Position numbers and translations under genes: made by a program
Part shown: piece by piece, positions 1 to 64,000 of the stretch
Layout: each line of letters starts with the position of its first letter
Numbering within the stretch: position 1 is the first letter of the stretch
Origin: Variovorax sp. PAMC 28711
Lineage (GTDB): Bacteria; Pseudomonadota; Gammaproteobacteria; Burkholderiales; Burkholderiaceae_C
Length of the DNA: 64,000 bases
NCBI RefSeq assembly: GCF_001577265.1
Contig: NZ_CP014517.1
Coordinates: 3,446,501 to 3,510,500, forward strand
Reading direction: 5' to 3'
Notes under the pieces: model-generated
Seen by the model: the letters and a program-made list of their open reading frames with translations, nothing else
The model's database searches: none
What the model was told of the DNA's origin: nothing

Positions 1-1
1 G

Positions 2-682
2 GCCGACATGGGCCGGGCGCGCGACGAGATCGCACAGATCCGCGACGGCGCGACCGGCCGCGTGTCGGTGGCGGTCAGCACGTCGTTCGCGCTCACGGTG
101 CTGCCGGCCGCCTTCAAGGCCTTTCACACGCGGCTGCCGGCGGTCGAGGTGCGCTTCAGCGAGGCGGTGCTGCCGTCGATGCTCGCGCGCCTGCGCGACG
201 GCAATCTGGACTTCGCCGTGGCGCATGTGATGCCCGGCATGCTCGACGACGAGTTCGAGCGCACCGAACTTTTCCCGGTCGGCCTCGTGGTCGGCGCGCG
301 CACCCGGCACCCGCTGCGCAACGCAGTTTCGCTGGCCGAACTCCACGACGCCGAATGGATCCTGCCCGGTGACGGCGACATGGGCCGCGAGGCGGTGGCG
401 CCGCTGTTTGCGCCGCTCGGTTTTGCACCGCCCGCCCGCGTCATCCAGGGGCAGTCCGTCACCGTGGCGCTCGGACTGGTCGGGCACATGGACCTGATCG
501 GCCTGTTCGTCGAACCGCTCGCGACGCTGGCCTTCAAGCGCCACGGGATCCGGCGCATCGAGGTGAAGGAACAGTTGCCTGCGCTGCCGGTGTGCGTGAT
601 CCGGCGGCGCGGCCAGAAGTCGACGCCCGCGGCGCAGCACTTCGTGGAGTGCATTCAGGGTGCGGCAGGATGGCGGGCATGA
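2..682 (+). CDS. LysR-family transcriptional regulator, C-terminal part (5' truncated by window edge)
   Basis: The window opens inside this gene, so the N-terminal winged helix-turn-helix is missing and about 226 codons remain. What is left is the effector-binding half of a LysR-type regulator. It shows an entry strand reading GRVSVAVSTSFALTVLPAAF and an alternating alpha/beta pattern of two lobes, with LVGHMDLIGLFVEPLA near the end. Proteins of this family are cytoplasmic DNA-binding regulators that respond to a small molecule. The effector cannot be deduced here because neither the DNA-binding half nor the divergent target gene is visible. The stop codon overlaps the next start (ATGA at 679-682), so the two genes are probably translated together. 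Confidence 0.85.
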   Translation, partial: ADMGRARDEIAQIRDGATGRVSVAVSTSFALTVLPAAFKAFHTRLPAVEVRFSEAVLPSMLARLRDGNLDFAVAHVMPGMLDDEFERTELFPVGLVVGARTRHPLRNAVSLAELHDAEWILPGDGDMGREAVAPLFAPLGFAPPARVIQGQSVTVALGLVGHMDLIGLFVEPLATLAFKRHGIRRIEVKEQLPALPVCVIRRRGQKSTPAAQHFVECIQGAAGWRA

Positions 683-1317
683 ACAGGTTGTCGAAGTCGC
701 TGGCGGCGTTGGCGGTCGTCGCGCTCGTCGTTGCCGGGCTGTGGACTGGCACCACGGTGTTGCGGTCGAAAGAAGAAAAGGTCACCTTGCTCGACCCCGC
801 GCAAGTCGTCGTGCTGCGCACGCCCGGCGGCTTCCTCGAGGTGGCGACGCTCGTGAAGACCGAAACGTTCGGTTGGCGGTCGTCGTACACCTGCCTCGGG
901 CAGGATTGCGGCGCGTTTCTGGGCGAACGCGTCGGCGAGATCCGGGTGCCGGTGCACTACACCTACCGCGTGCCGCTCGCCGAATCGTGGATCCTGAAGC
1001 TCGAAGGCGACGCCTACGTGCTTACCGTGCCGGCGCCCGTGCCGCTGCTGCCGCCGGCCATCGACACCGCCAAAGCCGAGATCACCAGCGTCGGCGGTGG
1101 CCTTCTGCCGCCCGGCGCAGCCGGCAACCAGACGAACCTGCTGAAGAACCTCGGCCCCGAACTCACTGCGCGCGCGCAGCGCGTCGAGTACCTGCGCGCC
1201 CAACTGCCAGCCGCCGAAAAAACGGTCGGCGAGTTTGCCGGGAAATGGATGAAGGCGCAGACCCGGGGGCCTTCCAGGCCCGTGCGGGTCAGGTTCGACC
1301 TGGCGCCGGGGAACTGA
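679..1317 (+). CDS. Membrane-anchored DUF4230-like protein
   Basis: The predicted protein has 212 residues. It begins with a short basic stretch and one hydrophobic segment (about residues 7-26), consistent with an uncleaved inner-membrane anchor and a periplasmic or cytoplasmic C-terminal domain. The phrase VVLRTPGGFLEVATLVKTE resembles the start of DUF4230 domains, but this is a recollection-level family match. The start at 679 was chosen because it overlaps the upstream stop as ATGA and has AGGA eight bases before it. An in-frame ATG at 670 is an alternative. A cysteine pair (SSYTCLGQDCG) could form a disulfide. No function is known to me for this family, and co-translation with a LysR gene does not clarify it. 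Confidence 0.7.
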   Translation: MNRLSKSLAALAVVALVVAGLWTGTTVLRSKEEKVTLLDPAQVVVLRTPGGFLEVATLVKTETFGWRSSYTCLGQDCGAFLGERVGEIRVPVHYTYRVPLAESWILKLEGDAYVLTVPAPVPLLPPAIDTAKAEITSVGGGLLPPGAAGNQTNLLKNLGPELTARAQRVEYLRAQLPAAEKTVGEFAGKWMKAQTRGPSRPVRVRFDLAPGN

Positions 1318-1415
1318 TTGCCGCTTTTGCGGCACTCCCGTGATGCGGCGCCGGATGTCGGCCAGCATGTCTGGTCGGTGTCGCGGAAATTCTGCGACGT
1401 CTCCGACAGATGGTC

Positions 1416-1442
1416 TTCAGTTTGCCGTCATGTTGCCGATAT
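1416..1442 (+). promoter_or_regulatory. Candidate sigma-28 (FliA) promoter upstream of the PYP/c-di-GMP genes
   Basis: The sequence TTCAGTTT (1416-1423), an 11-base spacer and GCCGATAT (1435-1442) match the flagellar sigma-28 consensus TAAAGTTT-N11-GCCGATAA at 6 of 8 and 7 of 8 positions with the exact spacer. Transcription would start near 1450, giving a leader of roughly 85 bases before the PYP start at 1536. No convincing sigma-70 promoter was seen in the same gap. This is a consensus match made by eye. It predicts co-expression with late flagellar and chemotaxis genes. Confidence 0.55.
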
Positions 1443-1535
1443 CAAGGCACATGTTTCACGCACGCGGAGATTGGTTCGCCGGTCAAAGTGACGCACCACC
1501 CGGCCACTCCGTTCTCGTTCCTTGAAAGATTCTCG

Positions 1536-1928
1536 ATGACCATCACAACCCGTGTCGACTTCTCGACAGACAATCTTTTGCAGGGCCTGGAAACGTGCAC
1601 GGATGCGCAACTGGATGAACTCGCATTCGGGGTGATCGGTTTCGGCGCAGACGGCATCGTTCGCCGTTACAACGCTTTTGAATCCAAAGCCGCCGCGCTC
1701 TCGCCGCAAAGGGTGCTCGGGCAGCCTTTGTTCACGTCTGTCGCACCTTGCATGAACAATTTCATGGTCGCCCAGCGCTTCGAAGATGCAGCCGAAGCCA
1801 AGCAGGCGCTCGATGAAAGCATCGACTACGTTCTCACCCTTCGCATGCGACCCGTCAAGGTTCGGTTGCGGCTACTGGCATCGCCCGGTGCCGCGCAGCG
1901 CTATGTGTTGGTGAAGCGTGCGGTCTGA
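1536..1928 (+). CDS. pyp: Photoactive yellow protein (PYP) homologue, blue-light PAS photoreceptor
   Basis: The 130-residue protein aligns end to end with the 125-residue Halorhodospira halophila PYP at a constant offset of three. Shared landmarks are LDELAFGVI (family LDGLAFGAI), RRYNAFE (family LQYNAAE), VAPC and the C-terminal VLVKRAV (family VFVKRV). The chromophore-attachment cysteine (family Cys69) is Cys72. The residues hydrogen-bonding the p-coumarate phenolate (Tyr42, Glu46) are Tyr45 and Glu49. Family Thr50 and Arg52 are replaced by Ala53 and Leu55, which should shift spectrum or photocycle speed. PYPs are soluble cytoplasmic blue-light receptors binding p-coumaric acid by thioester. 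The start at 1536 has GAAAG upstream and gives the family length. The gene is 12 bases before a diguanylate cyclase. No tyrosine ammonia-lyase or p-coumaroyl-CoA ligase lies in this window, so chromophore supply is unknown. Confidence 0.88.
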   Translation: MTITTRVDFSTDNLLQGLETCTDAQLDELAFGVIGFGADGIVRRYNAFESKAAALSPQRVLGQPLFTSVAPCMNNFMVAQRFEDAAEAKQALDESIDYVLTLRMRPVKVRLRLLASPGAAQRYVLVKRAV

Positions 1929-1940
1929 ACGGTCGATGCC

Positions 1941-3299
1941 ATGGACGATTCCCTCGAGGAAGACTACGAAGCGCTGACACAGTTTTTGTACATCGCGCCC
2001 ATCGGGCTGATCCAGGCAGGCCTCGACGGCGAGATCGCGATGGTCAATCCGGTGTGTGCGCAGTTGCTGATGCCACTGTCGCGAGACGGCCAGTTGACCA
2101 ATCTTTTCACTGCACTGGAAGGCGTGGCACCCGACCTGCGGCACATGGTCCAGGCTTTTGCGGCCGGTCATGGCATGGTGTGCGACGCACTTCACCTGCA
2201 GGTCAACGCGGGGCTGACTGGCCGCAAGGATCCGCAGATTCTGTCCTTGAGCTTGCTCAAGCTGGATGACCACCGACTGATGGCCGTGCTGAGCGATGTC
2301 ACCAAGTCTGTGAAACGCGATCGGGAGTTGCGACAGAGTTCGGCATGGATCAACACCATCGTCACGGGTCTGACTGATTACGCGCTCGTGGCACTGGACT
2401 CAAGAGGATGTGTGCTGAACTGGAATCCCAGCATCGGGCGTGTCGCCGGATTTGAGAGCCAGGACACGGTTGGGCACTCGTACGCGATGTTCTATCCATC
2501 GGACGGAATGTCAGATGATCGCGCCATGGACCGCCTGCACGAAGCCGACGACAGCGGCTGGAGTCTGGACGAGGGATGGCGAATCCGCTCGGACGGCACG
2601 CGCTACTGGGGCAGCTGTCTTATCGCGCCGATGGGTGCAATCGGTGACGACGTGAAGCTGGAGCGCCTGGAGCGACGGGCCTACAGCCTGATCATTCGTG
2701 ACATCTCCGATCGACGCGAAGCGACCGAGGCGCTGCGGCAATCCGTGTCAAGCGACTACCTCACCGGACTGGCCAACCGCCGGACCTTCTTCGAGGCGGC
2801 GAACCTCGAGTTGCAACGCTGGTCGCGGATGCCACGGCCGCTGTCAGCGGTGATGATCGATGCCGACCATTTCAAGAAGATCAACGATGTCTACGGGCAT
2901 GCCTCGGGTGATGCCGTGCTGCGGCACCTGGCGGCCGGCATGTCTTTCACCTTCCACGCCATGGACATCGTCGCGCGGCTGGGGGGAGAAGAATTTGTCG
3001 TGCTGATGCCCGGCATCACGCTTGAAGCAGCCCAGGCCATTGCGCTTCGACTGTGCCGAAGCATCGAAGCGCAGTCGGTCGATGTGGATGGGACGTTGAT
3101 TCGCTACACGATCAGCGCCGGGGTGGCCACCATGGAGGAGGACATTGACGGCGTGGACGAACTGCTGCATCGCGCCGACCAGGCCATGTACTCAGCGAAA
3201 TTAAAAGGCCGCAATCGCGTCGAGCCCTGGGTCCGCCCGCAGGCGAAAAGTAGCCTTGAACGTCCGAGCGGCGATGCCATTGTTCTGCGCGATGACTGA
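1941..3299 (+). CDS. Diguanylate cyclase with two N-terminal PAS-type sensor domains
   Basis: The 452-residue cytoplasmic protein has three parts. An N-terminal PAS-like domain (about residues 1-120) carries the sequence FLYIAPIGLIQAGLDGEI. A second PAS domain follows (about 130-260), reading TDYALVALDSRGCVLNWNPS. A C-terminal GGDEF domain (about 270-430) has SSDYLTGLANRR and an intact GGEEF active site at residues 348-352, so it should make c-di-GMP from GTP. The inhibitory-site RxxD is not present; HAMD occupies that position, so product inhibition through the I-site is unlikely. There is no membrane segment. The gene follows pyp by 12 bases, and its stop overlaps the next start region. The N-terminal domain is paralogous to that of the next gene. 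The arrangement suggests that a light-driven signal from PYP sets c-di-GMP level, which is inference. Confidence 0.9.
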   Translation: MDDSLEEDYEALTQFLYIAPIGLIQAGLDGEIAMVNPVCAQLLMPLSRDGQLTNLFTALEGVAPDLRHMVQAFAAGHGMVCDALHLQVNAGLTGRKDPQILSLSLLKLDDHRLMAVLSDVTKSVKRDRELRQSSAWINTIVTGLTDYALVALDSRGCVLNWNPSIGRVAGFESQDTVGHSYAMFYPSDGMSDDRAMDRLHEADDSGWSLDEGWRIRSDGTRYWGSCLIAPMGAIGDDVKLERLERRAYSLIIRDISDRREATEALRQSVSSDYLTGLANRRTFFEAANLELQRWSRMPRPLSAVMIDADHFKKINDVYGHASGDAVLRHLAAGMSFTFHAMDIVARLGGEEFVVLMPGITLEAAQAIALRLCRSIEAQSVDVDGTLIRYTISAGVATMEEDIDGVDELLHRADQAMYSAKLKGRNRVEPWVRPQAKSSLERPSGDAIVLRDD

Positions 3300-5042
3300 A
3301 GTTCCTGGCGACGAAGCGCTTGTCCAGTTTCTGTATCGCGCACCCATCGGTCTGATCCAGACAACATCCGACGGCACGATCATCCTGATCAATCCGATGG
3401 CCGCGCAATTGCTCATGCCGTTGGCGCCCGGCGGCACGATGGTGAATCTTTTCGAAGTGCTGAAAGCCGTGGCGCCCGGATTGCGTGATCTGGCGAGCGC
3501 CAGAAGTCTGCCGGGCGATCTTGTCTGTGAGGCGTTGCCCCTGTTACTGCCGCACCTTGGATCCGGACACGGCGCAACGCAGGTACTGGGACTGCACATG
3601 ACAAGGATGGACGACAGCACGTTGATGGCTTGCCTGAGCGACCTGACAGTGGCCGCACAGCGCGAACACCAGCGACTCGAAGCAACGCTTCATGGTCAGA
3701 AGCGCATCGATGCGTTGACCTCGCTGCCCAACAGGATGGCTGTGCTCGAGCGAATTCAGCGACTGCTGGCCCGGAGACAGGACGAGCCTGGCTTGCAATT
3801 TGGTGTTCTGCTGGTCAATGCCGACCGCTTTGAGCGCATCAACGTCACCCTCGGTCACGCAGCCGGCGACGAGGTTCTGCGGCTGATGGGAAGTCGTGTG
3901 GCTTCCGCAGCCTGGACGATGGGGAGGGCAGCAGCGCCAGGGAATCCGCCGCCATGGCAGCACGGCTCGGCGCCGACGAATTCGTGCTGTGTTTCGATGC
4001 GCTGGAAAGTCATGCGCTTGACGCGTCCGTCATCACGGACAGGTTGCTCAGCGCCTTGAACAAGCCATTCAGCATCGGCGATCAGACCGTGTATCTCCTG
4101 TCGAGCGCAGGCCTTGTCACCGCCTCAAACGCTTTCGACGATGCTGAATCCGTGCTGGAACATGCAAGTCTGGCCATGCGCGAGGCCAAACGCGCAGGCG
4201 GTGCTCGCCATGTGCTCTATGAACCGGTGATGATGGACCGTGCCAAACAGCGCGGGGATCTGGAATCCGATCTGCGCATCGCGCTCGCCGAAGGGCAGCT
4301 CTTCACGGTGTACCAGCCGATCGTGGACCTCGCGGATGGCTCCGTCGCTGGCATGGAGGCGCTGGTTCGGTGGCGACATCCGGAACGCGGAACGGTCATG
4401 CCGGCCGAATTCATTGCGGTCGCGGAAGCCACGGGGCTCATACGCGAACTGGGTGACTGGGTTCTCAATGAGACCTGCCGGCAGCTTGTGTCGTGGCAGA
4501 TGTTGCTGGGAGACCGCTCGCCGAGGACGGTATCGGTCAATCTCTCGCGTGCACAGCTTGCCGATCCAGGGATTGTCGGTCGCGTTGCCGACGCGCTCAG
4601 TGCAACCCGGCTGCTTCCGGTCTGCCTGCAGCTCGAGGTCACCGAAAGTCTGGCGGCGCAGGACGCCGAGGTTCAGGCCCGCTTGAAGGACCTCAAGCAG
4701 CTTGGCCTGACACTGGCGCTGGACGACTTCGGCACCGGCTACTCGTCGTTGGCGAGTCTGCACGACTTGCCCATTGATGTCGTGAAGATCGACCGTTCAT
4801 TCGTCTGCCCGGTGGAGACGAGCGCACATCATCGCGTCCTGATCGAATCGGTGGTGCGTGTGGCGCGCAGTCTGGGCATGAGCACGGTGGCGGAGGGCAT
4901 TGAAACGGCATGCGAGGCGGCCCTGTTGGGCGCGCTGGGCTGCAGCAAGGGGCAGGGCTACTTTTATTCCACACCGTTGCCTGCAGAGGAGGCGACAGCA
5001 TGGCTTTGCGCTTACCGGTCGCCTTCGGTGGTCCTGAAGTGA
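3292..5042 (+). pseudogene. PAS-GGDEF-EAL c-di-GMP phosphodiesterase, interrupted by a frameshift near 3905
   Basis: The first part (from ATG 3292, overlapping the upstream stop) encodes a PAS-like domain (QFLYRAPIGLIQTTSDGTI) closely similar to that of the preceding cyclase, then the first half of a GGDEF domain. Reading then jumps from frame 1 to frame 0 near 3904-3906. Inserting one base there yields a continuous protein running RSLDDGEGSSARES to ARLGADEF and then an EAL domain. The GGDEF motif is degenerate (GADEF), so cyclase activity is unlikely. The EAL domain looks catalytically complete: EAL at 4356-4364, then SVNLS, LEVTES, LDDFGTGYSS, VKIDRSF, AEGIET and GQGYFYS. As drawn, an internal ATG at 3954 could still yield a free EAL protein. 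The cause may be a real mutation, a sequencing error or programmed frameshifting. An intact protein would hydrolyse c-di-GMP, opposing its neighbour. Confidence 0.75.
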
Positions 5043-5444
5043 AGGCTTTGACAGCCTGTTGACAGCCTGTTGACCACCGGCAGGCACAGCGGCGCGACTG
5101 GCGTGCACGAGACGAAAAGCATGCGCAGGGAGATTTCGCCTTCCGCTCGGCGAATTCCATCCAAAGAGCTGTGGCGCGAAGAACATCGTTTGCGACAACG
5201 GCCATTGCCTAAACGACTGTCGGACACCACGCATGAGAACCGCATACAAACGGTTGACTCAGAGGGATTCCGTGGGCCCCGTCCCGCTCACGTTGGCATG
5301 CAGGCCGGAGAGCACTGCGGCGGTGATGCGGGTGGATGAAAGTCGAAGGCCCGCGCGCGATGTCACGCAAGTGATGGCGAAGCCGCCGCGCCTTGCGCAT
5401 GATGGCCTGCGCCGCTGATCCGTGCGGCGATCCACAAGGCAACC
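5043..5444. other. Non-coding gap between the c-di-GMP genes and the nitroreductase, with a short tandem repeat
   Basis: This 400-base stretch holds no open frame that looks like a protein by codon pattern or family resemblance. Directly after the phosphodiesterase stop there is an 11-base tandem repeat: TTGACAGCCTG at 5048-5058 and 5059-5069, then a partial third copy at 5070-5075. Each unit starts with the sigma-70 -35 hexamer sequence TTGACA, but no matching -10 was found. I see no clear terminator with a T-run, no RNA gene and no mobile-element end. Confidence 0.5.
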
Positions 5445-6122
5445 ATGACATTCGATGAGGTCGTTCAACAGCGCCGGAGCATTCGCGGCTACCAGAAGAA
5501 GCCGGTGCCGCGTGCGCTGATCCGGGAGGTGCTGGCGCTGGCGATTCGCGCGCCGACGTCGCTCAATACGCAACCCTGGAACTTCTACGTGGTCACCGGC
5601 GAGGTGCTCGATCGCATCCGCCAGGGCAATGTGGAACGCAACCTGGCCGGCGTGCCCGACTCGCGCGAATTTCGCATGGGTCCGGGTTACGAAGGCGTGC
5701 ACCGCGAGCGGCAGATCGGCATCGCCAAGCAGCTGTTCTCGGCCATGGGCATCGAGCGCGAGAACAAGGAAAAGCGCAACGAATGGGTGCTTCGCGGCTT
5801 TCGGCAATTCGATGCGCCGGTGTCGATCGTCGTGACTTACGACCGGTCGATCCAGGGCAGCGACATCGCGCCGTTCGATTGCGGCGGCGTGGTCAATGCC
5901 ATCGTCAACGCCGCCTGGTCGCGCGGGCTCGGCTGCGTCATCAACAGCCAGGGAATCATGCAGTCGCCGGTGGTGCGTGCCGAAGCCGGCATCCCCGACG
6001 ACCAGGTGATCCAGACCTGCATCGCGATGGGCTGGCCCGACGAATCATTCCCAGCGAACGCCGTCGTCTCCCACCGCAAGTCGGTGGACGAGGCGGCGAC
6101 GTTCGTCGGATTCGAGGACTGA
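5445..6122 (+). CDS. Nitroreductase-family FMN-dependent oxidoreductase
   Basis: The 225-residue protein has the nitroreductase fold signature: MTFDEVVQQRRSIRGYQ at the N-terminus with the RRSIR phosphate-binding arginines, APTSLNTQPWNFYVV for FMN contact, and a C-terminal GLGCVINSQG/IAMGWP pattern. Such enzymes are cytoplasmic homodimers that use NAD(P)H and FMN to reduce nitroaromatics, quinones or related compounds. The natural substrate cannot be read from sequence. The start at 5445 is preceded by AAGG at a normal distance. The gene stands alone, with a convergent small secreted-protein pair downstream. Confidence 0.88.
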   Translation: MTFDEVVQQRRSIRGYQKKPVPRALIREVLALAIRAPTSLNTQPWNFYVVTGEVLDRIRQGNVERNLAGVPDSREFRMGPGYEGVHRERQIGIAKQLFSAMGIERENKEKRNEWVLRGFRQFDAPVSIVVTYDRSIQGSDIAPFDCGGVVNAIVNAAWSRGLGCVINSQGIMQSPVVRAEAGIPDDQVIQTCIAMGWPDESFPANAVVSHRKSVDEAATFVGFED

Positions 6123-6139
6123 TTCGCCGACGGCTCACG

Positions 6140-6472
6140 CTACCACTGGCCGGATCCGATGCAGGTCATGATCTCGATGCCGCTGAACCAGTACCAGGGC
6201 TGTTCGTCGGCGCAGCTGAGCGCCATCGATGCCACGGTGCGGGTCTCCGTGTCGGCGGCACGATTGCCCAGCGGCTGGAGAACTTGCAGGAAATCGTCTG
6301 CACGCGTCCTGACCCCGGGCGTCTCGAATGCAAGGGTCGCCGCGCCCACGTCGGGACCGTTCGGCATGTTCGCCGGTGGGTGGGCCGCGCTCGCGGCGCC
6401 ACCGAATGCGAGGACCGAGGCGGCAACCGCGACCGATGCTGCGCGACGCAGATCCATTGGCTTGAATGTCAT
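6140..6472 (-). CDS. Small secreted protein with WYWFSGIE...TCIGSGQW C-terminus (paralogue B)
   Basis: The 110-residue protein has an N-terminal signal peptide (basic start, then VAVAASVLAFGGAASA with an AxA-type cleavage site), so it should be exported. The mature part is short, has no recognised domain and ends with a compact block WYWFSGIEIMTCIGSGQW containing one cysteine and several aromatic residues. The start at 6472 has a strong AGGGGAG ribosome site just upstream; the longer open frame was rejected because it crosses the neighbouring paralogue in another frame. It lies 14 bases after a shorter paralogue on the same strand, with the C-terminal block conserved at both protein and DNA level. 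The function is unknown to me. Confidence 0.65.
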   Translation of the reverse strand: MTFKPMDLRRAASVAVAASVLAFGGAASAAHPPANMPNGPDVGAATLAFETPGVRTRADDFLQVLQPLGNRAADTETRTVASMALSCADEQPWYWFSGIEIMTCIGSGQW

Positions 6473-6486
6473 ATCGCTCCCCTTGT

Positions 6487-6738
6487 TTACCACTGGCCCG
6501 AGGCGATGCAGGTCGCCATTTCGATGCCGCTCATCCAGTACCACGGGTCGTTGCAACTGGTGGCCCATGCCACGGTGCTGCTGGCGGGCGCCTCTGTTGC
6601 GACGGCCGCTGCGCGAGGGCTCGCCGACACCGTCGGCGGTGTGAGGGCTGCGCTGGCGGCGCTGCCGAGCGTGAGGGCGGATGCGGCCGCTGCGGCCAGT
6701 GCGAAGTGGCGCAGCGAATTCATTGGCGTGAGTTTCAT
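6487..6738 (-). CDS. Small secreted protein with WYWMSGIE...TCIASGQW C-terminus (paralogue A)
   Basis: The 83-residue protein starts with a signal peptide (LAAAAASALTLGSAASA, with an AxA cleavage site). After a short low-complexity Ala/Thr/Pro stretch it ends with WYWMSGIEMATCIASGQW. This block is nearly identical to the C-terminus of the adjacent downstream gene, so the two are a tandem duplication. DNA around 6139-6200 and 6486-6549 is visibly similar. The single cysteine in TCI could pair between molecules. The upstream ribosome site is weak (GAAAG). No domain is recognised. The exact aromatic ending right before the stop suggests the C-terminus is the functional part, which is inference. 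Confidence 0.62.
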   Translation of the reverse strand: MKLTPMNSLRHFALAAAAASALTLGSAASAALTPPTVSASPRAAAVATEAPASSTVAWATSCNDPWYWMSGIEMATCIASGQW

Positions 6739-6958
6739 ATCGACTTTCGGTAGAAGCAGTGGTCAGAAAGCGTGCGGCCGACCGTTGGAATCGATGCGGT
6801 ACGCACTGCGGATGCGTTGGCCGTTTTGGCTGCCAACGGCGCGATGGTCGGCCGGTGCGTGCCTGCCAGGAAGTGCCTAAAGTCATCGGTCGAACAGCGT
6901 GCGATTTGCATGACTTACGGCACTTCACACCGGGGCGCCGACGGATAACATCTCACGC

Positions 6959-7660
6959 GTGACACCCACTCAACCGATGCCGCAGAACCGCCTGGATGGC
7001 CGCCCCGCCCAGCCGTCCGCGCGGGCATTGCAGGGCATCCTGGTGGTCGACGATCACGATCTAGTGCGGCTCGGCGTGCGCGCGTTGCTGCAATCTCAAA
7101 CGCCCGATGCGGGCCGGGTCGCCGAAGTGTTCGAGGCCGACACTTTGGCGCGCGCGTTGACGGTGTACGCCGGCGCCGAGGCGCGCATCGGCCTCGTCCT
7201 GCTCGACCTTGCCTTGCCCGACGCGCAGGGCCTGAGCGGGCTCGTCGCTTTCAGGGCGCGGTTCCCGGCCGCGCGCGTCGTCGTGTTGTCGGGCACGGTC
7301 GATGCGCGGATGGCACAGGGGGCACTGGCCGAAGGCGCAAGCGCTTTCCTGCCCAAATCCGCCGACCTGAAGGAAGTGGTGAGCTTCATCCGGGCCTGCG
7401 GCCTGCTCGATGCGTCGGAAGCGCGGCCCGGCATGTCCAGCACGCCGGCCGCGGCGACATCGCCGTTGCCACCAGGCGCGCTGGCCGAGCTTACGCCGCG
7501 TCAGACCGAGGTGCTGCAATGGTTGCTGGAAGGCAAGGCCAACCGCGAGATCGCGCAGCTCGCGCACCTGAGCGAAGGCACGGTCAAGAACCATGTGTCG
7601 ACCCTGCTGCTGCTGTTCGGCATGCGCTCGCGCGCGCAGCTGATCAGTCAACTGCGCTGA
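6959..7660 (+). CDS. LuxR/NarL-type two-component response regulator
   Basis: The 233-residue protein has an N-terminal receiver domain with the acidic pair in VVDDHD, phospho-acceptor Asp83 in LVLLDLALPD, the switch residues VVLSGT and the lysine in FLPKSAD. A C-terminal helix-turn-helix (LTPRQTEVLQWLLEGKANRE to SEGTVKNHV) is of the NarL/LuxR type. It is a cytoplasmic DNA-binding regulator, probably phosphorylated by the histidine kinase encoded 11 bases downstream. The start used is a GTG at 6959; an ATG at 6977 is an alternative. Its targets are unknown. The minus-strand secreted-peptide genes diverging from the same 220-base gap are candidates by position only. Confidence 0.9.
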   Translation: MTPTQPMPQNRLDGRPAQPSARALQGILVVDDHDLVRLGVRALLQSQTPDAGRVAEVFEADTLARALTVYAGAEARIGLVLLDLALPDAQGLSGLVAFRARFPAARVVVLSGTVDARMAQGALAEGASAFLPKSADLKEVVSFIRACGLLDASEARPGMSSTPAAATSPLPPGALAELTPRQTEVLQWLLEGKANREIAQLAHLSEGTVKNHVSTLLLLFGMRSRAQLISQLR

Positions 7661-7671
7661 AGGCCGGGCGC

Positions 7672-9495
7672 ATGCGCGAACCGGGGCCCAGCGCCGGCGC
7701 GGCAGTCGATCCTTCGCTCGACGCGCGGGTGCTGCGGGAGCACGTCGCCAGCATCTACTACATCTACAACGCGACGCTGGTGGCGCGCGTGGTGTTCGGG
7801 CTGGTGCTCGGCGCATTTCTGTACAGCCAGCTGCAAACGATGGCCGTCGTGGTGCTCATCGGCGGGTACATGCTGCTGTACCTTTGCCTGGCGCTTTTTT
7901 CGCGGCGCTGGTCGCCCAGCGTGCCGGACGCCGACAGCGCGCGCTGGGCCCGGCGCATCACCGGCACGGTCGTCGTGCTGGGCATCGCCGACGCGTTGGC
8001 GCCCTGGTTCTTCGTGACCACCGACAACCTGCCGGTGACGGCGGTCCTGGTGGTGGTGATGCTGGGCAACTGCGCGCGTGCGGTGCAGTCGCTTCGCCCC
8101 ATCAAGGCCGCGATGCTCGGCTACACGCTGCCGATGATGCTCGGCCTGATCTCCGCGCTGGTCTGGCGCGGCGGCGCACCCCATCTATTCCTGGCCGGCT
8201 TCGTGGCCATTTATCTCACGATGATCCTGCGGGTGGGCGTGCGCGAGCACCAGCAGCTGACCGATGCGTTGCTGCTGCGCTTCGAGTACGAGGCGCTGGC
8301 CGTGCAGTTTCGCGAGCAGGTCGCGGCGACCGAGCGCGCGAGCAATGAGAAAACCCGATTTCTCGCGACCGCGAGCCACGACCTGCGGCAGCCCGTGCAT
8401 GCCATCGCGCTCTTCGGCGCCGCGCTGCAAAACGCATTGCGCGACCGCCCCGAAGGCCAGAACGCGGAGCGGCTGATGCGCGCGGTGAACGTGCTAGGCA
8501 GTTCGCTCGACACGATGCTCGACGTGTCGCGTCTCGATGCCGGTGTCGTCACGTCGGCGCCCGAGCCGGTGCAGCTCGATGCGCTGTTCCTGTCGCTCAA
8601 TCATGTGTACTCGGCGCAGGCCGAAGAAAAAGAGCTCCAGCTGCGGCTGCGCGCCAGCGGGCTCTGGGTGCGCAGCGATCGGCAGCTGCTGTCGCGCATG
8701 CTGTCGAACCTGATCGACAACGCGCTCAAGTACACGCCGGCGGGCGGCGTCACGGTGGTCGCACGCGCTCGCGGCGACCGGGTGTGGATCGATGTGCGCG
8801 ACACCGGCATGGGGATCCCGGCCGAGCAGCTGGGCCGCATCTTCGACGAGTTCTATCAGGTCGAAAACCGGGGGCGCGACCGCACGCGGGGACTGGGCAT
8901 CGGGCTGTCGATCGTGCAGCGCCTGTCGCGCCTGCTGGGCCATCCGGTCGAGGTCAGGTCGGTCGTCGGGCGCGGGAGCCTGTTTCGCATCGTGCTGCCA
9001 GCCGATCGCCCGGTGGCGGGCAGCGCGTTCGGCCCGCGCCATCAGGCGGTGGATGTGCACGAGAGCGCACGCATCGCGAAGGACGCGCTCCCGCGGCACG
9101 TGATGGTCATCGACGACGAGGTCGACATCCGGGAAGCGATGTGCGCGGTGCTGGCCATCTGGTCGATCGAATCGACCGTTGCCGCCGACGAAGCCACGGC
9201 CACCGCGCTGCTGGCCGAAGCCGCAGCGCGTGGCGAGCCGGTCGACATGCTCATTTGCGACTACCGCCTGCCCGATGACGTGAGCGGCCTGGCTGTCGGG
9301 CTGCGCCTGCGCGAACGCTTCGGCGTCGAGCGGCCGTTGTTGCTGATCACCGGCGACACGGCGCCCGACCGGCTTCAGCAGGCGCGGCTGTCGGGCGTGC
9401 CGGTGCTGTTTAAGCCGGTGTCGGCGCGGTCGTTGCTGCGCGAACTCGCGGGCCTGGCCGCACCGATCACTCGGCCGCGACGTTCGCCGCCTTGA
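7672..9495 (+). CDS. Membrane-bound hybrid histidine kinase with C-terminal receiver
   Basis: The 607-residue protein starts with a block of about six transmembrane segments (roughly residues 35-200). A HisKA domain follows with the H-box ATASHDLRQPVHA (His236 predicted as autophosphorylation site), then a HATPase_c domain with LIDNALKYTP, DTGMGIP and GLGIGLSIVQR. The protein ends in a receiver domain with phospho-acceptor Asp530 in LICDYRLPDD. The short loops and lack of a large periplasmic domain suggest it senses something within or near the membrane. The start at 7672 was preferred to the longer frame, which overlaps the response-regulator gene. The C-terminus overlaps the convergent Bug gene by about 29 bases. 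It almost certainly pairs with the upstream regulator. Confidence 0.9.
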   Translation: MREPGPSAGAAVDPSLDARVLREHVASIYYIYNATLVARVVFGLVLGAFLYSQLQTMAVVVLIGGYMLLYLCLALFSRRWSPSVPDADSARWARRITGTVVVLGIADALAPWFFVTTDNLPVTAVLVVVMLGNCARAVQSLRPIKAAMLGYTLPMMLGLISALVWRGGAPHLFLAGFVAIYLTMILRVGVREHQQLTDALLLRFEYEALAVQFREQVAATERASNEKTRFLATASHDLRQPVHAIALFGAALQNALRDRPEGQNAERLMRAVNVLGSSLDTMLDVSRLDAGVVTSAPEPVQLDALFLSLNHVYSAQAEEKELQLRLRASGLWVRSDRQLLSRMLSNLIDNALKYTPAGGVTVVARARGDRVWIDVRDTGMGIPAEQLGRIFDEFYQVENRGRDRTRGLGIGLSIVQRLSRLLGHPVEVRSVVGRGSLFRIVLPADRPVAGSAFGPRHQAVDVHESARIAKDALPRHVMVIDDEVDIREAMCAVLAIWSIESTVAADEATATALLAEAAARGEPVDMLICDYRLPDDVSGLAVGLRLRERFGVERPLLLITGDTAPDRLQQARLSGVPVLFKPVSARSLLRELAGLAAPITRPRRSPP

Positions 9496-10462
9496 CCAGC
9501 CGCGCGTAGCGTTCTTCCTCGGCCTTGAAGAACTGCGCCGAGGCTTCCGGCGTCAGGGGGTTGATGAGGTTGTCCTGCCGGGCCATCGCTTCCTTGGTTT
9601 CAGGCATCGCGAAGGCTGCGACCACGGCTGCGTTCAGGCGCTTCACTTCCGCGGGTGGCATCCTGGCGGGGCCGATCAGCGCGAACCAGCCGGCCACGTC
9701 GACGTCCGGGAAGCCTTGCTCGGCGATGGTCGGCACGTCGGGCAGCGACGGCACCCGCTGCTTGCCCATGATGCCGATGGCGCGCAGCTGGCCGCTCTTC
9801 AGCTGACCCTGCACCGCAGGCACCGCGACCACGCCCATCTCGACCTGGCCGCCGATGATGTCGGCCACCATCGGGCCCGTGCCCTTGTACGGGATGTGAC
9901 GTACCTGCGCGCCGGCCGCCTCGACGAACATCGCACCGGCCAGATGAATGATGGTGCCGTTGCCCGACGATGCGTAGTTGTAGCCATCGGGCTTCGCCTT
10001 GAGCAGCGCCTGCAGTTCCTTCGCGTTCTTCGCCGGCACCTTCGGATTGACCACCAGCACGAAGGGCGTGGCGCCGATCACCGAAATCGGCGTGACGTCG
10101 GCGAGCGCATCGAACGGCATCTTCTTGAAGACGCTCGGATTCACCACATGGTTGTTGGACACCACGCCGAGCGTCTGGCCGTCGGGCGCCGCGCGCACCA
10201 CGGTCTGTGTGCCGGTGATGCCGCCGGCGCCCGGCTGGTTGTCGATCACCACGGCCTGGCCGCCGAGCGCCTTGGTGAGCGAGGGCAGCGCGGCCCGCAT
10301 GATGGTGTCGACGCCGGAGCCGGCACTGACCGGCAGCACAAGGCGCAGCGGCTTGCCGGGGTCGGCGGCGCGCACCGCGGTGGTGGTCGCGGCGGCGCCG
10401 GCCACGAGAAGGGAAGCGGCCATCAGCCCGGTCAGGCGTCGGCGGGAAATCACTGCAGTCAT
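9467..10462 (-). CDS. Bug-family (tripartite tricarboxylate transporter) periplasmic solute receptor
   Basis: The 331-residue protein has an N-terminal signal peptide (RRRLTGLMAASLLVAGAAA, probable Tat/Sec-type). The Bug/TctC fold follows, with the family phrases VDTIMRAALPSLTKALG, VIDNQPGAGGITGTQ and YNYASSGNGTIIHLAG. These proteins bind carboxylates or related small molecules in the periplasm and are very numerous in Burkholderiales, mostly without a linked TctAB permease; none is seen here. It is the last gene of a minus-strand unit with a CoA-transferase and an HMG-CoA-lyase-like enzyme, so it likely captures the acid those enzymes degrade. The ligand cannot be predicted. Confidence 0.9.
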   Translation of the reverse strand: MTAVISRRRLTGLMAASLLVAGAAATTTAVRAADPGKPLRLVLPVSAGSGVDTIMRAALPSLTKALGGQAVVIDNQPGAGGITGTQTVVRAAPDGQTLGVVSNNHVVNPSVFKKMPFDALADVTPISVIGATPFVLVVNPKVPAKNAKELQALLKAKPDGYNYASSGNGTIIHLAGAMFVEAAGAQVRHIPYKGTGPMVADIIGGQVEMGVVAVPAVQGQLKSGQLRAIGIMGKQRVPSLPDVPTIAEQGFPDVDVAGWFALIGPARMPPAEVKRLNAAVVAAFAMPETKEAMARQDNLINPLTPEASAQFFKAEEERYARLVKAANVAAE

Positions 10463-10496
10463 GGTTTTGTCTCCGTGGGTTTTCAGGGTTCAGGTC

Positions 10497-11657
10497 TCAG
10501 GCGGGCACGTGGCTCTTGCGGCTTTCGAGACCCGCCAGGATCTCTTCGGTGTGCTGGCCGACGGCCGGCAGCGCACTGCGCACGCCGGGCCGGTGGCCGC
10601 CCATCAGCAACGGCAGCAGCACGACGTCAGTCATGCTGCCGTCGTCGCACTCCATCGGCACGAGGCCGCCGCTGGCTTTCAGGTGCGGGTCGTCTGCGAG
10701 CTGGTCGGGCCGCACGATCGGCGCGTAGGGGATGCCTGCAGCTTCGAGCTTCGGCGACAGCTCGTCGACGCGATGGCGCTGGAGGATTTCGCCCAGGCGC
10801 TGCAGCAATGCCGGGCGCACGGCCACGCGCATCGCGTTGTTGGCCAGCGCGGGATCGGCCGCGAGCTCGGGCGCCTCGATCACGCGGCACAGCGTGAGGA
10901 ACTGCTTGTCGCTCACCGCGCCGATGAAGAGCTGCTCGCCATCGGCCAGCGTGAACACGTCGTACACACTCCAGGCCGACACGCGCGAGGGCATCGGCGG
11001 CGGCGGCTCGCCCGTCATCGCGTACTGCTGCATGTGTTGCGAGGAAAGGAACACGCAGTTCTCGAACAGCGCGCTCTGCACTTCCTGGCCGCGACCGGTG
11101 CGCTCGCGCTCGCGCAGTGCCGCCAGCACGCCGATGGCGCCGAACATGCCGCCCATGATGTCGTTGACCGACGTGCCGGCCCGCAGCGGCCGGCCGATCG
11201 GGCCGGTCATGTACGAGAGACCGCCCATCATCTGCACGACTTCATCGAGCGCCAGACGGTTCTCGTACGGGCCGGGCAGGAAGCCCTTGTGCGTGACGTA
11301 GATGAGCTTCGGAAACTGCTTCGACAGCGTCTCGTAGTCGAGGCCGAAACTCGCCATGAGGCCGGGGCGAAAGTTTTCGAGCACCACGTCGCACTGGCCG
11401 GCGAGCTCGGCCGCGGTGGCGCGGCCCTCGTCGGTGCCGATGTCGATGACGACGCTCTTCTTGTTCCGGTTGAAGCTGCGAAAGAAGCCGATGCCCAGGC
11501 CCGGCAACTTGCGCGTCTTGTCGCCGCCGGGCGGCTCGACCTTGATGACTTCGGCGCCGAGGTCGGCCAGGATCATTCCGCAGGTCGGGCCCATCACCAT
11601 GTGCGTGAACTCGAGCACGCGAACGCCGGCGAGCGGCAGAATTTTTTCAGTGGGCAT
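10497..11657 (-). CDS. CaiB/BaiF (class III) CoA-transferase
   Basis: The 386-residue enzyme has the family hallmarks: LAGVRVLEFTHMVMGPTCGM at the N-terminus, LADLGAEVIKVEPPGGD, the RNKKSVVIDI stretch and LALDEVVQMMGGLSYMTG. The catalytic aspartate of this class is expected at the ENFRPG...YDE-like region; here it reads ENRLALDEV. Class III enzymes move CoA from a donor such as succinyl-CoA to a carboxylic acid in the cytoplasm. The start at 11657 (MPTEK) was preferred, as the longer frame runs through the upstream lyase gene. It lies eight bases after that gene, so acid activation followed by C-C cleavage is a plausible two-step pathway. The substrate is not identifiable from sequence. Confidence 0.9.
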   Translation of the reverse strand: MPTEKILPLAGVRVLEFTHMVMGPTCGMILADLGAEVIKVEPPGGDKTRKLPGLGIGFFRSFNRNKKSVVIDIGTDEGRATAAELAGQCDVVLENFRPGLMASFGLDYETLSKQFPKLIYVTHKGFLPGPYENRLALDEVVQMMGGLSYMTGPIGRPLRAGTSVNDIMGGMFGAIGVLAALRERERTGRGQEVQSALFENCVFLSSQHMQQYAMTGEPPPPMPSRVSAWSVYDVFTLADGEQLFIGAVSDKQFLTLCRVIEAPELAADPALANNAMRVAVRPALLQRLGEILQRHRVDELSPKLEAAGIPYAPIVRPDQLADDPHLKASGGLVPMECDDGSMTDVVLLPLLMGGHRPGVRSALPAVGQHTEEILAGLESRKSHVPA

Positions 11658-11665
11658 GGTGGCTT

Positions 11666-12613
11666 TCAGGCGAGAGCGTGGGCAGGAAAGGTCTTGGGCA
11701 GTCCGGCCTGCCAGAGCGAGCCGTGCAGCGTTTCGCCGGCCAGCCATTCGGCGACGCGCGCGCGCAGCGCCAGCAGCGGCTCGATGTCGATGCCGGTGGC
11801 GATTCCCATGCTGCCGAGCATGTAGGCCAGGTCTTCGGTCGACACGTTGCCGCTCGCGCCGGGCGCGTGCGGGCAGCCGCCGATGCCTGCCAGGCAGGCA
11901 TCGAAACGCGCCACGCCGACTTCGAGCGCGGCATACACGTTGGCCAGGCCGAGGCCACGCGTGTCGTGGAAATGGCCGCACCAGAAGCGCTTGCCGGCGA
12001 TCTTCACGGCGTCTTCGAAAAGGTCGCGCACCATGCCCGGGTCGGCGTAGCCGACGGTGTCGGCGAGGCTCACCCGGTCGGCGCCGGCATCGAGCAGCGC
12101 CTGCATCAGGCGCAGTACCTCCGCCTTGTCGACATGTCCCTGCAACGTACAGCCGAAGGCGGTGCCGACGCCGCCTTCGATCAGCGTTTTCGAGCCGGCC
12201 GCATCGCGTGCGGCACGGATCTTCGCGACCTCGGCGACCACATCGTCGGGCGTCTTGCGCAGGTTGGCCAGGCTGTGCGCGTGGCTGGCCGAGAGCGGCA
12301 CGATCATCAGGTCGGCTTCTTCGGCGATGGCGCTTTCGGCACCGCGCAGATTGGGCACCAGCACCGAGACGAAGAGGTCGGGGAAAGTCTTGGCATAGCC
12401 CATGAGCTCGGCAGTGTCGGCCAACTGGGGCAGCAGGCGCGCTGGCACGAAGGAGCCGACCTCGATCTCGCGCTGGCCGGCCGCGTAGGCGGCTGCGATC
12501 CATTCGCGCTTGCGCCCGGTCGGCAGGATGGTGGCGATGCTTTGAAGGCCGTCGCGCAGGCCGACCTCACGAATGACGGCGCGCGGTGGCAGCCGGGTGC
12601 TGGAAGGGGTCAT
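11666..12613 (-). CDS. Hydroxymethylglutaryl-CoA lyase family protein
   Basis: The 315-residue protein is a TIM-barrel lyase of the HMGL-like family. It has IREVGLRDGLQS at the first strand (catalytic Arg and metal-binding Asp), CGHFHDTRGLGLANV (metal-binding histidines in HFHD) and the conserved GIGGCPHAPGASGNVSTED loop with the active-site cysteine. The reaction class is retro-Claisen cleavage of a 3-hydroxyacyl-CoA, classically HMG-CoA to acetoacetate plus acetyl-CoA. The start at 12613 has AGGAG just upstream, whereas the longer frame start lacks one. It is the first gene of the operon with the CoA-transferase and Bug receptor, and it diverges from a LysR gene likely to control it. Confidence 0.9.
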   Translation of the reverse strand: MTPSSTRLPPRAVIREVGLRDGLQSIATILPTGRKREWIAAAYAAGQREIEVGSFVPARLLPQLADTAELMGYAKTFPDLFVSVLVPNLRGAESAIAEEADLMIVPLSASHAHSLANLRKTPDDVVAEVAKIRAARDAAGSKTLIEGGVGTAFGCTLQGHVDKAEVLRLMQALLDAGADRVSLADTVGYADPGMVRDLFEDAVKIAGKRFWCGHFHDTRGLGLANVYAALEVGVARFDACLAGIGGCPHAPGASGNVSTEDLAYMLGSMGIATGIDIEPLLALRARVAEWLAGETLHGSLWQAGLPKTFPAHALA

Positions 12614-12671
12614 GTCTTGTCTCCTGCACCGAACTTTAGGAGTTCCCATCCAAATCTAAAAGCGGTAATCT

Positions 12672-12688
12672 GGAACGCTTGCCGTTCC
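12672..12688. promoter_or_regulatory. Palindrome in the lyase/LysR divergent gap, candidate LysR operator
   Basis: GGAACG (12672-12677) and CGTTCC (12683-12688) form a perfect inverted repeat around a 5-base spacer. It sits in the 104-base gap between the divergent lyase operon and the LysR gene. A related half-site GGAGTTCC lies at about 12640-12647. Size and position fit an autoregulatory LysR-type site. No binding data are available. Confidence 0.45.
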
Positions 12689-12717
12689 TATCCGGAATGT
12701 CACCCCCCTGAAAGCCG

Positions 12718-13632
12718 ATGCGCGATCTCGACCTCACCACGCTGCGACTCTTCGTCACCGTCTGCGAGACGCGCAACATCGCGCGCGCCGGGGAGCTGCA
12801 CCATATCGTCGCGTCGGCCATCAGCAAGCGGCTCGCGCAACTCGAAGACACGGTAGGCCATCCGCTCGTCGAACGGCGGCGCCGCGGCGTGGTGCCGACC
12901 GCGGCTGGCGAACTCCTGCTCGAGCACGCGCGGGCCATGCTCGCAGGCGCCGACCGCGTGGCGCGCGACATGACCGCGTACGGCAGCGGCGTCAGAGGGC
13001 AAGTGCGCGTGCTCGCCACCGTGTCGTCGATCGCCGAGTTCCTGCCCGACGACATCGCCGATTTCCTGCAAGTGCCCGCGCACCGCGACATCCGCATCGA
13101 CATGGAAGAAGCGCTGAGCCGCGACCTGGTGCGCGGCATTCGCGAAGGCATCGCACCGGTGGGTGTCTGCTGGGACGCGGCTGATCTCGAAGGCCTCCAG
13201 ACGCGCGGCTACCGGCGCGACCATCTCGCGATCGTCGTGCATCCGTCGCACCCGATCGCCCGGCACAAGCGCGTGGCGTTCGGGCAGACGCTCGCCTTCG
13301 ACCACGTCGGGCTTCCCGCCTCCACGGCCGTGCACACCATGCTGGCGCGCGCCGCCGCGATCGCGGGCCAGCCGCTGAGTTACCGCGCGGTGGTCAGCAC
13401 CTTCGACGCCTCGCTGCGCTGCGTGCGTGCCAACCTGGGCATCGCGGTGGTGCCGCGCGAAGTGGCCGAGCCGGTGGCCGCGAGCCTCGGCGTCAAGGTG
13501 GTGCCGCTGACGGACAAGTGGGCGCAGCGGCGCTTCGCGCTCTGCTTTCGCGAAGAAGCCACGCTGTCGCCGGCGGCGCGGTTGTTGATCGCGCATCTGG
13601 CGGAACGCGTGAGCGCGCGGCGCGCTGTCTAG
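12718..13632 (+). CDS. LysR-family transcriptional regulator
   Basis: The 304-residue protein has a complete N-terminal helix-turn-helix (LTTLRLFVTVCETRNIARAG then SAISKRLAQLEDTVGHPL) and the linker VPTAAGELLLEHAR. The C-terminal effector domain starts at GQVRVLATVSSIAEFLP. It diverges from the lyase/CoA-transferase/Bug operon and shares a 104-base regulatory gap with it, so it is the probable regulator of that catabolic operon. Its coding sequence overlaps the convergent Lrp gene by four bases (CTAG, each strand reading TAG), leaving no room for a terminator between them. Confidence 0.9.
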   Translation: MRDLDLTTLRLFVTVCETRNIARAGELHHIVASAISKRLAQLEDTVGHPLVERRRRGVVPTAAGELLLEHARAMLAGADRVARDMTAYGSGVRGQVRVLATVSSIAEFLPDDIADFLQVPAHRDIRIDMEEALSRDLVRGIREGIAPVGVCWDAADLEGLQTRGYRRDHLAIVVHPSHPIARHKRVAFGQTLAFDHVGLPASTAVHTMLARAAAIAGQPLSYRAVVSTFDASLRCVRANLGIAVVPREVAEPVAASLGVKVVPLTDKWAQRRFALCFREEATLSPAARLLIAHLAERVSARRAV

Positions 13633-14111
13633 ATCGGCAGCGCCGTCGTGCTCTTCACCCGGTCGAGCACGAAGCTGGTCTTGCAGTCCTGCACGCTCGG
13701 GTGCTTGAGCAGCGTGTCCATCACGAAGCGCGAGTAGTGCGCCATGTCGGCGACCACCACGCGCAGCAGGTAGTCCATTTCACCGGTGAGCGATGCGCAC
13801 TCCACCACTTCGGGCCAGCCCTGGATCGACGCGCGAAAGGCGTCCATCGGGCTGCGCTTGTGGCTTTCGCTGTGCTTCTCGAGCCGCACGTTGATGTACG
13901 CGGTGAGCGCGAGGCCGACGCGCTCGGGGCGCAGCAGTGCGACGTAGCCGGCGATCACGCCGGCCTCTTCGAGTCGCTTCACTCGCCGCAATGTGGCCGA
14001 GGAAGACAGGCTGACCTGCGAGGCGAGTTCGTCGTAGGTGGCGCGACCGTTGGCCTGGAGCGCGCGAAGCACGCGCAGATCGATGGCATCGAGTTGGGGG
14101 GTGGCGTTCAT
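13629..14111 (-). CDS. Lrp/AsnC-family regulator, divergent from hppD
   Basis: The 160-residue protein has an N-terminal Lrp helix-turn-helix (LDAIDLRVLRALQANGRATY then SSSATLRRVKRLEEAGVI). The C-terminal RAM (amino-acid-binding) domain has VVECASLTGEMDYLLRVVV and ends FVLDRVKSTTALPI. Lrp-type regulators act as DNA-wrapping oligomers whose affinity changes with an amino acid. The gene diverges from hppD-phhA across a 120-base gap containing inverted repeats, so regulation of phenylalanine/tyrosine catabolism in response to an aromatic amino acid is likely. The start at 14111 gives the usual family length; the much longer frame reported over hppD is an antisense artefact. Confidence 0.92.
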   Translation of the reverse strand: MNATPQLDAIDLRVLRALQANGRATYDELASQVSLSSSATLRRVKRLEEAGVIAGYVALLRPERVGLALTAYINVRLEKHSESHKRSPMDAFRASIQGWPEVVECASLTGEMDYLLRVVVADMAHYSRFVMDTLLKHPSVQDCKTSFVLDRVKSTTALPI

Positions 14112-14123
14112 GGCTTCGATCTT

Positions 14124-14136
14124 GCAGGATTCCTGC
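14124..14136. promoter_or_regulatory. Inverted repeat GCAGGA-T-TCCTGC, candidate Lrp-type operator
   Basis: A perfect 6-1-6 palindrome lies 12 bases upstream of the Lrp-type gene start and about 95 bases upstream of hppD. A looser related element TGCAGTAATTCTG is at 14164-14176. The spacing of about four helical turns between them suits cooperative Lrp-like binding. This is a sequence observation; binding is inferred. Confidence 0.5.
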
Positions 14137-14231
14137 GTCGATGACGCGGTGATCGGGCGAACTTGCAGTAATTCTGTGCGCCATGGGTCTAGCATTCCTT
14201 CACCACCCCACCTTCGAATCTGGAGACACCG

Positions 14232-15320
14232 ATGACTGATCTTTTCGAGAATCCCATGGGCCTGATGGGCTTCGAATTCATCGAATTCGCTTCGCCGACA
14301 CCTGGTCTGCTGGAGCCGGTGTTCGAGCAACTCGGATTTGTTCTGGTCGCCAAGCACCGCTCGAAAGACGTGGTGCTCTATCGCCAGAACGACATCAACT
14401 TCATCATCAACCGCGAGCCGAACAGCCCCGCGGCGTACTTCGCGGCCGAGCATGGCCCGTCGGCCTGCGGCATGGCGTTCCGGGTGAAGGACGCGCACAA
14501 GGCGTACAAGCTCGCGCTCGAACGCGGCGCCCAGCCGATCGAAATCGCCACCGGTCCGATGGAGCTTCGCCTGCCTGCGATCAAGGGCATCGGCGGCGCG
14601 CCGCTGTACCTGATCGACCGTTTCGAAGACGGCAAGTCGATCTACGACATCGACTTCGAATTCGTCGAGGGTGTCGACCGCCGTCCGGCCGGCCATGGCC
14701 TGAACCTCATCGATCACCTCACGCACAACGTGTACCGCGGCCGCATGGCGTTCTGGGCCGACTTCTACGAGAAGCTCTTCAACTTCCGCGAGATCCGCTA
14801 CTTCGACATCAAGGGCGAATACACCGGCCTGACCTCGAAGGCGATGACGGCGCCCGACGGCAAGATCCGCATTCCGCTGAACGAAGAAGCCAAGAAGGGC
14901 GGCGGCCAGATCGAGGAATTCCTGATGCAGTTCAACGGCGAAGGCATCCAGCACATCGCCCTGATCTGCGACAACCTGCAGGAAACGGTCGACAAGCTCG
15001 CGCTGGCCGGCGTTCCGCTCGCGACCGCGCCCAACGACGTGTACTACGAGATGCTCGACACGCGCCTGCCGGGCCACGGCCACAACATTCCCGACCTGCA
15101 GACCCGCGGCATCCTGATGGACGGCACCACCGAGGGCGGGCATCCGCGCCTGTTGCTGCAAATCTTTTCGCAGCCGGCGCTCGGTCCGGTGTTCTTCGAA
15201 TTCATCCAGCGCCAGGGCGACTACAGCGAAGGTTTCGGCGAAGGCAACTTCAAGGCGCTGTTTGAGTCGCTCGAGCGCGACCAGATCCGCCGCGGCGTGC
15301 TGGACGCCGCCGAGGCCTGA
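14232..15320 (+). CDS. hppD: 4-hydroxyphenylpyruvate dioxygenase
   Basis: The 362-residue cytoplasmic enzyme converts 4-hydroxyphenylpyruvate to homogentisate, the second step of tyrosine catabolism, using a non-haem Fe(II). Two vicinal-oxygen-chelate domains are visible. The N-terminal one begins [15 protein letters not shown]. The C-terminal one has LIDHLTHNV (first iron His), [11 protein letters not shown] (second His) and the C-terminal [20 protein letters not shown] (iron Glu in FFEF), then [15 protein letters not shown]. Length is typical of bacterial enzymes. It is followed two bases later by phhA, forming a phenylalanine-to-homogentisate unit, though the transaminase and homogentisate dioxygenase are not in the window. 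An Lrp-type gene diverges upstream. Confidence 0.96.
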
Positions 15321-15322
15321 GC

Positions 15323-16204
15323 ATGCTGGCCGCCGAAGCGACCAAACACGGGCTCGCGGCCGGCGATGCAGCCCGGCCCGCGCGTGCCGACTGGACCATC
15401 GACCAGGGCTGGGAGCGCTATACGCCGGCGGAGCACGCGGTGTGGAAGACGTTGTTCGAACGGCAGACGAAATTGCTGCCGGGCCGCGCGTGCGACGAGT
15501 TCGTCGAGGGCATGAAGAACCTGCCGATCGGCGCCGACGAAATCCCCGACTTCCGGCGGCTGAGCGAGGTGCTGATGCAGCGCACCGGCTGGCAAGTCGT
15601 CGCGGTGCCGGGGCTGGTGCCCGATGAAGTGTTCTTCGAGCACCTGGCGAACCGGCGTTTCCCGTCGGGCCAGTTCATCCGGCGCGCCGACCAGCTCGAC
15701 TATCTTGAAGAACCCGACGTGTTCCACGATGTCTTCGGCCATGTGCCGATGCTCATGAACCCGGCCATCGCCGACTACATCCAGGCCTACGGGCAGGGCG
15801 GGTTGCGTGCGCAGAAGCTCGGCGTGCTCGACAAGCTGGCGCGCGTGTACTGGTACACGGTGGAGTTCGGCCTGGTGCAGCAAAAGGACGGTCTGCGCAT
15901 CTACGGCGCGGGCATCGCATCGTCGCGCACCGAGAGCGTGTTCGCGCTGGACGATGCCTCGCCGAACCGCATCGCCTTTGACCTGGAACGCGTGATGCGT
16001 ACGCACTACCGCATCGACGATTTCCAGGAGAGCTACTTCGTCATCGAGAACCTCGAGCGTCTGCTCGAACTCGCGCAGATCGATTTCGGGCCGCTGTATG
16101 CGCGCATCGAAGGCCAGCCGGAATTCCAGCCCGGCGATGTGCTGGCGACCGACACGGTCCTCTCGCGCGGCACCGGCCGCTACCACGGCGCCACGCGCGC
16201 CTGA
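15323..16204 (+). CDS. phhA: Phenylalanine 4-monooxygenase
   Basis: The 293-residue enzyme hydroxylates phenylalanine to tyrosine with tetrahydropterin and a mononuclear iron. The catalytic core shows the signature PDVFHDVFGHVPML containing the two iron-binding histidines, and YWYTVEFGLV before the acidic ligand region. Bacterial enzymes lack the mammalian regulatory ACT domain, which matches the length here. It starts two bases after hppD and is probably co-transcribed. The recycling enzyme pterin-4a-carbinolamine dehydratase (phhB) is not next to it. The stop is seven bases from the convergent MFS gene. Confidence 0.95.
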   Translation: MLAAEATKHGLAAGDAARPARADWTIDQGWERYTPAEHAVWKTLFERQTKLLPGRACDEFVEGMKNLPIGADEIPDFRRLSEVLMQRTGWQVVAVPGLVPDEVFFEHLANRRFPSGQFIRRADQLDYLEEPDVFHDVFGHVPMLMNPAIADYIQAYGQGGLRAQKLGVLDKLARVYWYTVEFGLVQQKDGLRIYGAGIASSRTESVFALDDASPNRIAFDLERVMRTHYRIDDFQESYFVIENLERLLELAQIDFGPLYARIEGQPEFQPGDVLATDTVLSRGTGRYHGATRA

Positions 16205-16210
16205 AGCAAC

Positions 16211-17443
16211 TCAGGCGCTGGCGACACGGCGTCCGATGTCGGGCCAGCGCCGGTGCAGCCACACCCAGGCGACGAGGCCGATGCCGAGCATCGAGATCGA
16301 AGTGAGCGCCAGCCCCAGCGTCGAATGCATCACCAGCGGCGCGATCACGCCGGCGACGAGGCCGTTGGCGGTCGAACCGATGACGGCCTGCAGCGACGAC
16401 GCCATGCCGCGCCGCTCCGGGTGCAAATCGAGCACCAGCAGCGTGATCACCGGCACCATCAGCGCCCAGCCGAACGCGAAGAACGCGAGCGGCCAGATGG
16501 CCCACAACGCGTTCGGTGTGAACAGCGCATTGGCCGCCACGTTGACGACAGACGTGATCAGCATGATCACGAAACCATCGCGAATCTGCCGCTTGGGCGC
16601 CACCTTGCCGGCCATGCGCCCGCTGACCCAGGCGCCGGACATGATGCCGCCGATGGTCATGAGGAAGAACCAGAAGAACTGCGTGGGCGCGAGCTGCAGG
16701 TGGTCGCCGAGGAAGGCCGGCGCGGCGAGCACGTAGAGGAACATGCCGTTGAACGGCACGCCGCTCGCGAGCGCGAGCAGCAGGAAGCGCGGATCGGAAC
16801 ACAGGTCGCGATACCCGCGCATCAGGTGGCGCACGTGGAACGACTGGCGCTGGTCGACATGCAGCGTTTCGGGCAGCAGCTTGTAGTTGGCGGTGAACAG
16901 AACGACGCCGACCGCGACCAGAAACCAGAACACGCTGTGCCAGCCCAGGTGCACGAACAGGAAGCCACCGACGATCGGCGCGATGGCCGGCGCCACGCCG
17001 AAATAGATCGTGACCTGGCTCATCACTTTCTGCGCTTCGGCCGGCGGGAACATGTCGCGAATGACCGCACGAGAGACCACGATGCCGGCGCCGGTCGACA
17101 ACCCTTGCAGCGCACGAAAGAACACCAGCTGCGCGATGTTTTGCGACAGCGCGCAGCCGAGTGACGCGAGGGTGAACACGGCCAGCCCCCACAGAACGAC
17201 CGGCCGGCGTCCGAAGCTGTCCGACAACGCGCCGTGGAACAGGTTCATGAACGCGAAGCCGAACAGGTACGCCGAGAGCGTTTGCTGCATCTCGACCGGC
17301 GTCGCGCCGATGGAGCGCGCGATGCCCGAGAACGCCGGGATGTAAGTGTCGATCGAGAAGGGACCGAGCATGCCGAGCACCGCGAGCAGGATGGCGAGGG
17401 CCCATCGCGGGGCTTTCCAGAGGGTTTGGGCGTCGGGGTTCAT
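16211..17443 (-). CDS. Bcr/CflA-family MFS multidrug efflux transporter
   Basis: The 410-residue protein has 12 predicted transmembrane segments and the DHA1 Bcr/CflA signatures: [20 protein letters not shown] in helix 1, motif [13 protein letters not shown] after helix 2 and [20 protein letters not shown] in helix 4. These proton-coupled inner-membrane pumps export drugs or small metabolites; the substrate is not predictable. The gene is monocistronic, starts at 17443 just past the rpoD terminator and converges on phhA. Confidence 0.92.
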
Positions 17444-17452
17444 GTGTCTCTC

Positions 17453-17499
17453 AAAACAAAGCGGACTTGCCGAACGCAGGGTCCGGCAAGTCCGCTTTT
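17453..17499 (-). terminator. Rho-independent terminator of rpoD
   Basis: A perfect 12-base-pair stem (17461-17472 with 17484-17495) around an 11-base loop lies 15 bases past the rpoD stop. On the minus strand it is followed by TTTGTTTT. The plus-strand side also has a TTTT run, so it may work in both directions. It separates rpoD from the MFS gene. Confidence 0.85.
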
Positions 17500-17513
17500 G
17501 GGGGCGTGGCTGA

Positions 17514-19886
<2,373 letters not shown>

Positions 19887-20139
19887 ACGACCTCGGACAT
19901 CAAGAGAAAAAACAAGCGGAATCACAAAGCACCACAAACCCGGTGCAGGCAGACAGGAGGAACTGAGGAAACGAGTTCCTCAAAAGTCAAAGCACAACGG
20001 CAAGATGTCGGGCGAACATTTGGAATGCAATCCTTGCGGTGTATTGGCCCGTTCCCACAGTGGGGAGTGCATTGCGCATGGGGCCGGCCCGGAGGTGTTG
20101 CTGTCGCTCTTGCCGAATTCGCTCGTAGCGAAGCCCTAC

Positions 20140-20165
20140 ATTATAGCGGGATAGCGGTATTTCAA
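20140..20165 (-). promoter_or_regulatory. Candidate rpoD promoter -10 (TATAAT) just after dnaG
   Basis: On the minus strand a perfect TATAAT (20140-20145) lies directly after the dnaG stop. TTGAAA (20160-20165) is upstream of it, but the spacer is only 14 bases, shorter than the usual 16-18. A separate rpoD transcript would have a leader of about 245 bases. No other feature was seen in the 275-base gap. Confidence 0.4.
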
Positions 20166-22093
20166 GCGTTGTCGGTGCTGGATTTGAGCCGGCTGCGCAG
20201 TACCAGCCGCCGCGCCTCGAGCGCTTTGTAGCGCTCCAGCGCCAGCGGATCGCTCCCCACGGCAGCGATCGCTTCGCTTTGCTGGGCTTTCAGCCGGTCG
20301 TCCAGCATGAAGTCGAGCACGCTGCCCAGTTCGCGTGCGGCGTCGGCCAGTTGTTCGCCTTCCGGGTCGCCGAGCGGCCCGCCGTCGGGACCGGTCATCA
20401 GGCGAACCGCGAGCGTCTCGAACGATTGCTCGCGCAGACCTTCGCGCAGCGCCGCCCAGGATTGGACCCCGTGTTCGTGCAACTGGCTGTCGAGCCAGGC
20501 GAACAGGCGGCCGTGCTCGCCAGGCAGGTCGCACAGCATCGAATGCAGCTCGTGCGACAGGCCTTCCCACTGCGCCATGTTCGACAGGAGCAGCCGGATC
20601 GCGACGTCCGGCCGTCCGAGCGGCAGCACGCGGCCGCCGGGCGCGGGTCGGTAGGGCGCCGATTTCGGGCGCCAACGCCCATCGCCCGGACGCTTCCAGC
20701 CCTCGTTCTGAAGGCGATCCGGCCCGTCGGACGCGTCGTCGCGCGGCGCCGCCGTGCGCGCCGACGCGGCGGCGGGCGCCGCTGCCCACAGCTCGCCGAG
20801 CGCCTGCGGGCTCAATTGCACCAGCGTGCCGATTTCGCCGAGCAGCTGGCGCTTGAGCGCGCCGTCGGGCATCGCGTTCCACATCGGGCGCACGTTGCTG
20901 GTCATGTGGGCGCGGCCCTCGGCGGTGCTGAGTTCGCAGCCTTCCCGCGCCGCCTCGAGCATGAAGCGCGACAGCGGCGTCGCCTCCGCCACGAAGCGCG
21001 CGAACGCGTCGGCGCCGAATTCGCGGATGAAGCTGTCCGGGTCGTGCTCGGCCGGCAGAAACAGGAACTTGATGCTGCGCACGTCCGTGGCATAAGGAAT
21101 CGCGCCGTCCAGCGCCTTGCGCGCGGCGCGGCGGCCGGCGGCGTCGCCATCGAAGCTGAACACCACCGATTCGGTGAAACGAAAGAGTTTCTGCACATGC
21201 TCCGTCGTGCAGGCGGTGCCGAGCGTCGCCACCGCGTTCGGAAAGCCGAGTTGCGCCAGCGCGACCACGTCCATGTAGCCTTCGGTGACCAGCGCGTAGC
21301 CCTTGTCGCGAAAGGCCGCCCGCGCCTCGTAGAGGCCGTAGAGTTCGCGGCCCTTGCTGAACACCGGCGTTTCCGGCGAGTTGAGGTACTTCGGCTTTTC
21401 ATCGCCGAGCACGCGGCCGCCGAAGCCGATGCACTCGCCCTTGACGTTGCGGATCGGGAACATCACCCGGTCGCGAAAGCGGTCGTAGCGTCTGGCCTCG
21501 CTCTCGTCGAGTTGGCCGTCCTCGGTGTTGACGATGACGAGGCCGCTCTCGGCCAGCAACGGATCGTCGTAGTCGGGGAACACGCTGGCCAGTGCGCGCC
21601 AGCCCGCCGGCGCGTAGCCGATGCCGAATGCCCTGGCGATTTCACCCGAGACGCCGCGGCCCTTCAGGTAGTCGATGGCGCCCGGTGCGTTGCGCAGCTG
21701 CTTTCGATAGGCCTCGCCGGCCTTTTCGAGCACATCGGTGAGCGTGGCCTGCTTGGCGCGCTGGCCGGCGAGGCGGGCGCGCTCGGCGGGGGAGGCGTCG
21801 TCTTCGGGCACTTGCAGGCCGTATTGACCGGCCAGGTCGTTCACCGCTTCGACGAAGCCCATGCCGGCATGTTCCATGAGGAAACCGATGGCATTGCCGT
21901 GCACTCCGCAGCCGAAGCAGTGATAGAACTGTTTGCTCGGGCTGACCGAGAACGACGGTGATTTCTCGCCGTGGAACGGACAGAGCCCCATGAAATTGGC
22001 GCCCGCCTTCTTGAGTTGCACATAGCGCCCGACGATCTCCACCACGTCGGCGCGCGCGATGAGTTCCTGGATGAAAGATGCGGGGATGGTCAT
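20162..22093 (-). CDS. dnaG: DNA primase
   Basis: The 643-residue enzyme makes RNA primers for the replisome. It has an N-terminal CHC2 zinc-binding domain (FMGLCPFHGEKSPSFSVSP with CFGCGVHGN), a primase core and a TOPRIM domain (LVTEGYMDVVAL; VFSFDGDAAGRRAARKAL). The C-terminal DnaB-interacting region follows a Pro/Arg-rich linker. The start at 22093 is the family-typical MTIPASFIQELIARADVVE. The gene precedes rpoD on the same strand. rpsU is not upstream; instead a YihY-type gene diverges 48 bases away. Confidence 0.97.
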   Translation of the reverse strand: MTIPASFIQELIARADVVEIVGRYVQLKKAGANFMGLCPFHGEKSPSFSVSPSKQFYHCFGCGVHGNAIGFLMEHAGMGFVEAVNDLAGQYGLQVPEDDASPAERARLAGQRAKQATLTDVLEKAGEAYRKQLRNAPGAIDYLKGRGVSGEIARAFGIGYAPAGWRALASVFPDYDDPLLAESGLVIVNTEDGQLDESEARRYDRFRDRVMFPIRNVKGECIGFGGRVLGDEKPKYLNSPETPVFSKGRELYGLYEARAAFRDKGYALVTEGYMDVVALAQLGFPNAVATLGTACTTEHVQKLFRFTESVVFSFDGDAAGRRAARKALDGAIPYATDVRSIKFLFLPAEHDPDSFIREFGADAFARFVAEATPLSRFMLEAAREGCELSTAEGRAHMTSNVRPMWNAMPDGALKRQLLGEIGTLVQLSPQALGELWAAAPAAASARTAAPRDDASDGPDRLQNEGWKRPGDGRWRPKSAPYRPAPGGRVLPLGRPDVAIRLLLSNMAQWEGLSHELHSMLCDLPGEHGRLFAWLDSQLHEHGVQSWAALREGLREQSFETLAVRLMTGPDGGPLGDPEGEQLADAARELGSVLDFMLDDRLKAQQSEAIAAVGSDPLALERYKALEARRLVLRSRLKSSTDNA

Positions 22094-22141
22094 GGGGGCG
22101 GGAGCCGTGGATGATACGCAGCCACCCGGCAAAATGAGTGC

Positions 22142-23056
22142 ATGACACGCAAACCCCTGCACCAGGCCGCTCGCCATGCCGCACCCCTGCTGCGCCATCC
22201 GTTGCGCTTCGTGTGGGATGCGCTGAAGGCTTTTCGCGCCAACCAGGGCTTGCTGCTGGCCGGTGCCGTCGCCTACTACGCGTTGCTGTCGATCGTGCCC
22301 TTGCTCATCGTGAGCGTGATGGCGCTGTCGCACTTCCTCGATCAGCGCGAACTGCTCTCGACCATCGGCCGTTACCTCGAATGGCTGTTGCCCGGCCAGT
22401 CGAAGGCGATCGTGACCGAGCTGTCGAATTTTCTGGACCACCGCGACGTGCTCGGGCCGGTGCTGCTGGTGACGATGATTTTCTTCAGCTCCCTCGCGTT
22501 CACCGTGCTCGAGTCGGCCATGGCGGTGATCTTCCACCACCGCAAGGCCGAGCACAAACGGCACGCGTTGCTGTCCGTGGTGCTGCCCTACGTGTACATC
22601 GCCTGCCTGTGCGCAGGCTTGTTGCTGGTCACGCTGGTGTCGGGTGCGTTGCAGCTCATCGGACAGGAAACGGTCGACCTGTTCGACCACAGCTGGTCGC
22701 TGTCGGGCGTCTCGGGCGTGCTGCTGTACTTGTTGGGGCTCGGCGGCGAAATCTTCATGCTGACCTCGCTCTACCTGGTGATGCCGGTCGGCCGGCTGTC
22801 GTGGCGCCACGCACTGCTCGGCGGTGTGACAGCGGCGCTGCTCTGGGAAGTCACGCGCCGCGTGCTGGTCTGGTACTTCTCTTCGTTGTCGCAGGTGAAC
22901 GTGGTGTACGGCTCGCTCACCACCGCGATCGTGGTGCTGCTCAGCCTGGAGATCGCCGCCACGCTGGTGCTCTTCGGTGCACAGGTGATCGCACAGTACG
23001 AGCGGCTGGAGCGCACCGGCAGCAGCGAGCCGGTGGGCGGTGGCCTGGGCGTTTAG
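22142..23056 (+). CDS. YihY/UPF0761 (BrkB-like) inner-membrane protein
   Basis: The 304-residue protein has about six transmembrane helices and the family core: FRANQGLLLAGAVAYYALLS, a run of hydrophobic segments around YVYIACLCAGLLLVTLVSGA, and YGSLTTAIVVLLSLEIAATL with LFGAQVIAQYERLE at the end. The family was once called ribonuclease BN by mistake and is now treated as a membrane protein of unclear function. It diverges from dnaG and converges on a dehydrogenase gene 28 bases downstream. Confidence 0.88.
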   Translation: MTRKPLHQAARHAAPLLRHPLRFVWDALKAFRANQGLLLAGAVAYYALLSIVPLLIVSVMALSHFLDQRELLSTIGRYLEWLLPGQSKAIVTELSNFLDHRDVLGPVLLVTMIFFSSLAFTVLESAMAVIFHHRKAEHKRHALLSVVLPYVYIACLCAGLLLVTLVSGALQLIGQETVDLFDHSWSLSGVSGVLLYLLGLGGEIFMLTSLYLVMPVGRLSWRHALLGGVTAALLWEVTRRVLVWYFSSLSQVNVVYGSLTTAIVVLLSLEIAATLVLFGAQVIAQYERLERTGSSEPVGGGLGV

Positions 23057-23084
23057 TGCGGCGAGCCACCGCCATGGTTGAACG

Positions 23085-23843
23085 TCAGCGCGGGGGCAGG
23101 CGGATCGCGCCGTCGAGGCGAATGACCTCGCCGTTCAGCATGTCGTTTTCAATGATGTGCTTGGCAAGCTTGGCGTAGTCCTCCGGCGTGCCGAGGCGCG
23201 ACGGAAAAGGCACGCTCGCGGCCAGCGCGTCCTGCAGATCCTGCGGCATGCCGAACAGCATCGGCGTGCCGAAGATGCCGGGCGCAATCGTCATGTTGCG
23301 GATGCCGTTGCGTGCCAGGTCGCGTGCGATCGGCAACGTCATGCCGACCACGCCGCCCTTGGACGCCGAGTAGGCCGCCTGGCCCATCTGTCCGTCGTAG
23401 GCCGCGACGGACGCGGTGGAGATCATCACGCCGCGCTCGCCGGTCGATTCGGGGTCGTTCTTGCTCATGGCCTCGGCCGCGAGCCGGATCATGTTGAAGC
23501 TGCCGATGAGGTTGACGGTCACGGTCTTCGCGAACACCGCGAGCGCATGCGCGCCGTTCTTGCCGACCGTCTTTTCGGCCGGTGCGATGCCCGCGCAGTT
23601 GACGAGGCCGAAGAGCTTGCCGATCTGCAGGGCGGCCGCGACGACGGCTTGGCCGTCGGCCTCCTGGCTCACGTCGCACTTCACGAACACACCGTCGATG
23701 TCGGCTGCGACAGCCGCGCCCTTGTCGGCCTGCATGTCGGCCACGACCACCTTGGCGCCGTTGGCCGCCAGCATCCGTGCCGTGCCTTCACCGAGGCCCG
23801 AAGCGCCCCCGGTGACGATGAAAACCTTGCCTGCGATCTGCAT
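23085..23843 (-). CDS. Short-chain dehydrogenase, 3-hydroxyacyl-CoA dehydrogenase (HSD17B10) type
   Basis: The 252-residue NAD-dependent enzyme has the Rossmann motif [14 protein letters not shown] and NAG-equivalent [10 protein letters not shown]. The catalytic residues are a serine in [14 protein letters not shown] with the YSASKGG tyrosine and lysine. The overall sequence, including [12 protein letters not shown] and the C-terminal [15 protein letters not shown], resembles type II 3-hydroxyacyl-CoA dehydrogenases that act on branched or short 3-hydroxyacyl-CoAs. It is cytoplasmic. It is downstream of the phasin gene but separated by a strong terminator, so it is likely independently transcribed. 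Confidence 0.88.
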
Positions 23844-23891
23844 GTGGATGTCTCCTGCTGAATGAAGCGGTCGATCATACGGACGCGGGCC

Positions 23892-23919
23892 AAAAAAAAG
23901 CCCCGTCCGGAGACGGGGC
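23892..23919 (-). terminator. Rho-independent terminator of the phasin gene
   Basis: GCCCCGTC (23900-23907) and GACGGGGC (23912-23919) form an eight-pair stem with a four-base loop. On the minus strand it is followed by eight T residues. It sits about 40 bases past the phasin stop, as expected for a very highly expressed granule protein. Confidence 0.9.
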
Positions 23920-23960
23920 CTGAATTGGGTCCGTGAAGACCCAAGGAGACAACTTGTGGC

Positions 23961-24512
23961 TTAACGCTTGGTCTTGGCAGTTGCGGTCTTCGCAGCGTTC
24001 ATGGCTTGCGCGGACGCAGCAGTGAAGTTCGCTTCAGCGACGTCGGAAGCTTGCTTGACGGCCTTTTGAACCGATTCGAAAGCGTTGTTGGCAGCGGCGA
24101 CGGCGCTCTTCATCATGGCGACGGCGGTTTCCGAGCCGGCGGGTGCATTCTTGGCAGCGCTGTCGACCATGCCGACGAGGGTGGCTTGCGTTTCAGCGGC
24201 CTTGGCTTCGAAAGCCTTGGTGAATTCGGCGCTGGTCCCCTGCGCGATGTCGTACAGGTGACGGCTGTAGGCAGCGGTCTTTTCGGCCATCGGCTGGAAC
24301 ATGGCGGCTTGCAGTGCCATCAGTTCCTTGGCGTCCTTGACGCTCATCACGGCCTGGGCGGTGCCGGCGGCTTCGCTCAGTGCAGCCCTGGAGGCGGTCA
24401 CGTTGAGCTCGACCAGCTTTTCCATGCCTTCGAACGCCTTGGTGGTCAGGCCGAACATGGTTTCGAGAGCGGTTTTTTGCGAAGCGATGAGTTGGTCAGC
24501 GGTCAGTGCCAT
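23961..24512 (-). CDS. phaP: Phasin family protein (polyhydroxyalkanoate granule coat)
   Basis: The 183-residue alanine-rich, almost wholly helical protein matches the phasin_2 family: [20 protein letters not shown] at the start, [20 protein letters not shown], and an amphipathic tail rich in Ala and Lys ending [10 protein letters not shown]. Phasins coat polyhydroxyalkanoate granules and set their size and number. The gene has its own promoter with two PhaR-like sites upstream and a strong terminator, consistent with a self-contained PHA-responsive unit. No PHA synthase is in the window. Confidence 0.92.
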
Positions 24513-24570
24513 GGTGTTCTCCGGAGGATGATTGAAAGTACGTGACTGTTACGCTGTCAGGTCGCTTATG

Positions 24571-24581
24571 TTGCGGTGCAG
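24571..24581. promoter_or_regulatory. Second, imperfect PhaR-like site at the phasin transcription start
   Basis: TTGC-GGT-GCAG (CTGC-ACC-GCAA on the minus strand) differs by one base from the CTGC-N3-GCAG pattern. It lies about ten bases downstream of the predicted -10, where a bound repressor would block transcription. This is weaker than the site at 24627. Confidence 0.45.
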
Positions 24582-24591
24582 CATGGCCTGA

Positions 24592-24619
24592 AGTATAGGC
24601 AGCTGACGGGCGTGGGCAA
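24592..24619 (-). promoter_or_regulatory. Sigma-70 promoter of the phasin gene
   Basis: On the minus strand TTGCCC (24614-24619) and TATACT (24592-24597) are separated by 16 bases. The predicted start is near 24585, giving a leader of about 73 bases. The two PhaR-like palindromes flank this promoter. Confidence 0.6.
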
Positions 24620-24626
24620 GCGGTTT

Positions 24627-24643
24627 TTGCTGCTATGCAGCAA
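24627..24643. promoter_or_regulatory. Perfect PhaR-type operator upstream of the phasin promoter
   Basis: TTGCTGC-TAT-GCAGCAA is a perfect 7-3-7 palindrome containing CTGC-N3-GCAG, the recognition pattern reported for the PHA-sensing repressor PhaR of Paracoccus. It lies eight bases upstream of the phasin -35 and about 50 bases before the divergent thioesterase start, so it could affect both genes. Confidence 0.65.
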
Positions 24644-24691
24644 TTTAGAGCGGGCTTCCTAAAAGGGGCCGCACTGGCAAAATCCGCCGCC

Positions 24692-25132
24692 ATGATCGCC
24701 CGACCGCAACCCAATCTCCGCAACAGCTACTGCGCCTTTCGCACCATCCCGACGCGCTGGGCCGACAACGACATGTACGGCCACGTCAACAACGTCGTGT
24801 ACTACGGCTGGTTCGACACGGTGGTGAATGCGCTGCTCATCGAACGGGGCGCACTCGACATCCACAGCGGCAGCACGATCGGCTTCGTGGTGGAGACGCA
24901 ATGCAACTACTTCGCGCCGTTGGCCTTTCCCCAAACCGTGGAGGCGGCCATCCGGGTGGCGGAGGCAGGGAATTCGAGCGTGCGCTACGAGATCGGCCTC
25001 TTTGCCCAGGGATCGGAAACCGCAGCGGCGCAGGGCCACTTCGTGCACGTGTACGTCGATCGTGCGACGCATCGCCCCGTGCGCTTACCCGATGCATTGC
25101 GGCGCGTGGTCGACGAACTCACGACGCCATAA
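24692..25132 (+). CDS. Acyl-CoA thioesterase, 4-hydroxybenzoyl-CoA thioesterase (hotdog) family
   Basis: The 146-residue hotdog-fold protein has the family active-site region TRWADNDMYGHVNNVVYYGW, with the aspartate-to-histidine signature DNDMYGHVNN. It also has VETQCNYFAPLAFPQTVEA. Such enzymes are cytoplasmic tetramers that hydrolyse acyl-CoA thioesters; chain length is not predictable. The start at 24692 matches the family N-terminus. An ATG at 24635 lies inside the PhaR-like operator and was rejected. It diverges from the phasin gene. Confidence 0.85.
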   Translation: MIARPQPNLRNSYCAFRTIPTRWADNDMYGHVNNVVYYGWFDTVVNALLIERGALDIHSGSTIGFVVETQCNYFAPLAFPQTVEAAIRVAEAGNSSVRYEIGLFAQGSETAAAQGHFVHVYVDRATHRPVRLPDALRRVVDELTTP

Positions 25133-25158
25133 AAAACGGCGCCTTGCGGCGCCGTTTT
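25132..25158. terminator. Bidirectional terminator between the thioesterase and the cysteine-repeat protein
   Basis: ACGGCGCC (25136-25143), loop TTGC and GGCGCCGT (25148-25155) form an eight-pair stem. It is flanked by an A-run on the left and a T-run on the right, so it can terminate transcripts from both converging genes. It overlaps the end of the thioesterase stop codon. Confidence 0.85.
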
Positions 25159-25174
25159 ATCGAGGCGGAAAAGC

Positions 25175-25576
25175 TTAGCTCTTCATGGCCTTGATGTCGG
25201 CCTTGCCCTTGTCGTGGTCAGCCTTCGACTGCTTCACGCAGGCGCTCTTGGCGTCGCCCGTCTGGTCGTCGCACTTTTCCTTGGCGACTTCATAGGTCAT
25301 GTCGTTCTTTTCTTCGGCGACCTTCTTCATGTGGCTGGCGCTGGGCTTGTAGCCTTGTTCCAACTCCGCCTTGGCGACCTTCTCGGTGCCCTTGGCTTCC
25401 TTTTCGCACACGTCCTTGGCGTTGTCCTTCAGCGTGTCGCACTTGGCCTTGGCCACCTTGTAATCGGCTTCGATCTTTTCCTTGGCGACGTTGTATTCGT
25501 CCTTGGTCATGGCGCTGGCCTGGCCGGCCACCAGACAGCCAGACATGATGGCGATGGCAAGAAGATGTTTTTTCAT
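25175..25576 (-). CDS. Exported lysine-rich protein with two cysteine-containing repeats
   Basis: The 133-residue protein has a clear signal peptide (MKKHLLAIAIMSGCLVAGQA, cleavage after ASA). The mature part is charged, Lys/Asp/Glu-rich and helical, and contains an internal duplication. The segment YKVAKAKCDTLKDNAKDVC (starting near residue 39) is repeated as YEVAKEKCDDQTGDAKSAC (near residue 95), each with a Cys-x10-Cys pair suited to one helix-pinning disulfide. This predicts a periplasmic, stress-type helical protein. I do not recognise a named domain. A CsbD-family stress gene lies 52 bases upstream on the same strand. Confidence 0.8.
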   Translation of the reverse strand: MKKHLLAIAIMSGCLVAGQASAMTKDEYNVAKEKIEADYKVAKAKCDTLKDNAKDVCEKEAKGTEKVAKAELEQGYKPSASHMKKVAEEKNDMTYEVAKEKCDDQTGDAKSACVKQSKADHDKGKADIKAMKS

Positions 25577-25628
25577 GAGAAGTTCCTCGTTAAGTTATTG
25601 AATCGTTTTTCAGTCAGGCAGAACGGCG

Positions 25629-25862
25629 TCAGACCTTTTCGAACCACAGTGCGTCGGGCGTACGCCCATCGCGTGCTTCCCAGTCCTTGACCTGCTTTTC
25701 GGCTTCGTCGCGGCTGACGCCATGGCGTTCCTGAATGCGTCCGAGCAGCTGGTCACGCTTGCCTGCAACGACGTCGAAATCGTCGTCGGTCAGCTTGCCC
25801 CACTGCTCCTGGACCTTGCCCTTGAGCTGCTTCCAGTTGCCTTCGATGGTGTCTTTGTTCAT
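25629..25862 (-). CDS. CsbD-family general stress protein
   Basis: The 77-residue protein begins MNKDTIEGNWKQLKGKVQEQ, the hallmark of the CsbD/YjbJ family, and continues with WGKLTDDDFDVVAGKRDQLL and a C-terminal helix. These small hydrophilic cytoplasmic proteins are induced by general stress; their biochemical role is not established. The start at 25862 has a good AAGGAGAA ribosome site immediately upstream. The C-terminal DWEARDGRTPDALWFEKV extension is slightly longer than in the shortest homologues. Confidence 0.9.
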   Translation of the reverse strand: MNKDTIEGNWKQLKGKVQEQWGKLTDDDFDVVAGKRDQLLGRIQERHGVSRDEAEKQVKDWEARDGRTPDALWFEKV

Positions 25863-26036
25863 GACGCGTTCTCCTTTGCTTGGGTTGAAACGGCGACCTG
25901 TCGCCGCCGTGGAAGAAATGTCGCGTGGGGTGTTCGCAGAGGCGGTAGGACGCTCCGGCGAGGGGCCGTAGGCACGCGCCGACGACCCCCGTGATAATCG
26001 AACGCACACACCAACGAGAGACATGCACGCCGCACC

Positions 26037-27245
26037 ATGATCATTCAAAGCCTGCTGGACACCGATCTCTACAAGTTCACGATGATGCAGGTCGTGCTGC
26101 ACCACTTTCCGGGCGCGCAGGTCGAGTACCGCTTCAAGTGCCGCAACCCCGGCGTCGACCTTGCGCAGTTCGCCAACGAGATCCGCGACGAGGTGCGCGA
26201 CCTGTGCTCGCTGCAGTTCCGCGACGCCGAATTGACCTACCTGCGGTCGATGCGTTTCATCAAAAGCGACTTCGTCGATTTCCTCGGTCTCTTCAAGCTC
26301 AACGAGAAATACATCAGCATCGTTCCGCAGGCTTCGGGGGAAATCGAAATCAGCATCAAGGGCCCTTGGCTGCACACGATCCTGTTCGAGATTCCGGTGC
26401 TCGCGATCGTCAACGAGGTCTACTTTCGCAACACCGCCAGGACGCCCGATCTCGCGCAAGGCCGGCAACGACTCGAAGCCAAGATCTCGCAATTGCAGCA
26501 AGACGGCTTGGGCGATCTCAAGATCGCGGACTACGGCACTCGCCGCCGCTTCTCGAAGTCGTGGCACGAAGAGGTGCTGCGCACGCTGAGCGCGCGCCTG
26601 GGGGCGGTGTCGGTGTCGGTTCCGTCCAGGTCGGGCGACGGCAACTCGCCGCAGTTCGCGGGCACCAGCAATGTGCTCTACGCCATGAAGCTCGGCCTGA
26701 TACCGCTCGGCACCATGGCGCACGAATACCTGCAGGCCTGTCAGGCGCTCGGTCCGCGGCTGCGCGACAGCCAGGTCTTCGGCTTCGAGATGTGGAGCCG
26801 CGAATACCGGGGCGACCTCGGCATCGCGCTGTCCGACGTGTACGGAATGAGCGCGTTCCTGCGCGACTTCGACCTGCTGTTCTGCAAGCTCTTCGATGGT
26901 TCGCGCCATGACAGCGGCGATCCGTTCCAGTGGGGCGAACGGATGCTGGCGCACTACGTGGCCAACCGGGTCGATCCAAAGACCAAGACGCTCATCTTCA
27001 GCGACGGCCTCACCGTGCCGCGCACCATCGAGCTGTACCAGCAGTTCCGCGGGCGCTGCCAGCTGGCGTTCGGCATCGGCACCAACCTCACCAACGACCT
27101 GGGCTACGAGCCGCTGCAGATCGTCATCAAGATGATCAGGTGCAACGGCCAACCCGTGGCCAAGCTGTCCGACACCCCATCGAAGAACATGTGCGAGGAC
27201 GAAAAGTACCTGGCCTATCTTCGGCAAGTCTTCGAGATCGCATGA
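26037..27245 (+). CDS. pncB: Nicotinate phosphoribosyltransferase
   Basis: The 402-residue cytoplasmic enzyme couples nicotinate and PRPP to nicotinate mononucleotide in NAD salvage. It begins [20 protein letters not shown], which contains the family TDLYKFTM signature. It has [28 protein letters not shown] with the phosphorylatable-His region (MAHEYLQ), [26 protein letters not shown], and [12 protein letters not shown] near the end. It is the first gene of a plus-strand run and overlaps the antiporter start by ATGA. Confidence 0.96.
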
Positions 27246-28582
27246 TGAACGGCGCCACGTTGTCTCCCTTCTGGGGCGTTCCCTTTGCGGGCCTGCTGCT
27301 GTCCATCGCGCTGATGCCGCTCGCCGCACCGGCGTTCTGGCATCACCACTACGGCAAGGTCGTCGCGGCCTGGTCGCTGGCTTTCCTCGTGCCCTTCGCG
27401 GCGCTGTTCGGCGCGTCTTCGGCTTCGCATGAACTCGTGCACGCGCTGTTCGCCGAATACATCCCGTTCATCGTGCTGCTCACCGCGCTCTACACGGTGG
27501 CGGGTGGCATCCATATCCGCGGCAACCTGCACGGCGCGCCGGGGCTCAACACCGCGATCCTCGCCATCGGTGCGCTGCTCGCGAGCGTGATGGGCACGAC
27601 GGGCGCATCCATGCTGCTGATCCGGCCGCTCATTCGCGCCAACGACAACCGCCAGCACAAGGTGCATGTGGTCGTGTTCTTCATCTTCATCGTGTCGAAC
27701 ATCGGCGGATCGCTCACGCCGCTGGGCGACCCGCCGTTGTTCCTCGGCTTCCTGAAGGGCGTGGATTTCTTCTGGACCGCGAAGAACATCCTGCCGGACA
27801 CGGCGTTCCTGCTGGTGGTGTTGCTGGCCCTGTTCTGGCTGATCGATCGCCACTACTACGCGAAGGAAGGCGTGCTGCCGGCCGATCCCACGCCCGACAC
27901 CGCAAGCATCGGGTTCGACGGCACCGTCAATTTCGCGCTGCTCGGCGGCGTCGTCGGGCTGGTGCTGATGAGCGGGCTCTGGAAGTCGCCGGTGACCTTC
28001 GACGTCTACGGCACGGCGGTGGGGCTGCCGGGCTTGCTGCGCGACGCGGGGCTGGTGGCGATCACGTTGCTGTCGCTCGCGCTCACCGCGCGCAAGGTCC
28101 ATGCGGACAACAACTTCGGATGGGGTCCGATGGCCGAGGTGGCAAAGCTCTTCGCCGGCATTTTTCTCACCATCGCACCGGTGATCGCAATGCTCAAGGC
28201 CGGCACCGACGGGCCGTTCGGCGTGGTGGTTGCCGCAGTGACGCGTGCCGACGGCCAGCCCGACCCGGCGATGTATTTCTGGGCCACGGGCGTGCTGAGC
28301 TCGTTCCTCGACAACGCACCGACGTACCTGGTGTTCTTCAACACCGCAGGCGGCGACGCGCAAGCCCTGATGACGACCTTCGCAACGACCCTGGCCGCCA
28401 TTTCCGCCGGCGCGGTGTTCATGGGCGCCAACACCTACATCGGCAACGCGCCCAACCTGATGGTCAAGGCCATCGCCGAAGACCGCGGCGTGAAGATGCC
28501 GAGCTTCTTCGGCTACATGGCCTGGTCCGGTGCCATCCTGGTGCCGCTCTTCATCGTCACCACCTTCCTGTTTTTTCGCTGA
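27242..28582 (+). CDS. Sodium:proton antiporter family membrane protein
   Basis: The 446-residue protein has about 11-12 transmembrane helices. Conserved polar segments include [17 protein letters not shown] and [20 protein letters not shown] in the first half, and [19 protein letters not shown] and [19 protein letters not shown] in the second. This two-fold pattern is typical of the ion-transporter superfamily members annotated as NhaD-type or related Na+/H+ antiporters. A carboxylate-transport role cannot be excluded. The start at 27242 overlaps the pncB stop by four bases; the longer frame through pncB was rejected. Confidence 0.88.
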
Positions 28583-28591
28583 GCTACATCC

Positions 28592-29572
28592 ATGAACAGA
28601 CCCAAAGTCCTGGTCGCACGCGCCATCTTTCCCGAGACCATCGCGCGGCTCGAAGAACACTTCGAAGTGGAATCCAATCCGAACGACGAGAGCTGGAGCA
28701 AGGCCGAGCTGATCGCCAGGCTGCAAGGCAAGCAGGGCGTTTTCACCACCGGCAGCGAGCGCATCGATGCCGAACTGCTCGACGCCTGCCCCCTGCTGAA
28801 GATCTGCGCCAACATGGCCGTCGGCTACAACAACTTCGATGTCGACGCGATGGTCGCGCACGGCGTTGTCGGCACGAACGCGCCGGACGTTCTTACCGAA
28901 ACCACGGCCGATTTCGGCTTTGCGCTGCTCATGGCCACGGCGCGTCGCGTGACCGAGAGCGAGCATTTTCTGCGCGCCGGCCAGTGGACGAAGTGGTCCT
29001 ACGACATGTTCTCGGGCTCCGACATCCACGGCAGCACGCTCGGCATCATCGGCATGGGCCGCATCGGGCAGGGCATCGCGAAGCGCGGCGCGCATGGCTT
29101 CGGCATGAAGGTGATCTATCACAATCGTTCGCGGCTTGACGCAGCGCTCGAGGCGGATTGCAAGGCCAGCTATGTCAGCAAGGAGGCGCTGCTCCAAACC
29201 GCCGACCACGTCGTGCTCGTTGTGCCGTATTCGGCCGCGTCGCACCACACCATCGGCGCGGCCGAAATCGCGCTCATGAAGCCGACCGCCACGCTGATCA
29301 ACATCGCGCGCGGCGGCATCGTCGACGACGCCGCGCTGGCCGTCGCGCTGAAAGAAAAGCGCATCGCTGCCGCTGGCCTCGATGTGTTCGAGGGCGAGCC
29401 GAAAGTGCATCCCGACCTGCTCGCCGTGCCGAACGTCGTGCTCACGCCGCACATCGCCAGCGCGACCGTGCCCACGCGCCGCGCGATGGCCGACCTGGCC
29501 GCGGACAACCTGATCTCTTTCCTCACCGGAAAGGGACCGAAGACGCCCGTGACGCCGGTGTTAACGGCATAG
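28592..29572 (+). CDS. D-isomer-specific 2-hydroxyacid dehydrogenase (glyoxylate/hydroxypyruvate reductase type)
   Basis: The 326-residue NAD(P)H-dependent enzyme has the D-2-hydroxyacid dehydrogenase layout. The substrate-binding N-terminal part has MAVGYNNFDVDAM. The nucleotide motif is GIIGMGRIGQGIAKRG. The catalytic triad is Arg in NIARGGIVDDAAL, Glu in DVFEGEP and His in LTPHIASAT. It likely reduces glyoxylate or hydroxypyruvate in the cytoplasm. It starts nine bases after the antiporter stop, in the same run as pncB and rmuC, though no shared pathway is obvious. Confidence 0.9.
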   Translation: MNRPKVLVARAIFPETIARLEEHFEVESNPNDESWSKAELIARLQGKQGVFTTGSERIDAELLDACPLLKICANMAVGYNNFDVDAMVAHGVVGTNAPDVLTETTADFGFALLMATARRVTESEHFLRAGQWTKWSYDMFSGSDIHGSTLGIIGMGRIGQGIAKRGAHGFGMKVIYHNRSRLDAALEADCKASYVSKEALLQTADHVVLVVPYSAASHHTIGAAEIALMKPTATLINIARGGIVDDAALAVALKEKRIAAAGLDVFEGEPKVHPDLLAVPNVVLTPHIASATVPTRRAMADLAADNLISFLTGKGPKTPVTPVLTA

Positions 29573-29605
29573 CGCATCACCCGACAGACTGCAGAGACGC
29601 CCTTC

Positions 29606-30961
29606 TTGAACTTTGATTCGATTCTTTTCGTCCCTATCGGGCTGGGCGTGGTCCAGCTCGTCCTCCTGATCTGGCTGCTCGCGCGCCGCGCACCGCGCCC
29701 CGATCACACCGAATTGCTGGGTGCGCTCTCGGCCGGTCACGAGCGCACCGAGCGCGAACTGCGCCGCGAGATCGGCGACAGCGCGCGCGGCTCGCGCCAG
29801 GAAACCGCGGAAGTCTTCGCGCGCTTCGAGAAATCGCTGCTGCTGCAAAGCGCCGAGACCACGCGCACGCAAAACGCGCAGCTCGACGCCTTCGCGCAGC
29901 AACTCACGCTGCTGCAGCAGACGCTCGCGACCACGCTCAACACACAGCTGCAAGGCCTCAGCGACTCCAACGCGAAGCGGTTGTCGGAGGTGCGTGAAAC
30001 CATGGAGCGGCAGCTTGCGCAACTGCAGGAAAGCAACGCCGGCAAGCTCGACGAGATGCGCAAGACCGTTGACGAAAAGCTGCAGAGCACGCTCGAAGCG
30101 CGGCTGGGCGAAAGCTTCAAGCAGGTGGCCGACCGACTCGAGCAGGTGCACCGCGGGCTCGGCGAGATGCAGACGCTGGCGCAGGGCGTGGGCGACCTCA
30201 AGCACCTGCTGACAAACGTCAAGACACGCGGCATCTTCGGCGAGGCGCAACTGGGCGCGCTGCTCGAACAGGTGTTCACGACCGACCAGTACGCAGCCCA
30301 GGTCGCGACCCGGCCCGGCACGCGCAATTCGGTCGACTTCGCCATCCGTCTGCCCGGGCGCACTGCCGAGGGCGGCCCGCTGTGGTTGCCCATCGACGCC
30401 AAGTTCCCTAACGAAGACTACGAGCGACTGCTCGACGCGCAGCAGCGCGCCGATCCGCTCGCCGCCGAGGTCGCGGGCCGCGCGCTCGAAGCGCGCATCT
30501 GGCTGGAAGCGCGCACGATCGAAGAGAAGTACATCGAGCCGCCGCACACCACCGACTTCGCCATCCTGTTCCTGCCGACCGAAGGCCTCTATGCCGAAGT
30601 GTTGCGTCGGCCCGACCTGATGCAGGGCCTGCAGCGCAAGCACCGCATCACGCTCGCCGGGCCGACCACCTTGCTGGCGATCCTCAACTCGCTGCAGATG
30701 GGCTTTCGCACGCTGGCGCTGGAGAAGCGCTCGAGCGAGGTGTGGCAGGTGCTCGGCGCGGTCAAGGCCGAGTTCGGCAAGTTCGGCGACGTGCTGTCGA
30801 AGGTCAAGGCGCAGACGCAGACGGTGCTCAACACGCTGGACCAGGCGCAGACGCGCAGCAACGTCATGCACCGCGCGTTGCGCCAGGTCGAGGCGCTGCC
30901 CGAGGCGCAATCGCAGGCGCTGCTGCCGTCCGCGATCGACGGAGACGATGCCGCCCCGTGA
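29606..30961 (+). CDS. rmuC: DNA recombination protein RmuC
   Basis: The 451-residue protein has one N-terminal membrane anchor (LFVPIGLGVVQLVLLIWLLA). A long coiled coil rich in Gln, Glu and Arg follows (about residues 40-200). The RmuC nuclease-like domain then has NVKTRGIFGEAQLGALLEQV, PIDAKFPNEDYERLLDA and TDFAILFLPTEGLYAEVLRR. RmuC limits recombination at inverted repeats. The predicted start is a TTG at 29606, since no ATG or GTG gives the family N-terminus. The stop overlaps a GTG start of the next gene (GTGA). Confidence 0.93.
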   Translation: MNFDSILFVPIGLGVVQLVLLIWLLARRAPRPDHTELLGALSAGHERTERELRREIGDSARGSRQETAEVFARFEKSLLLQSAETTRTQNAQLDAFAQQLTLLQQTLATTLNTQLQGLSDSNAKRLSEVRETMERQLAQLQESNAGKLDEMRKTVDEKLQSTLEARLGESFKQVADRLEQVHRGLGEMQTLAQGVGDLKHLLTNVKTRGIFGEAQLGALLEQVFTTDQYAAQVATRPGTRNSVDFAIRLPGRTAEGGPLWLPIDAKFPNEDYERLLDAQQRADPLAAEVAGRALEARIWLEARTIEEKYIEPPHTTDFAILFLPTEGLYAEVLRRPDLMQGLQRKHRITLAGPTTLLAILNSLQMGFRTLALEKRSSEVWQVLGAVKAEFGKFGDVLSKVKAQTQTVLNTLDQAQTRSNVMHRALRQVEALPEAQSQALLPSAIDGDDAAP

Positions 30962-32145
30962 CGCCTGAACTGCTGCGCCTGATCGTCGCGCAGGTCTGCC
31001 TGCATGCGGCGATGACAGGCACGCGACTCGCGGCGCCGCTGCTGGCCTTGCAACAGGGTTACAGCGCCGCAGCGGTTGGCGTGCTGCTGGCGCTGTTCGC
31101 GCTCACCCAGGTGTTTCTCGCGCTGCCGGCGGGGCGCTTCGCCGACCGGCACGGCTTGCGCAAACCTCTGCTCATCGCCGTGGTCGCGGCCACCACGGGT
31201 GCCGCGCTTTGCGCAGCGTTTCCGGTGTTCGCCGTGCTGTGCATCGGCGCTTTGCTGACGGGTGGCGCGACCGGCATCGCGGTGATCGCGCTGCAGCGGC
31301 ACGTCGGCCGCGCGGCGCAGAACCCGACGCAGCTCAAGAAGGTATTCAGCTGGCTGGCGATCGCGCCCGCGGCGGCCAACTTCGTCGGGCCGTTCGCGTC
31401 CGGCCTTTTGATCGATCACGCCGGCCGCGTGCCGGGCGATGCAGGCGGCTACCGCGCGGCATTCGTCCTGCTGATGGTGCTGCCTCTGCTGTGCTGGTGG
31501 CTGGCGCGCAGCGCGCGCGAGTTGCCGATGCCGCCTTCGCCGGTGCATGGCGTCAAGCCGCGTGCCTGGGATCTGCTGCGCGACCCGATGTTCCGGCGGC
31601 TGATCTTCGTGAATTGGCTGCAGTCTGCTTCGTGGGATGTCCACACTTTCGTGCTGCCCCTGCTGGGCCACGAGCGCGGACTCAGCGCCTCGGTGATCGG
31701 TTCGGTCCTCGGCGTCTTCGCGATCGCGGCGGCGCTGGTGCGCATCGTGCTGCCGGTGATCGCCTCACGCGTGAGCGAGCGCAGCGTGATCACAGCGGCC
31801 AACGTGGTCACGGCGGCTGTGTTCGCGGTCTATCCGTTGATGACGACAGCGCTCGGCATGGGCGCCTGTTCGGTAATGCTCGGACTCGCGCTCGGCGCCG
31901 TGCAGCCGATGGTGATGAGCATGCTGCACCAGATCACGCCGCATGCGCGGCACGGCGAAGCGCTCGGCCTGCGGCTGATGACGCTCAACGCCTCGAGCGT
32001 GGCGATGCCGATGCTGTTCGGTGCCGCGGGCGCGCTCATCGGGGTGGCGGGCGTTTTCTGGGTGGTGGGCGGCGTGGTAGCGGCCGGCACGCGGTCGGTG
32101 TGGGGCTTGAAAGTGCCCCCACCGTCGCATCATCACAGCTTGTAG
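30958..32145 (+). CDS. MFS transporter
   Basis: The 395-residue protein has 12 predicted helices and an MFS motif A-like loop GRFADRHGLRKPLLIAV after helix 2. Helices 5-6 follow NPTQLKKVFSWLAIAPAAAN. The GTG start at 30958 overlaps the rmuC stop by four bases, so translation is probably coupled. The substrate is unknown. The C-terminal 13 bases overlap the convergent LOG-family gene. The short His-rich tail (PSHHHSL) falls in that overlap. Confidence 0.85.
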   Translation: MTPELLRLIVAQVCLHAAMTGTRLAAPLLALQQGYSAAAVGVLLALFALTQVFLALPAGRFADRHGLRKPLLIAVVAATTGAALCAAFPVFAVLCIGALLTGGATGIAVIALQRHVGRAAQNPTQLKKVFSWLAIAPAAANFVGPFASGLLIDHAGRVPGDAGGYRAAFVLLMVLPLLCWWLARSARELPMPPSPVHGVKPRAWDLLRDPMFRRLIFVNWLQSASWDVHTFVLPLLGHERGLSASVIGSVLGVFAIAAALVRIVLPVIASRVSERSVITAANVVTAAVFAVYPLMTTALGMGACSVMLGLALGAVQPMVMSMLHQITPHARHGEALGLRLMTLNASSVAMPMLFGAAGALIGVAGVFWVVGGVVAAGTRSVWGLKVPPPSHHHSL

Positions 32146-32999
32146 AAGCGCTTGATGGCGTCCCATGCGTCCGCTGGCGCGTCGACATACTCGAACAGGT
32201 TCACATCGGTCGGCGAGATCACTCCTTGGTCGATCAGGAAGTCGAAGTTGATCAGCTGCTTCCAGTAGTCGGAACCGAAGAGCACGATCGGCACCGGCTT
32301 CGATTTTTTGGTCTGCACCAGCGTGATGATCTCGAACAGCTCGTCCAGCGTGCCGAAGCCGCCCGGAAACGCGACCAGCGCCTTCGCGCGCATCATGAAA
32401 TGCATCTTTCGGATCGCGAAGTAATGGAACTTGAAGCTCAGCGCCGGCGTGACGTACGGGTTGGCTTCTTCTTCCATCGGCAGCGCGATGGCGAGACCGA
32501 CGTTGAGGCCGCCGCCTTCATAGGAGCCGCGATTGGCCGCCTGCATGATGCCGGGGCCGCCGCCGGTGCAGATGAAGAGCTGGTCTTCCGGGTCCTTGTC
32601 GTTGCTGTATTGGGCGACCAGCTTGCCGAAGGCGCGCGCCTGTTCGTAGTAGTGCGAGCCGCGTGCGAGGCGGCGCAGGCGTTCGGTGGCGGCGCCATCG
32701 CCGGCGGCTTCGGCCTGGGCCAGCAGGGCGCCGGATTCTTCTTCGCTGCGAAAGCGTGCGCTGCCGAAAACGACCACCGTGTTCTCGATGCCGTGGGCCC
32801 GCATTTCGAGGTCGGGCTTCATCAGCTCGAGCTGCATGCGGATGCCGCGCGTCTCGCGGCGCAGCAGGAACTCGGGGTCGGCGAAGGCGACGCGCGAAGG
32901 ATCCGGGTTGAGCGGGAGGCCTTCGTCGGCATGGGATTGCAGCGTGGCCCAGGCGTCGGCCAGGCGCTTGTCGTGCAGGTCGTGTGTCTTGTCGGTCAT
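32133..32999 (-). CDS. LOG-family protein (TIGR00730-type nucleotide 5'-monophosphate phosphoribohydrolase)
   Basis: The 288-residue protein has the LOG motifs: VVVFGSARF at the start of the Rossmann-like core, TGGGPGIMQAANRGSYEGGG and FPGGFGTLDELFEIITLVQT, which contains PGGxGTxxE. Family members release nucleobases or cytokinins from nucleoside monophosphates. Bacterial versions close to this long form are often annotated only as Rossmann-fold nucleotide-binding proteins. The start at 32999 (MTDKTHD) is the first that fits. The gene is downstream of efp on the same strand, past a hairpin. Confidence 0.85.
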   Translation of the reverse strand: MTDKTHDLHDKRLADAWATLQSHADEGLPLNPDPSRVAFADPEFLLRRETRGIRMQLELMKPDLEMRAHGIENTVVVFGSARFRSEEESGALLAQAEAAGDGAATERLRRLARGSHYYEQARAFGKLVAQYSNDKDPEDQLFICTGGGPGIMQAANRGSYEGGGLNVGLAIALPMEEEANPYVTPALSFKFHYFAIRKMHFMMRAKALVAFPGGFGTLDELFEIITLVQTKKSKPVPIVLFGSDYWKQLINFDFLIDQGVISPTDVNLFEYVDAPADAWDAIKRFYKL

Positions 33000-33042
33000 G
33001 GTTTCTCGATTGTGGGTGTAGCCGACGCGTGCCGCCATAAGG

Positions 33043-33064
33043 AAAGGCTCCCGAAGGAGCCTTT
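33043..33064 (-). terminator. Hairpin terminator after efp
   Basis: AAAGGCTCC (33043-33051), loop CGAA and GGAGCCTTT (33056-33064) form a nine-pair stem 20 bases past the efp stop. The minus-strand tail is only TTTCCTTAT, so termination may be partial. Confidence 0.65.
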
Positions 33065-33083
33065 CAACAGAGCGGCAGGGCGC

Positions 33084-33638
33084 TCAGACGCGCTTGCGGT
33101 ATTCGCCGGTGCGGGTGTCGATTTCGATCTTGTCGCCTTGCGCGACGAAGAGGGGCACGGGCACTTCGAAGCCGGTGGAAATCTTGGCCGGCTTGAGCAC
33201 CTTGCCCGACGTGTCGCCCTTGACGGCCGGCTCGGTCCAGGTGATCTCGCGCTCGACGCTGGTCGGCAGTTCGACCGAGATGGCCTTCTCGTCATAGAAC
33301 ACGACTTCGAGCGTCATGCCGTCTTCGAGGTAGTTGAGCGCGTCGCCCATGTTCTCGGCTTCGACTTCGTACTGGTTGAACTCGGTGTCCATGCAGACGT
33401 ACAGCGGGTCGGCGAAGTACGAGTAGGTGCACTCTTTCTTTTCGAGCACGATCTGGTCGATCTTGTCGTCGGCCTTGAACACCTGTTCGGTGTTGAAGTT
33501 GGCGACGAGGCTCTTGAGCTTCATGCGCACGGTGGCGGAATTGCGGCCGCCGCGGCTGTATTCGGTCTTGAGCACGACCATCGGGTCCTTGCCGTGCATG
33601 ATGACGTTGCCGGCGCGGATTTCTTGAGCGATTTTCAT
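33084..33638 (-). CDS. efp: Elongation factor P, arginine (rhamnosylated) type
   Basis: The 184-residue protein has the three-domain EF-P layout. The KOW-like first domain carries the tip loop [15 protein letters not shown] with Arg32 at the position that is lysine in Escherichia coli. The second domain has [20 protein letters not shown] and the third ends [19 protein letters not shown] relieves ribosomes stalled at polyproline. The arginine tip is modified with rhamnose by EarP, and earP lies directly upstream on the same strand, which confirms the subtype. Proline-rich TonB in this same window is an obvious client candidate. Confidence 0.97.
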
Positions 33639-33788
33639 ATCAGGGTCTCTGGATGTTGGGCCGCTCGGTGCATCGTCAGGCTCCGATCAACTCGAAGCCC
33701 TGGCGCTGCATGGTTCCCGCGGCGGGTTCAGCGGAGGGCGAAAAGGGCTGGTTTCCAACCCCTGCCGAATTCCGCAAAGCCCGCGATT

Positions 33789-34889
33789 TTAGCTTTTTTG
33801 GGCGATGAAGCGCCGTAACCGTGTCACGAGATCGTCCTGTGTCTGCAGCTTTTGGCGCGCCGCGTGTGCGGTCGAGCGCCATTCGGCGAGGGTTTCGGCG
33901 GTCAGTGCGGGCAAGGTGCCGGGCGCTACGCCATTCCAGATCTTGTGAAAGCGGCGCAATGAATGCGGGGCGTCGAGCCAATCCAGGAAGGCGTCGAGCT
34001 TGGCGTGGTGGGCGTCGTCGTCCTGCGGGTAGATTTGCCAGACCATCGGCGCGCCGGCCCAGAGCGCGCGCACCAGCGAGTCTTCGCCGCGCACGAAGTT
34101 CAAATCGCAGGCCCAGAGCAGATGATCGAAGTCGGGCTGCGCCAGGTGCGGCAAGTACGAAATCGAATGGGCATCGCATGCATCCTTCGCGGCGCCGCCC
34201 CTCTCGTGGTGGGCCAGCGCCGCCTGCACCGCATGCGTGGCACGGCCAGCGGTGACCAGCAGCCGGGTGGGTTGTGCGCTCGCGGCCAGGTCCGCCAGCA
34301 GGCGGGCGAGCGCCCGTGGTTCATAGCAAAAGAGCGAGACCAGCCGCTCGCCTTGCCAGTCGATGCCGAGTGCGGCAAGCCAGGCAGCTCGGTCGAACGC
34401 GGCCTGCCGATCTGGCAGGTCGGGCTCTCGCAACAGGCCGCCGGTCGCGTCGTTGAATCCGGGGTAGAAAAAATGCTTGGTGAGCCCCGTGCCGGGGCCG
34501 TGGAACACCGACGACGGCAGTCCGTGCAGGCGCTCGACCAAGGGTTCGGCCGACAGGTATTCCAGGTTGATCCATGCGCGTTGCGGGCCGTCGGCGCGCG
34601 CTGCCCCGGCAAAGTGCGCCAGCAATTCGGGCGCCGGGTCGCAACCGAACGCTTCGAGCAGCACCTCGGGTGGCGGCGCGGCTGCAGCCGTGCGCACGGC
34701 GACCGGATCGTTCCAGTCGACGAGCTCCACGCCTTCCTGGCCCCGAGGCGCCATCCACCGCAGCGCCGTGGCGTCGTCGACCCATAAGCGCACGCGCACC
34801 CCCTGTGCCGCGAGTTGGCACGCGAGCCGCCAGCAAACGCCGAGGTCGCCGTGGTTGTCGATGACTTTGCAGAAGATGTCCCAATGCAT
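33789..34889 (-). CDS. earP: EF-P arginine rhamnosyltransferase EarP
   Basis: The 366-residue GT-B glycosyltransferase adds rhamnose from dTDP-rhamnose to Arg32 of EF-P. It begins [20 protein letters not shown], typical of EarP, with the DNxGD motif whose aspartate is reported as important for activity. Near the C-terminus [20 protein letters not shown] and [20 protein letters not shown] form the nucleotide-sugar site. It is encoded upstream of efp with a 150-base gap and diverges from uvrC across 53 bases. Confidence 0.95.
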
Positions 34890-34942
34890 GCGCTGACTCT
34901 AGCGCCCGCAAGGCCGCCCGGGGTCGCGCCACAATAGCCGCC

Positions 34943-36898
34943 ATGTCAGACGTGCATTCCGATCAACTGCTCAGCGAAGTCGCGGCCTTGCCGCAGCTTC
35001 CGGGCGTCTACCGCTACTTCGATGCGGCCGGCGCGGTGCTCTATGTGGGCAAGGCGCGCAACCTGAAGAAACGGGTCGCCAACTATTTCCAGAAGAGCCA
35101 TGGCGGCACGCGCATCGGCCACATGATCTCGAAGATCGTGCGCATGGAGACGACCGTGGTGCGCTCCGAGGCCGAGGCGCTGCTGCTCGAGAACAACCTC
35201 ATCAAGTCGCTCAAGCCGCGCTACAACATCCTGTTTCGCGACGACAAGAGCTATCCGTATCTGAAGATCGCCTCGCACGCGTTCCCGCGCCTTGCCTACT
35301 ACCGCGGCGCGACCGACCGCAAGCACCGCTACTTCGGCCCGTACCCGAGCGCCTGGGCGGTGAAGGAATCGATCCTGCTGCTGCAGAAGGTGTTCAAGCT
35401 GCGTACGTGCGAAGACACGGTGTATGCGAACCGCACGCGGCCGTGCCTGCTGTATCAGATCAAGCGCTGCACCGGGCCGTGCGTCGGCCACATCACGCCC
35501 GAGGCCTATGCGCAGGATGTGACCAATGCCGAAGCCTTCCTCGAGGGCGACACGCACATCGTGTTGCGCGCACTCGAAGACCGCATGACGGCGCACGCCG
35601 AGCGGCTCGAGTTCGAGCAGGCGGCCGAACTGCGCAACCAGATGTCGGCGCTGTCGCGCGTGTTGCACCAGCAGTCCATCGAGATCGCGTCGGACAAGGA
35701 CGTCGACATCCTGGCCGTCAAGGTGCAAGGCGGGAAGGCTTGCGTGAACCTCGCGATGGTGCGTGGCGGCCGGCACCTGGGTGACCGTCCGTACTTCCCG
35801 GTGCACGTGGAAGACGCGACGCTGATGCACCACGACGGGCTGGACACCGAAGAAGGCGCGGCGCCGACGGCACTCGACCCGGTCGAGGTCCAGGTGCTCG
35901 AAGCGTTCATCGCGCAGCACTACATCGACGTGCCGGTCCCGGCCACCCTGGTGCTGAGCGAATTGGTGAGCCGCGAGCTGATCGAGGCGGTGTCGCTGCA
36001 ATCGGGCACGCGCATCACCGCGGTGTTCCAGCCGCGCGAACAGCGACGCCACTGGCTGGAAATGGCGCAGACCAACGCGGGCCTGCAACTTGCGCGGCTG
36101 CTGGCCGAAGAGGGCTCGCAGCAGGCGCGCACGAGGGCGCTGACGGACGCGCTCGAACTCGCGCCCGACGATCTCGACAATTTCCGCGTGGAGTGCTTCG
36201 ACATCTCGCACACTGCGGGCGAGGCGACCCAGGCGTCGTGCGTGGTGTTCGAGCACCACACCATGCAGAACCGCGAGTACCGCCGCTACAACATCGAAGG
36301 CATCACGCCGGGCGACGATTACGCCGCCATGCGGCAGGTGCTGCAACGCCGCTACGCCAAGCTGGCCGAGGCGATGGCTGCCGAGGTCGACGCGCCGACG
36401 CCCGGCGATGGCGCCGGCAGCGACGCACCGGCAGGCACGAAGGCCGCGCGCATGCCAGACCTCGTGCTGGTCGATGGTGGAAAGGGCCAGGTGTCGATGG
36501 CGCGCGAAGTGTTCAGCGGGCTGGGTTTGCCGCTGTCGCTGATCGTCGGCGTCGAGAAGGGCGAAGGTCGCAAGGTCGGGCTTGAAGAATTGGTGTTTGC
36601 CGACGGACGCGAGAAGGTCTACCTCGGCCGCGATTCGGCTGCGCTGATGCTGGTCGCGCAAATTCGCGACGAGGCGCACCGGTTCGCCATCACCGGCATG
36701 CGGGCCAAGCGCGCCAAGGTTCGCGTGGGCGGCAGCCAGCTCGAAGACATCCCGGGCATCGGGCCCAAGCGGCGCGCGCGCTTGCTGCAGCGGTTCGGCG
36801 GCATCCGCGGCGTGGCGGCCGCGAGTGTGGAAGACATTGCGTCGGTCGATGGCATCGCGTCGGACCTTGCCGAAGAGATCTACAAAGCCCTTCACTGA
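34943..36898 (+). CDS. uvrC: Excinuclease ABC subunit C
   Basis: The 651-residue nucleotide-excision-repair endonuclease has these domains in order. A GIY-YIG domain makes the 3' incision ([20 protein letters not shown]). A cysteine cluster includes [17 protein letters not shown] motif ([20 protein letters not shown]) binds UvrB. An RNase-H-like domain makes the 5' incision ([24 protein letters not shown]). The C-terminal helix-hairpin-helix is [20 protein letters not shown]. There is a small low-complexity insert around [15 protein letters not shown]. pgsA follows 22 bases later. Confidence 0.97.
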
Positions 36899-36920
36899 AC
36901 CACGGCACAATCGACCGCAT

Positions 36921-37487
36921 ATGTTCTGGACTCTGCCGACCATCATGACCTGGACGCGCATCGTCGCGATCCCTTTGATCGTCGGCGTGTTCTACCTGCC
37001 CATCGCCGAGCCGATGCGCAATCTCATCGCCACGGTGATGTTCATCGTGTTCGCGGCGACCGACTGGCTCGATGGCTACCTGGCGCGCAAGCTCAACCAG
37101 ACATCGTCCTTCGGCGCCTTTCTCGATCCGGTGGCCGACAAGTTCCTGGTGTGCGCGTCGTTGCTGGTGCTGGTGCACCTGCAGCGAGCCGATGTGTTCG
37201 TGGCGCTGATCATCATCGGGCGCGAGATCGCGATCTCCGCATTGCGCGAGTGGATGGCGCAGATCGGCGCCGGCAAGAGCGTTGCGGTTCACATGATCGG
37301 CAAGGTCAAGACGACGGTGCAGATGGTGGCGATTCCGTTCCTGCTGTACGACGGCCGTCTCTTCGGCGTCATCGACACCCACGTCTGGGGCCTCTGGCTG
37401 ATCTGGATCTCGGCCGTGCTCACTGTCTGGTCGATGGTCTATTACCTGCAAAAAGCCATTCCGGAGATTCGGGCCCGCACCCAATGA
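36921..37487 (+). CDS. pgsA: CDP-diacylglycerol--glycerol-3-phosphate 3-phosphatidyltransferase
   Basis: The 188-residue inner-membrane enzyme makes phosphatidylglycerol phosphate, the first committed step of phosphatidylglycerol and cardiolipin synthesis. It has the CDP-alcohol phosphatidyltransferase signature in DWLDGYLARKLNQTSSFGAF followed by LDPVADK, with the conserved aspartates, and about five transmembrane helices. It starts MFWTLPTIMTWTRI at 36921, after uvrC, which is a common bacterial pairing. The last codon overlaps the DMT gene start (ATGA). Confidence 0.95.
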   Translation: MFWTLPTIMTWTRIVAIPLIVGVFYLPIAEPMRNLIATVMFIVFAATDWLDGYLARKLNQTSSFGAFLDPVADKFLVCASLLVLVHLQRADVFVALIIIGREIAISALREWMAQIGAGKSVAVHMIGKVKTTVQMVAIPFLLYDGRLFGVIDTHVWGLWLIWISAVLTVWSMVYYLQKAIPEIRARTQ

Positions 37488-38365
37488 CGGCCGCCGCCCG
37501 CAGCGCGGGCTGGTTGCGTGCGATGCCGGTGGTCTTCGTGCTGATCTGGAGCACCGGCTTCATCGTGGCGCGCTACGGCATGCCGTACGCGCCCCCGCTC
37601 AAATTTCTTGCCGTCCGCTATGCGCTGTCGCTCGCCTGCTTCGCTGCGTGGGTCATGGCCGCGCACGTGGCGTGGCCGGCGACGCGCACGCAATGGGGTC
37701 ATCTCGCCGTGACAGGCATCCTGATGCAGGCGGGCTACCTCGGCGGCGTGTGGGCCGCGGTCAAGTTCGGCATGGGCTCTGGCCTGGTGGCGCTGATGGT
37801 CGGCATCCAGCCGGTGTTGACCGCTGTCTGGCTGTCGATGCGAGGCGGGGCGATCACACGGCGCCAGTGGGCCGGCCTGCTGCTCGGCTTCGCCGGGCTG
37901 GTGCTGGTGGTCTCGCGCAAGTTCGGGCAAGGCGGTGAGGTCAGCGCGCTGACGATGGGGCTCGCGGTGCTGGCGCTGCTCTCGATCACGGCCGGCACGC
38001 TCTATCAAAAGCGCCACGTGGCGCCTTGCGATGTGCGCAGCGCCAGCGCGGTGCAGCTCGCGGCGGCGCTGCTCGTCACGCTGCCTTTCGCAGCGATGGA
38101 GGCCGAGCCCATCGTCTGGAACCTGCACTCCGGCGGCGCCATGGCGTGGTCGGTGCTGGCGCTGTCTCTGGGCGGCAGCTCGCTGCTCTACATCCTGATC
38201 CAGCGCGGCACCGCGACCGCCGTGACCAGCCTCTTGTACCTGGTGCCGCCCTGCACCGCGGTGATGGCCTGGGTGCTGTTCTCGGAGCCGATCACGCTGG
38301 TCACCGTGGCAGGCATCGCGCTCACGGCCGTCGGTGTGAGCCTGGTGGTGCGCGGCGACAGCTGA
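37484..38365 (+). CDS. EamA/DMT-family transporter
   Basis: The 293-residue protein has ten predicted transmembrane helices in two EamA repeats. The first starts VFVLIWSTGFIVARYGMPYA. The second has the typical end YLVPPCTAVMAWVLFSEP and ITLVTVAGIALTAVGVSLVV. Such exporters act on amino acids or metabolites; specificity is unknown. The start at 37484 overlaps pgsA by ATGA. The tail lies three bases from a convergent LysR gene. Confidence 0.88.
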   Translation: MTAAARSAGWLRAMPVVFVLIWSTGFIVARYGMPYAPPLKFLAVRYALSLACFAAWVMAAHVAWPATRTQWGHLAVTGILMQAGYLGGVWAAVKFGMGSGLVALMVGIQPVLTAVWLSMRGGAITRRQWAGLLLGFAGLVLVVSRKFGQGGEVSALTMGLAVLALLSITAGTLYQKRHVAPCDVRSASAVQLAAALLVTLPFAAMEAEPIVWNLHSGGAMAWSVLALSLGGSSLLYILIQRGTATAVTSLLYLVPPCTAVMAWVLFSEPITLVTVAGIALTAVGVSLVVRGDS

Positions 38366-38368
38366 GCG

Positions 38369-39328
38369 TCAGCGCGCCTTCGTGCCGCCGGGCTTCCACG
38401 GTTCAGCGCGAAAACTCTCCGCCAGAAAATCGACCAGCAACCGAATCCGCCGAGGTGTTTTCGGACGCCACGGCTCGACCCAGTGGATGTCGGCGTCGGG
38501 CATCGCATAGTGAGGCAGCACGCGCACAAGCTGGCCCGACGCCAGTTGGGGTGCGATGTCCCAGAGGCTGCGCAACATCACGCCGCGGCCCGCGAGGCAC
38601 CAGTCGCGCACCATCTCGCCCGAGTTGCTCGACAGCAGGCCCCGAACCTGAACGCGCGCGGTGCTGCCGTCGCGCGCATGGCGCAGCGTCCACACGGCCG
38701 CGCGACGTTGCTCGGCGTCGGTGTTTTCGCGGGCGATGAGGCAGTCGTGCAAGGCGAGCGCGTCGAGCGTGGCGGGCGTGCCGCGGCGCGCAAGGTAGTC
38801 CGGCGCGGCGGCCAGCACGCGCTGGTTGCGCGCCACGCGCCGCGTGACCCAATCGGCAGCGCGCCGCTCCTGCACCGCCCAGAGCCAGATGGCGCCGTCG
38901 TACCCTTGGGCGCCCAGGTCGGGCAACTGTTCGCTCAGCTGCAGCTCGACGCGCAGGGCAGGGTGCCGGGCCTGGAAGGCGGCCAGCGCCGGCCCCAGCC
39001 AGCGTCGGCCGAAGCCGAACGTGGCGGCCAGGCGCAGGCTGCCGGTGAGCTCGTTCTGCCGGTCGCCCAGTTCGCCTTCGAGTGCGGCGAACCCATCGAG
39101 AAGGCCCTTGGCATGCAGGCACACGGCTTCGCCTTCCGCGGTCGCGCTCAGCCGCCGCGTGGTCCGGTCGAAAAGCCGCTGCCCGAGGCGCGTTTCGAGT
39201 GCGACCAGTCGCTTGGTCACCACCGATGGCACGACGCCCAGCGCCGAGGCGGCACCGGCCAGGCTTCCTTCTTCGCGGATGCTCACGACCAGCGCCAGGT
39301 CGGCACGTTGAACGGCGTTTTGATTCAT
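38369..39328 (-). CDS. LysR-family transcriptional regulator
   Basis: The 319-residue protein has the helix-turn-helix ALVVSIREEGSLAGAASALG with SVVTKRLVALETRLGQRLFD and the linker TRRLSATAEGEAV. The C-terminal effector domain (ELTGSLRLAATFGFGRRWLG) resembles the CrgA/DmlR branch of LysR regulators. It diverges from a dehalogenase-like hydrolase and a tartrate/D-malate dehydrogenase. The DmlR relationship is notable because DmlR controls D-malate dehydrogenase in Escherichia coli. Control of the neighbouring operon is therefore probable. Confidence 0.88.
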   Translation of the reverse strand: MNQNAVQRADLALVVSIREEGSLAGAASALGVVPSVVTKRLVALETRLGQRLFDRTTRRLSATAEGEAVCLHAKGLLDGFAALEGELGDRQNELTGSLRLAATFGFGRRWLGPALAAFQARHPALRVELQLSEQLPDLGAQGYDGAIWLWAVQERRAADWVTRRVARNQRVLAAAPDYLARRGTPATLDALALHDCLIARENTDAEQRRAAVWTLRHARDGSTARVQVRGLLSSNSGEMVRDWCLAGRGVMLRSLWDIAPQLASGQLVRVLPHYAMPDADIHWVEPWRPKTPRRIRLLVDFLAESFRAEPWKPGGTKAR

Positions 39329-39349
39329 TCTATTTTGGAAAGTATGAAT
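39323..39349. promoter_or_regulatory. Inverted repeat in the LysR/hydrolase gap
   Basis: ATTCAT (39323-39328) and ATGAAT (39344-39349) form an inverted repeat with a 15-base AT-rich centre in an otherwise GC-rich gap. The left arm overlaps the LysR start codon. It fits a LysR operator, but the arms are short. Confidence 0.35.
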
Positions 39350-39398
39350 TGGCTGATTGTTGCTTGAAGATCGTGGCGGCGCAACGCACAATCCTTGC

Positions 39399-40298
39399 GT
39401 GCTCGACTCATTCGCTCCCTTCGATCTCCTGCGCAACGGCGTGCGCATCCATGGCCGCATCGGCGGCCATGGCACGCCGTTGCTGCTGTTGCACGGTCAT
39501 CCGCAAACGCATGCGATCTGGCATCGCGTCGCGCCCCGGCTGGCGGCGCACTTCACGCTGGTCATGATCGACCTGCGTGGCTACGGTGACTCGGGTCGGC
39601 CGCCGCCAGATCCCGCCCACGCGGTCTACAGCAAGCGCGAGATGGCGAACGACGCGCTGTTCGCGATGCAGCACCACGGCTTCGCGCGCTTCGGGGTGTT
39701 GGCGCACGACCGCGGCGCGCGTGTCGCGCACCGGCTCGCGGCGGACCACCCCGACGCGGTGCAGCGCATGCTGTTGCTCGACATCGCGCCGACGTTCGCG
39801 ATGTACGAGAACACCTCCGACGCATTTGCGCGTGCCTACTGGCACTGGTTCTTTCTGATCCAGCCGCCGCCATTGCCGGAGGCGTTGATCGCTTCCGATC
39901 CATCGCGCTACGTGCGCAGCGTGATGGGCGGGCGGCATGCGGGACTCGCGCCTTTCGCGCCCGACGTGCTGGCCGAATACGAGCGCTGTGCCGCCATTGC
40001 CGGCACGGCCGAGTCGATCTGCGAGGACTATCGCGCATCGGCTACGGTGGATCTTGAACATGACCGCAGCGACATCGCCGCGGGGCGCCGGCTCGCCATG
40101 CCGCTGCGCGTGTTGTGGGGCGAGCACGGTGCGGTCGGGCGTTGCTTCGATGTGCTCGCGCTGTGGCGCGACCGTGCATTCGATGTGGCAGGGCGCGCTG
40201 TGCCGTGCGGCCACTACCTTCCCGAAGAAGCGCCGAACGAACTCGTCGACGAAGCGCTCGCTTTCTTTTCACCTCTCGACCCAGGACGACAACCATGA
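39399..40298 (+). CDS. Alpha/beta hydrolase of the haloacetate/fluoroacetate dehalogenase group
   Basis: The 299-residue protein has the alpha/beta-hydrolase core: LLLLHGHPQTHAIWHRVAPR (oxyanion region), MIDLRGYGDSGRP, nucleophile Asp in LAHDRGARVAHRLA and general-base His in CGHYLPEEAP. The nucleophile neighbourhood DRGAR carries the two carboxylate-binding arginines of fluoroacetate dehalogenases, and YWHWFFL supplies the His-Trp pair that holds the halide there. Cytoplasmic haloacetate hydrolysis is thus plausible, with epoxide hydrolase as the alternative. The GTG at 39399 is the likely start; an upstream TTG at 39357 is weaker. Its stop overlaps the next start (ATGA). Confidence 0.8.
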   Translation: MLDSFAPFDLLRNGVRIHGRIGGHGTPLLLLHGHPQTHAIWHRVAPRLAAHFTLVMIDLRGYGDSGRPPPDPAHAVYSKREMANDALFAMQHHGFARFGVLAHDRGARVAHRLAADHPDAVQRMLLLDIAPTFAMYENTSDAFARAYWHWFFLIQPPPLPEALIASDPSRYVRSVMGGRHAGLAPFAPDVLAEYERCAAIAGTAESICEDYRASATVDLEHDRSDIAAGRRLAMPLRVLWGEHGAVGRCFDVLALWRDRAFDVAGRAVPCGHYLPEEAPNELVDEALAFFSPLDPGRQP

Positions 40299-41380
40299 GC
40301 ACCCAGAGAATCGCAGTCATCGCCGGCGACGGCATCGGCAAGGAGACCATGCCCGAAGGGCTTCGCGTGCTGGAAGCAGCGAGCCGGAAGTTCGGCATCG
40401 ACCTGAAGTTCGACCACTTCGACTTCTCGAGCTGGGACTACTGCGAGAAGCACGGGAAGATGCTGCCCGACGACTGGAAAGAGCAGATCGGCGGACACGA
40501 CGCGATCTATTTCGGCGCGGTGGGCTGGCCAGAAAAAATTGCAGACCACGTCTCGCTGTGGGGCTCGTTGTTGCTGTTCCGTCGCGAGTTCGACCAGTAC
40601 ATCAACCTGCGGCCGGCGCGCCTCATGCCCGGCATCATCGCGCCGGTGGTGCGACGCGACGGTACGCCACGCGAGCCCGGCGAGATCGACATGTACATCG
40701 TGCGCGAGAACACCGAAGGCGAGTACTCGAGCATCGGCGGCCGCATGTACGAAGGCACGGCGCGCGAGATCGTGGTGCAGGAAACGGTGATGTCGCGCAT
40801 CGGTGTAGACCGCGTGCTGAAGTTCGCCTTCGAGCTCGCGCAGTCGCGGCCCAAAAAGCACCTGACCAGCGCCACCAAGTCGAACGGCATCTCGATCACC
40901 ATGCCTTACTGGGACGAGCGCGTCGTGGCGATGGCCAAGAACTACCCGGGCATCACGCTCGACAAGTTCCACATCGATATCCTGACCGCGCACTTCGTGC
41001 AGCGGCCCGATTTTTTCGACGTGGTGGTGGCCAGCAATCTGTTCGGCGACATCCTGTCGGATCTCGGCCCGGCCTGTACCGGCACCATCGGCATCGCGCC
41101 GAGCGCGAACCTGAACCCCGAGCGCACGACGCCCTCGCTGTTCGAGCCGGTGCACGGCTCGGCGCCGGACATCGCCGGCAAAGGCATCGCCAACCCGATC
41201 GGGCAGATCTGGTGCGGCGCGATGATGCTGGAATTTCTGGGCCACAAGGCGGCGCACGACGCGATCCTGGCGGCCATCGAGAAGGTGCTCGCGCCCGGCA
41301 GTGGTGGTCCGCGGACACCCGATATCGGCGGCTCTGCAACCACATCCGATCTCGGACGCGCGATCGCCGACGCGCTTTGA
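40295..41380 (+). CDS. ttuC: Tartrate dehydrogenase / D-malate dehydrogenase (decarboxylating)
   Basis: The 361-residue NAD-dependent enzyme belongs to the isopropylmalate/isocitrate dehydrogenase superfamily. It begins RIAVIAGDGIGKETMPEGLR. It has YINLRPARLMPG with substrate-binding arginines, DMYIVRENTEGEYSSIGG, SNLFGDILSDLGPACTGTIG (metal-binding aspartates) and LFEPVHGSAPDIAGKGIANP. The RENTEGEYSSIGGR pattern is that of the tartrate/D-malate group rather than LeuB. It oxidatively decarboxylates D-malate or tartrate-type hydroxyacids. It is translationally coupled to the hydrolase upstream and probably under the divergent DmlR-like LysR. Confidence 0.9.
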   Translation: MSTQRIAVIAGDGIGKETMPEGLRVLEAASRKFGIDLKFDHFDFSSWDYCEKHGKMLPDDWKEQIGGHDAIYFGAVGWPEKIADHVSLWGSLLLFRREFDQYINLRPARLMPGIIAPVVRRDGTPREPGEIDMYIVRENTEGEYSSIGGRMYEGTAREIVVQETVMSRIGVDRVLKFAFELAQSRPKKHLTSATKSNGISITMPYWDERVVAMAKNYPGITLDKFHIDILTAHFVQRPDFFDVVVASNLFGDILSDLGPACTGTIGIAPSANLNPERTTPSLFEPVHGSAPDIAGKGIANPIGQIWCGAMMLEFLGHKAAHDAILAAIEKVLAPGSGGPRTPDIGGSATTSDLGRAIADAL

Positions 41381-41445
41381 AAAAAGACTTCACGAAACGC
41401 CCCTAAAATCGCGTCCCCCGCTGTGCCGCGCGGCCACGTGTCGTA

Positions 41446-41474
41446 TTGACACCCCGTAGGTCAGTGGTTGTAAT
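41446..41474 (+). promoter_or_regulatory. Sigma-70 promoter of hupB
   Basis: A perfect -35 TTGACA (41446-41451), a 17-base spacer and TGTAAT (41469-41474) form a strong sigma-70 promoter. The predicted start near 41482 gives a leader of about 126 bases before the GTG start at 41608, long enough for regulation. No riboswitch was recognised in it. Confidence 0.75.
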
Positions 41475-41607
41475 CCCTCTCGGCAGTGCGCTGCCGATTC
41501 GCCAGGACTGCCATCCTTTGCCCTCGACGAACGGCACAGTGCCATCAAGGGAACAGCTTTGGCTCCTGGCGAGACCCGACCAACTTTTTTACCGACAAGG
41601 GGCCCTT

Positions 41608-41880
41608 GTGAACAAGACCGAATTGATTGAGCACATCGCGAAGAACGCCGATATTTCCAAAGCTGCCGCCACTCGCGCACTCGAATCCACCATCGGCGCC
41701 ATTCGCACCACGCTCAAAAAAGGCGGCTCTGTTTCTCTCGTCGGTTTCGGTACCTTCGCCGTCGGCAAGCGTGCTGCCCGCACTGGCCGGAACCCCCGCA
41801 CCGGCGACGCGATTAAAATCAAGGCAGCCAAGATTCCCAAGTTCCGTCCAGGCAAGGCGTTGAAAGACGCATTGAACTGA
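41608..41880 (+). CDS. hupB: DNA-binding protein HU
   Basis: The 90-residue nucleoid protein is the canonical length. It begins [20 protein letters not shown] after a GTG start and has the signature [19 protein letters not shown] in the DNA-binding arms. It ends with [18 protein letters not shown] binds and bends DNA without sequence specificity. A tRNA-Val gene begins 16 bases past the stop, so the two may share a transcript that is then processed. Confidence 0.97.
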
Positions 41881-41896
41881 GACACAGTTTCCGGTG

Positions 41897-41972
41897 GGGT
41901 GCTTAGCTCAGCTGGTAGAGCGGCGCCCTTACAAGGCGTAGGTCGGGGGTTCGAGCCCCTCAGCACCCACCA
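41897..41972 (+). tRNA. tRNA-Val (anticodon TAC)
   Basis: The 76-base gene folds as a standard cloverleaf. The acceptor arm is GGGTGCT with AGCACCC, the D-loop TAGCTCAGCTGGTAGAG, and the anticodon arm GCGCCCTTACAAGGCG has the loop CTTACAA. The T-arm is GGGGGTTCGAGCCCC, followed by discriminator A and an encoded CCA end. Anticodon TAC reads valine GUA/GUG codons. A terminator follows. Confidence 0.97.
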
Positions 41973-41980
41973 CCCGATGC

Positions 41981-42007
41981 AAAGGCGAACAGGTTGTTCG
42001 CCTTTTT
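41981..42007 (+). terminator. Terminator after tRNA-Val
   Basis: AAGGCGAAC and GTTCGCCTT pair around the loop AGGTT, and a run of six T residues follows at 42003-42008. It ends the hupB/tRNA-Val transcript before ppiD. Confidence 0.85.
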
Positions 42008-42053
42008 TGTTGTTGGAGCCATCGTGCTTCGGCGCATTCACAGAGAGTGTTCA

Positions 42054-43979
42054 ATGTTTGATTTTTTCCGCAAGTACAACAAGATCGTGATGGGTGTCTT
42101 GTTCTTGCTGATCATTCCGTCGTTCGTGTTGTTTGGCGTAGAGGGTTACAAAAGCAACGGTGCCGACGAAAAGGTCGCGACCATCGACGGCACCCCCATC
42201 ACGAGGCCCGAGTGGGATCAGCAGCATCGCGTCGAAGTCGATCGCATTCGTCAGCAGAACCCGGCCATCGATGCGTCGTTGCTCGATTCGGATGTCGCCC
42301 GCTATGCAACGCTCGAGCGCATGGTGCGAGATCGCGTGCTGGCAGCGGCTGCGAGCAAAAGCAATCTCACCATTTCCGAGGAGCGCCTCTCGCAGATTTT
42401 TGCGAATGATCCCGGGCTCAAGTCCTTCATCGTCCCCGACGCCAAGGGTGTTCCGACGTTTGATCGTGAGGCGTTCATTCGCATGACCGGCCGCACCCCT
42501 GAACAGCAGATGGCGGCCACCCGTGCCGAACTTGCGACGCAACAGGTGTTGCTTGGCGTGTCGGGCACCGCCTTTGCCACCCGCGCACAGGCTGACGCGG
42601 CACTGCGCGCGTTCTACGACAAGCGCGAGATTCAGGTCGCACGCTTTAACGCCGTGGACTTCGTGTCGAAGGTGACGTTGACCGATGCCGACCTGCAAAG
42701 CTATTACGACCAGCACGCGGCGCAGTTTCGTGCGCCCGAACAGGCGACGATCGAGTACGTCGTGCTCGATGCCGATGCAGTCAAGAAGAGCATCGTGCTG
42801 AGCGAAGCCGATGTGAAAAGCTATTACGAACAGAACAAAGAGCGTCTGGGCAGCAAGGAGGAGCGCCGCGCGAGCCACATCCTCATCACGGCGCCGAGCA
42901 GTGCGCCAGCGGCCGATCGCGAAAAAGCAAAGGCGAAGGCAGAGCAATTGCTCGCGGAAGTCAAAAAAGCACCGGCGACGTTCGCCGATGTGGCACGCAG
43001 GAATTCGCAGGATCCGGGCTCGGCAGAAAAGGGTGGCGACCTGGATTTCGTGACCCGCGGTGCGATGGTCAAGCCTTTTGAAGATGCGATGTTCGCGCTC
43101 AAGAAGGGTCAGATCAGCGATGTCGTTGAAACACCGTTCGGTTACCACATCATTCAGCTGACCGACTTGAAGCCTTCCAACGTGCCGCCATTCGAGCAGG
43201 CACGCACGGGCATTGAAGCCGACCTGCGCACGCAGCAGGCGACCGCCGAGTTCGCGAAGGCCGCAGAAGCTTTCACCGATGCCGTGTACCAGCAACCCGA
43301 CAGCCTGAAGGCTGCTGCCGACAAGTTCAAGCTGACCATCCGGACAGCAGCCAACGTCGCGCGCACGCCCGCAGCCGGTGCAACCGGCGCGCTGGCGAGC
43401 AAGAATTTTCTGGCGGCGCTGTTTGCGCCTGATTCGCTCGAGCGCAAGCACAACACCGAAGCGGTCGAAGTCGGCCCGAGCCAGCTCGCGTCGGGTCGGG
43501 TGACCCAGTACGCGGCGGCACGCACGCTGCCTTTCGCTGAAGTCAAGGAAAAGGTGCGCACCGAATTGCTGGCCGAGCGCGCTGCTGCGCTCGCCAAAGC
43601 CGAAGGCACAGCGAAGCTGGCCGCATGGCAAGCCGGCGCTGCCGGCGCGGTCTTCGGCGCCCCGCTGACGGTGTCTAGACTCGACACCCAGTCGCAACCG
43701 GCGCCAGTGGTCGAGGGCGCACTCCGCGCGGACACTTCGAAGCTGCCGGCGCTGGTCGGGGCTGACCTGGGCCAGCAAGGCTACGCCGTGATCAAGGTCA
43801 TCAAGAATGTGCCTCGGCCAGCGCCGACGGCCGAACAGGCTCAGCAGGAAAGTGCACAGCTGGCCCAGGCTGTGGCCGGCGCGGAAGCTGCTGCTTACTA
43901 CGAACTGCTCAAAGAGCGGTTCAAGGTGAAGTTCCTTGCGCCGAGGCCTTCCGATTCGACAGTGGCAGAGAATCGATAG
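42054..43979 (+). CDS. ppiD: Peptidyl-prolyl isomerase PpiD / SurA-N-domain periplasmic chaperone
   Basis: The 641-residue protein has a short cytoplasmic start ([14 protein letters not shown]), one transmembrane anchor ([15 protein letters not shown]) and a SurA_N-like chaperone domain. A parvulin domain follows (about residues 275-375: [47 protein letters not shown]). A C-terminal helical region ends the protein. PpiD sits in the inner membrane facing the periplasm, near the Sec translocon, and helps newly exported proteins fold. The start at 42054 matches the family N-terminus; the upstream in-frame ATG at 41994 lies in the tRNA terminator. Confidence 0.94.
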
Positions 43980-44008
43980 GTTTTGACGCTACAATTGCGC
44001 ACTCTACG

Positions 44009-44084
44009 GTGGCTGTAGCTCAGCTGGTAGAGTCCCAGATTGTGATTCTGGTCGTCGTGGGTTCGAGTCCCATCAGCCACCCCA
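44009..44084 (+). tRNA. tRNA-His (anticodon GTG)
   Basis: The cloverleaf has acceptor GTGGCTG with CAGCCAC, D-loop TAGCTCAGCTGGTAGAG, an anticodon arm CCAGA/TCTGG with loop TTGTGAT (anticodon GTG) and T-arm TGGGTTCGAGTCCCA. The discriminator is C and CCA is encoded. A G at 44008 opposite the discriminator C supplies the G-1 that marks histidine tRNAs. TACAAT at 43990-43995 is a probable -10. A terminator follows. Confidence 0.97.
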
Positions 44085-44096
44085 GTATTTGAAAAA

Positions 44097-44127
44097 CGCG
44101 CCGATTTCGTGATCGGCGCGTTTTTTT
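44097..44127 (+). terminator. Terminator after tRNA-His
   Basis: CGCGCCGAT (44097-44105) pairs with ATCGGCGCG (44112-44120), and seven T residues follow directly. It closes the tRNA-His transcript before the H-NS-like gene. Confidence 0.9.
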
Positions 44128-44139
44128 ATTGTCTGCCGA

Positions 44140-44167
44140 TTGCTCAAATTGCAATCTGAATTAGAAT
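44140..44167 (+). promoter_or_regulatory. Sigma-70 promoter of the H-NS-like gene
   Basis: TTGCTC (44140-44145), a 16-base AT-rich spacer and TAGAAT (44162-44167) precede the gene by about 30 bases. AT-rich character stands out locally and may itself attract H-NS (autoregulation is inference). Confidence 0.6.
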
Positions 44168-44196
44168 TTTGCATCTTTCCCATCACAGGAACCCCG

Positions 44197-44538
44197 ATGC
44201 CAACCCTTGCCGATATCAATTCGCAGATCCAGAAACACGACGAACAGATTGCGCAATTGCGCAAACAAGCCGAAGACATGCGCAATCAGGAGCGCGCCGG
44301 CGTTGTCGAAGAGTTGCGCAAGAAGATTGCCGAATACGGAATTTCAGCGGCCGACCTGAAGCTGAGCGGCGGTCGGGGCCCCGCAAAGCGCAGCGGCGCA
44401 CCCGCGGCGGCAAAAGCAGCGGCGCGTTATCGCGGCCCGGCTGGCGAAACCTGGTCTGGTGGCCGGGGTCGCAAGCCGCGCTGGGTGACAGAAGCGTTGG
44501 CGGCTGGCAAACCGCTGTCTGATTTCGAGATCAGGTAG
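44197..44538 (+). CDS. H-NS-like histone-family nucleoid protein
   Basis: The 113-residue protein has an N-terminal coiled coil for oligomerisation (IQKHDEQIAQLRKQAEDMRN). A flexible Ala/Lys linker follows, then the H-NS C-terminal DNA-binding motif in ETWSGGRGRKPRWVTEALAA. H-NS-family proteins bind AT-rich DNA in the minor groove and silence horizontally acquired genes. The start at 44197 follows AGGA at good spacing; the longer frame from 44140 runs through the promoter. It is flanked by terminators on both sides, so it is a single-gene unit. Confidence 0.92.
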   Translation: MPTLADINSQIQKHDEQIAQLRKQAEDMRNQERAGVVEELRKKIAEYGISAADLKLSGGRGPAKRSGAPAAAKAAARYRGPAGETWSGGRGRKPRWVTEALAAGKPLSDFEIR

Positions 44539-44554
44539 AGCGTCCTGACCCAAC

Positions 44555-44582
44555 AAAAAAGCCCGCAGTCGCGGGCTTTTTT
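44555..44582. terminator. Bidirectional terminator between the H-NS-like gene and the quinone oxidoreductase
   Basis: GCCCGC (44561-44566) and GCGGGC (44571-44576) with loop AGTC are flanked by A6 and T6 runs. The hairpin can therefore stop both the H-NS-like transcript and the convergent oxidoreductase transcript. Confidence 0.9.
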
Positions 44583-44616
44583 ATTGGGTCGGCTTTTTGG
44601 GCGGCATTGCCGCGAA

Positions 44617-45603
44617 TCAGTTCACCATCACCAGCTTGCCCTTGACGCCGCGCGATCCCATGTGGGCGTAGGCCGCTTTCAGCTCTGCCATTGGCATCGT
44701 GCTGTCGATGACCGGCTTGATCTTGCCCTCGCCGTACCACTTCGCCAATTCGGCCATCATCTGCGCATTGGCTTTGGGTTCGCGCCGCGCAAAGTCGCCC
44801 CAAAACACACCGACCAATGAAGCGCCTTTCAGCAGGGTCAGATTCAGCGGCAATGAAGGAATCGGGCCAGACGCAAAGCCGACCACCAGATAGCGACCGC
44901 GCCATCCAATCGAGCGGAACGCTGGTTCTGCGAAGTCGCCGCCGACCGGGTCGTAAATGATGTCCGGGCCTTTGCCGTCGGTCGCTGCTTTCACTGCATC
45001 GCGAAAGCCATTGGGCAATGCGTTCGTGGTGTAGTTGATGGTGACGTCTGCGCCGATCGATTTGCACAGCGCGCACTTTTCATCTGTCGAGGCCGCTGCA
45101 ATGACGCGGGCACCGGCCGCCTTGGCGATCTGAATTGCGGAGGTGCCCACGCCGCCCGCGGCGCCCAGCACCAGCACCGTCTCGCCGGCCTGCAATTGCG
45201 CACGGTCCATGAGGGCGTGCCACGAGGTCGCGTAAATCATGATGAATGCCGCGGCATCGACGTAGTTGAAGCCATCGGGCAGCGGCATGCACAGCGCGGC
45301 CTGCGCCAGCGTGTGCGTGCCGAAGCCACCCGTGCCCGACAGGCACGCCACGTTCTGGCCGACCTTCAGGTGCGTCACGCCGTCGCCAAGCGCCTGTACG
45401 ACACCTGCGTATTCGGAACCCGGCACGAAAGGCAGTGGCGGCTTGATCTGGTATTTGTTCTGGACAATCAACAAGTCCGGGAAATTCAGGCTCGCGGCCC
45501 TGATTTCGATCAGTACCTCGCCCGCGGCCGGCTTGGGTGTCGGCATTTCTTTCCACGTGAGGGCGTCGACGCCGGTCGGGTTTTCGCAAAGCCATGCGTG
45601 CAT
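44617..45603 (-). CDS. NADPH:quinone oxidoreductase family (zinc-independent MDR) protein
   Basis: The 328-residue medium-chain dehydrogenase/reductase has the GroES-like N-terminal domain (EIRAASLNFPDLLIVQNKYQ, PFVPGSEYAGVVQALGDGV). Its NADPH motif is VLVLGAAGGVGTSAIQIAKA. It lacks the structural-zinc cysteine cluster, as in QOR enzymes. Such enzymes reduce quinones or activated alkenes with NADPH. The start at 45603 (MHAWLCENP) has AGGAG upstream. The gene diverges from surE across 122 bases. Confidence 0.9.
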   Translation of the reverse strand: MHAWLCENPTGVDALTWKEMPTPKPAAGEVLIEIRAASLNFPDLLIVQNKYQIKPPLPFVPGSEYAGVVQALGDGVTHLKVGQNVACLSGTGGFGTHTLAQAALCMPLPDGFNYVDAAAFIMIYATSWHALMDRAQLQAGETVLVLGAAGGVGTSAIQIAKAAGARVIAAASTDEKCALCKSIGADVTINYTTNALPNGFRDAVKAATDGKGPDIIYDPVGGDFAEPAFRSIGWRGRYLVVGFASGPIPSLPLNLTLLKGASLVGVFWGDFARREPKANAQMMAELAKWYGEGKIKPVIDSTMPMAELKAAYAHMGSRGVKGKLVMVN

Positions 45604-45725
45604 GTGGGGGTCTCCTGGAGGTGGCTGGGGCAATGATTGCGCGTGATGATAGGCGGGCGCCGCAGGGCCGCTTGTCCCTGCCGTGACCGACCCGCCACCT
45701 ACAATCGCGCGCATTTCCAGACGCC

Positions 45726-46493
45726 ATGAAAATCCTCATTTCCAACGACGACGGCTTCCAGGCCCCCGGCATCGTCGCGCTGCATGCAGCGCTGCAAGAC
45801 ATTGCCGATGTGGAGGTCATTGCACCCGAACAGAACAACAGCGCCAAGTCGAACGCGCTGACGCTCGCGGCACCGCTCTATGTGCGCGAGGCCCACAACG
45901 GTTTTCGCTTTGTGACGGGCACACCGGCCGACTGCGTGCACATCGCGCTCAAGGGGTTGCTCGACTACAAGCCCGACCTCGTGGTTTCCGGTATCAACAA
46001 CGGCGCCAACATGGGCGACGACACCATCTATTCGGGGACTGTCGGGGCGGCAATGGAGGCCTATCTCTTCGGCATCCCTGCCATCGCTTTTTCGCAGATC
46101 GAAAAGGGCTGGGCGCATGTGGACGCGGCCGCGCAGATCGCGCGCTTGCTGGTGCAGCGCATCGAGCGTGAACGCATGCTCGACGGCCCTGCGTTCCTGC
46201 TCAACGTGAACATCCCGAACAAGCCGCTCGATCAACTCAAGCCGTTGAAGGTGTGTCGCCTCGGCCGTCGCCATGCGGCGGAGAAAGTGATCACGCAGGA
46301 GAGCCCGCGCGGAGAAACGATGTACTGGATCGCCGGCGCCGGCGGCGCGAAGGACAGCGGCGAAGGCACCGACTTCCACGCGACTGCGGCCGGGCATGTG
46401 GCGCTGACGCCCCTGCAGATCGACCTGACCGATCACGCCAGTCTCGGCGACTGGCGCGACGCCGTGGCGCGTCTCAGCGCAGCGGACGCCTGA
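45726..46493 (+). CDS. surE: 5'/3'-nucleotidase SurE
   Basis: The 255-residue phosphatase begins MKILISNDDGFQAPGIVAL, with the metal-binding aspartate pair in SNDDG. It has NNSAKSNALTL, VTGTPADCVHIAL and SGINNGANMGDDTIYSGTVG, all SurE hallmarks. It dephosphorylates nucleoside monophosphates in stationary or stress conditions. It is first of surE-pcm-nlpD-rlmD, with only four bases before pcm. Confidence 0.96.
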   Translation: MKILISNDDGFQAPGIVALHAALQDIADVEVIAPEQNNSAKSNALTLAAPLYVREAHNGFRFVTGTPADCVHIALKGLLDYKPDLVVSGINNGANMGDDTIYSGTVGAAMEAYLFGIPAIAFSQIEKGWAHVDAAAQIARLLVQRIERERMLDGPAFLLNVNIPNKPLDQLKPLKVCRLGRRHAAEKVITQESPRGETMYWIAGAGGAKDSGEGTDFHATAAGHVALTPLQIDLTDHASLGDWRDAVARLSAADA

Positions 46494-46497
46494 ACCG

Positions 46498-47274
46498 ATG
46501 GCGACGCCGCCGCGGCCCGGCTTCCCGGTCCGGCTGACGCCCACGGCCTCCGCTGCCACGCGCGGCCGGCTTCCGGCAGCGCCGCTTCGCCCGAGCGTGA
46601 TTGCGACGCCCTCGATGGCATCCGATGCGATCCGCGCCCGCATGGTGCAAAAGCTCGCGGTGCAGGGCATTGGCGATGGTCGCGTGCTGCGTGCGATGGG
46701 AACGGTCGAGCGGCATCGTTTTGTCGACAGTGCGCTGGTCAATCAGGCCTACGAGGACACCAGCCTGCCGATCGGCCTTGGCCAGACCATCTCGAAGCCC
46801 AACGTGGTCGCCCGCATGCTCGAACTCCTGCTGGCAGCGCCCGCGCTGGTCGGCAAGCCCGACGGCAAACTGGGCCGTGTGCTGGAGATCGGTACCGGCT
46901 GCGGCTACCAGGCCGCCGTGTTGAGCCATGTCGCGAGCGAGGTCTACAGCATCGAACGGCTGCGCGGACTGCATGAGAAGGCACGCGTTAATTTGCGCCA
47001 TTTCCGTCTGGCGACCGTGCACCTGATCCTGGGAGACGGCATGCTCGGCTATCCGAAGGGCGCGCCTTACGCCGGCATCATCGCGGCAGCGGGCGGCGAG
47101 GCGATTCCGGAGGCCTGGATCGACCAGCTTGCCGTGGGTGGCCGCATCGTGGCGCCCACCCATTCCGTCGGCGGAGGGCAGGCCCTCGTCGTCATCGACA
47201 AAACCGCACGGGGACTCGAGCGCCGCATTCTGGAAGCGGTTCACTTTGTCCCTCTAAAATCCGGGATTGCTTGA
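46498..47274 (+). CDS. pcm: Protein-L-isoaspartate O-methyltransferase
   Basis: The 258-residue enzyme methylates isoaspartyl residues in aged proteins for repair. The core has MVQKLAVQGIGDGRVLRAMG, HRFVDSALVNQAYEDTSLPI, GQTISKPNVVARMLELL and the SAM motif VLEIGTGCGYQAAVLSHVA. An N-terminal stretch of about 45 residues rich in Pro, Arg and Ala precedes the catalytic domain, longer than in Escherichia coli Pcm. A later start at the ATG at 46618 would remove most of it. The ATG at 46498 was kept because it lies just after surE. nlpD starts 11 bases later. Confidence 0.93.
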   Translation: MATPPRPGFPVRLTPTASAATRGRLPAAPLRPSVIATPSMASDAIRARMVQKLAVQGIGDGRVLRAMGTVERHRFVDSALVNQAYEDTSLPIGLGQTISKPNVVARMLELLLAAPALVGKPDGKLGRVLEIGTGCGYQAAVLSHVASEVYSIERLRGLHEKARVNLRHFRLATVHLILGDGMLGYPKGAPYAGIIAAAGGEAIPEAWIDQLAVGGRIVAPTHSVGGGQALVVIDKTARGLERRILEAVHFVPLKSGIA

Positions 47275-47285
47275 AGGAAGAACAC

Positions 47286-48209
47286 ATGCAGGGAATTGGC
47301 AATCGGAGCTGGGTCACCGGCGTGGCGCTGGTCTTGACGCTCGTGATCGCGGGCTGCGCCGCACCGCGCGGACCGGCACCGGTCGAAGATCGCGGAACCA
47401 TGGGTCGCGGGCCGGGTGCGCTACCCGCCACGCCAGGGGGGCCGCTGATCACCGTCGATGCCAATGGCAAGCCATTGGCCGGCATCGAGAATTACGGCAA
47501 GCCCGGTTACTACGCCGTGCGCCCGGGTGACACCATCCGCCGCATCGGCACCGAGAGCGGCCAACGCTGGCAGGACATCGCCCGCTGGAACAACCTCGAC
47601 AACCCCGACCTGATCGAAGTGGGTCAGGTACTGCGCGTGATTCCGCCCGGTGCCACCGCACCAGGCAGCACGGTTGCAGCGGCGCCTGCGGCGAACGGCG
47701 TGGTCACTGCGCCGGTCGCGCAGTCGTCCATTGCCCCTGCCGCCGGTGCAATCACCGCACCGTCTGGCGCCGCGAGTGCCGCGGTCAAGCCGCCCGTTAC
47801 GACTTCGTCTGTCGCACCTGCAGCCGCTGCGTCGGGCGACGAAGACGTGGGCTGGATCTGGCCCGTGCGCGGCCCGCTGATCGCCGGCTTCGACGAGGCC
47901 AAGAACAAGGGCCTCGACATCGGTGGCAAGGTCGGCGATCCGGTGATGGCGGCAGCCGATGGCCGTGTCGTGTACGCCGGGGCCGGGCTGCGTGGCTATG
48001 GCAACCTGATCATCCTGAAACACAACAACACCTACCTCACCGCCTATGCGCACAACCAGACGCTGCTGGTGAAGGAAGACCAGTCGGTGCAAAAGGGCCA
48101 GAAGATTGCCGAGATGGGCAGCAGCGATGCCGACCGCGTCAAGCTGCACTTCGAAATCCGTCGCCAGGGCAAGCCGGTCGATCCGGCGCGCTACCTGCCG
48201 GCGCGCTAG
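47286..48209 (+). CDS. nlpD: NlpD-like murein lipoprotein (LysM plus degenerate M23/LytM domain)
   Basis: The 307-residue protein has a lipoprotein signal peptide with lipobox LVIAGC. A LysM peptidoglycan-binding domain follows (about residues 75-120: YYAVRPGDTIRRIGTESGQR, then WNNLDNPDLIEVGQVLRV). Next come a Pro/Ala/Thr linker and a C-terminal M23 domain. The first metal-ligand motif HxxxD reads NKGLD, so the zinc histidine is lost, while LHFEIR remains. This matches the NlpD type, which activates amidases during cell division instead of cutting murein. The start at 47286 is preceded by GGAAG. rpoS, the usual next gene, is absent. Confidence 0.92.
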   Translation: MQGIGNRSWVTGVALVLTLVIAGCAAPRGPAPVEDRGTMGRGPGALPATPGGPLITVDANGKPLAGIENYGKPGYYAVRPGDTIRRIGTESGQRWQDIARWNNLDNPDLIEVGQVLRVIPPGATAPGSTVAAAPAANGVVTAPVAQSSIAPAAGAITAPSGAASAAVKPPVTTSSVAPAAAASGDEDVGWIWPVRGPLIAGFDEAKNKGLDIGGKVGDPVMAAADGRVVYAGAGLRGYGNLIILKHNNTYLTAYAHNQTLLVKEDQSVQKGQKIAEMGSSDADRVKLHFEIRRQGKPVDPARYLPAR

Positions 48210-48244
48210 CGGAACGCGTTCTGCCACGCTGAGACAATCGTGGC

Positions 48245-49684
48245 ATGACGGAACCCACTGACGACAGCAAACCAACGAAGACCTATCCCGAGCCCGAGTG
48301 GCTGAACGTCGAATCGCTCGACCTCGAAGCCCAGGGCGTCGCACACAACGCGGCCGGCATGGTCACCTTCATCGAAGGTGCCTTGCCATTCGAAGAGGTG
48401 CAGTTCAACGTGCACCGCCGCAAGAACAACTGGGAGCAGGGCGTGGTGACGGCCATCCGCCGCGAGTCCGCACAACGCGTGACGCCCGGCTGCCCGCATT
48501 TCGGCCTGCACACCGGTGCGTGCGGCGGTTGCAAGATGCAGCACCTCGATGCCGCTGCGCAGGTCGCCGTGAAGCAACGCGCACTGGAAGACAACCTGTG
48601 GCACCTGGGCAAAGTCAAGCCCGAGAACATGCTTCGCCCGCTCGAGGGGCCATCGTGGCATTACCGCTACCGCGCGCGACTTTCGGTGCGGCACGTGGTC
48701 AAGAAGGGCACGGTACTCATCGGTTTTCACGAGCGAAAGAGCCGATACCTCGCCGACATGCAGGTGTGCCCTGTGCTGCCCAAGCAGGTGAGCGCCATGC
48801 TGATGCCGCTGCGCGCGCTGATCGGCTCGATGGACGCGCGCGAGACGCTGCCCCAGATCGAGCTGGCATGCGGCGACGCCCCCGGCACCACCGGGCTGGG
48901 CGTGATCGCGCTGGTGCTGCGTCACCTCGCGCCGCTGTCGGGTGCCGACATCGCACGCCTCAAGGCGTTTGCCGGGCAGCACCCCGGCGTGCAGTGGTGG
49001 CTCCAGGCCAAGGGGCCCGAAACGGTCAAGTTGCTGGAGGAGGGCGGGACGCCGCTCGCGTACGAGCTGCCGGCCTATGGCATCACGATGCCGTTCAGGC
49101 CGACCGACTTCACGCAGGTCAACCCGCACATCAACCGCTCGCTCGTGAGCCGGGCGCTGCGTTTGCTCGACGTGCAGCCCGACGAGCGGGTGATCGACTG
49201 GTTCTGTGGCCTTGGCAACTTCACGCTCCCGCTCGCGAGCCGCGCGCGCGAAGTGCTCGGCATCGAAGGCAGCGACGTCCTGGTGGCGCGCGCGACCGAC
49301 AATTTCAAGCGAAATGAAGCTGCCACGCCTTCGCGCCGGGCGCTCAGTGCCACGCGGTTCGTGGCACGCGATCTGTTCGAGATGACGCCGGCCATGCTGG
49401 TCGCCGACGGTGCGGCCGACAAGTGGCTGGTCGATCCGCCGCGCGAAGGCGCGTTCGCGCTGGCGAAAGCGATCGCGGAACTGCACGAGCAGCCGGAACT
49501 TCGCACCGACGGCTGGACGCCACCGAAGCGCATCGTCTACGTGAGCTGCAACCCGTCGACGCTGGCGCGCGATGCGGGTGTTCTGGTGAACCAAGGCGGC
49601 TATCGCTGCAGCCACACCGGGGTGGTCAACATGTTCCCGCACACCGCGCACGTGGAATCGATCGCCGTATTCGAGCTGCAATGA
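48245..49684 (+). CDS. rlmD: 23S rRNA (uracil(1939)-C(5))-methyltransferase RlmD
   Basis: The 479-residue enzyme is a TRAM-less-looking to short-TRAM RumA homologue. The N-terminal part is [20 protein letters not shown]. The iron-sulfur cysteines lie in [20 protein letters not shown]. The SAM site is [16 protein letters not shown], and the catalytic cysteine is in [15 protein letters not shown]. It methylates U1939 of 23S rRNA. It starts 35 bases after nlpD on the same strand. A strong hairpin follows the stop. Confidence 0.94.
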
Positions 49685-49709
49685 AAAAGGGCCCCACGGG
49701 GCCCCTTTC
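49684..49709. terminator. GC-rich hairpin between rlmD and the BI-1-like gene
   Basis: An inverted repeat of AAGGGGCCC-type arms centred near 49697, with A-rich left and T-rich right flanks, lies directly at the rlmD stop. It faces both converging genes and should terminate both. The loop is short, so the outer pairs matter most. Confidence 0.7.
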
Positions 49710-49730
49710 GTTTCGACAGACGGGAGCGGA

Positions 49731-50441
49731 TCAGTCGCGCTCGCCGCCGAAGATGCCGAGCAACGCCAGCAGGCTCTGGAACACATTGAACAGGTCGAGA
49801 TAGAGCGCGAGCGTGGCGCTGATGTAGTTGGTCTCGCCACCGTCGATGATCTGCTTCAGGTCGTACAGCATGTAGGCAGAGAAGATGCCGATGGCGGCCA
49901 CCGAGATCACAAGCATGCCGGTGCTGGAGCCGACAAAGATGTTCACGATGCTGCCCACGAACAGCACCAACACACCGACAAACAGGAACTTGCCCATGCC
50001 CGACAGGTCGCGCTTGATGACCGTCGCGAGCGTCGCCATCACGAAGAAGACGCCGGCGGTGCCGCCGAACGCCGTCATGATGAGTTCGGAGCCGTTCTTG
50101 AAGCCCAGCACCATGGAAATCATGCGCGCGAGCATCAGACCCATAAAGAAGGTGAAGGCCAGCAGCACCGGCACGCCGGCCGCGGAATTCTTCGTCTTTT
50201 CGATAGCGAACATGAAGCCGAAGGCACCGACCAAGAAGACGACGAGGCCAAGCCCGCCCGTCAGCGCCGCGGTGATGCCCGTTGCGACGCCCACCCATGC
50301 GCCGAGCACGGTCGGGATCATGCTGAGCGCGAGCAGCCAGTAGGTGTTGCGCAGGACGCGCTGGCGATCGGCCTGCGGCAATGTCTGGCCGAATGCGCCT
50401 TCGCCTGGGGTGGTGTCGAGAGTCGTGATGCGGTCGTTCAT
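49731..50441 (-). CDS. Bax inhibitor-1 (BI-1)/YccA-family membrane protein
   Basis: The 236-residue protein has seven predicted transmembrane helices. It has the BI-1 family features, including NTYWLLALSMIPTVLGAWVG, TAFGGTAGVFFVMATLATVI and the C-terminal LYDLKQIIDGGETNYISATL followed by LYLDLFNVFQSLL. In Escherichia coli the YccA relative interacts with the FtsH protease; calcium-leak activity is reported for other members. The start at 50441 gives the family N-terminus; the longer frame adds an unrelated stretch. Confidence 0.9.
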   Translation of the reverse strand: MNDRITTLDTTPGEGAFGQTLPQADRQRVLRNTYWLLALSMIPTVLGAWVGVATGITAALTGGLGLVVFLVGAFGFMFAIEKTKNSAAGVPVLLAFTFFMGLMLARMISMVLGFKNGSELIMTAFGGTAGVFFVMATLATVIKRDLSGMGKFLFVGVLVLFVGSIVNIFVGSSTGMLVISVAAIGIFSAYMLYDLKQIIDGGETNYISATLALYLDLFNVFQSLLALLGIFGGERD

Positions 50442-50605
50442 TGCTGAAACTCCTGGGTTGCTGCAGTGAGGCAGGTGGGCGCATTCTAGGATGCTGCAAG
50501 AGGCCACGCCGGCATCAGGCATCCGGTCGCGCTCGCAGGTTTGTAAGGGTTCGGTTGCAAGTCGGCCGTTATGCTTCGTGATCCTGCAATTCTCAGTTTC
50601 CGACC

Positions 50606-51013
50606 ATGAAAACCAAAGCTGTCCTCGAACTTGCCGACATCAAGACCATCGCCGCCGCCGCCGAAGCGGAAGCGTTGAAGAACAACTGGGCCGTGACGAT
50701 CGCGATCGTCGACGACGGAGGCCACTTGCTGTGGCTGCAGCGCCTGGACGGCGCCCCGGCCATCTCCTCCCTCATCGGCCCGGCCAAGGCCCATACGGCC
50801 GCCGTGGGTCGCCGCGACAGCAAGGTCTACGAAGACATCATCAACGGCGGGCGTACCGCATTCCTGACGGTGCCGGGTGTGAGCGGCCTGCTCGAGGGCG
50901 GCGTGCCGATCGTGAAGGACGGCAATGTGATCGGTGCCGTGGGTGTCAGCGGCGTGAAGTCGAACGAAGACGCGCAGATCGCCAAGGCTGGCATCGCGGC
51001 CCTCGGCCTCTGA
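50606..51013 (+). CDS. GlcG/HbpS-family haem-binding-like protein
   Basis: The 135-residue protein matches the GlcG/HbpS (DUF336) family: LADIKTIAAAAEAEALKNNW, IAIVDDGGHLLWLQRLDGAP, SSLIGPAKAHTAAV and the C-terminal GVPIVKDGNVIGAVGVSGV. Family members form octamers. HbpS binds haem and iron in Streptomyces, while GlcG sits in glycolate operons with unclear role. No signal peptide is seen, so it is cytoplasmic here. It stands alone, about 180 bases from the iron-related hemP gene on the opposite strand. Confidence 0.88.
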   Translation: MKTKAVLELADIKTIAAAAEAEALKNNWAVTIAIVDDGGHLLWLQRLDGAPAISSLIGPAKAHTAAVGRRDSKVYEDIINGGRTAFLTVPGVSGLLEGGVPIVKDGNVIGAVGVSGVKSNEDAQIAKAGIAALGL

Positions 51014-51032
51014 TTTTTCGCTCTCCCAAAGC

Positions 51033-51060
51033 AAAACGCCGACCTCGAGGTCGGCGTTTT
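51033..51060. terminator. Perfect 28-base palindromic terminator after the GlcG-like gene
   Basis: The 14-base arm beginning AAAACGCCGACCTC is followed at once by its exact reverse complement ending in TTTT, with no separate loop. As RNA it folds into a long stem with a four-base loop taken from its centre, flanked by A and T runs, so it works in both directions. It lies 20 bases past the GlcG-like stop. Confidence 0.85.
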
Positions 51061-51116
51061 CGTCTGGACGATCAGCGTGAAAAAAAGCTTGGCTAGTCGG
51101 CGAACCGTTGGCTAGC

Positions 51117-51153
51117 AAAAAACGACCCTTCGGAGATGAATCTCCTTGAGTCG
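51117..51153 (-). terminator. Terminator of hemP
   Basis: On the minus strand a GGAGA-TTCA-TCTCC hairpin, extended by outer CGAC/GTCG pairs, is followed by six T residues (51117-51122 on the plus strand). It lies about 40 bases past the hemP stop. Confidence 0.65.
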
Positions 51154-51190
51154 CCCCACGATGAAACTTGCACGGGAGGCGAGAAGACCC

Positions 51191-51403
51191 TTACTTCGTC
51201 AGGATCAGCTTGCCCAGTTTGGTGGCTTGAAGCCGGTAGAGGGATCCGTTGTGCAGGATGCCGACTGTCTTGCTGCCCTTCAGCAGGTCGGCACTTTCGA
51301 CCAGTGCAGCCGACGGATTCGACTGCGCAGTCGCAGCGCTTCCACGGCCCGAGTTGTCGAGCGATGGGTGGTTCAGAACAGAGAAGGCAGCAGGGGTTTG
51401 CAT
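51191..51403 (-). CDS. hemP: Hemin uptake protein HemP
   Basis: The 70-residue protein ends with the HemP/HmuP signature: LLKGSKTVGILHNGSLYRLQ then ATKLGKLILTK. HemP is a small cytoplasmic protein needed for haem uptake in several proteobacteria, and HmuP of Bradyrhizobium acts as a co-activator of haem-transport genes. The start at 51403 has AGGATC upstream. A strong Fur-box-like site lies 36 bases upstream, so iron repression is expected. It is downstream of exbD. The haem receptor gene normally beside it is not in this window. Confidence 0.88.
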   Translation of the reverse strand: MQTPAAFSVLNHPSLDNSGRGSAATAQSNPSAALVESADLLKGSKTVGILHNGSLYRLQATKLGKLILTK

Positions 51404-51438
51404 TTGAGATCCTTTGCAGTCCGGGTCGGGTGCGATAG

Positions 51439-51457
51439 GTAAATGATAATTATTCTC
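51439..51457. promoter_or_regulatory. Fur box upstream of hemP
   Basis: The 19 bases match the Fur consensus GATAATGATAATCATTATC at 15 positions, with the core AATGATAAT intact. The site lies in the exbD-hemP gap in an AT-rich island. It predicts Fur repression of hemP under iron sufficiency. Confidence 0.75.
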
Positions 51458-51506
51458 AAGTAAAAAGTCAATCGCGACGATCAACTTTTTTGCCTTGCCC
51501 CGCCGA

Positions 51507-51920
51507 TTACTTGTTGTCGGGCTCGGTAATGAAGCCGATCTTGCGCACGCCCGCTTCGCGCGCCTCCGACATGGCCTTGGCCACGCGCTCGTAACGCACC
51601 GCCTTGTCGCCACGGATGTGCAACTCGGGTTGCGGTTCCTTGGCGGCCTCTGCGCCGAGCAGCGCAGGGAGTGCGCTGTCGTCGATCTTGTTCTCGTTCC
51701 AGTAGTAGCTGCCATCGGCAGCCACGGTGAACAGGATGTTCTGCGGCTTGGTCACTTCCGGCTCGCTCGTGGCGCGCGGAAGGTCGATGTTGACCGCATG
51801 TTTCATCACCGGCACGGTGATGATGAAGATGATGAGCAACACCAGCATGACGTCGACCAGCGGCGTCATGTTGATCTCGTTCATCACCTCATCGGGTTCG
51901 TCTTGCGTTCCGAAAGCCAT
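51507..51920 (-). CDS. exbD: ExbD, TonB-system proton-channel subunit
   Basis: The 137-residue protein has one N-terminal transmembrane helix with the essential aspartate (INMTPLVDVMLVLLIIFIIT) and a periplasmic domain (LPALLGAEAAKEPQPELHIR). ExbD, with ExbB, harvests proton-motive force to energise TonB. It is third in tonB-exbB-exbD, five bases after exbB. The Fur-regulated hemP follows. Confidence 0.95.
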   Translation of the reverse strand: MAFGTQDEPDEVMNEINMTPLVDVMLVLLIIFIITVPVMKHAVNIDLPRATSEPEVTKPQNILFTVAADGSYYWNENKIDDSALPALLGAEAAKEPQPELHIRGDKAVRYERVAKAMSEAREAGVRKIGFITEPDNK

Positions 51921-51925
51921 GGCGC

Positions 51926-52642
51926 TCAGCCTTTCTTGAGGGGCACGACGATCGATTCGCCGCTGCCGCTCTGCACGCGGGCGCCGGTCACGAAGTAAGC
52001 GTGCAGGTCGTGCGCGAAGCTGTTGAGCTTGGTCAGCACGAACTTGTTGCCGCGCACCAGCGCGTTGTAGCCGAGCACCGCAGGAATCGCGACCGCCAGA
52101 CCGAGCGCAGTCATGATGAGTGCTTCGCCGATCGGGCCGGCGACCTTGTCAATGGTCGCCTGGCCGGCCGAACCGATGGCCATGAGCGCGTGATAGATGC
52201 CCCAGACCGTGCCGAAGAGACCGATGAACGGGGCGGTCGACCCGACCGACGCCAGGATCGCCAGACCGGTTTGCAACTTTGCGGTGAATTCATCGATGCC
52301 ATTGCGCAGGCTGCGCGTGACCCAGTCGCTCACGTCGAGCGTGTCATGCAGATGGGCCTTGGTGTTGCGGTGGTGTGCAGTCGCTTCGCGACCTTCGAGG
52401 GCCAGGGCACGGAACGGATTGGTGTCGTCCTTGCCGAGCTTCTCGAGCGCTGTAGCGAAATCTTCGCTGTGCCAGAAATCGGACGAGCGGCGCGCGAGCC
52501 GCTTGTACTTCACGACGTCGATCGCCTTGGTGAGGATCACGATCCACGACGCGAGAGACATGACGATGAGCAACACGGCGACGGCCTTGGTGACAAAGTC
52601 ACCCTGGCTCCAAACGTTCATCAGGCCAAATTGAGAGTTCAT
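51926..52642 (-). CDS. exbB: ExbB, MotA/TolQ/ExbB-family proton-channel subunit
   Basis: The 238-residue inner-membrane protein has three transmembrane helices. The first follows MNSQFGLMNVWSQGDFVTKA. The conserved pore region is LAILASVGSTAPFIGLFGTV and WGIYHALMAIGSAGQATID, with GEALIMTALGLAVAIPAVLG after it. This is the ExbB form; the MNVWSQGDFVTK start is typical of beta-proteobacterial TonB operons and differs from TolQ. It starts 12 bases after tonB. Confidence 0.95.
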   Translation of the reverse strand: MNSQFGLMNVWSQGDFVTKAVAVLLIVMSLASWIVILTKAIDVVKYKRLARRSSDFWHSEDFATALEKLGKDDTNPFRALALEGREATAHHRNTKAHLHDTLDVSDWVTRSLRNGIDEFTAKLQTGLAILASVGSTAPFIGLFGTVWGIYHALMAIGSAGQATIDKVAGPIGEALIMTALGLAVAIPAVLGYNALVRGNKFVLTKLNSFAHDLHAYFVTGARVQSGSGESIVVPLKKG

Positions 52643-52654
52643 TGGGTATCCAGG

Positions 52655-53377
52655 CTATTCGGAGAGGGAGAAACTGATCGGGGCGTTGAACAAACGTGTC
52701 GTTTCTTCATTGCCGCCTGCGAGAGGAGTGATCTGGGATTGCTGGATGGCTTCGATCGCTGCGCGGTCGAGGCGGTCGAATCCGCTGGATTTCGCCAGCG
52801 CGGTTCGCTTCACCGTACCGGCGCTACTGAAGTAGACCGCGACGATGACAGTGCCTGTTTCGTTCAGCTTTCGGCTGATCGACGGGTACACCGGGTTCGG
52901 CTTGCGCACCCATTGCACTTGACCCTGGCTCAGCTCGACCAGCTTCGGCGCAGGCGGTGCAGGCGGTGGCGCGGGTGGCGCAGGAGGGGCTGGTGGTGCG
53001 GGCACCGGCGGGGCAGGCGGTGGCGGCGCGACCACGCCGACCGGCGCATCGGGCGTGGGCACGGGCTTTGGCTCGCGAACCGCTTGCGGCCGCGGTGGCG
53101 GCGGCGCCTTGGTCACCTGACGTTGTGGCGGCGGTGGGGGAGGCGGCGGAGGCGGGGGTGGCGATGGCGGCTTCGGGGGTTCGATGATCTGGGCCAGGAT
53201 CTCGACCGGGATGACAACCTCCGCAGCCTTTCGCAGCAAGCCGGACTGCAATGCCCACAACCCTGCGACGTGGAACAGCACGACGCTGCCGGCAATGAGG
53301 GTGGTGCGCGAGAGGCCAAAGGCCGACGGCGGAGTGGAGAAGCGGTCAGACACGATCAAACATTCGAGAGCGGCCAC
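52655..53377 (-). CDS. tonB: TonB, energy transducer
   Basis: The 240-residue protein has an N-terminal membrane anchor (TLIAGSVVLFHVAGLWALQS). A very proline-rich periplasm-spanning region follows (about residues 65-145, with an unbroken run of about 12 prolines). The C-terminal TonB domain has VRKPNPVYPSISRKLNETGT and VKRTALAKSSGFDRLDRAAI. It passes energy from ExbBD to outer-membrane receptors such as the Fiu-type protein encoded nearby. The polyproline run should need EF-P for translation. The start is uncertain; the alternative is the GTG of VSDRFST, nine codons in. Confidence 0.93.
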   Translation of the reverse strand: MAALECLIVSDRFSTPPSAFGLSRTTLIAGSVVLFHVAGLWALQSGLLRKAAEVVIPVEILAQIIEPPKPPSPPPPPPPPPPPPQRQVTKAPPPPRPQAVREPKPVPTPDAPVGVVAPPPPAPPVPAPPAPPAPPAPPPAPPAPKLVELSQGQVQWVRKPNPVYPSISRKLNETGTVIVAVYFSSAGTVKRTALAKSSGFDRLDRAAIEAIQQSQITPLAGGNEETTRLFNAPISFSLSE

Positions 53378-53453
53378 GCCAAAACGTGCCCGCGATGCAG
53401 CAGAAACCGCGATTACTTACGAAAAATCCACCAAACCGAACCTGCGACGAAGA

Positions 53454-53726
53454 TCAGGCTGCCGCCGAGTGCCGAGAAGAGTTCCATGCCTTGCTTTCCG
53501 TGATGGAGGTGGCAAGCTGGATCGCCATGACGCCGGTTTCCCGGTGCAATGCGGCCACTGGATGCGAGGCACTGCACTGCGCGATGACGTCGCGGGCGCA
53601 TCCTTCGCACTGGCCACACTGGGTGGCCACACCGAGTTCGAATTGCACTTCGTCGAACGTCATTCCGGCACGCGCATGGCGCGCGATTTCGCGATCAGAG
53701 ATTCGGCGGCAAACGCAAACGATCAT
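53454..53726 (-). CDS. bfd: Bacterioferritin-associated ferredoxin Bfd
   Basis: The 90-residue protein begins MIVCVCRRISDREI and has the [2Fe-2S]-binding pattern C-x-C (residues 4, 6) and C-x2-C in ATQCGQCEGCARDV. Bfd reduces the iron core of bacterioferritin to release iron. It has a probable Fur-controlled promoter. bfr itself lies 8 kb away in the same iron region. Upstream of tonB on the same strand, it may extend into that operon. The C-terminal tail after CSASHPVAALHRETG is longer than in the 64-residue Escherichia coli protein. Confidence 0.9.
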   Translation of the reverse strand: MIVCVCRRISDREIARHARAGMTFDEVQFELGVATQCGQCEGCARDVIAQCSASHPVAALHRETGVMAIQLATSITESKAWNSSRHSAAA

Positions 53727-53770
53727 GACGGTGAAAGCGGCAATTGGCTGGCTGGTTGAAGAAGAGTCTG

Positions 53771-53808
53771 ATTATAAATACGAATCCCTCGCATTTGCAA
53801 TAACTATC
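53771..53808 (-). promoter_or_regulatory. Promoter of bfd with overlapping Fur-like site
   Basis: On the minus strand TTGCAA (53795-53800) and a perfect TATAAT (53771-53776) are separated by 18 bases. The -35 overlaps GATAGTTATTGCAA, a partial Fur-box match (about 10 of 14 core positions). It predicts iron-repressed bfd, as known in other bacteria. Confidence 0.5.
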
Positions 53809-53838
53809 CTCCCAGTCGGGGTCTTATGCGCCGCGGTG

Positions 53839-54519
53839 CTATACCTCCGCCCAGAGTCTCAGCAGGTTGTGATAGTGACCGGTGAGCGCCACGGTCTCGG
53901 CCGATTCGCCATGCGTGGCGCGCAGAGCCTGAAGGGTCTGGTCCAGCTCGAAGAGCATGCCGCGCTGCGCGTTGTCCCGGACCAAGCTCTGAAGCCAGAA
54001 GAATGAACACACGCGCGCGCCGCGCGTCACCGGATGCACCTGGTGGAGGCTGCTGGAGGGATAGAGGATGAGGTCGCCGGCCGGCAGCTTGACCTCGTGC
54101 GCACCGTAGGTGTCGACGACCTCGAGTTCGCCGCCGTCGTAGTCGTCCGGATCGCTCAGGAAGAGCGTGCACGACAGGTCGGTGCGCAACTGCTCGCCGG
54201 TGCCCGGAATCGAGCGGACCGAGCCGTCGACATGCAGGCCGTAGTGCTCGCCGCCTTCGTAGCAGTTGAAGAGCGGCGGCACGAAGCGCAGCGGCAGCGC
54301 CGCCGAGTGAAAGAGGGCACTGCGCGCCAGCGCGGTCAGCACTGTTTTCGCGAGTTCGTGACCCCTGGGCGAATGCTCGGACAACTGTCGGTTGCGTTTG
54401 ACCCTGGCGCCTTGTTCGCCGACGGTTTGTCGACCGTCCATCCAGTCCGCGGTCTCGAGGGCGGAGCGCACCTCACGCACCTCCTCGGGCGTCAATACAT
54501 CGGGCACATGCAACATCAT
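53839..54519 (-). CDS. piuC: PKHD-type Fe(II)/2-oxoglutarate hydroxylase, PiuC family
   Basis: The 226-residue protein is a prolyl-4-hydroxylase-like oxygenase. The iron ligands are His and Asp in HYGLHVDGS and His in [14 protein letters not shown], with the 2-oxoglutarate-binding Arg in the latter. The N-terminus [20 protein letters not shown] is typical of PiuC/YbiX. PiuC is iron-regulated and accompanies Fiu/PiuA-type receptors; its substrate is unknown. It lies downstream of the receptor gene on the same strand, past a terminator. Confidence 0.93.
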
Positions 54520-54538
54520 TTTGGAAGCAGCCTCACAA

Positions 54539-54568
54539 GAAAAAAGCCCCGACGGTGAGGTCGGGGCT
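54539..54568 (-). terminator. Terminator of the siderophore receptor gene
   Basis: AGCCCCGAC and GTCGGGGCT form a nine-pair stem (54545-54553 with 54560-54568). On the minus strand a T-run follows. It is between the receptor stop and the piuC start, so piuC probably receives only read-through or has its own promoter. Confidence 0.85.
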
Positions 54569-54606
54569 CGAGTGTCGCACCGCTGCCGGCGCGAGCGGTT
54601 GTGGCA

Positions 54607-56946
54607 TCAGAAGGCGAAGTTGGCCGTCAGACGGTAGGTGCGCGGTGCGCCGGGCGTGTAGCGGTAACCGCTCTTGTTGATCGCCGCCACGTATTCCTTG
54701 TCGGTCAGGTTGTACACGTTGAACTGCAGGTCGACGTTCTTGTTGATGCGGTACGACGCCATGGCATCGAACACCCAGTACGCATCGACAAAGGCGGGTG
54801 TGCCGACGGCGCCGTCGGTGCCACGGTGCAACTTGCCGTTGTAGCGAGCGCCAAGACCCATGGTCACGCCGAAAGGCGTCTTGTAGGTCGTCCACGCGGT
54901 GAACGAGTTTTTCGGTGTGTAGGCCAGCACCGAGCCGCCATCTGCCAGCACCGACGGGCCGTTCAGGATCTTGCTGTCTTGCGTGGTGAAACCGGTGCTG
55001 ACGCCCCAGTTGTCGGTGATGGCACCGGCCGCGCCGAGTTCCAGACCCTGGACGCGCTTCTTGCCGATCTGGGCATAGGTCGTGTTCGTCGAGTCGGTCG
55101 CGATGACTTCGTTGCTCACGTCGGTTCGGTAGATCGCTGCGGTCAGCGCCAGCTTCTTGTTCAGCACGTCCCACTTGGTGCCGAGTTCCCAGGTCTTGGT
55201 CTTCTGCGGATCGAAGTCGGTTCGGTTGGCGTTGTTGCCGGTGCCACCTGCAGCCAGGGCGAAATTGTTGCCGCCCGGCGGCTGGGCCGCCGTGCCGTAC
55301 CCAAGGTACACGCTGCTGTTGTCGGTCGGCTTGTAGACCAGGCCGAGCTTGCCGGTCCAGAGGCTGCCGGACGTGCTGAATGCGCTGGGCGTCAGCACCC
55401 CGTTCGTCGCGTTCAAAGCAGTCGCGTTGTAGTCGGTCGAGTAATGGTCGTAGCGCAGGCCGCCGGTGAGCATCCAGCGCTCGCTGAACTTCAACGTGTC
55501 GAACGCGTACGCGCCGACCGTTGTCGTCGTGCCGTCGGTCGTCGTGCCGTTCTGCAGGCGCTGGTAGCCGAGCACGTTCGGGTTCGGGGCGTACAGGTTC
55601 GCTGCGGGCCAGGCGCCGCTGTTGCGGATGCCGGGCACGCCGAAGACCGTGGCGTTTTGGCCGTAGTAGCCGTTCGTGTTCTGTTCTTCGCGAATCAATT
55701 CGACGCCGGCGTTCAGCGTGTGGCCAATGCCGCCCGTGTTGAACTTGGCGCTCACGTTGGTCTGGTTGGTCAGGATGGTGTTCTCCTGATCCTTGTTGGT
55801 CGGGTTGCTGCGGGCCAGCGTCCAACCCAACGGGTTCGCGGCGTTTGGCGTCAGCAGGTTTGCCGCGCTGCCCATGAACGCGGTCAACATGTAGTCCTGC
55901 TCGGTCTTGCCATAGCGGAACGTGTTGCGGACCGTGACGTCAGGCGTGAGGTCGTGCTCGACACGCGCGGTGAACATCGTCTGCGTCACGTTGTCGAAGT
56001 CCGACGTGGTGCCGTAGAAGTTGCTCGAATCGACACGCGAGGCGTAGTTCAGGAAATTCCGGCGATTGCGCACCGAGGTGGCATCGGGCGTGGAGTAGCC
56101 CGGCAGCCCGATCGTTGGCACGCCGCCGTCGGGGATGTTGTTCTGCTTGATGTGAACCAGGTCGAAGTACAGGCGCGTCGGCGTGCCGAGGCCGAGTGCC
56201 AGCGACGGTGCGATGCCCCAGCGCTTGTTCTTGACCACGTCGCGGCCGGAAACGTCTGCATCCTCGCCCACGACATTCAATCGGAACGCGGCGCCTGAAC
56301 CGCCCGGGCCGCTCAGTGCCTTGTTCCAGTCGACCGTCCCACGCTTGAAGCTGTCGCTTCCAAGGCTGACCGAACCGAGAAAGCTGTCCGACAGCGTCGG
56401 CTTCTTGGTGATCAGGTTGATGTAGCCGGTCGGCGCGGTGCGGCCGGTGTCGCTGCCAGCCGGGCCCTTCACCACTTCGACCTGCTCGATGTTGAACGTG
56501 TCGCGCGAGACCGAGCCGGTGTCGCGGATGCCGTCGACAAAAATGCTGTTGGACGTGTCGAAGCCACGCAGGTAGATCGCGTCACCCGTGCTCGTGTTGC
56601 CGTTCTCGCCGAGATAGAACGCGCCGGCGCCGGGGGTGTTGCGCAAGGCTTCGGTCAAGGTGGTGGCGCCCTGTTCGCGCAGCACTTGCTCGCGGATCAC
56701 CTGAATCGTTTGCGGCGTGTCCAGCAGCGGCGCGGTGAACTTCGGATTTGCCGAGGTGTCGGCCTTGTACTCGGGCGCGGCGTTCGAGCCCTGCACGCGG
56801 ATTTCCTGCAGCGTGCCGCCGCCGGCAGCGGGCGCCGTCTGGGCCACGGCCGGCAGGGCGAATGCCATCAGCGTGGCGGCAGCGGCGCCGGAAAGTTGAG
56901 GGACAGCGCGCGCGACGGCGTGCTTGCGGCTCTTGATGTAGGCCAT
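54607..56946 (-). CDS. fiu: TonB-dependent siderophore receptor, Fiu/PiuA type
   Basis: The 779-residue outer-membrane protein has a signal peptide (AATLMAFALPAVAQ). A TonB-box-like start (TLQEIRVQGS) and a plug domain follow (TPQTIQVIREQVLREQGATT, GDAIYLRGFDTSNSIFVDGI). A 22-strand barrel ends SGYRYTPGAPRTYRLTANFAF, with a terminal phenylalanine. The plug and its pairing with piuC resemble Escherichia coli Fiu and Pseudomonas PiuA, receptors for catecholate siderophores and fragments. The start at 56946 (MAYIKSRKHAVARAV) is supported by AGGA upstream. A Fur-like site lies 125 bases upstream. Confidence 0.93.
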   Translation of the reverse strand: MAYIKSRKHAVARAVPQLSGAAAATLMAFALPAVAQTAPAAGGGTLQEIRVQGSNAAPEYKADTSANPKFTAPLLDTPQTIQVIREQVLREQGATTLTEALRNTPGAGAFYLGENGNTSTGDAIYLRGFDTSNSIFVDGIRDTGSVSRDTFNIEQVEVVKGPAGSDTGRTAPTGYINLITKKPTLSDSFLGSVSLGSDSFKRGTVDWNKALSGPGGSGAAFRLNVVGEDADVSGRDVVKNKRWGIAPSLALGLGTPTRLYFDLVHIKQNNIPDGGVPTIGLPGYSTPDATSVRNRRNFLNYASRVDSSNFYGTTSDFDNVTQTMFTARVEHDLTPDVTVRNTFRYGKTEQDYMLTAFMGSAANLLTPNAANPLGWTLARSNPTNKDQENTILTNQTNVSAKFNTGGIGHTLNAGVELIREEQNTNGYYGQNATVFGVPGIRNSGAWPAANLYAPNPNVLGYQRLQNGTTTDGTTTTVGAYAFDTLKFSERWMLTGGLRYDHYSTDYNATALNATNGVLTPSAFSTSGSLWTGKLGLVYKPTDNSSVYLGYGTAAQPPGGNNFALAAGGTGNNANRTDFDPQKTKTWELGTKWDVLNKKLALTAAIYRTDVSNEVIATDSTNTTYAQIGKKRVQGLELGAAGAITDNWGVSTGFTTQDSKILNGPSVLADGGSVLAYTPKNSFTAWTTYKTPFGVTMGLGARYNGKLHRGTDGAVGTPAFVDAYWVFDAMASYRINKNVDLQFNVYNLTDKEYVAAINKSGYRYTPGAPRTYRLTANFAF

Positions 56947-57069
56947 GGAACGGTTCTCCGAAAAGGAAGGCAAATGAGAACTCGACTGGCGGGTCTCGCG
57001 CGCTGCGCCCGAAGGCGAGGGGAGATTGGCTGGGTGAGTCGGCTCGCAGCAGGGAGCCGCGAAGTCACC

Positions 57070-57088
57070 CTGAATGATAATGACTCGC
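57070..57088. promoter_or_regulatory. Fur-like box upstream of the siderophore receptor
   Basis: The 19 bases contain the intact core AATGATAAT and match the Fur consensus at 12 positions. The position between the receptor and the upstream reductase fits iron repression of the receptor. Confidence 0.55.
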
Positions 57089-57184
57089 AATACGTTTTTT
57101 ACACTTCCTTCACTGGCCGGACGTAATTTGCCTGGATTCGTTGTAGGACAGCAACGTGTTACGAGCCAAACCCTCGGGGTGCCC

Positions 57185-58552
57185 TCAATACACGTCGCGG
57201 CGGTAGCGCCCGTCGATCGTCAATGTCTGAACCGTTTCGGTGCCCAAAATGTCGCGAAGCGCGGCGTCGACGCCCGTCGCCATTCCCTGCAGGCTGCCGC
57301 ATACATAGAGCGCGGCGCCGCGCGCCACCCAGGCACGCACCTCGTCGCTGACTTGCAGCAGTCGATGCTGCACGTAGACGCGATCCGCCTGATCGCGCGA
57401 AAAGACCAGGTCGAGTCGCGCCAGCCGCTGGTGGGCCTGCCAGGCTTCGATTTCGTTTCGGCAAAGAAAATCGTGGGCCACGTTGCGTTCGCCGAACACC
57501 AGCCAGTTTTCAAATTGTCCGGCGGCGATGCGTTCGCGCAGATGGCTGCGCAGCCCGGCCAGTCCGGTGCCATTGCCGATGAGGATGAGCGGCCGTTCGG
57601 CATTCGCCTCAAGGCGAAAGCGACGGTGGGGTCGCAGTCGCAATGCCGCGGTGTCGCCGATGGCGAGCGTGGAGGTGAGCAGGCCCGAGGCGGCGCCGAG
57701 CGTGCCGTCCGGGTGCTGTTCCTGGCGCACCAGCAATTCGATCCGGCCGTCGGACGGGATCGACGCGATCGAGTAGTCGCGCGGCCGCGTGGGGTCGCTC
57801 GCGATGGCGATCTGCACCAAGTCGCCCGAATGCCAGTTCAACGGCACGGCATCGGTGGCGGCCGTGAAGGCGACCTCGTAGATCGGCGCGCCCGCGCTGT
57901 GCGGGTTCAGCAGCGTGCGTGACACCAACTGCCACGGCACGAAGGGCGCGGCCGATGGTTCGGCTTCCTCGGTGTCGGCCCCTGCGCCCCACAGCGCGCG
58001 CCAGGCCGCCAGCGCGACGGGGTCGCCGTTGTCGACGTCGATGCGCGCTGCCACGGCGGCTGCGCCGGTCGAGGCGAGCCAGCCGTCGAGCGCCCGACCG
58101 AAGCCGCAGTAGTGGTCGTACTGCCGATCGCCCAGTGCGAGCACGGCGTAGCGCAGCGTCGGCAGCGCGATCGTCCTCGCCATCAGTTGGTCGGCGAACA
58201 CGCTTGCGCCATCCGGGGCGTCGCCTTCGCCGTAGGTGCTGGCGACGAAGAGGGCGCGCCGCGCGCCGGCGAGCGTGGCGGCGTCGACGGCATCGAGCGC
58301 AAGCACGCGCGCAGGCGTGCCGGCCGCGTGAAGCCAGCGCGCGGTCTGCCACGCGATGGCCTCGGCCTGCCCGGTCTGGCTGGCGAACGCCACGAGCACG
58401 GGTTCGGCGGCGCCATCGCCCGCCAGCGCGTTCGACGCGGCCTTGGCGGCGACCGCGCGAAGCCGCTCACGCCACCAGATCGCGGCGCACAGCGCTGTGT
58501 AGGCGACCACGGTGCCGCCCGCAGCCACGCTGCGAATCGCATCGATGCTCAT
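57185..58552 (-). CDS. Membrane-anchored diflavin reductase (flavodoxin plus FAD/NADPH domains)
   Basis: The 455-residue protein has one N-terminal transmembrane helix (GGTVVAYTALCAAIW). A flavodoxin-like FMN domain follows (about residues 50-195: VAFASQTGQAEAIAWQTARW, ASTYGEGDAPDGA). An FAD domain (RPRDYSIASIPSDG) and an NADPH domain (LILIGNGTGLAGLRSHLRER, VCGSLQGMATGVDAALRDIL) complete it. It resembles the sulfite-reductase flavoprotein/P450-reductase class. Orientation of the helix suggests a cytoplasmic catalytic part moving NADPH electrons to the membrane. Position after apbE, DUF4198, DUF2271 and PepSY genes suggests those are its acceptors. In Pseudomonas PiuB a PepSY part is fused to a similar reductase; here they are separate genes. 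Confidence 0.85.
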   Translation of the reverse strand: MSIDAIRSVAAGGTVVAYTALCAAIWWRERLRAVAAKAASNALAGDGAAEPVLVAFASQTGQAEAIAWQTARWLHAAGTPARVLALDAVDAATLAGARRALFVASTYGEGDAPDGASVFADQLMARTIALPTLRYAVLALGDRQYDHYCGFGRALDGWLASTGAAAVAARIDVDNGDPVALAAWRALWGAGADTEEAEPSAAPFVPWQLVSRTLLNPHSAGAPIYEVAFTAATDAVPLNWHSGDLVQIAIASDPTRPRDYSIASIPSDGRIELLVRQEQHPDGTLGAASGLLTSTLAIGDTAALRLRPHRRFRLEANAERPLILIGNGTGLAGLRSHLRERIAAGQFENWLVFGERNVAHDFLCRNEIEAWQAHQRLARLDLVFSRDQADRVYVQHRLLQVSDEVRAWVARGAALYVCGSLQGMATGVDAALRDILGTETVQTLTIDGRYRRDVY

Positions 58553-59592
58553 GCGTGAACGCGTTCGTGCCAGCCGCGCGAAGCGCTGGCCTGCAGGCCC
58601 TGGGGCGTGCGCTCGAAGAAGAGGGCGGCCACGCCGTGCGCGTTCGCGAACGGCAGGCCCTTGGTCGGGCCCAGCACGGTGAGCACGGTGGCCAGCGCGT
58701 CAGCATGCATGCACTCGGCGTGCAGCACGCTGACCGATGCGAGCCCATGCGCGACGGGTTCGCCCGTGCGCGGATCGATCGTGTGCGACCAGCGTCGGCC
58801 TGCCGACTCGCGCTGGTGCCAACGATCGCCCGAAGTGGCGATCGCGAGATCGGTGAGCGCGATGGGCGGCGATGCGCCGACGCTGTCGTCGGGCGCCGCC
58901 ACCTGCACGGTCCAAGGTGTGCCGCCCGGCCGATGCCCGACTCCGCGCAACTCACCGCCGACTTCGACGAGCAGATCAACCAGGCCCAGCGCCTTCAACG
59001 AATCGACGACATGGTCGACGGCGAAACCTTTGGCGATGCCCGAAAAATCCAGTGTCAAGCCGCCGGGTTGTTCAAGCGTGGCTGCTGCGGCGTTGAACCG
59101 CAGTTGCCGCCATCCGCCGGCGGCCCGCGCGAGATGCAAGGCGCGGAGGTCCGGCGCGTGTGCACTTGCGACGGCATCGGGGCCGAAACCCCACAGCGCC
59201 ACCAGCGGTCCGACCGTCGGATCGAGCGCGCCGTCGCTGGCTTCGGCCCATTGCACGGCGCAACGGAGCACGGCCGTGAATTCGGGCGCGAGCGCATGCA
59301 CGCTGCCGGCAGCGGCCTGGTTGTAGCGGCTCAGATCGGAGTCGGCGCGCCAATGGCTCATCTGCGCGATCACACGGTCGAGCGCGTGCGCTGCCGATGC
59401 GCGCACGGCGTCCAGCCCGATCATTTGCGGGTTGCCGAAGCGCACCGACCAGGTGGTGCCCATCGTCTCACCGCCGATGTGCTGCAGCGTTACCGGATCG
59501 GCGAGCCGCGGCGTGGTGGCGTTGGCGTAGCTGCCACGCCAGTTCGGCGCGAACGAAAGCGTCGTGCCTGCGGAATTTTCCGTGGAGATCAG
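58549..59592 (-). CDS. apbE: FAD:protein FMN transferase (ApbE family), unusual start codon
   Basis: The protein has ApbE hallmarks: MGTTWSVRF, SHWRADSDLSRYN, LDPTVGPLVALWGFG, LDFSGIAKGFAVDHVVDSL, VEVGGELRGVGHRPGG and the metal-binding TSGDRWHQRE...HTIDPRTGEPVAHGLASVSV. ApbE attaches FMN to Thr/Ser of target proteins in or outside the membrane. No ATG fits: the ATG at 59463 lies within the conserved MGT motif. The likely start is CTG at 59592, overlapping the upstream stop as CTGA, giving about 347 residues. No signal peptide or lipobox is visible with that start, unusual for the family. The start remains unresolved. It overlaps the reductase by four bases. Confidence 0.85.
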   Translation of the reverse strand: MISTENSAGTTLSFAPNWRGSYANATTPRLADPVTLQHIGGETMGTTWSVRFGNPQMIGLDAVRASAAHALDRVIAQMSHWRADSDLSRYNQAAAGSVHALAPEFTAVLRCAVQWAEASDGALDPTVGPLVALWGFGPDAVASAHAPDLRALHLARAAGGWRQLRFNAAAATLEQPGGLTLDFSGIAKGFAVDHVVDSLKALGLVDLLVEVGGELRGVGHRPGGTPWTVQVAAPDDSVGASPPIALTDLAIATSGDRWHQRESAGRRWSHTIDPRTGEPVAHGLASVSVLHAECMHADALATVLTVLGPTKGLPFANAHGVAALFFERTPQGLQASASRGWHERVHA

Positions 59593-60395
59593 GGCATGAC
59601 TTCCAGAGTCGCCGCGTAGCTCAGGCGGCGCTCCTTGGCTTGCGGCACGGTGGTCTTGTTGTCCTTGGTGCTCACGTCGAGCCAGTACATGCCCGCGGTC
59701 GGCCACGTCACGACGAACTGGCCTTTGGCGTCGGTCTTGATCTTGGTTTCCTGGAGCTTGTCGCGGTACTGCGTGTTGCCGGCGGTCACGCTCACTTCGA
59801 GATCCTTGGCGGGCTGGCCGTCGAGGTTGAGCGTGAAGGTCGACTTTTCACCCTTGACCAGATCGTTCGGGCTGCCCGTCGAGATCAGTTCCAGGCCCTG
59901 GCCGATGGGCTTGAGCACCGAAGGCTTGCCCACCGTCACGAACGTTTCGATGCGCCCCGACGATTGCGAAATGACCACGTCGGTTGCGTCGGCCGGCACT
60001 TCCTTGGCGATGCTTTCCGCGGTGCCGCGTGCACGCTTTTGCGCACCGGCCTTGTCTTTCCACGAAGCGAATGCGCCGGCGTTGACCACCGCGATGCGGT
60101 AGGTGCCCGGCTGCGCGACGGTCACGTCGAACACGGTTCGGAACTTGAGCTTGGCTTCGTTTTCGGCCTTGAGCGTGCTGCCGTCGGGCGCCGTGATTTG
60201 CAGGCCGTCGATGCGCAGCGGATTGTGGTTCGCCACGAACAGGTCGTTGGAGACCGCCGCGTCGATGCTGACCGTGTCGGCCTTCGACAGCACGGTGGTC
60301 GAAGGAAGCAACCAGGCGTTGTGCGCGTGTGCGGTGCCGAGTGCGGCAGTGAGGGCGAGGGCCGTGACGGCGGTGGCGAGGACGGAAGTCTTCAT
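59589..60395 (-). CDS. DUF4198-domain periplasmic protein
   Basis: The 268-residue protein has a signal peptide (SVLATAVTALALTAALGTAHA). The mature protein begins HNAWLLPSTTVLSKADTVS, typical of DUF4198 (CbiK/NikM-like, metal-transport-associated) proteins. Two beta-rich domains follow; the second has KSTFTLNLDGQPAKDLEVSV and FVVTWPTAGMYWLDVST. The exposed N-terminal histidine after cleavage could bind metal, which is inference. It is between DUF2271 and apbE on the same strand, in an iron-linked cluster. The function is unproven. Confidence 0.87.
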   Translation of the reverse strand: MKTSVLATAVTALALTAALGTAHAHNAWLLPSTTVLSKADTVSIDAAVSNDLFVANHNPLRIDGLQITAPDGSTLKAENEAKLKFRTVFDVTVAQPGTYRIAVVNAGAFASWKDKAGAQKRARGTAESIAKEVPADATDVVISQSSGRIETFVTVGKPSVLKPIGQGLELISTGSPNDLVKGEKSTFTLNLDGQPAKDLEVSVTAGNTQYRDKLQETKIKTDAKGQFVVTWPTAGMYWLDVSTKDNKTTVPQAKERRLSYAATLEVMP

Positions 60396-60446
60396 GGGGG
60401 GCTCCGGTGAATGAGGGTGTGTCGATGAACGGTGTGTTCGCGTGGA

Positions 60447-60980
60447 TCAGGGCTTGAGTTCGAGCTTGATTTCGCCCAACTCTTCCTTGCCCGTCGCCAC
60501 CACCGGCTGCGCGGAGGTCGGCGGCCACTGGAAAGGGATGCTCACGACTTCACGGCCGCCCACTTCGCGGGCGGCTTCGACCACCAGCTTGTAGCCACCC
60601 GGCGCCAGCTTGGGCAGCGCGCCCGTGCCTTCGGTGAAGTTGAGTTGCTGCTTGCCGGCCGGCTTGGTGGCGCCCGTGACGCCATCGACCGGCACCGCCA
60701 GTTCGCGGCCACCGCGGCGCCACCATTGGCGCAGGTCCTTCAGCCACTTGGTGCCTTCGCCTTCGGGGTTGTTGGTTTTGGTGCGCACGTCATACCAGAC
60801 CGCGAGCGTCGTCTCGAGTGAGTTGTCCGCGCGTTCGATCCACGCGGCCACGTAGGGGCGGTGGTATTCCGACACCGAAAGGCGCGGTACCTCGATATTC
60901 ACGCCCAACCCTGCGGCGAGCGCGGGTGCGGCGAACAGGGCCGATGCAGTGATCGGGGCAAGGGAATAGCGAAGTTGCAC
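60447..60980 (-). CDS. DUF2271 periplasmic protein with a predicted flavinylation motif
   Basis: The 177-residue protein has a signal peptide (APITASALFAAPALAAG). The mature DUF2271 domain has VAAWIERADNSLETTLAVWY, KWLKDLRQWWRRGG and a beta-rich C-terminus (LAPGGYKLVVEAAREVGGRE). Residues 99-105 read DGVTGAT. This matches the D-G-x-[ST]-G-A-T type sequence where ApbE couples FMN to the last threonine in NqrC and FMN-binding proteins, predicting covalent FMN on Thr105. apbE is two genes downstream. A flavinylated periplasmic electron carrier is the natural inference. Confidence 0.87.
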   Translation of the reverse strand: MQLRYSLAPITASALFAAPALAAGLGVNIEVPRLSVSEYHRPYVAAWIERADNSLETTLAVWYDVRTKTNNPEGEGTKWLKDLRQWWRRGGRELAVPVDGVTGATKPAGKQQLNFTEGTGALPKLAPGGYKLVVEAAREVGGREVVSIPFQWPPTSAQPVVATGKEELGEIKLELKP

Positions 60981-61001
60981 GGAAAACCTTTTCTTGACGA
61001 G

Positions 61002-61667
61002 TCAGTGAATGAACAGCAGCGCGAGCAGCACCGGAATGACCAGGCCCATGCCGACCATCGGCCAGGTGAGCGGCCGGTTGCCCGCATGCATCTTGAGAAT
61101 GAACAGGCCGGTGATGGAGAACACCAGCGTGGCGGCCGCAAAGATGTCGATGAACCAGCTCCAGGCGGCGCCGGTGTTGCGGCCTTTGTGCAGGTCATTG
61201 AAGTAGGACAGCCAACCGCGGTCGGTGCGCTCGTATTCGGCTTCGCCGTCGGTCAGGCTGACGCGCAACCAGGCGTCTCCCCCGGGACGTGGCAGCGAGA
61301 GATAGACCTCGTCGTCCGACCACTCGGCTTCGCGGCCGGCGATGTCGACGGCAAACTGTTTCTGCACCCACGACTGGAGTTCGGCAGGCGCAGGCGCCTT
61401 GCCTTTGCTCGCTTTGTCGGCCTTGATGAGCGCGACCCGGCTTTCAAGGGCCGTCTGCAGCGCCGGGTCGAGCTTCGCGTGCTGGCTGGTGACGGCAGGC
61501 TTCGCTTCGATCTGGCCGGCATGATTGAGAGTGAAGCCGGTGACGCTGAACAGCACCATGCCGATCAGGCACATCGCCGAACTCACCCAGTGCCATTCGT
61601 GCAGGGTCTTGAGCCAGTAAGCGCGGCGTCGGTTGTCGGTCGGGGTGGTGGGAGCGGCAGCGGTCAT
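61002..61667 (-). CDS. PepSY-associated transmembrane protein
   Basis: The 221-residue protein has a first helix following LKTLHEWHWVSSAMCLIGMV, a periplasmic PepSY-like region (about residues 50-150: YLSLPRPGGDAWLRVSLTDG), and two or three C-terminal helices (WFIDIFAAATLVFSITGLFI). Paired histidines (HEWHW, NHAG, LHKGRN) could ligate haem, making a transmembrane electron conduit; that is inference. It is first in the cluster PepSY-DUF2271-DUF4198-apbE-reductase. A Fur-like site is just upstream of the start at 61667. Confidence 0.86.
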   Translation of the reverse strand: MTAAAPTTPTDNRRRAYWLKTLHEWHWVSSAMCLIGMVLFSVTGFTLNHAGQIEAKPAVTSQHAKLDPALQTALESRVALIKADKASKGKAPAPAELQSWVQKQFAVDIAGREAEWSDDEVYLSLPRPGGDAWLRVSLTDGEAEYERTDRGWLSYFNDLHKGRNTGAAWSWFIDIFAAATLVFSITGLFILKMHAGNRPLTWPMVGMGLVIPVLLALLFIH

Positions 61668-61690
61668 GGGAGGCGACGATTCTAGCCTCA

Positions 61691-61712
61691 CAAATGAGAA
61701 TGAATGCTATTT
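61691..61712. promoter_or_regulatory. Fur-like box upstream of the PepSY cluster
   Basis: An AT-rich island with AATGAGAATGAATGCTATTT lies 25 bases upstream of the PepSY gene start. AATGAGAAT is the usual left half of Fur boxes; the right half is poorer. Between the start and the bfr terminator it fits iron control of the whole cluster. Confidence 0.5.
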
Positions 61713-61731
61713 GCATAAACAATGCGCGCCC

Positions 61732-61758
61732 AAAAAAAAGCGGGACCGAAGTCCCGCT
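61732..61758 (-). terminator. Terminator of bfr
   Basis: AGCGGGAC (61739-61746), loop CGAA and GTCCCGCT (61751-61758) make an eight-pair stem. On the minus strand seven T residues follow. It lies 22 bases past the bfr stop. Confidence 0.9.
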
Positions 61759-61779
61759 GCGCGAGGGCGCCCTTGCGCC

Positions 61780-62256
61780 TTATTCGAGTTCGCCCATCTG
61801 GCTCTGGAGGTAGTTCTGGATGCCGACCTTGCCGATGAGGTCGATCTGGGTCTCCAGAAAGTCGATGTGATCTTCGGTGTCGTCGAGGATTTTTTGCAGC
61901 AGATCGCGCGAGACATAGTCACGCACCGTCTCGCAGTGCGCGATGCCCGCCTTGATCGTGGCCTGCGCGCCGGTTTCGGCGCCGAGGTCGCAGGCCAGCA
62001 GTTCCGGCACGTCCTCGCCGATGTTCAGCTTGCCGAGGTCTTGCAGATTGGGCAGACCGTCGAGCATGAAGATGCGGTCCATGAGCCAGTCGGCGTGCTT
62101 CATTTCGCCGATCGACTCCTCGTATTCTTTCTTCGCGAGCTTGTCCAGGCCCCAATGCTTGAGCATGCGGTAGTGGAGGAAGTACTGGTTGATCGCGGTC
62201 AGCTCGTTTTTGAGTTGCGCCTGCAGATGACCGATGACTTGGGGATCGCCCTTCAT
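61780..62256 (-). CDS. bfr: Bacterioferritin
   Basis: The 158-residue four-helix-bundle protein is the usual length. It has the ferroxidase residues in [18 protein letters not shown] (Glu) and [20 protein letters not shown] (Glu, His), and the second-site residues in [13 protein letters not shown]. The haem-ligating methionine is in DWLMDRIF (family Met52). It stores iron as a mineral in a 24-mer shell with haem at dimer interfaces. The start at 62256 is the family start [15 protein letters not shown]. It diverges from ahpC. Its partner bfd lies in the same region. Confidence 0.96.
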
Positions 62257-62416
62257 GATTCTTTTCCTTGTTCTGAAGCGCGCGATTGTGGGAGGGCGGG
62301 GCGCGCCCGGCAAGGCAAGCCCCTGCATTACCGGTCTGCATGCGTGTGATGCTGATACACGTTCGCATCGGTGAAAGCGCCCGCTTCGTGTTTCATAGGC
62401 GCAAGGCATTCTTTTA

Positions 62417-62451
62417 ATAGTTCAATACTATTGAAAATAGTAAATCGGTAG
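62417..62451. promoter_or_regulatory. OxyR-like operator upstream of ahpC
   Basis: ATAG-N7-CTAT (62417-62431) is a perfect OxyR half-operator dyad. After five bases a second ATAG-N7-GTAG (62437-62451) follows with one good and one poor half. The consensus is ATAG-N7-CTAT-N7-ATAG-N7-CTAT, so spacing is two bases short. It overlaps the ahpC -35, as expected for OxyR activation. Confidence 0.65.
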
Positions 62452-62458
62452 TTATACT
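62431..62458 (+). promoter_or_regulatory. Sigma-70 promoter of ahpC
   Basis: TTGAAA (62431-62436), a 16-base spacer and TATACT (62453-62458) give a good sigma-70 promoter. The start is predicted near 62465, with a 34-base leader carrying AAGGAAAG before the ATG at 62499. Confidence 0.75.
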
Positions 62459-62498
62459 TGTGCCTCGTTATCTTTATCCGCCACCAAGGAAAGCAGCA

Positions 62499-63062
62499 AT
62501 GTCCCTCATCAACACCCCCGTGCAACCGTTCAAGACCGAGGCCTATCTGAACGGCAAGTTCATCACGGTCACCGAAGAATCGCTCAAGGGCAAATGGTCC
62601 GTCCTGATCTTCATGCCGGCTGCTTTCACCTTCAATTGCCCGACGGAAGTCGAAGACGCGGCCGACAACTACCCTGAGTTCCAGAAGCTGAACACCGAGG
62701 TGTACATCGTGACGACCGACACGCACTTTTCGCACAAGGTGTGGCATGACACCTCGCCTGCGGTTGGCAAGGCCAAGTTCCCGCTGGTCGGCGATCCGAC
62801 GCACACGCTGACCAACGCCTTCGACGTACACATCGCCGAAGAAGGTCTGGCACTGCGCGGCACCTTCGTGATCAATCCGGACGGCATCATCAAGACGGCC
62901 GAAGTGCACTCCAACGAGATTGCCCGCGACGTCAAGGAAACATTGCGCAAGCTCAAGGCAGCCCAGTACACCGCAGCGCACCCGAACGAGGTGTGCCCGG
63001 CCAAGTGGAACGACGGTGACAAGACGCTCGCCCCTTCGTTCGACCTCGTCGGCAAGATCTAA
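62499..63062 (+). CDS. ahpC: Alkyl hydroperoxide reductase subunit C (2-Cys peroxiredoxin)
   Basis: The 187-residue protein is the typical AhpC length. The peroxidatic cysteine is in FMPAAFTFNCPTEVEDAADN and the resolving cysteine in AHPNEVCPAKWNDG. FNCPTE replaces the more common FVCPTE, a small variation. It reduces hydrogen peroxide and organic peroxides and is re-reduced by AhpF, encoded 92 bases downstream. The promoter carries an OxyR-like site. The start at 62499 (MSLINTPVQPFKTEA) has a strong ribosome site. Confidence 0.97.
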   Translation: MSLINTPVQPFKTEAYLNGKFITVTEESLKGKWSVLIFMPAAFTFNCPTEVEDAADNYPEFQKLNTEVYIVTTDTHFSHKVWHDTSPAVGKAKFPLVGDPTHTLTNAFDVHIAEEGLALRGTFVINPDGIIKTAEVHSNEIARDVKETLRKLKAAQYTAAHPNEVCPAKWNDGDKTLAPSFDLVGKI

Positions 63063-63080
63063 GCAGCGCCTCGCGCGAAC

Positions 63081-63112
63081 GCCCGGGCGCTTTCGGAGCC
63101 CCGGGCTTTTTT
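63081..63112 (+). terminator. Terminator/attenuator between ahpC and ahpF
   Basis: GCCCGGG (63081-63087) and CCCGGGC (63100-63106) form a seven-pair stem followed by six T residues. It lies between two genes that act together, so it probably lowers ahpF relative to ahpC by partial termination. Confidence 0.85.
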
Positions 63113-63154
63113 AGCCCCGGTTGATAGTTATCCCTTATCGAAAGTGAGCCCTCC

Positions 63155-64000
63155 ATGCTCGACGCAAACACCAAGGCCCAGTTGAAGAGTTACCTCGATC
63201 GCGCGACGCAGCCGATCGAAATCGTCGCCTCGATCGACGACAGCCAGGCTTCGGACGAAATGCGTTCGCTGCTGAAGGACGTCGCCGAGTCGTCCCCGCT
63301 GGTGACGTTCACCGAGAGCCGCGAAGACAACCACCGCAAGCCGTCGTTCTCGGTCAATCGCCCCGGCGAAAACCACGGTCCGCGCTTTGCCGGATTGCCG
63401 ATGGGCCACGAATTCACCTCGCTCATCCTGGCGTTGCTGCAGATCGGCGGCTACCCGCCCAGGGTCGAGCAAGAAGTGCTCGACCAGATCCGCGCGCTCG
63501 ACGGCGACTTCGAATTCGAAATCTTCGTGTCGCTCACCTGCCACAACTGCCCGGACGTGGTGCAGGCGCTGAACCTGATGGCGGTGCAGAACCCGCGCAT
63601 CAAGACCACCATGATCGAGGGCGGCACCTTCCAGGACGAAGTGAAGGCGCGCCAGATCATGGCTGTGCCCACCATTTTCCTGAACGGCACCGAATTCGGT
63701 CAGGGGCGCATGAGCCTGGAAGAAATCCTCGCAAAGATCGATACGGGCGGTGTCGCGCGCGAAGCGAAAAAGATCGATGCCAAGGCGCCGTTCGATGTGT
63801 TGATCGTCGGCGGTGGTCCCGCCGGCGCGGCTGCCGCGGTGTATGCGGCGCGCAAGGGCATCCGCACGGGCGTGGCGTCCGAGCGTTTTGGCGGGCAGGT
63901 CCTCGACACCATGGGCATCGAGAACTTCATCTCGGTCAAGGAAACCGTCGGTCCAGCCTTCGCGATCGCTCTCGAGGAGCATGTGCGTGCGTACGACGTC
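63155..64000 (+). CDS. ahpF: Alkyl hydroperoxide reductase subunit F (3' truncated by window edge)
   Basis: The reading frame is open from ATG 63155 to the end of the window, covering about 282 residues of an enzyme usually near 520. The N-terminal domain is a pair of thioredoxin-like folds carrying the redox motif [17 protein letters not shown] (Cys-x2-Cys). The FAD-binding motif [20 protein letters not shown] begins the thioredoxin-reductase-like part, followed by [17 protein letters not shown]. AhpF passes NADH electrons to AhpC. The remaining pyridine-nucleotide domain and the second redox CxxC lie outside the window. Confidence 0.96.

Follow-up and report, generated by a model that had tools for sequence, protein, structure and literature searches.

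A shared PAS-fold domain in the proteins encoded behind a clade C PYP of Variovorax as a candidate partner of the photoreceptor

Introduction

PYP is among the best-studied photoreceptors. Yet its signalling chain was termed an important gap in literature of 2025, and for the Halorhodospira protein, papers of 2022 and 2026 describe the partner as 'never identified' or 'unidentified'.

The closest described counterparts of the locus treated here are the clade C PYPs encoded beside GGDEF/EAL genes (Xing et al. 2022, PMC9664959; Dohmen et al. 2025, PMC12826048), for which the gene linkage and its reading in terms of c-di-GMP have already been published. The likeness extends to a single-domain PYP in Burkholderiales, the conserved Tyr/Glu/Cys residues, Met100 and the downstream GGDEF and EAL genes. 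Histidine kinases are placed near some PYPs in both papers, whose accessible text does not mention that the downstream proteins have an N-terminal domain in common, or that such a domain is exchanged between outputs. Idiomarina loihiensis, discussed in connection with biofilms, likewise has a single-domain PYP, proposed according to PMC9664959 to act on an adjacent GGDEF cyclase; that protein belongs to clade A, unlike the clade C PYP here. The Ppd/Ppr proteins (PYP-phytochrome-GGDEF/EAL or -histidine kinase) similarly couple PYP input to c-di-GMP or kinase output, according to PMC12826048. There, however, PYP is part of a fusion protein that also contains a phytochrome, whereas here PYP is separate and the domain called NT below is part of the output protein. 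The PYP-binding protein of Rhodobacter capsulatus, to judge by its title alone, is likewise a partner of a free PYP.

We analysed a 64,000-nucleotide stretch of the genome of Variovorax sp. PAMC 28711 (the window), in which a sequence-only reading had seen an unusually clear signalling cassette of PYP, a cyclase and an EAL enzyme. As a description this is fair, but the arrangement is not new and its third gene is frameshifted here. The informative part of the locus is the N-terminal domain common to genes 2 and 3.

The PYP gene

The first gene encodes a PYP homologue of 130 residues, of clade C type, at positions 1536..1928 (all features given here lie on the + strand). A start at 1416, as first proposed, is too early: the ATG at 1536, or a position near it, is the start in most of 31 aligned relatives. 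Among solved structures the best match is 1mzu (E 2.2e-16), and the Halorhodospira-type structures 1otd (E 2.1e-15) and 1kou (E 2.8e-14) also match. Homology covers the entire PYP domain of the 1536-1928 product, with model positions 2-124 of 124 aligned to TIGR02373 (E 4.9e-23); given this value and that of 1mzu, the resemblance is not due to chance.

The key residues Tyr45, Glu49 and Cys72, whose presence had been claimed and stands, correspond to Tyr42, Glu46 and Cys69 of the Hhal protein, and Met104 to its Met100. The three are kept in all 80 of the relatives' loci fetched, the best 80 of 255. In the structure-match alignment, read with Hhal numbering, the window PYP has Ile96, Leu100, Tyr123 and Met104, which by residues alone assigns it to clade C. 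The corresponding criteria, given in PMC9664959, are retention of Met100 and loss of Phe92, Phe96 and Trp119.

The cyclase gene and the frameshifted gene behind it

Gene 2 (1941..3299, from ORF and Pfam evidence) begins after a gap of 12 bases from the PYP gene and encodes a protein of 452 residues, NT-PAS-GGDEF, predicted to be a diguanylate cyclase. The GGEEF cyclase reported 12 bases behind the PYP stop is thus borne out: its GGDEF domain (2751..3218) carries the GGEEF motif and scores 145.6 bits with Pfam. Upstream lies an ordinary PAS domain, the second of the protein (PAS_9 in Pfam, 2388..2711). Among NT-PAS ORFs examined, 67 of 71 contain GG[DE]EF. The inhibitory RxxD site, an optional rather than required feature of diguanylate cyclases, is absent from gene 2, where HAMD is found with His replacing Arg; R..D is present in 62 of the 67 motif-bearing ORFs.

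Gene 3 (about 3292..5042) overlaps gene 2 by 8 bases and, by Pfam and the intact proteins of relatives, encodes NT, a degenerate GGDEF domain (GADEF) and an EAL domain, interrupted by one frameshift. It had been read as an independent EAL enzyme. The EAL domain itself stands (4269..4976 in the downstream frame, 247 bits in Pfam), together with catalytic motifs in that frame, which we identified by eye; the ORF, 3954-5042, is in contrast only the 3' portion of a longer GGDEF-EAL gene and opens in the middle of GGDEF. The N-terminal region and the first half of GGDEF are encoded at about 3292-3930 in a different frame, with NT placed at 3313..3651 by comparison with relatives and the Pfam-matched first part of GGDEF at 3706..3909. 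Alignment of the relatives' intact proteins across both frames puts the change at about 3910..3955. Gene 3 of this genome is therefore not an intact EAL phosphodiesterase gene, although the domain scores well; it is intact in most relatives, for example L003 and L004. The frameshift is either a real mutation or an error of sequencing or assembly. A codon-frame scan of the window for further frameshifts mis-called known genes and was set aside as unreliable.

Were the frameshift real, the cassette might be decaying, with PYP and the cyclase as its remnant. Besides the frameshift itself, the patchy presence of the unit within the genus (two of five genomes listed, that of the window included) would fit such decay. 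However, both PYP and gene 2 are unbroken, some relatives have a single enzyme gene beside PYP instead of two, and a small assembly error could account for the break; overall we consider decay rather unlikely.

A common PAS-fold domain

The products of genes 2 and 3 both begin with a domain of some 118 residues with a predicted PAS fold, NT; it is the new element here and was overlooked in the sequence-only reading. In gene 2 it spans 1959..2312, as delimited from relatives and a predicted model. Pfam PAS models give no match to the NT of the window, while PF00989 and PF08448 each match one of 38 NT members at E<=0.001; a sequence search of solved structures returned a single match at chance level (E 0.72). 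The predicted model nevertheless adopts a PAS fold (pLDDT 88.5), and Foldseek finds 15 PDB matches for it at E<=0.001, which we take to be PAS proteins. By its modelled fold, NT is a member of the PAS superfamily. The literature searched, the accessible text of PMC9664959 and PMC12826048 included, held no earlier description of NT. That NT might be a copy of PYP was considered and rejected: a profile comparison of the two gave no significant relation (probability 0.2), so that sequence does not reveal such an origin.

NT beside PYP in relatives

In 79 of the best 80 loci the gene directly after PYP bears NT; the contig of the remaining one stops 152 bases past PYP. Conservation of the PYP/GGDEF/EAL order, a check named beforehand, is strong in relatives, so the objection that the order might be peculiar to this genome does not apply. 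Whole genomes show the same association. NT and strong clade C PYP matches coincide in the same 11 of 399 genomes drawn from the order and the same 28 of 349 drawn from the family, a co-occurrence that is not phylogenetically independent, involving 5 and 17 genera respectively. Together these are 38 distinct NT genomes and in every one at least one NT gene comes next after PYP. Three genomes (G125, G840 and G1041) have weak PYP-like matches only and no NT match.

NT keeps its place beside PYP while the output attached to it varies between cyclase, GGDEF-EAL and several types of histidine kinase. Its c-di-GMP-type architectures among relatives are NT-PAS-GGDEF, NT-GGDEF-EAL and NT-GGDEF-EAL-GGDEF, with a tandem NT-NT-GGDEF-EAL in L213. 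NT-HisKA-HATPase proteins are encoded immediately after PYP in L124 and L125 and one gene further on in L026 and L058. L205 is an NT-PAS-kinase, L204 and L209 are NT hybrid kinases with a receiver domain, and L210 is a HisKA_3 kinase that carries NT C-terminally. Since NT accompanies PYP almost always, whatever enzyme follows, it is a good candidate for the contact point of the sensor.

A probable contact between PYP and NT

We suggest that the three genes make up one signalling unit of clade C PYP type, in which PYP, if loaded with p-coumarate, would serve as a free single-domain blue-light receptor. It would signal through the PAS-fold NT of the proteins encoded behind it, by a PAS-to-PAS contact that changes on illumination and thereby alters the activity of the attached output. 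That PYP acts on its downstream outputs in this way is, in our judgement, probable. The output would be the diguanylate cyclase of gene 2, joined by a c-di-GMP phosphodiesterase wherever gene 3 is unbroken, which is the case in most relatives; light would thus shift c-di-GMP. Here we infer the physical contact itself, as we do the direction of its effect, chromophore loading and the biological response.

Alternatively, NT could be a PAS input in its own right that senses a ligand or the redox state, so that one operon would hold two sensors, with PYP contacting another part of the output protein, such as the second PAS, or a different protein altogether. An AlphaFold prediction for PYP joined to NT by reading through the PYP stop codon (36 rows, pTM 0.56) produced two good folds and no confident interface or arrangement. 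Co-divergence of PYP with six other domains over 55 loci does not single out NT (r 0.73, partial -0.06 for that of gene 2; r 0.76, partial 0.13 for that of gene 3) and is strongest for the second PAS domain in gene 2 (r 0.82, partial 0.39). In addition, the stretches examined around two NT-PAS-GGDEF genes, G164:C41 (79 bits) and G1056:C146 (42-43 bits), contain no PYP. These observations suit an independent NT, but the position of an NT gene directly behind PYP in all 38 NT genomes does not. Nor does the fact that the second PAS of gene 2 is missing from the NT-bearing GGDEF-EAL proteins and from kinases L026, L058, L124 and L125; the kinases L204, L205 and L209, on the other hand, do have other PAS domains besides NT. 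We regard this alternative as quite improbable.

If PYP does signal through NT, single-domain clade C PYPs would gain a defined partner. As a domain that tracks clade C PYP through the 38 genomes sampled, whichever of the unrelated outputs is attached, NT is a concrete candidate. Proteins bearing it supply natural kinase and cyclase versions for testing, and PYP with NT could furnish a modular two-protein blue-light switch.

Chromophore supply

No tyrosine ammonia lyase was found in the window's genome, the sole ammonia lyase detected there resembling HutH, and no PYP-type coumarate-CoA ligase (best match 93 bits). A ligase of the 4-coumarate-CoA-ligase type lies in the flanks of 33 of the 80 loci, while sequence searches of relatives' genomes found no chromophore ligase of known type in 34 of 76. 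The PYP here might accordingly lack p-coumarate and work as a PAS protein with a different ligand or with no chromophore at all, in a unit that does not sense light in this genome. Its score below the equivalog cut-off of TIGR02373 (81.6 against 143.05 bits) points the same way, although that model recovers only about 20% of PYPs according to PMC9664959. Against an unloaded PYP, moreover, Tyr45, Glu49 and Cys72 are invariant even in the 38 loci for which no ligase was found (one, L074, shares a genome with a ligase), and a stand-in could be among the 30 AMP-binding matches above the cut-off in the window's genome. An unloaded PYP thus seems unlikely to us.

More tentatively, and with a little more doubt than belief, NT may be a dedicated and interchangeable PYP-receiving adaptor for cyclases, phosphodiesterases and various histidine kinases, with the p-coumaroyl thioester, where tyrosine ammonia lyase and the PYP-type ligase are missing, coming from a source such as the first aryl-polyene cycle.

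A strong homologue of the aryl-polyene ligase, defined as at least 300 bits by a threshold set after viewing the list, occurs in 9 of the 34 ligase-less genomes and in none of 16 tested from among the 33 that have a ligase flanking PYP (Fisher p 0.043, a comparison confounded by taxonomy). As a general stand-in for the PYP-type ligase it was rejected, and it is kept as an idea only, because 25 of the 34 ligase-less genomes are left unaccounted for.

For p-hydroxycinnamoyl-CoA hydratase/lyase, 18 matches were obtained in the window's genome, none above the cut-off. The same genome carries an APE-like (aryl-polyene) cluster.

The PYP gene and the two genes behind it

Three adjacent genes at 1416..5042, for a PYP, a GGEEF cyclase and an EAL enzyme, made up one unit in the sequence-only reading, an observation that is confirmed in part and an interpretation that is supported in part. 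The PYP homologue stands: an ORF at 1536-1928 encodes 130 residues including Tyr45, Glu49 and Cys72, its closest solved PYP being 1mzu (E 2.2e-16). TIGR02373 matches it over its full length at 81.6 bits, below the cut-off of 143.05, and it is the only match to that model at E<=0.001 in the 4.3 Mb genome of the strain. At the sites which we take to be Phe92, Phe96 and Trp119 of the Halorhodospira protein the alignment places Ile, Leu and Tyr, and Met100 is retained. Replacement of those three residues and retention of Met100 mark clade C in the accessible text of PMC9664959, which also puts the coverage of TIGR02373 at about 20% of PYPs. The window's PYP thus appears to bear the residue marks of clade C, as read from the alignment.

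The cyclase gene is also found as described: gene 2 (1941-3299) starts 12 bases past the PYP stop and encodes a PAS-GGDEF protein with GGEEF. A third gene does follow, but it is not the simple EAL gene of that reading. ORF 3954-5042 opens within a GGDEF domain whose first half lies, together with an N-terminal region, in another frame that runs from about 3292. Intact proteins from relatives can be aligned across the two, and the change of frame falls at about 3910-3955. Gene 3 is therefore a frameshifted GGDEF-EAL gene, with a mutation or an assembly error as the possible cause.

A PAS-fold domain that accompanies PYP

Genes 2 and 3 both begin with a domain of about 118 residues, here called NT (1959-2312 and 3313-3651; 49% identity). 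Pfam families gave no match to the window's two NT domains; among 38 NT domains, PF00989 and PF08448 each match one member at E<=0.001. An AlphaFold model built on 38 rows has PAS topology (pLDDT 88.5, pTM 0.78), and the PDB entries that it matches at E<=0.001, 15 in all, are PAS proteins, some of them identified from the title.

PYP relatives numbered 255 in genome contigs, and the best 80 were retained as loci (L numbers). An NT-bearing gene lies directly after PYP in 79 of these 80; in the last, L080, the contig ends 152 bases past PYP. The commonest order is PYP, NT-PAS-GGDEF, NT-GGDEF-EAL. L075 is a MAG named Gemmatimonadaceae with a Burkholderiales-type cassette, reflecting transfer or mis-binning.

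Since these loci had been chosen by PYP, whole genomes (G numbers) were additionally searched with NT. In each genome some 10-13 candidates were scored, and when one family was run again with all candidates scored the result was unchanged in 12/12 genomes. NT was present in 11 of 399 genomes drawn from the order and 28 of 349 from the family, and strong PYP matches (at least 141 and at least 106 bits) fell in the identical 11 and 28, the limits having been chosen post hoc at gaps in the lists (141 to 74 and 106 to 79). The strain's own genome is the sole positive common to both draws, giving 38 distinct positive genomes, and in all 38 the NT gene is at least once the next gene after PYP. In the class-wide draw NT occurred in 1 of 369 genomes, the strain's own. 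Shuffling would be expected to give practically no such overlap (hypergeometric 1e-21 and 6e-42), but these figures are not probabilities of independent gain because the positives fall in 5 and 17 genera.

G125 in the order draw has PYP-like matches of 45-57 bits only, and G840 and G1041 in the family draw one each of 54-55 bits, all three without NT. Seven genomes (G380, G860, G881, G903, G980, G1045, G1111) carry a strong PYP plus a second match below 80 bits with no adjacent NT match in the lists; for G380 the locus itself (L119) was inspected. The exception is a 52-bit PYP match clipped by a contig end (G164:C110), which adjoins a 74-bit NT match. Conversely, NT-PAS-GGDEF genes occur with PYP absent from a 12-kb stretch (G164:C41; NT 79 bits) and an 8-kb stretch (G1056:C146; 42-43 bits), and at G1056:C482 the contig starts about 100 bases before NT, leaving the upstream gene out of sight. 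G125 has three adjacent PYP-like ORFs without NT (L117, L121, L122), and in L199 (G958) PYP stands, on one strand, between an upstream histidine kinase and a downstream NT.

Outputs attached to NT

Besides PAS-GGDEF and GGDEF-EAL, NT beside PYP heads GGDEF-EAL-GGDEF (L023, L027, L028, L054, L056; L028, the one run against Pfam, has a PAS between EAL and the final GGDEF), PAS without GGDEF (L010, L017) and the fusion NT-PAS-NT-GGDEF-EAL (L041). An NT-HisKA-HATPase kinase immediately follows PYP in L124 and L125 and lies one gene beyond in L026 and L058; L205 carries an NT-PAS-kinase, L204 and L209 carry hybrid kinases that include a receiver domain, and in L210 NT sits at the C-terminal end of a HisKA_3 kinase. 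In L213, from a genome of the same genus as the window, NT-NT-GGDEF-EAL comes after PYP. In L053 an ordinary PAS replaces NT in the GGDEF-EAL gene, and gene 2 retains NT. Such constancy of NT alongside PYP, across varied outputs and at either protein end, would be expected of a domain that contacts PYP.

Among 71 NT-PAS ORFs (the window and fused L041 included), 67 have GG[DE]EF, three have no GGDEF domain and one is without the motif; at the inhibitory RxxD site 62 of the 67 keep the R, for which the window has His. The 66 NT-GGDEF-EAL ORFs, a set that leaves out the broken gene 3 of the window, all show a loose EAL pattern, 64 have DDFG[TA]G, and their GGDEF motif is variable (GGDEF in 46). 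By these motif counts the two enzymes usually encoded behind PYP are probably a cyclase and a phosphodiesterase.

Does PYP contact NT?

AlphaFold of joined PYP and NT, a weak test with 36 rows, gave a pTM of 0.56 and an arrangement not to be trusted. Distance matrices from 55 loci correlate for all domains: r is 0.73 between PYP and NT of gene 2 (partial -0.06), 0.76 with NT of gene 3 (partial 0.13) and 0.82 with the second PAS (partial 0.39). Profile comparison of PYP with NT found no significant relation. Because none of these three supports a physical contact, we infer it solely from genomic association. The most useful result is NT itself, a testable candidate for the domain that partners free clade C PYPs.

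According to the accessible text of PMC9664959 and PMC12826048, clade C PYPs of Burkholderiales frequently adjoin GGDEF/EAL genes, and 29 of 113 predicted pyp operons include such proteins; the window's cassette is therefore a further example of a published arrangement. NT and its exchange between outputs were met neither in the accessible text of these two papers nor in literature searches.

Chromophore supply

Tyr45, Glu49 and Cys72 are unchanged in 80/80 loci. For 33 of the 80, the flanking DNA (up to 10 kb) encodes a homologue of a ligase that resembles TIGR02372 (4-coumarate-CoA ligase); two of these were scored against that model, at 302 and 325 bits, below its cut-off of 334.7. Read from the coordinates, 28 stand beside the PYP of the clade C cassette and five beside a second, diverged PYP. 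Such a second PYP with a coumarate-CoA-ligase-like gene near the cassette is seen in L011, L024, L055, L063 and L069. The other 43 genomes have the ligase elsewhere in nine (296-354 bits) and lack it in 34, named isolates as well as MAGs.

In the strain's own genome the single aromatic-lyase match, amid recognisable hut genes, is taken as HutH from annotation by eye. The top ligase match, at 93 bits, is an AMP-binding/FabA-like protein with carrier proteins, a reductase, a ketosynthase, LolA-like and RND-type exporter genes around it by eye. By eye and by gene list, this cluster (L243, ~3.9826-3.9937 Mb) reads like an aryl-polyene cluster. The list is that in the accessible text of PMC8253772. 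The pathway begins with 4-hydroxybenzoyl-ACP. One extension cycle would, we infer, give p-coumaroyl-ACP, and the cluster is a possible alternative source of the p-coumaroyl thioester. An aryl-polyene-type ligase occurs in nine of the 34 ligase-less genomes against none of 16 tested with the ligase, too few to account for the ligase gap.

Elsewhere in the window, at 6140-6928 (-), lie two adjacent small ORFs with signal-like N-termini and a common C-terminal pattern, PWYW.SGIE..TCI.SGQW.
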